Source of the DNA: a virus | Direction: 5' to 3' (one strand) | IMG/VR virus record: IMGVR_UViG_3300028131_000046 | Span: 1 to 22,565 of that record | Length of the DNA stretch: 22,565 bases | In this document: one piece after another, positions 1 through 22,565 of the stretch | Numbering within the stretch: position 1 is the stretch's first letter | Layout of the letters: each line of letters starts with the position of its first letter | Translations under genes and position numbers: made by a program | The notes under the pieces: model-generated | Seen by the model: the letters and a program-made list of their open reading frames with translations, nothing else | What the model was told of the DNA's origin: nothing | Databases searched by the model: none

Positions 1-1029
1 AGTTTCAAACTGTCTCATAACATTACCTTCACCGCTCCATTCATCATTAAATGATTTTGTTGGTACAACACAATCAATATAATCAACCAACACAATATCT
101 GGTCTAAAACCTTGTGAAATTAATTTTTTAATATATTGCTTTATGTGTGGTATTGTAGTACCATCACTTGGGAACTTTTTCAACTTAATAACACCTGGTT
201 GTTCTTTCCTTCGTTTAGCGATATCAAAAACATAATCACTATTCTCAGATAAATCATTAAGTGTTATATCGGTATCTGGTTCTAAGTTGGCCCAACATGT
301 AATATGTTTCCTTTGTATTACCTTTGGGTTGTCTTCGAAAAATATCTGTAAAACGTTTTGTCCTACGTTCTTAGCATGATTTGCTATCTTTGTGAACATT
401 GTTGTCTTACCAACACCAAAAGCTGCTAAAATAACAGCTAATTCACCTTTAGATAGTCCACCATCCATGTATGAATCAAGACCATTAATACCAGTCGGGA
501 TTGGTTTTCTAAAGTCTTCAGATAAAACATCTTCTAAATCATCGAAAACATCAATACCATCATCCTTATTCTCACCAACCTCTAAGGCTTTCTTAAGAAT
601 CTCTTCACACTTAATATAGTCATCTAAATCACCCTTATCAATAATCTTCTGAATCTCAACAACAGATTTTTTAAGTTCCTGTTGTTTACAGAATTTCATT
701 GCGGTGTCTTGTATCCTTAAACCATTATTAAGATTAGCATTTTTAACCATATCTAAATGGTCTAAATACATCTTCTTATCTATATCATCATTAGCGTTAG
801 CTAATACAATTGATTCTAAATTTACAATGTCTGGAATTGTACCATACTCATCATAATTATTAATGATTTCACTAGATAAAGCTCTTAAAAAACTATCATC
901 AAAATAATTAGGTTTTAGTATATCAACAATAGACTCACCAAACTTTGGGTCAACAATGATTTGTTGTATAAGTCTGTATTGAAAGTCCTTACCTAAATAA
1001 CCTAAATTTTCTTTATCTATTTTACTCAT
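1..1029 (-). CDS. Replicative DNA helicase, DnaB/T4 gp41-like (3' end cut by window)
   Basis: This is a hexameric replicative helicase that unwinds the fork 5'-3' on the lagging strand using NTP hydrolysis. Translation from the ATG at 1029 gives 343 codons open to the left edge, so the C-terminus is missing. Residues 1-150 look like the helical DnaB N-terminal domain. The RecA-like core follows: PTGINGLDSYMDGGLSKGE (about 178-196), Walker A AAFGVGKTT (202-210), a probable catalytic Glu in IFFEDN (about 229-234), and Walker B DIVLVDYID (311-319). The P-loop with Phe-Gly-Val is closer to phage gp41-type helicases than to bacterial DnaB. The start is preceded by an A-rich leader without a Shine-Dalgarno. 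It is the last gene of the gp32-uvsX-exonuclease-helicase run. Family assignment is secure; whether it is strictly gp41 or a DnaB homologue cannot be settled from the fragment. Confidence 0.9.
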   Translation of the reverse strand, partial: MSKIDKENLGYLGKDFQYRLIQQIIVDPKFGESIVDILKPNYFDDSFLRALSSEIINNYDEYGTIPDIVNLESIVLANANDDIDKKMYLDHLDMVKNANLNNGLRIQDTAMKFCKQQELKKSVVEIQKIIDKGDLDDYIKCEEILKKALEVGENKDDGIDVFDDLEDVLSEDFRKPIPTGINGLDSYMDGGLSKGELAVILAAFGVGKTTMFTKIANHAKNVGQNVLQIFFEDNPKVIQRKHITCWANLEPDTDITLNDLSENSDYVFDIAKRRKEQPGVIKLKKFPSDGTTIPHIKQYIKKLISQGFRPDIVLVDYIDCVVPTKSFNDEWSGEGNVMRQFET

Positions 1030-1058
1030 TTTTTTAAAACTTATATTTAATAAATATA

Positions 1059-1622
1059 TTAATCTACTTTAAAGTCAGCCTCTTCTATAACTCTTTTTAA
1101 GTCATGTTGCCCATACGTAGTTGTATAGTCATTTCTAGAAAAAGTTTTTTGAATTTCATCAATAATTTCTGGTATAATATCTCTGATATTAACCGAATAT
1201 CTGACATCAGTTTGGAACCAATTTCCAGAAAACACTGACTTAGATACAGTTTCTTTATCCACCTTAATTTCAAAAGTGAATAAATCTTCATTCTCAAAAA
1301 TATCTTTTGTATCATTTTTACTAATTAAATATGGTTTATATTGTTTCCAACAAACCTCTTTAGATTGTTCTTTAAAGAAGCTAGGGATAATACCCATATG
1401 ACCGTATGTACCATTATGAATACCAGCAATATCATCCATTAACTCCTTCAATTCTAAAGAACCTATAACTTCATCATTATAGTTCTTAACATCGAAAAGT
1501 CTTTGACAAATAATGTGGTCACTCTCTTGCTCATTTCTTCCGTTATTAATGTATAGTACAAACTCAAACCTAAAGTTTTCCCAAAAATTCTTTCTTTTTC
1601 CTTTTTGATTTTTCATAAACAT
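1059..1622 (-). CDS. Unknown 187-aa protein in the replication module
   Basis: I do not recognise this protein. It is a soluble, charged protein with a basic N-terminus (KNQKGKRKNFWENFRFEF), no signal peptide and no membrane segment. It is rich in aromatic residues in a pattern suggesting alternating strands (FRFEFVLYINN, FTFEIKVDKETV, RYSVNIRDIIPEIIDEI). Two ATGs compete for the start (1622 and 1616, giving MFMKN or MKN). The first begins 4 bases after the stop codon of the upstream exonuclease gene, so the two are almost certainly co-transcribed and possibly translationally coupled. The helicase gene begins 29 bases downstream. Position between an RNase H-type nuclease and the helicase suggests a replication accessory role, for example helicase loading or recombination mediation, but nothing in the sequence proves it. 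Confidence 0.75.
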   Translation of the reverse strand: MFMKNQKGKRKNFWENFRFEFVLYINNGRNEQESDHIICQRLFDVKNYNDEVIGSLELKELMDDIAGIHNGTYGHMGIIPSFFKEQSKEVCWKQYKPYLISKNDTKDIFENEDLFTFEIKVDKETVSKSVFSGNWFQTDVRYSVNIRDIIPEIIDEIQKTFSRNDYTTTYGQHDLKRVIEEADFKVD

Positions 1623-1626
1623 AAAT

Positions 1627-2685
1627 TTAATTTAAAATTTCATTATTTTTCTTTTCCCTTTCTATTAATTTTTTAAAGGGTAAAAGATAATTATCATATC
1701 TACTTTCACCTAACATGATATCAATACCATCATCTTTAAGCATCTTGTAAACATTCTTTATACTTCTATCATCACTAAGTGGGTTATCTATAAGTTCATT
1801 TACTTCTTCAATAGCACTTTCAGTTAGAAGAGGATTTTCCAAGTCCACCAACTTTTTATTTATCTCATATAGTTGGTCACCTTGTACACCATCTGTTATT
1901 CCATTAATGATGTTTGTTAGTACCGCAAGAGGTTTCTTTTTCTCACTTAATCTAACATCTTGTAATTCTTTAGCTCTTTCAATTATTTCATATAACTCCA
2001 TTTTTTTCTCAGTGATTTTTGGGAAAAATTTAATAAGGGTTCCCTCACCAAGTCGTTTAACACCTTTTATACTATCACTCACATCACCTGTAAGTATCTT
2101 AACTAATGCAACATTTTCATAATGGTATTTGAAGTATTCATTAAAGTTCTCATGTGTTACATAAGTTTTTAAATCTAATAAGTACATTCTTACATCATTA
2201 TTAACTAGTTGACATAAATCTCTATCACTTGTTACTATAGTGATTTTTTGATTTTCTTTCTTAGTTTTACAAATATAGGCAATAAAATCGTCAGCTTCAA
2301 CTTTTTCATCAACTAATTGTCTAATATATAATTCTTCTAGATAATTAAATACAACTCCTCTTTGCGTAACTTCCTCTAAGTCCTCTGGTTTTGTACCATT
2401 TATATAATCCTTACCTCTACCACTCTTGTAGTCTTTGTAGATTTCCCATCTTAATTTACCAGAGAATTCTCCATCCCAAAAAACGAAAACCCTATGATAA
2501 AGATTTTCGTCTAATAATTTTCTTAATACAGTAATAAATTGATAGATACCACCGATATGTTGGCCTTTCCTATTGTATTCGTCTCTGGCACCGATAAAGC
2601 CCCTTTTATAAAGGGCATTACCGTCTACCAATAGAACATTTTCTGTTTGTATTACTTTACCGTTTTTTGGTGGTCTTCTTTTCAT
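1627..2685 (-). CDS. rnh: RNase H / 5'-3' exonuclease, FEN/PIN-like (T4 Rnh type)
   Basis: This is a flap/5'-3' nuclease expected to remove RNA primers and adjacent DNA from lagging-strand fragments. The metal-binding carboxylates of the family are visible: VLLVDGNALYKRGF (D21), VFVFWDGEFSGKLRW (D71), VEADDFIAYI (E130, D132, D133), TSDRDLCQLV (D154, D156), and LTGDVSDSIKGVKRLGEGT (D201, D204), which leads into the helix-hairpin-helix DNA-binding element. At 352 aa it is a little longer than T4 RNase H (about 305 aa), and the extra C-terminal part (about 225-352) is helical with no recognised motif. The start ATG at 2685 overlaps a neighbouring ATG four bases upstream in another frame and is preceded by TAATTAAT. 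It follows the uvsX-like gene by about 30 bases. Confidence 0.88.
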   Translation of the reverse strand: MKRRPPKNGKVIQTENVLLVDGNALYKRGFIGARDEYNRKGQHIGGIYQFITVLRKLLDENLYHRVFVFWDGEFSGKLRWEIYKDYKSGRGKDYINGTKPEDLEEVTQRGVVFNYLEELYIRQLVDEKVEADDFIAYICKTKKENQKITIVTSDRDLCQLVNNDVRMYLLDLKTYVTHENFNEYFKYHYENVALVKILTGDVSDSIKGVKRLGEGTLIKFFPKITEKKMELYEIIERAKELQDVRLSEKKKPLAVLTNIINGITDGVQGDQLYEINKKLVDLENPLLTESAIEEVNELIDNPLSDDRSIKNVYKMLKDDGIDIMLGESRYDNYLLPFKKLIEREKKNNEILN

Positions 2686-2717
2686 TCATATTAATTAGAA
2701 TGTTAATAAAAATTGTA

Positions 2718-3821
2718 TTAAGCACTTGTGTCAGCCTTTTCTTCAACAACTTCTCTTTCAATTGTGAAATCAGCTGCTTCTGAATTAAGCCTAGAAAGGA
2801 TATAATCCTTATGCTCTTTTTTGTAAGTATCAATTTTTCCTGGGTTCCAATATCCATGTGGTGTTGATGCTAATTTACCATGTTCTTCTACACCGTTAAC
2901 TTGATTCTTTTCACATCTAACTTTAGTTTCAATACCAAACTGGTATGTCTCACCACCAGATGTAGCTTTCAATTTAACAGTTGAGTGAGTTAAGATACCA
3001 CCAAAGTGAACAATAACTCTTGGTGAATAGAAAAACGCTTCTCCACCCTTGTGTTTGATAACTGTATTTATGTTGTCTAACCAAATCTTTTGAACAACAG
3101 CAAAAGTATTAGTATACTGTTTACCCATTCTTCTAGATGCTGGTAATCTATGGTTTACCAATGATTTAAATGCAGTCTCCATAGAACCAGCATTCCATTG
3201 ATTATTGCTAGATTTAGACATAACTGATTGGAATCCATTAAGTGAACCTACAGAATCCCAAAGGAAACATAAATTTCTATCTAAATCACCAACTTCTTGA
3301 GCGTCTAATAACTCAGTCATAAGTCTAGCAATGTCTTCAATAATAGGTTCAAATCTAAGTGGTTTAGTTCCAACTTTACCATTAGAGTAATCAACATTTT
3401 GGTAACGTTTTAAAAGGTCATCACCATTTAAGAAAATAAAGTCACCTTCATAATCTATAATCTCACCAGTCTCCTCATCAACAACTTCTTCAAATTGTAC
3501 CCCGATATTTCTAGCGTGCTCCCAAGACCAGTTACCTTCAGTTTCCATAATAACTGGTAAATCACCAATCTTTTGTGCTCCAGCAACAGCTTCGTAAATA
3601 GCTGTAGATTTACCTGTATTAGAATATCCTCTAAATGATGTAAAATATCCTCTAGCTAAACCTGGAATCTTAAGTGCTTCATGAAATGATTCTGATAACG
3701 GAATCCAAGTAAGGTCTTTCTCTTTAACAGTAATGTCCATTCCATTTGTCTTTTTAAAACTAGATAAATCAAAATTCTTTTTTTCAATACTTTTTTTAGG
3801 TGCTTTTTTAGCCATAATCAT
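2718..3821 (-). CDS. uvsX: UvsX/RecA-like recombinase
   Basis: This is an ATP-dependent strand-exchange protein that forms filaments on ssDNA for recombination-dependent replication and repair. Walker A is FRGYSNTGKST (63-73). The METEGNWSWEHARNIGV segment (about 92-108) matches the RecA region that carries the catalytic Glu and the DAEHALDPxYARKLG-like stretch. Walker B is LCFLWDS (184-190). The later AVVQKIWLDN and GGEAFFYSPRVIVHFGG blocks correspond to the RecA NQIR and GGxALKFYASVRL regions. At 367 aa it is slightly shorter than T4 UvsX (about 390). The annotated ATG at 3821 gives MIMAKK; the ATG at 3815 (MAKK) is equally plausible. The gene lies just after the terminator that ends the gp32-like gene, so it needs readthrough or its own promoter. 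Confidence 0.88.
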   Translation of the reverse strand: MIMAKKAPKKSIEKKNFDLSSFKKTNGMDITVKEKDLTWIPLSESFHEALKIPGLARGYFTSFRGYSNTGKSTAIYEAVAGAQKIGDLPVIMETEGNWSWEHARNIGVQFEEVVDEETGEIIDYEGDFIFLNGDDLLKRYQNVDYSNGKVGTKPLRFEPIIEDIARLMTELLDAQEVGDLDRNLCFLWDSVGSLNGFQSVMSKSSNNQWNAGSMETAFKSLVNHRLPASRRMGKQYTNTFAVVQKIWLDNINTVIKHKGGEAFFYSPRVIVHFGGILTHSTVKLKATSGGETYQFGIETKVRCEKNQVNGVEEHGKLASTPHGYWNPGKIDTYKKEHKDYILSRLNSEAADFTIEREVVEEKADTSA

Positions 3822-3840
3822 ATTAATTAAATTCTTAGTT

Positions 3841-3867
3841 AAAAAAGGTGACCCAAAAGAGTCACCC
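3841..3867 (-). terminator. Rho-independent terminator after the gp32-like gene
   Basis: On the minus strand GGTGACTC-TTTT-GGGTCACC forms an 8-bp stem (one T-G wobble) with a four-base loop, followed directly by six Ts. It lies 19 bases past the stop codon of the ssDNA-binding protein gene and 20 bases before the uvsX-like start. Confidence 0.85.
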
Positions 3868-3885
3868 AGTTATAGTTTATAACCA

Positions 3886-4836
3886 TTAAAATGGTAAATC
3901 ATCATCTTCTCCAGAATCATATGAAGAAGTAGTATTAGATTCAACAACGGCTGTTGCAACGCTAGGCGCTTCAGTTGTTGTTGTATTTTCTACAGTTGTA
4001 TTTCTTGTATTTGTTGTATTAACATCATTACCCATAGTTAATTCAGAGTCTAAATCATCAATCTCATTCTGATTAACTTCAGCGTTTTGTTTTTCTTTAG
4101 ATACAAACTTTTCCTTTTCTTTACTCCATACTGGAGTTTCACCACCAACAACGATTGCTAGATAATCATAGTTCCTAGTGCTATAAACATCTCTCCAAGT
4201 TCTTTTATCTGAAACCAAAGAATTTTTAGTGGTCTCATCTGAACTTAGTGGTACTGACTCAATAGGGTAAGTAATTGATTGTACAACTGGTCTATTGTTC
4301 TGGTCTCTTGCGATGTTAATTAATAAATCTCTACCAGTTTCGGTGTCTGTAATATCATGTTGTACAGCCTTAATAGCTCCCATGATTTTATCCATAGTAC
4401 CAGTTTTTCTGTAATCGTGGTTAAATCTCCAAAACTTAACACCTTCAGATTCTTTGTCTCTGTCAATTACCTTAACTACATACATCATTCTAGGCGAATA
4501 CTTCTTAGCTAATTCTTTATCACTTTCTTTTCCTGTAGAAAGTAATGCTTGTCTAGCCTCACAAAATGGACATGCTTCACCTTCTTCATGTTTAAGACAA
4601 GGAAATGTTTTCCACTCACCTTCAACTTGTGCTTTGTGACCCCATAATACCGTGAAAGATGTTTCTTGACCTTCTTCTGGTGGGAGAATTCTAATTCTCT
4701 TAGTTTCTTGGTTTACACCCTTAGGTAAATAAGTACTGAAATAATTTTTCAAATCGTACTTTTTTGCAGTTGTTCTAGCCCCACCATTGTGAGAATTCTC
4801 ATACTGCTTCATCATTGCTTCAAAAACGTTACTCAT
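3886..4836 (-). CDS. Single-stranded DNA-binding protein, T4 gp32-like, with SSB-type C-terminal tip
   Basis: This protein coats ssDNA at forks and recombination intermediates and recruits partners. The N-terminal part (TAKKYDLKNYF, then KRIRILPPEEG) and core match the gp32 family. The zinc site is H67, C80, C89 and C92, that is H-x12-C-x8-C-x2-C, nearly identical in spacing to T4 gp32 (H64, C77, C87, C90). The OB-fold core extends to about residue 230. Residues about 270-304 are a low-complexity Thr/Asn/Val linker, and the protein ends SGEDDDLPF. That ending resembles the DDDIPF tip of bacterial SSB rather than the acidic tail of T4 gp32. At 316 aa it is similar to T4 gp32 (301 aa). It has a long A/T-rich leader, a candidate promoter upstream and a strong terminator downstream, so it looks like its own transcription unit, as expected for a protein needed in large amounts. 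Confidence 0.88.
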   Translation of the reverse strand: MSNVFEAMMKQYENSHNGGARTTAKKYDLKNYFSTYLPKGVNQETKRIRILPPEEGQETSFTVLWGHKAQVEGEWKTFPCLKHEEGEACPFCEARQALLSTGKESDKELAKKYSPRMMYVVKVIDRDKESEGVKFWRFNHDYRKTGTMDKIMGAIKAVQHDITDTETGRDLLINIARDQNNRPVVQSITYPIESVPLSSDETTKNSLVSDKRTWRDVYSTRNYDYLAIVVGGETPVWSKEKEKFVSKEKQNAEVNQNEIDDLDSELTMGNDVNTTNTRNTTVENTTTTEAPSVATAVVESNTTSSYDSGEDDDLPF

Positions 4837-4881
4837 AATAATTTAATTTTAATTTTTGTTTTGTTATTTAATAATTTTTTT

Positions 4882-4960
4882 CGTAATAAAGCGTAATATT
4901 TATAATTTGTAATATTCGTATTAGTAATAGTTTTCGTAATATTCTTATTAATAATATTTT
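4882..4960 (-). promoter_or_regulatory. AU-rich repeat leader of the gp32-like mRNA
   Basis: The untranslated region before the gp32-like start contains about five copies of a short unit that reads nATATTAC or nTATTAC on the mRNA strand (plus-strand GTAATA at 4883, 4893, 4910, 4924 and 4936, and a looser copy near 4951), 10-17 bases apart. The region is nearly free of stable hairpins. T4 gp32 represses its own translation by binding an unstructured A/U-rich leader, so these repeats are candidate operator sites. The function is inferred. Confidence 0.4.
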
Positions 4961-4988
4961 TGCATTATCATGAACATTTTTGTTATCC

Positions 4989-5018
4989 CAAATATACTAT
5001 AATTTTTTTAAAAGTAAA
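4989..5018 (-). promoter_or_regulatory. Candidate Bacteroidota-type promoter for the gp32-like gene
   Basis: On the minus strand TATATTTG (4996-4989) fits the Bacteroidota -7 consensus TAnnTTTG. A TTTA (5018-5015) lies 18 bases upstream where TTTG is expected, so the -33 half is imperfect. A start near 4982 would give a leader of about 145 bases. Because the region is extremely A/T-rich, chance matches are likely. Confidence 0.35.
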
Positions 5019-5090
5019 GTAGTTTTAAGATATTTTTTTATTCTTATTTACAAAGTTAACATATACTTTAACTTAATGCAACTATTATAT

Positions 5091-5126
5091 AAAAAAAAAT
5101 GGGAATTATTAAATAACCCCCATTTT
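5091..5126 (-). terminator. Rho-independent terminator after the acidic repeat protein gene
   Basis: On the minus strand AAAATGGG (5126-5119 complement) pairs with CCCATTTT (5103-5096 complement), an 8-bp stem continuing into a run of Ts (5099-5091 complement). The loop is A/T-rich and can pair further. It begins about 25 bases after the stop codon of the 248-aa protein. Confidence 0.8.
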
Positions 5127-5151
5127 ATTATAGTTTTATAATTATATTTAA

Positions 5152-5898
5152 TTATATCTCATCTTCAATATAATCATTATCATCTAATGATGTTTTCATA
5201 TCAACTTCACTGTAATCAGAATCAACATCATCTTTAGTTAATAAATATTCTTTTGGTTCTTCTTCACCTTCTTTATCCATAATATCATACTTACCTTCTT
5301 GACTACCCCAGAAATCAGTTAATTTTAAATTATATGGATAAGAGTCAAGTGAACGCATTTCAATCTTCTCTTCTGGAGTTGGTGCTCTTTTTTCTAATTC
5401 ACCTTCTAATGATTCAATCTTATCTGAAATTGCTTCCATTGACTGTAATTGCCCTTCAAGGTTTCCAACCATACTCATTAGTTGGTCAATCTTTTCATTT
5501 GCAGCATCCGCTGATACTTTAGCTTCTTCTGAACCCTTAACTAATTCTGTTACGTCTAATTCAACTTCGTCACCAGATGGTTCTTCCATGTCTAATTCAA
5601 CTTCGTCACCAGATGGTTCTTCCATGTCTAATTCAACTTCGTCACCAGATGGTTCTTCCATGTCTAATTCATCTTCAGGTGCTTCTTCATCACCAAACCC
5701 TAAATCTGCTTCAGGTGCTTCTTCATCAGATGGTTCTTCCATGTCTAATTCATCTTCAGGTGCTTCTTCATCTTCTTCATTCATACCTAGAATTAGATTT
5801 TCATCTTCTTCTTTATCTTCGTAGAATGAATATTCAGATATTAATTTAAATTTCTTAATTTCTTCATTAAGTAATTCTTTGTTTATTTTTTTTCTCAT
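5152..5898 (-). CDS. Very acidic repeat-containing protein, probable virion/assembly protein
   Basis: I do not recognise a family. Residues 1-27 are basic/helical (MRKKINKELLNEEIKKFKL). Residues 28-118 are a Glu/Asp-rich low-complexity region with repeats: three perfect LDMEEPSGDEVE units of 12 residues, plus two copies of an EEAPEDELDMEEPS block. Residues about 127-170 are a probable coiled coil (EKIDQLMSMVGNLEGQ onwards). A more ordinary region (MRSLDSYPYNLKLTDFWGSQEG, about 181-202) follows, then another acidic tail. No signal peptide or membrane segment. The coiled coil plus acidic repeats resembles phage scaffold/prohead-core or tail-assembly proteins, but a DNA-mimic or buffer role is also possible. 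It is the last gene before the terminator at 5091-5126. Confidence 0.75.
   Translation of the reverse strand: MRKKINKELLNEEIKKFKLISEYSFYEDKEEDENLILGMNEEDEEAPEDELDMEEPSDEEAPEADLGFGDEEAPEDELDMEEPSGDEVELDMEEPSGDEVELDMEEPSGDEVELDVTELVKGSEEAKVSADAANEKIDQLMSMVGNLEGQLQSMEAISDKIESLEGELEKRAPTPEEKIEMRSLDSYPYNLKLTDFWGSQEGKYDIMDKEGEEEPKEYLLTKDDVDSDYSEVDMKTSLDDNDYIEDEI
5555..5775 (-). repeat. In-frame 36-bp tandem repeats in the acidic protein gene
   Basis: Three perfect 36-bp copies lie at 5555-5590, 5591-5626 and 5627-5662. A related longer block covering GAAGAAGCACCTGAAGATGA and its flanks occurs twice more, between about 5649-5692 and 5729-5772. The unit is a multiple of three, so copy-number change keeps the frame. 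The identity at DNA level, including third positions, suggests recent expansion or homogenisation. Confidence 0.9.
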
Positions 5899-5917
5899 CT
5901 TTAAAAACTATTTTTAA

Positions 5918-6103
5918 TTAGAAAAGAAGTTGTCTACCATCTTCTGTAATTATTTTTTTATTAATTCTTTCTACAAGGCTCTTATCATCTTTAATTACAC
6001 ATGTACCAGAACTACAATCCATTTCTTGATTTTCTAATTGTTTTTGTTTTTCCTCGTCAGTTAGAAAATTATCTAATCCTTTTTTTAAATTTTTATCATT
6101 CAT
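5918..6103 (-). CDS. Small 61-aa protein with CSSGTC motif and IITEDGRQLLF tail
   Basis: This small protein has no recognised family. It has a charged helical N-terminal half (KKGLDNFLTDEEKQKQLENQ), a Cys pair in DCSSGTCVIKDD (about 29-40), and a C-terminus of KKIITEDGRQLLF. The start is supported by an A/T-rich leader (TTAAATTTATTAGAT) and by tight packing 19 bases ahead of the next gene; an alternative ATG two codons in is not present in frame, so the 6103 start is preferred. The Cys pair could bind metal or form a disulfide. The C-terminal tail resembles the KLVI[NT]ESQYNR tag of the 515-aa protein at 20380-21927. It also loosely resembles a sliding-clamp binding peptide (QL-x-LF), though one residue short. 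Both readings are speculative. Confidence 0.7.
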   Translation of the reverse strand: MNDKNLKKGLDNFLTDEEKQKQLENQEMDCSSGTCVIKDDKSLVERINKKIITEDGRQLLF

Positions 6104-6150
6104 ATCTAATAAATTTAATATATAGTTATACTAATAAATATATGAGAATA

Positions 6151-6552
6151 TTAAAAAATCCTCTTTATAGGGGATATGTTCAATGTATCATTACTATATA
6201 ATAATACTTTACCTTGATAGTCATCCCAATTGATTTTAACTGATTTATAATCTATATTACCCAAATAACCACCACTTTGTATTTCAATCAGCTTATTTAA
6301 TGCGTTAATGGTATAGATACAATCACCTTTCTTATGGATTGGTATTGCGCTTGGGAATAAATTTTTAAGGTTTAATTTTCTACCTTCTCTTATAACAAAT
6401 TTAAATGTTACAATTAATTTTGATTCGTCATCTTCGTTTTTATATACAAAAACTCTATCTCTTGGTATTGAGAATCTATTTTCTAAGTAGTCTAAAAACC
6501 ATTCAAGTCTTTCTGGAAATATAAAAGATGCTAATAATATTGTCTTATCCAT
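6151..6552 (-). CDS. Unknown 133-aa protein, translationally coupled to the gene before it
   Basis: I do not recognise this protein. It begins MDKTILLASFIFPERLEWFL and has an alternating hydrophobic pattern suggesting an alpha/beta fold (DRVFVYKN, KLIVTFKFVI, KVLLYSNDTL). No signal peptide or membrane helix. Its ATG overlaps the stop of the 198-aa gene by 8 bases (ATGGATAA), so the two are probably translated together and may form a complex. It is positioned between the amidase/tail genes and the acidic protein. A weak imperfect hairpin followed by Ts overlaps its stop codon, too poor to call a terminator. Confidence 0.75.
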   Translation of the reverse strand: MDKTILLASFIFPERLEWFLDYLENRFSIPRDRVFVYKNEDDESKLIVTFKFVIREGRKLNLKNLFPSAIPIHKKGDCIYTINALNKLIEIQSGGYLGNIDYKSVKINWDDYQGKVLLYSNDTLNISPIKRIF

Positions 6553-7141
6553 GTTTTCTTATCGAATATAAAACTGGGATAAACTTGAGTTCATCGTCAA
6601 GCATCCCTATGTTATTCTTATATTCTATAAGTATCTCGTTATTGGATAAAAAATCAATTGATGCAGTTTTAATCTTATCAATGAATTTATCAACATCACC
6701 GTTAATGAATTTTATTTGTCTTAAATCAAAACCAAATATATATTTATCTGAATATATATAGAGCATCTTATCTGTAAGAAATGATATATTTTTATCGAAG
6801 CTTTTTATTTTATCAAAAATCTTTTTGATTTTTCTTTCATTAAAAAGTATTACATCAACAAAGATGTATTCTATTGTATTCGTTAAATGTTTATATGAAT
6901 TTTCTATGAAGTAGAATAGGTCTTCTTCGAATAACCCTCTCTTTTCTTTCTTTGAGAACGTCCAGTAATTTAAATCATTTATTTTTCTATCAATATAATT
7001 TAAATCACCATATGATTGTGTGGCATTATCTATGCCAATAACCAACGTTGGGATTCCTTCAATAATCTTATCAAAAGAATCCACAACATTAAAGTTTTCA
7101 TCTACCTTAATATTATCTATTGTTACAATATTACCAATCAT
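6545..7141 (-). CDS. Unknown 198-aa protein, partner of the following 133-aa gene
   Basis: This protein has no recognised family. Predicted alpha/beta character: MIGNIVTIDNIKV and GIPTLVIGID look like strands of a Rossmann-like or nuclease-like N-terminus. A helical middle follows (FEEDLFYFIENSYKHL, then EYIFVDVILFNERKIKKIF), and then IYSDKYIFGFDLRQIKFI. No clear Walker, PIN or metal-binding signature is visible. It lies 37 bases after the amidase gene and its end overlaps the next start by 8 bases. The pair is a separate little cassette between the structural genes and the replication genes. Confidence 0.75.
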   Translation of the reverse strand: MIGNIVTIDNIKVDENFNVVDSFDKIIEGIPTLVIGIDNATQSYGDLNYIDRKINDLNYWTFSKKEKRGLFEEDLFYFIENSYKHLTNTIEYIFVDVILFNERKIKKIFDKIKSFDKNISFLTDKMLYIYSDKYIFGFDLRQIKFINGDVDKFIDKIKTASIDFLSNNEILIEYKNNIGMLDDELKFIPVLYSIRKHG

Positions 7142-7178
7142 TAAGGCAAATATAATAAAAAATAACTAAAAATACAAA

Positions 7179-7928
7179 TTATTTGTTGCTACCATTACCT
7201 CCACCTCCAGATTTTAAATCTGATGTGAAACTTAAGTCAGAAACTTCATTACTTAAATCCCTTTCTGAATATCCATATCTTGTACCGTTTTCACTTTTAC
7301 CTGGTCCTTTACAACCACCACTTGATTGTTTACAACCACCACCACTTCTTTCTTTTATACATCTACAATCGTCTAGCTTTTCTGGGAATGGTGCATAACC
7401 AGTTTTCCAAAGTTCAAAACCAGCACTCTTAATTTTTGGTCTTCTAATAAATTCATCAAATGGGAATGTGTATGGGTCTATTTTTCTACCAGGTGAAATC
7501 CAATGATGCCCAGTAATATATTTTAAATTAGGTATTGATTCTTTTAAATCTAAAATTAAGTTAGCACAAGCCGTTATCTGTTGATTATTAAATTTATTAT
7601 TACCTTCAGTACCTAACATACTAAATGATATACCAATACTATAAGAATTAACAAATCTACCTTTAGGTCCGTATGAATTACCAGCATGACTAAGTTTTCT
7701 AGTAGCTGGGGCACCCTGATATATCTTACCTTGTTTATCTATTAAAAAATGATAACCATAACCCTTACTTTTAAGTGTTGTAACATCACTAGTAATACTA
7801 GCACCAGCAGTCCAATGTAATACAATAGTGTTAATATCATCTATATCCATACTTTTTTTATTTAAAAAATATGGTTGTATTAATTTAAAATCTTCATTTT
7901 TAACATTCTCAAATGGTTGTATTGCCAT
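7179..7928 (-). CDS. N-acetylmuramoyl-L-alanine amidase (Amidase_2/T7 lysozyme type) with Cys/Gly tail
   Basis: This is a zinc amidase that cleaves the bond between N-acetylmuramic acid and L-alanine in peptidoglycan. The fold is visible from about 30 to 160: TIVLHWTAG (H38 first zinc ligand), GYGYHFLIDKQGKIYQG, SHAGNSYG (H81), SIGISFSM, then GHHWISPGRKIDP with H141 or H142 as the second ligand, K149 at the catalytic Lys position of T7 lysozyme, and D151 as the third ligand where T7 has Cys130. After residue 165 comes a tail of about 85 aa with Cys at 188, 190, 199 and 206 set among Gly/Ser/Lys, ending GGGGNGSNK. No signal peptide or holin partner is seen. It directly follows the giant hub gene (14-base gap), so it could be a virion-borne tail lysin or the lysis endolysin; the context slightly favours the former. 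Confidence 0.9.
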   Translation of the reverse strand: MAIQPFENVKNEDFKLIQPYFLNKKSMDIDDINTIVLHWTAGASITSDVTTLKSKGYGYHFLIDKQGKIYQGAPATRKLSHAGNSYGPKGRFVNSYSIGISFSMLGTEGNNKFNNQQITACANLILDLKESIPNLKYITGHHWISPGRKIDPYTFPFDEFIRRPKIKSAGFELWKTGYAPFPEKLDDCRCIKERSGGGCKQSSGGCKGPGKSENGTRYGYSERDLSNEVSDLSFTSDLKSGGGGNGSNK

Positions 7929-7942
7929 AACATTATAATTTA

Positions 7943-10900
7943 TTAAATTATTATTCCTCCACTACTTTCTTGTAATGTAAAGTTACTATCATAAACTTTT
8001 CCAGTTCTACCTTTTTTAGTTTCTACTTGATTTAAGTAACCTAAAAGACCACTAAATAATTCACTCTTAGTTATTAATGGTGTTTTTGTTCTTTTAACTC
8101 TAACACCCTTAAAATTAGTTTGCATATTGTGTGGTGTTATACTGTGAGTCACTTTAAATATATTATATGTACCTCTAAACATAGGCACATTTGATAATTG
8201 AAAGTACATGAATGGTTGAATCATAGCATTACCCATCATATCAACTTCACATGTGTATGCTCTATTTTGATATACATTCCATAAATTCTGACCATTATAT
8301 GATGGTTTTGTTTTATCCCCTAATTTAGTTAAATTTTCAACAGTATTTAAACTTTCAAGTGTTGCTGTAAATTCGCTTTGGTCTAATTTAAGATTTTTGA
8401 AATATGACTGATTTTGTTTAGCGTAACTAACTAAGAAATAAGGTATATTCGTATTATTATCATTTTTCTCTGTTAGAAAATCATTTGGTAATTTTGTAGT
8501 TGAATATCCGTTATTATCATAATCAATAATAAATGAATCGTCTGGGTGTGATGAATCTTCACCCATATCTAAGTGATTAGATATTTGACCAGAATACATA
8601 CAAACAAATGAAGGTCCTTGAGATATTGATTTAGCCTTACTATATGGGTATGGTTTAAAAACATCTATAACATCATTAATATCACTATAATTTATAAAAT
8701 TAGGTAGAGGTATAAAGTTAAAGTTATTATCCCTTAATATTGTATCTAGTAAATTAAAGACTGATTTATTTGGTTTACCTAAAATTAATTCTTTAACCAT
8801 ATATGGGTTTATATAAAATTTATCACCAATATCATTATATGACCTGTCAATAAATCTAAATGTATTAAATAAACCTTCTTTTTTAATATTACTACTGCAT
8901 GATGCTACTGGTAGGTTAGAGTCATTACCAGCAATCCATTTATTATATACTGAAGATAATTCCCTATATATTGTTAGTTTTATTAAATCATCATCAATAG
9001 TATTAAATATTTGTTGTTCTATTTTATCTTGTTCTTTTTCTAATACTTTATCATAATCTTTAGCTAATGTTTTAAATCTAGATAAGAATCCGTTTAGATA
9101 TACATCAAATTGGTCTTTATTAACCCATAGTTTTGAATATCTTTTTTTTGTACTAATATAATTATTATACCTAAATATTTCTGGTTTACCATTTAAAATC
9201 CAGACATATTCAGCTATTAAATTTTTAATTAAATCAGCACCTTTTGTTCCATTTCTATTTACTAGTGTAAATTGATAAGCATTAAGTTGGTCCCATGTAC
9301 CCCATCCTGGATAATTAGCACTACTAATAAAATCCGCTTGTGCAGTAATATTAACATAGTTTTTAATACCATCACCTTGTGTATAAACCTTATCATCAAA
9401 AATATTTCTTAAATCTGATACCTTAACTTTTTTAGTGTAATCTGTAACAAGAGCATTTGTTGGTTTATGTTGAATAATTTTTAAATCATTATATAGTTTT
9501 TCCCATTCACTAAATTCCCAGTCCTCTGGTTTTTCAGTATATAATAATTCATATTGTCTTCTAACTTCAACAAACGCACCTTTAGAGAAATCTTGAAAAA
9601 CTTTTTTAAATTTATCTTTAACTTCTTTTGGTAGATTTATAATAGTTTTGTCAATATCTGGATATTTGTCAGCTCCAATATTAAAATTCATACCAGATAT
9701 TCTTTCTTCACTGGTTTCATATAGGTACTCATAGTACTTTGGTAATACTGTGTCTTCATCTTGCCATGGTAAAAAATATTTTTCTGAGGTGTTACCAGTA
9801 AACCTTAATATATCATTACCTTTTGAACCTTCTTCATATCTATAAATTATACCACCTATAAATGCACACCATAATTTAGGTGCTTTTATGAATGACCCAT
9901 AGTTTGAAAACAATCCCTTTAGTGTTGGTGAGTCGTCTTCTTCATAAAAAGATTCATCTTTATTTATTTCATTATATCTATCAAATAAACTAACATCTAT
10001 AGTATCATATGCATTAGCACTTAAATCACCAATATCACCTATAAGTCCTTGCCATCCAAAACTATGTAAGAATAAGAAGGCTCTAGCTTCATTAGTCTCT
10101 TGTTCATAATAAAATCTAGACCCAAATAAACTAAAATAACGTAAACCGTTTTGATTGGTTAAGTCATCTTGTATTCCAAACTCTATAAAAGGAACATATG
10201 TTTTATCTCTATTTTCAACACTATAATTTTTATGTTCTTCAGTTAAATAACCTAACAACTCTCTTTGTTTTACGTAATTATTTGGTTGTAAATCTTCGTT
10301 ATTATTAGTATTGTAATTCCTAGAAGTTACAAGGTTAAAGTTTATACCATCATATTCTGAATTTAAATTATCATAATCATATTGATAACGTTTTTTTAAT
10401 TTATCATAACCATCACATAAGTATGTACCAAAATTATCAGCAAAAGACCCAACTCTTTGAGACCAATAAGCACATAATACTGATGATACATTAGATGGTA
10501 CATCTCTTTTTGGGAAATGTTTTGCATCTAATTTTCTATCTCTATCACCACCACCGCTTGAATCATATTGTATATCTGATATTTCAGTAGTTTTTACTCT
10601 ACCGTTATAAGTGAATAAATCTGTACCTTCAGAATATGTATCAAAATCTTCTATAATAGCTGTTGGTTCAGGATATATTTCATTATATGTTGGTTTTCTT
10701 AATGTAAATTGTTTTATATATGCTTCACTATCAACACCAAAAGCATTTAATATAGATTTTTTTTCTTTATCAAAAAATGTTGTAGCAAAGTCTGGTAATG
10801 TTCTTTGTTCTTCATAGTCGTCTTTATCAAGTATTTTAAAATATTCATCACTACCAACACTTGTTGTGATGCTTTTATTTGTAATGCTATTAACATTACT

Positions 10901-13234
10901 ATCAATAAATAAATATTCACTCTTTAACGCTGATAATTCACCATCACTTTTTAATTTATCACCATTCTTAAATATTTGACCATTAAAACCACCATTAACT
11001 GGTAGTATAGCCATTTCACCATCACCTATTAAGTATCTGTATTTGTAGTATTCTCCTTTAATACTCGTATTATCATCAATATTTTCGTCAGTAAAAGATA
11101 CTGTATTCATAACGTATTTACCGTTTATATCCTCATTCTTTTTTCCTAGGAAATTAGATATTAAATCTTCTATAGTATTTTTACCTTTTATTGTATCTAC
11201 AATATCTCGTTTTTTTTCATCTTCAAAATCAACTATGGCGTTAAATAAATTTTCAGCTTCCATTTCACCCATTATTTCAGCCATTCTGCTACTGAATAAA
11301 CTATAGTTAGAAACTCTTAAACCTAAGAATCCCCTTAATAGTAATGTTGTAACAGCTTCTTCCCAAACTGTTCTACTACCAACATCTTCTTTTAATGCTA
11401 TTGTGTATGGGTTATTTTTTATTGCTGAATCACCACTTGATAAAGTTGTTAATTGAGTTTCTATTGGTGATATTGGATAAAAATTAGCCGCACTATTTTG
11501 ACCTTGCGCATCTATTTCTTGAATATCTTCTTTAGTTTGTTCTATTAGTATTTTTAATAATTCCTCAACAAATTTAACTTCTTGCATTTGTGGTACCTTT
11601 TTACCAATCCATGATTCTGTAGAAGTTTGTTGTCCTTCAGAATCTTCTTTAGTTTCGTAATATTCTGGCCATGGATATACTTTATTTTTATCTGTATTAT
11701 TTTGGTTTATATTATTATTCTTATCTTTGGTTAGAATATCCCTTATTTTCTGACTTCTTTCACCATCTTCGTATGCTTCTTTTGAAACCTGACCTAACGT
11801 TTTTATAAAAACCTCAGAATGTGTTATTATCATTTTGGTTATATTTCTAATTGTTGGTTTAAAATTTAGGTTTTCTTCAGCTTTGGCTGCTAATTCATCA
11901 GCTAACGCTTCAGTTAATTTTTTATTTTGTTCATTTATTTTATCTTCTTTTTCATTTAATAATTTAAATTGATTTCTTAAATCAAAAACATAAAATTCAT
12001 TTGATTCTGGTGCGTAGTTTTTAACTTCTTTAGCTAATTCTTCATTTGAGTTTTTGGTTACTGAACCTTCTGCTGTGCTACCATTTAAAGAATTTATTGT
12101 TTTAGCCAATTCGTCTTGAGATTGTTTTGAAGCAGTTTTAGTGATAGGACCAATACCATCATCTTTAAAAGATGTTATGTCAGATGATTTTATCTTTAAA
12201 TCTTCACTTGAAACCTTAGTGTTAAACCCATCTTTTTTATCATCTAATAGTTTTATAATACCTTCTTTTTCTTTTTTTATTAAATTTTCTAAAACTTTAT
12301 TATTATCTTTAACTTTCTTTTTTGATGAAAATACAATACCTAATTCAGTGTCAATTATATAGTCTCCAGTCTCACCCTTCATTGATTTCATTAGGTTAGT
12401 TAACCTTTCTCTTAGTCTGTTAATGATATCTATAGTTTCTTTTGATTCATCTAGTTTTTTTACATTAACATCATCATTTTTTATTTTATCAAATTCTTCA
12501 GCTAGGTTTTCAACAGAATCCATGAATTCATCAATACTCATTAATTCTGGGTCTTTATCTGTTTCTTCTTTCCAAAGAACCTTACCCTTTTCAGTTTTAA
12601 TTACAGCTCTAATAATACCTAAAAGCATATCAGTTAATAAAGCATATGTATAACCGATAAATTCTGTATTAATTTCAAAGTTACCAGTTTCACTATTAAA
12701 AACACTATTCCATTTATATAAGTGTAGACAATAAGTAACTGGTTTACCATAAAACCCCTTAACCTTTAATTCAAATATTGGGTATGGCATATCAAAAAAA
12801 GCATTATATTTACTATGGTTACCTTGTTGGAATATTGCATTACCTCTGATATCAACAAATTTTATTGTTATTCTTGGGGTATATGCTGTATCAAAATTTA
12901 TATGAATATTTTCAATACCAAGAGTTTCTAAGTCTCTATTTTGGTCATTTTTATCAAAGGAAGTTGTTGCATTAGTATAGTTTGTTGTTAAGTTATAAAC
13001 ATCTTTCCCATTATCATCAACACCAGTTTTGCTACCACCTATAAATTTAATAGGCTTACTAGCACCTTCCGAGCTATTAGTAACAACACCATTATTAATA
13101 ACACTTCTATTTTTTCTAACACTATTTAATTCAACATATATCGATAAATCTTCTGTTGAATATAATCTATTGTCATTTGGGTTTGGTTCAAAAACTAATA
13201 ACCTATTTTTTCTTTGTGCTTCTTCTCTAGCCAT
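7943..13234 (-). CDS. Giant 1763-aa probable baseplate hub/structural protein
   Basis: This is a large virion protein, most likely a baseplate component. Residues about 108-205 form a beta-rich module (ITIKFVDIRGN, then PIFELKVKGFYGKPVTY, then FEINTEFIGYTYALLTD). A long charged, coiled-coil-prone middle section follows (about 220-560), and then a very long mixed region. The C-terminal 110 residues (CEVDMMGNAMIQPFMYFQL, then RGTYNIFKVTHSITPHNM, then TNFKGVRVKR) look like the tail-hub/late-control gpD-type ending, in which a G-x-Y-x-V-x-x-V-x-H motif precedes a strand. T4 gp27 is only about 391 aa, so this would be a much expanded hub or a fusion. Its start ATGGCTAG overlaps the stop of the preceding gp53-like gene by 8 bases. 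No enzyme domain was recognised in the middle. Confidence 0.7.
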   Translation of the reverse strand: MAREEAQRKNRLLVFEPNPNDNRLYSTEDLSIYVELNSVRKNRSVINNGVVTNSSEGASKPIKFIGGSKTGVDDNGKDVYNLTTNYTNATTSFDKNDQNRDLETLGIENIHINFDTAYTPRITIKFVDIRGNAIFQQGNHSKYNAFFDMPYPIFELKVKGFYGKPVTYCLHLYKWNSVFNSETGNFEINTEFIGYTYALLTDMLLGIIRAVIKTEKGKVLWKEETDKDPELMSIDEFMDSVENLAEEFDKIKNDDVNVKKLDESKETIDIINRLRERLTNLMKSMKGETGDYIIDTELGIVFSSKKKVKDNNKVLENLIKKEKEGIIKLLDDKKDGFNTKVSSEDLKIKSSDITSFKDDGIGPITKTASKQSQDELAKTINSLNGSTAEGSVTKNSNEELAKEVKNYAPESNEFYVFDLRNQFKLLNEKEDKINEQNKKLTEALADELAAKAEENLNFKPTIRNITKMIITHSEVFIKTLGQVSKEAYEDGERSQKIRDILTKDKNNNINQNNTDKNKVYPWPEYYETKEDSEGQQTSTESWIGKKVPQMQEVKFVEELLKILIEQTKEDIQEIDAQGQNSAANFYPISPIETQLTTLSSGDSAIKNNPYTIALKEDVGSRTVWEEAVTTLLLRGFLGLRVSNYSLFSSRMAEIMGEMEAENLFNAIVDFEDEKKRDIVDTIKGKNTIEDLISNFLGKKNEDINGKYVMNTVSFTDENIDDNTSIKGEYYKYRYLIGDGEMAILPVNGGFNGQIFKNGDKLKSDGELSALKSEYLFIDSNVNSITNKSITTSVGSDEYFKILDKDDYEEQRTLPDFATTFFDKEKKSILNAFGVDSEAYIKQFTLRKPTYNEIYPEPTAIIEDFDTYSEGTDLFTYNGRVKTTEISDIQYDSSGGGDRDRKLDAKHFPKRDVPSNVSSVLCAYWSQRVGSFADNFGTYLCDGYDKLKKRYQYDYDNLNSEYDGINFNLVTSRNYNTNNNEDLQPNNYVKQRELLGYLTEEHKNYSVENRDKTYVPFIEFGIQDDLTNQNGLRYFSLFGSRFYYEQETNEARAFLFLHSFGWQGLIGDIGDLSANAYDTIDVSLFDRYNEINKDESFYEEDDSPTLKGLFSNYGSFIKAPKLWCAFIGGIIYRYEEGSKGNDILRFTGNTSEKYFLPWQDEDTVLPKYYEYLYETSEERISGMNFNIGADKYPDIDKTIINLPKEVKDKFKKVFQDFSKGAFVEVRRQYELLYTEKPEDWEFSEWEKLYNDLKIIQHKPTNALVTDYTKKVKVSDLRNIFDDKVYTQGDGIKNYVNITAQADFISSANYPGWGTWDQLNAYQFTLVNRNGTKGADLIKNLIAEYVWILNGKPEIFRYNNYISTKKRYSKLWVNKDQFDVYLNGFLSRFKTLAKDYDKVLEKEQDKIEQQIFNTIDDDLIKLTIYRELSSVYNKWIAGNDSNLPVASCSSNIKKEGLFNTFRFIDRSYNDIGDKFYINPYMVKELILGKPNKSVFNLLDTILRDNNFNFIPLPNFINYSDINDVIDVFKPYPYSKAKSISQGPSFVCMYSGQISNHLDMGEDSSHPDDSFIIDYDNNGYSTTKLPNDFLTEKNDNNTNIPYFLVSYAKQNQSYFKNLKLDQSEFTATLESLNTVENLTKLGDKTKPSYNGQNLWNVYQNRAYTCEVDMMGNAMIQPFMYFQLSNVPMFRGTYNIFKVTHSITPHNMQTNFKGVRVKRTKTPLITKSELFSGLLGYLNQVETKKGRTGKVYDSNFTLQESSGGIII

Positions 13235-13544
13235 ATAATTCTTTATAAATGTTGACTGAATTTATATATCTGTCTATCGCATCTTCAAATGGATATGGTA
13301 TCCTTATAATATCTCTATCTTTTATTTCAAATTCTAATCCACCATATTGTGGATTAGCTAACAAAATAAGCCAACCATGATATGGGTTATTATAATACCT
13401 TTGACTTAAAATGTCAAGCCTAGTTTCTCCAGTCTTATAAATAACAGTTTTATCATTAGAACCTACAGGTATTCTTATACCAGGTATTGGTTTCATTTCT
13501 CCATTATCTCTAAAAGATTCGTATCTATCAAAATATGTTGCCAT
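13227..13544 (-). CDS. Baseplate wedge protein, gp53/LysM-like
   Basis: This small baseplate protein has 105 aa. The central segment ETRLDILSQRYYNNPYHGWL, followed by ILLANPQ and later IKDRDIIRIPYP, matches the short LysM-like fold found in T4 gp53 and in LysM tail proteins (D-x-[IL]-x-x-[RK]-Y-Y, W-x-[IL]-[IL]-x-x-A-N, then a final IxIP strand). T4 gp53 is about 196 aa, so this is the compact form. The start has a purine-rich AAAAAGA 5 bases upstream, and the stop overlaps the giant hub start by 8 bases, consistent with coupled translation. Confidence 0.75.
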   Translation of the reverse strand: MATYFDRYESFRDNGEMKPIPGIRIPVGSNDKTVIYKTGETRLDILSQRYYNNPYHGWLILLANPQYGGLEFEIKDRDIIRIPYPFEDAIDRYINSVNIYKELYG

Positions 13545-13574
13545 AATTATCTTTTTTTATATTGTGATATAAGT

Positions 13575-16500
13575 TTATAGTATTATTGGTTGTCTATTTT
13601 GACCAACTTTTGTTGTTACAGAAATCTTATTATTACCATCAGAACTAGTAACAATAAATGAAACTAAATAATCAACATTTGATTCATTTTCTTTATAATC
13701 AATAATAACATTATTAACCTTATATTGACTAAACTTAACTGAAGTTAGTATTTCAAAATCATCCTTACCAGAAGTAATTGTTTCATCACTTACAGGTACT
13801 TCAAAATATACCTTATCATTAATAGTACCATCTTCATTAAAAATAAGTTTTTCAACCCTTAATTTTTTAACTGTATAGTCTTGACTAATATCTTTCTTGA
13901 GTTGTACGCCAATACTTAAACTATTAACACCACTTTCAACTAACTTTGCTGTTACAGGTTTTATTATATCATTTTCATATTGATTTACTTGAGTATTTTC
14001 AGTCTTATTAGCTTCGTTATTAGATTCAACTTCTTGATTATTGGTAGAATCGTTTGTATTATTACTTAAACCTAATTTATTTTGTGGTTCTTCTAATGGT
14101 GTTTTTGGTGAATTTACTTTTTCACCTGGAACAAGTTCACCATAACCCTTACCTTCATCATTTGCTTGAAGTCCTTGTTTAATTTTAATTCTATCAGCTC
14201 TTGCATCGTATATCTCAGTATTAGCAAAGAAGTTATATGATACAGCGTTTTGTAGTTTATTAATTGGGCCTTCTAAACTTGAGCCACCTATAAATGCAAA
14301 ATTAATTGTTACATTAGCAATCATTGGTTGTACACCTACACCTTCTGGGTTTAAATCCCAAACAAGTGGTTCAAAGTCTAAAGACATTGAATCGATTGCT
14401 ATCTTAGTATGATAAAAATCACCAATTCTAAGTATAGACACTGGTGGTCTACCAAAAGCTAAGTTATCAGGTATTCCTTGGTCATGTTTAGTAGGACCTT
14501 GTCTAGTACACTGATGTAAGAAATTAAGTCTTGAGTTAAATCCTTCTGGTGTTATACTATGAAATGATGGGTGAAAATATTTGAGTTTTTCTCTTATATT
14601 ATCATAAACAAAATTATTATTCTCTTCTATCTTCTTAAAATAATGACATTCAGTAAAGAATCTACTTGCTGGTATACTAACATCAGAGAATGGATTAGTA
14701 TTAGGGTTTTCGTATTGACTATCTATTAACTCATCTTCTTTTAAAGAAGCATCATAACTAATCGTAACTTCAACCTTTCTAGCTTTTTTACAACCTAATC
14801 TGTCTTGACCGTTATCACCAGAACAACCATCACCAACACTAACAGAACCAGAACCACTAGTTTTATATCTCTTATTAACTAACTTATCATCAAATATTGA
14901 ACTACCGTTTGGTGTTATAGTTACTTGTGTCATAACTTGATTTTTAAACCAATTTTCAACATTTTTAGCCCTTTCTTCAGATAAAGTTTGGTTATTACTT
15001 GAATTATCATTATTACTTGCTGATTGATTTCCTTGTGTACTTGCATAACCAGTTATATTAACTCTACAATACTTACACTTTTCAATCATAAATGTATTTA
15101 ACTCAGCAAAGAAATCATTATCTTTTATCCAACCCTCAGTTGTAACCCCGTCAATAGTTATAGGTTGTTTCCAACCATTAAGACCAAAATTAGTATTATT
15201 AGGGTATACAAAAGAACCACCACCTACTGTACCATCACCAGTGGTTGTTCCATTTTGTTCCGTCATAGCTGAAACTGGTAATTTATTTCCACCACTATCT
15301 AAACCATCTTCATAAGTTATTGGTATTGAAGATTCGTCATTTGGGAAATAAACAGTAAAGGTAACATCTGGTGGAAGAGTATCATCAACCTTTTCTGGTT
15401 TTTTAGTGTTATCTTTTTTCTCAATATCATCTCTTTGTTGTTGAGTTAATACTAGATTTCTAACATCTTCGTATTCTAAACAACCAGCAAAGAAAGACGC
15501 TATATCATCATTATCAAAATTGTCAGGAAAGAAGTTAGCATAATTTGGATGGTCAATAATAACTTTCCATGAAAGAGTTCCAGTTCTTTCAGTATTGTTG
15601 TAAGTATATATTGGTTCACCTCTACCTATAAAATTGCTTTTATCCCAGCTTACAGACGTTGTCTCGTTAAAACTGATGTCATATGGTGGAAACCACATAA
15701 TTCTTCCTCTAAGACCACTTAACGGGTCTCCTGGACCCTTTTCACACTCTAATAGATTAGTTAAATCATCAGCCCATGCTAAATTCTCTATTGAGAACAT
15801 ATATCTTTTTATATCATCTAGATTACCTTCTTCATCTGTAGTTGGACCTATATTAACAAAACCAGTACTATTTAAAACTGAAGATTTTAAATTATTCGCG
15901 TTTGGTCTATTTGGGAAGTTTGGTCCACCAATAAGTCCAGAATGTTTTTGTAAGTCTTGTACATTGTTATATTTTCTAACTGGTGACCATGTTCTACAAA
16001 ATACATTATCATCTTCTGATGTATTCCCAGCAAGTGCATCAGCACTCAAAACACCAGAACCCTTAGATATTTTATTAGCAACTGTACCTACAGCTCTAAC
16101 ACCACTTTGTATTTCAGTTTTAGTTTCTTTACCGAAACGACCAGAAACAAGTGTTTTAATTTTATTATTTTTAAATAATTTTTGAGTCTTGGTTAAAATA
16201 CTATTTTTATTTTCTGTTTTTAAACTGTATACACCATTAGTTGGTTTATTATTATTTTCATCACCCCAAATAAATTTACCTAAACCATCATTATCACCAC
16301 TTATGTTATCTTCACTCTCAGTAACATTATCGATTAAAGAAGGAAATCCTTCAGATATATCAGCTATATTTTCTAAATTACCACCATTGTTAAGTTTAGA
16401 ACCATAAGCATATATTGAACCACCACTAAGTGGTCCTTGGTTATAACCTCTTCCAGTTCTTTCATCAATAAATTCTGGGACAAAACCTTGTCTTGCACCT

Positions 16501-17531
16501 TTACCTGTAAATTTAGGGTCTATATTTGCATTCATGTTAGCAAACATTTGTAACACTTGACCTTTACCAGTATTACTAATCATACTATTAGCTCTAGTTA
16601 TGTTACCTGTTTCATTTCCACTATCAGCTGCAAATATTGAAGATTCATTCCCTAAAAGACTAAATGGTATTTTAGCGCCACTCATTCTTTCTAATAAATC
16701 ACCAGCTGTACCTAAAGTACCTTGACCTACTGTAATCTTATAATTTGGTACTATAAGACTATTACCTTTAGCAAGACTAATTGGGTTTAAATTAACTCTA
16801 CCTAATGTATTTTCTTGTAACTCAAATGCTATATTATTACCAATAGCTGTTGCTAGGTATCCAGCAGCAAGTTGACCTAATCTTGTATCATTTATTACAC
16901 CTGTTGCAGTAAGTACTCTACCAGCTAATGAACTTCTAACATCAAAGTCAGATGTTAATCCACCGCCATTTGGGTCAAATCCAATACCACCACCTTGAGT
17001 AACGCTACCAATTATATCTAACGGTTGAGTTGAAGGACCGCCAACATTTAAGTTATTATTTTCATCTAAATAAGAACCTGTTTGATTTCCAAATTTCTTA
17101 TAAACTATATCAACTGGTGTTAACTTAGTAACATCTAAATATTGGTTGTTGATAACATTTGACTCTAAGTTATCTTCATTAGCTTCTAATAATTGAGCAG
17201 CAATATTACTATAAGGTTCATTATTCCATACATTACCAGCAATTGTTGAATTTGTATTACCTGGAAGGAAATTAACATTATATTGTTGGTAATCAATATT
17301 ATCACCTTGGTATTTATTAACAGATATATTACCATCCTTATAAAAAACACCATCATCTTCTATATTAGGTGAACTTTGGACTGATAAAGGTTGTGTTGAT
17401 GGGTCTGCTGGATACCCAATACCAACTAATTCTGATAATAAACCATTATCGGTTATTGTATCAGTAATTACATTTCTATTAAGTAATATATCCCTAAAAG
17501 TTGGTGATAACGTATTTATTCCATTTGGCAT
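13575..17531 (-). CDS. 1318-aa baseplate structural protein with inserted OmpA-like domain
   Basis: This is a large virion protein. Residues 1-500 are Gly/Asn-rich with no recognised domain. Residues about 575-690 (MFSIENLAWADDL, then GRIMWFPPYDISF, then TERTGTLSWKVIIDHP) resemble tube/baseplate proteins of contractile tails. Residues 722-926 form an OmpA-like domain: VTFTVYFPNDESSIP at the first strand, ITGYASTQG (825-833), LSEERAKNVENWF (850-862) with the conserved Arg (R854), and ARKVEVTISYD at the last strand. The domain contains an extra Ser/Gly-rich insertion with Cys pairs. From about 950 the baseplate-like region resumes (HSITPEGFNSRLNFLHQC, then FGRPPVSILRIGDFY, then ANVTINFAFIGGSSL). 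A Thr/Asn linker and a beta-type C-terminal domain (about 1185-1318) finish the protein. AAAAAGA lies 7 bases upstream of the ATG. OmpA-like domains normally bind peptidoglycan, so contact with the cell wall during infection is a reasonable inference. Confidence 0.75.
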   Translation of the reverse strand: MPNGINTLSPTFRDILLNRNVITDTITDNGLLSELVGIGYPADPSTQPLSVQSSPNIEDDGVFYKDGNISVNKYQGDNIDYQQYNVNFLPGNTNSTIAGNVWNNEPYSNIAAQLLEANEDNLESNVINNQYLDVTKLTPVDIVYKKFGNQTGSYLDENNNLNVGGPSTQPLDIIGSVTQGGGIGFDPNGGGLTSDFDVRSSLAGRVLTATGVINDTRLGQLAAGYLATAIGNNIAFELQENTLGRVNLNPISLAKGNSLIVPNYKITVGQGTLGTAGDLLERMSGAKIPFSLLGNESSIFAADSGNETGNITRANSMISNTGKGQVLQMFANMNANIDPKFTGKGARQGFVPEFIDERTGRGYNQGPLSGGSIYAYGSKLNNGGNLENIADISEGFPSLIDNVTESEDNISGDNDGLGKFIWGDENNNKPTNGVYSLKTENKNSILTKTQKLFKNNKIKTLVSGRFGKETKTEIQSGVRAVGTVANKISKGSGVLSADALAGNTSEDDNVFCRTWSPVRKYNNVQDLQKHSGLIGGPNFPNRPNANNLKSSVLNSTGFVNIGPTTDEEGNLDDIKRYMFSIENLAWADDLTNLLECEKGPGDPLSGLRGRIMWFPPYDISFNETTSVSWDKSNFIGRGEPIYTYNNTERTGTLSWKVIIDHPNYANFFPDNFDNDDIASFFAGCLEYEDVRNLVLTQQQRDDIEKKDNTKKPEKVDDTLPPDVTFTVYFPNDESSIPITYEDGLDSGGNKLPVSAMTEQNGTTTGDGTVGGGSFVYPNNTNFGLNGWKQPITIDGVTTEGWIKDNDFFAELNTFMIEKCKYCRVNITGYASTQGNQSASNNDNSSNNQTLSEERAKNVENWFKNQVMTQVTITPNGSSIFDDKLVNKRYKTSGSGSVSVGDGCSGDNGQDRLGCKKARKVEVTISYDASLKEDELIDSQYENPNTNPFSDVSIPASRFFTECHYFKKIEENNNFVYDNIREKLKYFHPSFHSITPEGFNSRLNFLHQCTRQGPTKHDQGIPDNLAFGRPPVSILRIGDFYHTKIAIDSMSLDFEPLVWDLNPEGVGVQPMIANVTINFAFIGGSSLEGPINKLQNAVSYNFFANTEIYDARADRIKIKQGLQANDEGKGYGELVPGEKVNSPKTPLEEPQNKLGLSNNTNDSTNNQEVESNNEANKTENTQVNQYENDIIKPVTAKLVESGVNSLSIGVQLKKDISQDYTVKKLRVEKLIFNEDGTINDKVYFEVPVSDETITSGKDDFEILTSVKFSQYKVNNVIIDYKENESNVDYLVSFIVTSSDGNNKISVTTKVGQNRQPIIL

Positions 17532-17827
17532 AATAAAATCTTTTTATTATAAATACTATGTTAACTAAAAATTTTAGAAAATAAATAGTTGATAAAATGA
17601 AAAAAATACTATATATTATATAAATTATATTATATTAATTATATTATATAGTTATATTATATTAATTATATTATATAGTTATATTATATTATATTATATA
17701 GTTATATTATATTATATAGTTATATTATAGTTAATATATATATTATATTATATATATAATACAAAAATAATAGGATAAAACTTGAAAAGCAACTTTTTTA
17801 TAAACTTTTTTTTTATTTTTTTTTAGA
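17532..17827. other. A/T-only repeat intergenic region before the 1318-aa gene
   Basis: No coding sequence is seen in these 296 bases between the tape measure gene and the 1318-aa gene. It contains poly-A tracts right after the tape measure stop (minus strand), a possible promoter element TATTTTTG at 17769-17762 (fits TAnnTTTG, weak -33), the shortening A/T repeats (17627-17732), and the leader of the 1318-aa gene with an AAAAAGA box at 17545-17539. Confidence 0.7.
17627..17732. repeat. Tandem A/T repeats of decreasing length (27, 27, 23, 18, 11 bp)
   Basis: Five consecutive units each start ATATTAT and end in AGTT on the plus strand; in the first four the last bases read TATTATATAGTT. Units 17627-17653 and 17654-17680 are identical 27-mers. 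Units 17681-17703, 17704-17721 and 17722-17732 are 23, 18 and 11 bp and look like progressively shortened versions. The only G in each unit is the one before the final TT. About 28 more bases of nearly pure alternating A/T follow. The region would melt easily. Confidence 0.9.
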
Positions 17828-20356
17828 TTATCCAAATTGAGGGTTAGGAGTTAGTTTATTTTCATTTCTATTTCCAGCAATTCGTTGTGCTATCATTGAT
17901 ATTAATCTTTCTTGTGTATCTGGATTGTTAAGATGTTCCGCACCATCACCTTCAAACCTAATAGTTCCTTTAATATCATCAAATTTATGTTTAACTTCTG
18001 ATGAACCACCATTACCAAAATGCTTATCAGCAACTTTACTCAATTGGTTTTCTGATGTGGATGCCATCATAACATCATTAACTTTCATAAATTTATCTCT
18101 AGGATTAAATTCTATTATAGCATCATTAGCTGATACTGTTTTTGCTTGTGGAATCATTGCTTGTGGTCCTCTTCCATTATTACCAGTATCAGAGTTTTTA
18201 CCAAATTCATTATAAAGGCCGTATAAAGCACCTAAACCACCACCAACTAAACCACCTAATGGACCAAGAAGCATACCTAATGAAGCACCTGTTAAAGCTG
18301 AACTACCAACACCTAAAGCTTTACCAGCACCACTATTATAAAATTCTTCATCTTCACTACCTCTAAGATAATCCACTCCCATACCAGCTAAACCAAGACC
18401 CATACCACCAACAAGTGAACCCATGCTACCAGCTGCAAATCTAGAACCACCACCAGCCAATTTAGCTAATGTCTTATTGCCACCAAACCTATTTAATGTA
18501 GCAGCACCTCTACTCATTCTAGAACCGCCTAAACCCATAAATCCAGTACCTCTAGAAGCAACACCACCAGCAACTCCAGAACCACCTCCGAAGCCACCTC
18601 CTAAGCCACCACCCATATTAAATCCCGTTCTGAGTAATTTACCAGTAGCTATCCAAGACGCAGCTTTAAATAACCCAATACCTAAAAGTGATTTAATAGG
18701 GTTTTCTATAATAAATTTACCGATACTACCAGCTAATTTAGCAGCCCCACCAGCAAAATTTCTAAGAGTAGTATAAAACCCTTCTTTATTCCATTTCTCT
18801 TGTAAATCCTGTAATGGTTTACCTAAAAATTCTTTTAAGTCTTTAGCTACAGGAACTAATACTTGCTTAAGTGTCATTGTCAAGTCTGTAATAACTTCTT
18901 CAAATGTTCTTGCAGCTTTAGCCCTTTTTTCAAGTGTTTCTTTTTCATTTCTAATTGAATCTAATTGACTTGCTTCTAAATTTTTAACTAATTCGTCTTT
19001 ACCATCAATATTAATATAAAACTCACCATTTTTTAATTCAGCTACACTTGATATAAACTCCTTATCTTTATCTTCAAAATTTATTGGTGTTATTGAACCT
19101 ATGGATTCTATCTTCTTTTGCTGAACAGCCATTTCTTGAAGTTTCTCAACACTAAGACCTGTCATCTTAGATATTTCCCTCATTCTATCTCTTGCAAGAC
19201 CTCCCATAACCTCGAAAGAGCCCGTCTCCTTGTTGAACTCAACAAATTCAGAGGTAGCCTTACCAATATCCTTAGCGAAGCCTTCCATGTCATTTCTAGC
19301 CTTAAACATAAGTGTCATAGGGTCACCTAGTTTTGCGAACTCTCCACCCATTACAGATAGTTGTGCTGCCATTTCTATAGCACCTTCTGGTCTAAACACC
19401 TTATCAGCTAGACTGGCGATGCCATCCATATCTAATTTAAGTCTAAGAGCATCAGACGACATTTTACCTAATGCCTTAACACCACCCTTAAAGTTATATT
19501 TTTGAGCTAATTTAAGATTCTTTTGTAATGCTTGTGAAGCCGCTGCACCATTAACACCCATTTCACCAGCGATGTTCATAGTGTCTTCAACCATCTTAGC
19601 ACTAGCTTCAGCACCAACACCAAAATTATCCATAGCTGAAGCCATACCTATAGCAAACTGTTCGCCAAGTCCAGTACCTTCAGCCATTCCAGCCATAGCT
19701 TTAAGACCACCTTCTGTAAGTCTTACACTTCTACCAATTTCTTTACTATAACCACCTTGTAATATTGCTAACTTTTTCAAGTTAACACCCATCATTGTGG
19801 TACTATCAGCTGCGGAATATAAATTTTTTGAGAAAGAATCAAACTGGGAACTACCAAGAGCCATGCTTCTTGATGCGTTACGGATTTCTTTATCCATATC
19901 AAACACACCATAAGACCTAAGCTTATCCCAACCCCACTTTTTAACAAAGTTACCTGTTGAATTAGCTATTGATTTAAGCTTATTAGCTTCTTTAACTGAT
20001 TCTTTTAAATTTTTAAGAGCCTCTTTATGTTCTTTGTTTTGTTGATTTAAGTAACCAATTCTAGATTTTATATATGGTTCCTGTTCTTTTAAGACAGCTA
20101 AAGTCTTTTTTTCTTGGTCGGTTAGTTTTGAAGCTTCTTTTTTTCTTAATTTAGTTAAAGTTTCTAATTCTTTCTCACTAGCCTTAATTTGTTTTTGAGT
20201 ATTAATTATATCCTTCTCTACTTCATTAATCTTTTTAGTAGCTTCATACCATTTACCAATACCCTTCTCAACTTCTTGAGAACCCTTACGAACATCAGCT
20301 AAGTTTCTTTTAAACTTATCAAATTCGTCATTAAAATCTTTAAAATTATCAGCCAT
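17828..20356 (-). CDS. Probable tail tape measure protein
   Basis: This protein sets tail length by spanning the tube during assembly. Residues 1-130 are a charged coiled coil (KKINEVEKDIINTQKQIKAS and onwards). Residues about 150-420 are helical with Ala/Gly/Met-rich segments (GLKAMAGMAEGTGLGEQF, then GEMGVNGAAASQALQKN). Residues about 430-530 are again helical. Residues 535-715 hold several hydrophobic Gly-rich, membrane-like stretches (ENPIKSLLGIGLFKAASWIA, MGSLVGGMGLGLAGMG, LGMLLGPLGGLVGGGLGALY), typical of tape measure proteins. The C-terminal 120 residues look globular. At 842 aa, the usual rule of about 0.15 nm per residue would give a tail near 125 nm (an inference). It sits between the chaperone-like/515-aa genes and the baseplate genes, which is the expected position. 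No peptidase or lysozyme domain is visible. Confidence 0.8.
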   Translation of the reverse strand: MADNFKDFNDEFDKFKRNLADVRKGSQEVEKGIGKWYEATKKINEVEKDIINTQKQIKASEKELETLTKLRKKEASKLTDQEKKTLAVLKEQEPYIKSRIGYLNQQNKEHKEALKNLKESVKEANKLKSIANSTGNFVKKWGWDKLRSYGVFDMDKEIRNASRSMALGSSQFDSFSKNLYSAADSTTMMGVNLKKLAILQGGYSKEIGRSVRLTEGGLKAMAGMAEGTGLGEQFAIGMASAMDNFGVGAEASAKMVEDTMNIAGEMGVNGAAASQALQKNLKLAQKYNFKGGVKALGKMSSDALRLKLDMDGIASLADKVFRPEGAIEMAAQLSVMGGEFAKLGDPMTLMFKARNDMEGFAKDIGKATSEFVEFNKETGSFEVMGGLARDRMREISKMTGLSVEKLQEMAVQQKKIESIGSITPINFEDKDKEFISSVAELKNGEFYINIDGKDELVKNLEASQLDSIRNEKETLEKRAKAARTFEEVITDLTMTLKQVLVPVAKDLKEFLGKPLQDLQEKWNKEGFYTTLRNFAGGAAKLAGSIGKFIIENPIKSLLGIGLFKAASWIATGKLLRTGFNMGGGLGGGFGGGSGVAGGVASRGTGFMGLGGSRMSRGAATLNRFGGNKTLAKLAGGGSRFAAGSMGSLVGGMGLGLAGMGVDYLRGSEDEEFYNSGAGKALGVGSSALTGASLGMLLGPLGGLVGGGLGALYGLYNEFGKNSDTGNNGRGPQAMIPQAKTVSANDAIIEFNPRDKFMKVNDVMMASTSENQLSKVADKHFGNGGSSEVKHKFDDIKGTIRFEGDGAEHLNNPDTQERLISMIAQRIAGNRNENKLTPNPQFG

Positions 20357-20379
20357 TAGAACTTATACTTAAATTAATC

Positions 20380-21927
20380 TTACTTTTTTTCTTTATTTTT
20401 ATTCTTACTAGATTTAACTATTTTAATCTTACCTTCACCAATATCTACCAATTTTTTACCCTTATCTAGTTTTCCTTTTAAAATGACTTCATATATTTTG
20501 AAATTATCATTATCTTGTAATTCCTTTAATATATCTATTCTGTATTTAAAAGCACCACTAGTTCTTTTATCTTGAAAGTTAGTTGCTAGGTTAGGATAAA
20601 TATCACCAGGACCTCTTTTTTTAACAATTGTGTAATATCTTCTACCTTCTTTCATAGGCATATCTTTAGTATTACTATCTGTAACTCTAAACTGAGTAAA
20701 CTCAATCATCTTCTGTTCACCAGTTTTAAAATCCTTTAATAACTTTGAATTTTTTTCAGCTGACTTAAGCCATCCAGATAATTTTTCATCAGCTGGTATA
20801 ATACCTCTTTCTTTAGCAACGCCTATAAATTCTAAAAATGCGTTAGGTTTTCTCCAAAGAGCATTCCTAAGGATTTTATCATCTTTCATGAATTCTTTAA
20901 ACTGAGCTTCTATTTCATCATCAGACAAACCATTAAACTCATCTTCTTCAGAATCTATTTGACTCTTAATATCTGATGATATGTAATTATCTATAGCATA
21001 AATTACAAAATCTTCTGACTTAGATTTAACATTACCACCATCTTCAGCACCACCAACATACTTTTTCATTTTTATATCAGCGTAATCGGGTTTGAATATA
21101 ACTTTACCAGTTTTATCATCCTTAACTTCTTTAACCTTTAAATCTATATTTTTAGAGTCTAATTTAAATTCTATTTGATTACCAACTAATTCTTTATACC
21201 TATCAGCCTCTTCACTTCCGTAAGCACTATCAATCTCCCAAGAAACACTACTTGAATCTTTACTAGTAACAATTAGATTTAATTGCCCACCACCCTTAAA
21301 TTCAAATAGATAAGTATTATCTAATTTAGACTCTCTAATAGTATTTAATAAATCATTTACAGCATCAGTTCTAGTATCTTCTTCAGTTGGTTCTGAATTA
21401 TCTATATTATCTTGTCCAGGCTCTTCAATTGCACCAGTATCAACATTAACATTAAACTTAGCTTTTAAATTAGAATCTAAATTACAATTTAAATCAGTAC
21501 CAGCACCCTCAAAAACTTTAAAATCTTTAATTTTATTATTTTTTTGTTTCCAGTTTTTAACGTCTGATTTAATAGATTTTATAGAACTAATATCCTTTAT
21601 ATTCTTATGTTGCTCAATATCTGCTGATAACTTACCATCACCTTGTAAACTAGAAGCAGTTAAGAACCAGAATTCATTCTTATGAACACCATTATTACAA
21701 TTAATCATTAATATTTGACCACTAAAAGCATCAATAACTTTGAAATGTAATTCACTACCACCCAATGTAGTAACCATTATAGCATCACCAGCTTTGATTT
21801 TTCTAATAGCATCGGACATATTCTGTTCCAATATCAATCTATTATACTGGGATTCAGTAATAACTAACTTAGTTTTGGGTTTATTGAATACCCTGTTATA
21901 TTGTGATTCATTAATAACTAACTTCAT
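20380..21927 (-). CDS. Unknown 515-aa tail-region protein with duplicated N-terminal tag
   Basis: I recognise no family for the full length. The N-terminus carries the same short motif twice, KLVINESQYNRVF (2-14) and KLVITESQYNRLI (20-32). A beta-rich segment follows (about 45-100: GDAIMVTTLGGSELHFKVID, then GQILMINCNNGV). Next come an acidic linker (about 170-190), another beta-rich section with lysine-heavy strands, a helical acidic patch (SQIDSEEDEFNGLSDDEIEA, about 335-354), and a basic tail ending KNKNKEKK. No signal peptide or membrane segment. It lies 23 bases before the tape measure gene and just after the terminator at 21963-21998, so it probably has its own promoter. An AAAAAGA box is 7 bases before the ATG. 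A tail assembly or virion role is likely from position only. Confidence 0.75.
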   Translation of the reverse strand: MKLVINESQYNRVFNKPKTKLVITESQYNRLILEQNMSDAIRKIKAGDAIMVTTLGGSELHFKVIDAFSGQILMINCNNGVHKNEFWFLTASSLQGDGKLSADIEQHKNIKDISSIKSIKSDVKNWKQKNNKIKDFKVFEGAGTDLNCNLDSNLKAKFNVNVDTGAIEEPGQDNIDNSEPTEEDTRTDAVNDLLNTIRESKLDNTYLFEFKGGGQLNLIVTSKDSSSVSWEIDSAYGSEEADRYKELVGNQIEFKLDSKNIDLKVKEVKDDKTGKVIFKPDYADIKMKKYVGGAEDGGNVKSKSEDFVIYAIDNYISSDIKSQIDSEEDEFNGLSDDEIEAQFKEFMKDDKILRNALWRKPNAFLEFIGVAKERGIIPADEKLSGWLKSAEKNSKLLKDFKTGEQKMIEFTQFRVTDSNTKDMPMKEGRRYYTIVKKRGPGDIYPNLATNFQDKRTSGAFKYRIDILKELQDNDNFKIYEVILKGKLDKGKKLVDIGEGKIKIVKSSKNKNKEKK

Positions 21928-21962
21928 AAAGATGTCTTTTTTATAATAAATATCTAAAACAT

Positions 21963-21998
21963 AAAAAAATACCCAACTATTTAATTAGTTAGGTATTT
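21963..21998 (-). terminator. Rho-independent terminator overlapping the end of the +1-frame chaperone-like ORF
   Basis: On the minus strand AAATACCTAACTA pairs with TAGTTGGGTATTT, a 13-bp stem with one U-G wobble and a six-base loop, followed by a run of Ts. The upstream ORF's stop codon (TAA at 21987-21985) lies at the stem-loop junction. Confidence 0.85.
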
Positions 21999-22290
21999 GT
22001 CCTGTTTTTAATTTAGACTTTAATTGTTCACCACCTATCCTTGTGGTTCTAGAACCCTTAGCGTTTTTATTCCTAGCACTCTGCATTTGCTCCTCCATCA
22101 TTTCATTTTTCTTATTATTTTCATTAATAAGTGTTAATAAGAAAAACTTTCTTTCATGGGTTGGTGCTGATAAAACGTCTTGATAAGTCATACCTAAATG
22201 TTTTATACAAATATATATCTCCTCTAATAGTCCTGGTTTATATTCTGGCGTTAGGCCAAAAAAACCTTGGCGTAATGGGAAGAAACATAT
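21985..22290 (-). CDS. Second-frame ORF of the gp26-like gene (probable frameshift extension)
   Basis: The first ATG in this frame is at 22191 (68 aa, MTYQDVLSAPTHERKFFL). However, the frame is open from 22290, just after a TAA at 22293-22291, and encodes GLTPEYKPGLLEEIYICIKH before that Met. The ATG has no good ribosome binding sequence, and the upstream coding potential looks real. The translated region overlaps the gp26-like ORF by 53 bases and lies in the +1 frame relative to it. After the Met the protein is a charged helix (ERKFFLLTLINENNKKNEMM) and then a basic tail (SRTTRIGGEQLKSKLKTGQI). I read it as the C-terminal part of a frameshifted tail/baseplate assembly protein, similar in arrangement to tail assembly chaperones upstream of tape measure genes. 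An independently started small protein (22191 start) is the alternative. Confidence 0.7.
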   Translation of the reverse strand: MCFFPLRQGFFGLTPEYKPGLLEEIYICIKHLGMTYQDVLSAPTHERKFFLLTLINENNKKNEMMEEQMQSARNKNAKGSRTTRIGGEQLKSKLKTGQIPN

Positions 22291-22565
22291 TTATGGACCC
22301 ACCTCCAGGAGTCCTTACATCGATATTCATATCAATGCCACATTCTATCTTAGATATGTAATTTCTTAGACCTTGAGCATCTCCTACTCTCATAGAGTTT
22401 GCGAACTCTTTTATGTATGTTCTGTCTTTATTTCCATCAATATCAACTAACTGCCTTTCCAAAATAAGTGTTTGTTCTTCATTAATTGGATTATCTTTAT
22501 TTTCTTCTACTAATTTCTCAAGATTCTCTAACTCACCAACTGTAAGCATCTTAAACCTAACAATT
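22238..22565 (-). CDS. T4 gp26-like baseplate/tail assembly protein (5' end outside window)
   Basis: The reading frame is open to the right edge (IVRFK precedes the first Met in the window, at 22549), so that ATG is probably internal and the gene starts outside. The visible residues run from LTVGELENLEKLVEE to a conserved-looking block, ANSMRVGDAQGLRNYISKIE followed by FLPITPRFFWP, which fits what I remember of the T4 baseplate gp26 family (D-x-x-x-L-R-x-[FY]-I and the terminal FFWP). The zero frame stops seven codons after a T7 run at 22264-22258. Role inferred: assembly of the baseplate hub or tail. Family assignment is from memory of short motifs, so moderate confidence. Confidence 0.6.
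   Translation of the reverse strand, partial: IVRFKMLTVGELENLEKLVEENKDNPINEEQTLILERQLVDIDGNKDRTYIKEFANSMRVGDAQGLRNYISKIECGIDMNIDVRTPGGGSINMFLPITPRFFWPNARI
22258..22264 (-). promoter_or_regulatory. Candidate slippery site (T7) for +1 or -2 ribosomal frameshift
   Basis: The zero frame reads AGG TTT TTT TGG here. Skipping one T (+1), or slipping back two bases (-2), moves the ribosome into the frame that is open from 22290 down to 21985. Only about 33 bases (22290 to 22257) can host the shift, and the T7 run is the only evident slippery sequence among them. Confidence 0.55.

Follow-up and report, generated by a model that had tools for sequence, protein, structure and literature searches.

The tail-assembly pair G and GT is recognised by a fusion that is made by frameshifting at a fixed ratio, is needed for tail assembly and is absent from virions; in phage Mu a -2 slip has been reported. 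Long-tailed phages generally have the G/GT tail frameshift, "except T4" (PMC5009743). The SEA-PHAGES phage data include annotated forward shifts (PMC10885494), a +1 shift at TTT-CGC has been proposed for the tail chaperones of the HF1-group haloviruses (PMC7230728), and influenza PA-X and the plant amalgaviruses have UUU_CGN as an established +1 motif (PMC6356274, PMC8310308). In T4, gp26 and gp51 are both classed as chaperones of hub assembly, gp51 being described as essential and of unknown function (PMC3004832).

The window analysed here, a 22,565-nt stretch of viral DNA, ends inside a gene of the gp26 family whose reading frame overlaps a second, +1 frame. To judge from the sequences compared below, it is highly likely that a programmed +1 shift in this gene yields a short (G) and a long (GT) tail-assembly chaperone.

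Reading frames at the window locus

The features on which the argument depends are as follows.
22238..22564, minus strand: last 108 codons of G, the frame-0 gene of the gp26 family, whose relatives match PF12322 and PHROG 150
22238..22290, minus strand: overlap of 53 bases within which the shift must fall, from the reading-frame map
22256..22264, minus strand: proposed slip site UUU_UUU_UGG, nearly invariant across 41 clusters and placed by a table of re-pairing
21985..22257, minus strand: T domain (90 codons and a stop) in the +1 frame, reading GLTPEYKPGLLEE..., recognised by pN/pS and by its +1 position in 154 of 155 loci
17828..20356, minus strand: ORF of 842 aa that is the probable tail tape measure, judged by position, composition and the gene order of isolates

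The 5' part of the gp26-family gene lies beyond base 22565, and its last 108 aa alone fall within the window. In frame 0 the minus strand reads CCA AGG TTT TTT TGG CCT AAC GCC AGA ATA TAA at the site, and the G fragment ends in ...SINMFLPITPRFFWPNARI, its last residues being PRFFWPNARI and its stop lying at 22240-22238. The T7 run occupies 22264-22258, and the +1 frame, which opens past a stop at 22290 and continues to the stop at 21985, reads GLTPEYKPGLLEEIYICIKHLGMTYQDVLSAPTHERKFFLLTLINENNKK... from the site onward. Upstream of ATG 22191, which is preceded at a distance of one base by a weak AGG, this frame of the window holds no ATG, GTG or TTG. The overlap of frames noticed in the preliminary description, with the gp26-like frame ending shortly after the T-run and the +1 frame open across it, was borne out; the interval in which the shift must occur, put there at about 33 bases, is in fact 53 bases here and 23 bases in 4 of the 41 clusters.

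A 515-aa ORF sits between T and the probable tape measure, for which the family search gave no match. This ORF (20380-21927, minus strand), directly after T, carries repeated N-terminal motifs of the KLVITESQYNR type, also present in the relatives L002-L005. In the isolates L021, L023 and L029, two overlapping ORFs lie between the tail tube and tape measure genes. Elsewhere on the minus strand of the window are a 248-aa acidic ORF with tandem repeats of type DMEEPSGDEVEL (5152-5898), an Amidase_2 protein (4.4e-19) with a Cys/Gly-rich tail (7179-7928) and an ORF of 1318 aa that matches OmpA weakly (2.7e-4; 13575-17531).

Assignment to the gp26 family

The family of the frame-0 gene was recognised through its longer relatives, which were needed because the G fragment of the window alone gave no family match in the profile search and neither window fragment found anything in direct tblastn comparison with phages. 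Full-length relatives match PF12322 (T4_baseplate, gp26/gp51) and PHROG 150, and most exceed the Pfam cut-off of 24.5 bits (25.0 for L007, 40.2 for L014, 25.1 for L016 and 100.4 for L023); the close relatives L002 and L005 score below it (19.6 and 17.5 bits). The model of G matched no solved structure in the PDB search, and in the viral structure library it found gp26 of Aeromonas phage 25 (E 3.5e-5) together with many gp26-like proteins, pointing to the same fold as T4-type gp26. The initial reading as a gp26-like tail/baseplate gene is right as to the family (PF12322), although the T4 members are classed with the chaperones of hub assembly and not with the baseplate parts.

Conservation of the two frames and selection on T

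A set of 164 loci with a gp26-family ORF was assembled, and a T-domain profile was used to find the downstream ORF. The T domain was detected in 155 of them, in the +1 frame in 154 and in the -1 frame in one. These counts are not independent, because the set includes contigs retrieved in duplicate and itself supplied part of the training sequences for the T profile; the 41 protein clusters, formed at 70% identity, give a safer basis for counting. The nine loci without a match comprise four cut contigs, a true T4-type gp26 (L037) and four phages inspected by eye. Two of these, Pseudomonas phage QdP_Psa3 (L026) and Xanthomonas phage phiXF1 (L030), have a T-like +1 ORF after GAC_UUC_UUU_CCC_UAA, where a slip at the CCC before the stop is possible; the other two, the jumbo phages RAS14 of Stenotrophomonas (L027) and XacN1 of Xanthomonas (L028), have a T-like -1 ORF at U_UUU_UUU. 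In these jumbo phages U_UUU_UUU lies near the end of the gp26-family gene, and the locus is annotated as two unrelated genes.

The comparison of homologues proposed at the outset thus showed that both the two-frame arrangement and the U-run are kept. Two clean non-overlapping genes were not seen in any phage relative outside the T4 type, and none of the annotated isolates examined with a gp26-family gene carries a frameshift annotation. An error in the T-run that splits one ordinary ORF, homopolymer runs being error-prone, is excluded as an explanation, because many independent contigs and isolates have either T7 or T6C at this position, the last T of the run being a C in the latter.

In the 17 codons that separate the frame-0 stop from ATG 22191, pN/pS among six close relatives is 0.19 in the +1 frame, and it rises to 0.82 and 1.31 when the stretch is read in the two alternative frames; along the full length of the T domain it is 0.19-0.43 in the +1 frame. 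The +1 frame is therefore under purifying selection, including the codons that precede any start codon. This selection upstream of ATG 22191 argues against a separate T gene whose translation begins by reinitiation or at that ATG. The window group does possess the ATG, and in the stretch from the opening of the +1 ORF to 30 bases past the frame-0 stop an ATG occurs in 18 of 41 clusters and some start codon in 32; however, nine clusters have no start codon there at all, and some relatives carry G and T in one frame, so that separate initiation appears very improbable.

The proposed slip site

Nearly all 41 clusters have a junction of the form [UUU/CUU]_UUU_(UGG/CGN/UAC), commonly UUU_UUU_UGG_CCU, CUU_UUU_UGG_CCU or UUU_UUU_CGN and more rarely UUC_UUU_CGU, CUG_UUU_CGC, UUU_CUU_UGG, UUU_UUU_UAC, UUU_UUU_CAC or UUU_UUU_AGU; one cluster (L022), with UUU_CUA_UUC, was left out of the 40 assigned clusters. 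UUU is the second codon, that of the P site, in 39 of 41 clusters; UUC never occupies this position, whereas it makes up 32% of the Phe codons in the same loci as background; the log10 P of -7.7 for this codon test is illustrative only, because the test picks sites with UUU first and the clusters are related. UUU_CGN stands at the shift site in 11-12 of the 41 clusters. The window site, UUU_UGG, falls outside this motif, and UGG is the commonest A-site codon of the set, unlike the CGN of the known motif.

No consistent downstream RNA structure was found (mean z -0.96 over 40 clusters), the downstream RNA of the window being less structured than its shuffles (z +1.2). Shine-Dalgarno stimulation was considered and rejected: the window group has an AAGG 3 bases upstream of the P site, but L009 and most other clusters have no such site. 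No stimulator shared across the clusters was found.

Proposed shift and its direction

We infer the following scheme, including the occurrence, direction and efficiency of the shift and the chaperone function of its products. Most ribosomes would stop after PRFFWPNARI and release G. Some would stall while peptidyl-tRNA-Phe occupies the second UUU and the A site presents UGG; these would slip forward by one base, from UUU to UUU, and continue as GLTPEYKPGLLEE... to give GT. If the products act as lambda gpG/gpGT do, the tape measure would be bound by many G and few GT molecules, with T recruiting the tail-tube subunits. The short FFWP-ended and long fused forms, first suggested with a +1 or -2 shift left as alternatives, are supported by the kept frames, the U-run and the in-frame relatives.

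A -2 slip at the U-run would enter the same downstream frame, with RFFFGLT in place of RFFGLT. After a +1 slip the anticodon would face UUU or UUC in 39 of the 40 assigned clusters, and after a -2 slip the P-site UUU could re-pair in 38 of 40; most sites, the window's included, allow both. The +1 direction is favoured because the sites of two isolates, UUC_UUU_CGU (L020) and CUG_UUU_CGC (L025), re-pair only after +1, whereas that of Listeria LIS04 alone (L029, UUU_UUU_AGU) pairs well only after -2. The group with CGN in the A site also fits the known +1 motif, and a -2 slip is accordingly considered unlikely.

The frames could also be fused in the mRNA, by transcriptional slippage at the T7 run, which is a plausible length for it and from which the loss of one U would place GT in one frame. 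The run at the same junction is only three Ts long in the isolates L020, L021 and L025, which argues against this explanation, and it is T6 in 14 clusters; slippage of the transcript is thus very unlikely. The +1 frameshift in the gp26 family is a real and conserved feature of these sequences and, judging by the comparisons made, very probably functional.

Relatives carrying both parts in a single frame

A search for relatives in which the two parts form a single in-frame fusion, suggested in the preliminary description, led to T4 gp51 and to two ORFs of Bacteroidota injection systems. The T4 proteins gp26 and gp51 are paralogous, hhalign aligning them across 191 columns with E 6.6e-16, and both fall within PF12322. 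Compared to gp26, gp51 has approximately 45 extra C-terminal residues, which match the T profile (E about 1e-4), and the T-like end is present in gp51 only. In a trimmed alignment the end of gp51 scored 21.5 against T, whereas 500 column shuffles gave a mean of 9.3 (SD 2.0, maximum 16.3). When T4-type gp51 was compared by profile with a narrow phage set, the result was not significant, or was weak and not over T; significance was reached once the two sides had been widened by more divergent members. The fused L007 protein aligns with positions 9 to 281 of 282 of PHROG 150, whereas frame-0 proteins end near 235; some other fused proteins show no such extension. In AlphaFold models, the order of elements in G and T4-type gp51 is closely similar, with three helices added at the end of gp51, and both models match gp26-type proteins in the viral structure library.

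From these resemblances, T4 has probably replaced the frameshift by a gene duplication (gp26 and gp51). One viral database entry, from Citrobacter phage Moon, bears the name "tape measure chaperone", so others suspect this role as well; a statement that gp26 and gp51 are the G/GT pair of T4 was not found in the open-access literature.

In two Bacteroidota draft genomes (L184 and L185), PF12322 and DUF6760 (PF20546) are joined in one 255-aa ORF adjoining genes that resemble injection-system genes, DUF6760 lying above its cut-off of 27 bits in L184 and just below it in L185. The T domain of the window reaches 18.6-19.4 bits against DUF6760, under the cut-off; since the T profile finds the DUF6760 part of the injection-system ORFs (about 1e-4), T and DUF6760 are likely to be remotely akin. 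In a further injection-system locus (L183), G and DUF6760/T occupy overlapping ORFs with T in the -1 frame, and a -1 frameshift outside phages is possible there; G_GGG_GAA occurs at the overlap, on the minus strand near base 1486. The search for injection systems in plasmids found none. Taken as a whole, the gp26 family is probably an ancient frameshifting chaperone gene, which would explain why T4 lacks the general tail frameshift; in bacterial injection systems this pair takes the form of PF12322-DUF6760 fusions.

Comparison with known systems

The locus resembles lambda gpG/gpGT (Xu, Hendrix and Duda 2004; PMC5009743) in having an overlapping ORF pair just upstream of the tape measure and a predicted short and long product, and it differs in that lambda uses a -1 shift at a tandem slippery site, whereas G here is a gp26-family protein of T4-related phages. 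With the HF1-group haloviruses and HSTV-2 it shares a proposed +1 shift between tail tube and tape measure (PMC7230728, PMC5009743), but those are archaeal viruses whose first ORF matches neither PF12322 nor the G profile and whose T similarity is weak. The PA-X/amalgavirus motif is alike in that UUU in the P site slips +1 onto UUC with CGN next; it belongs to unrelated genes of eukaryotic RNA viruses, and the commonest A-site codon here is UGG.

The gp26-family frameshift points to a kind of gene that is split or cut short in annotation, and its +1 site, with gp51 as the in-frame counterpart, suggests a concrete and testable role for gp26 and gp51 as tape-measure chaperones. What appears to be new is that T4, the textbook exception to the G/GT frameshift, would have its counterpart in the paralogues gp26 and gp51: they belong to the same family (PF12322) and gp51 alone bears the T-like C-terminus, but they are two separate genes with no frameshift and one protein per gene.
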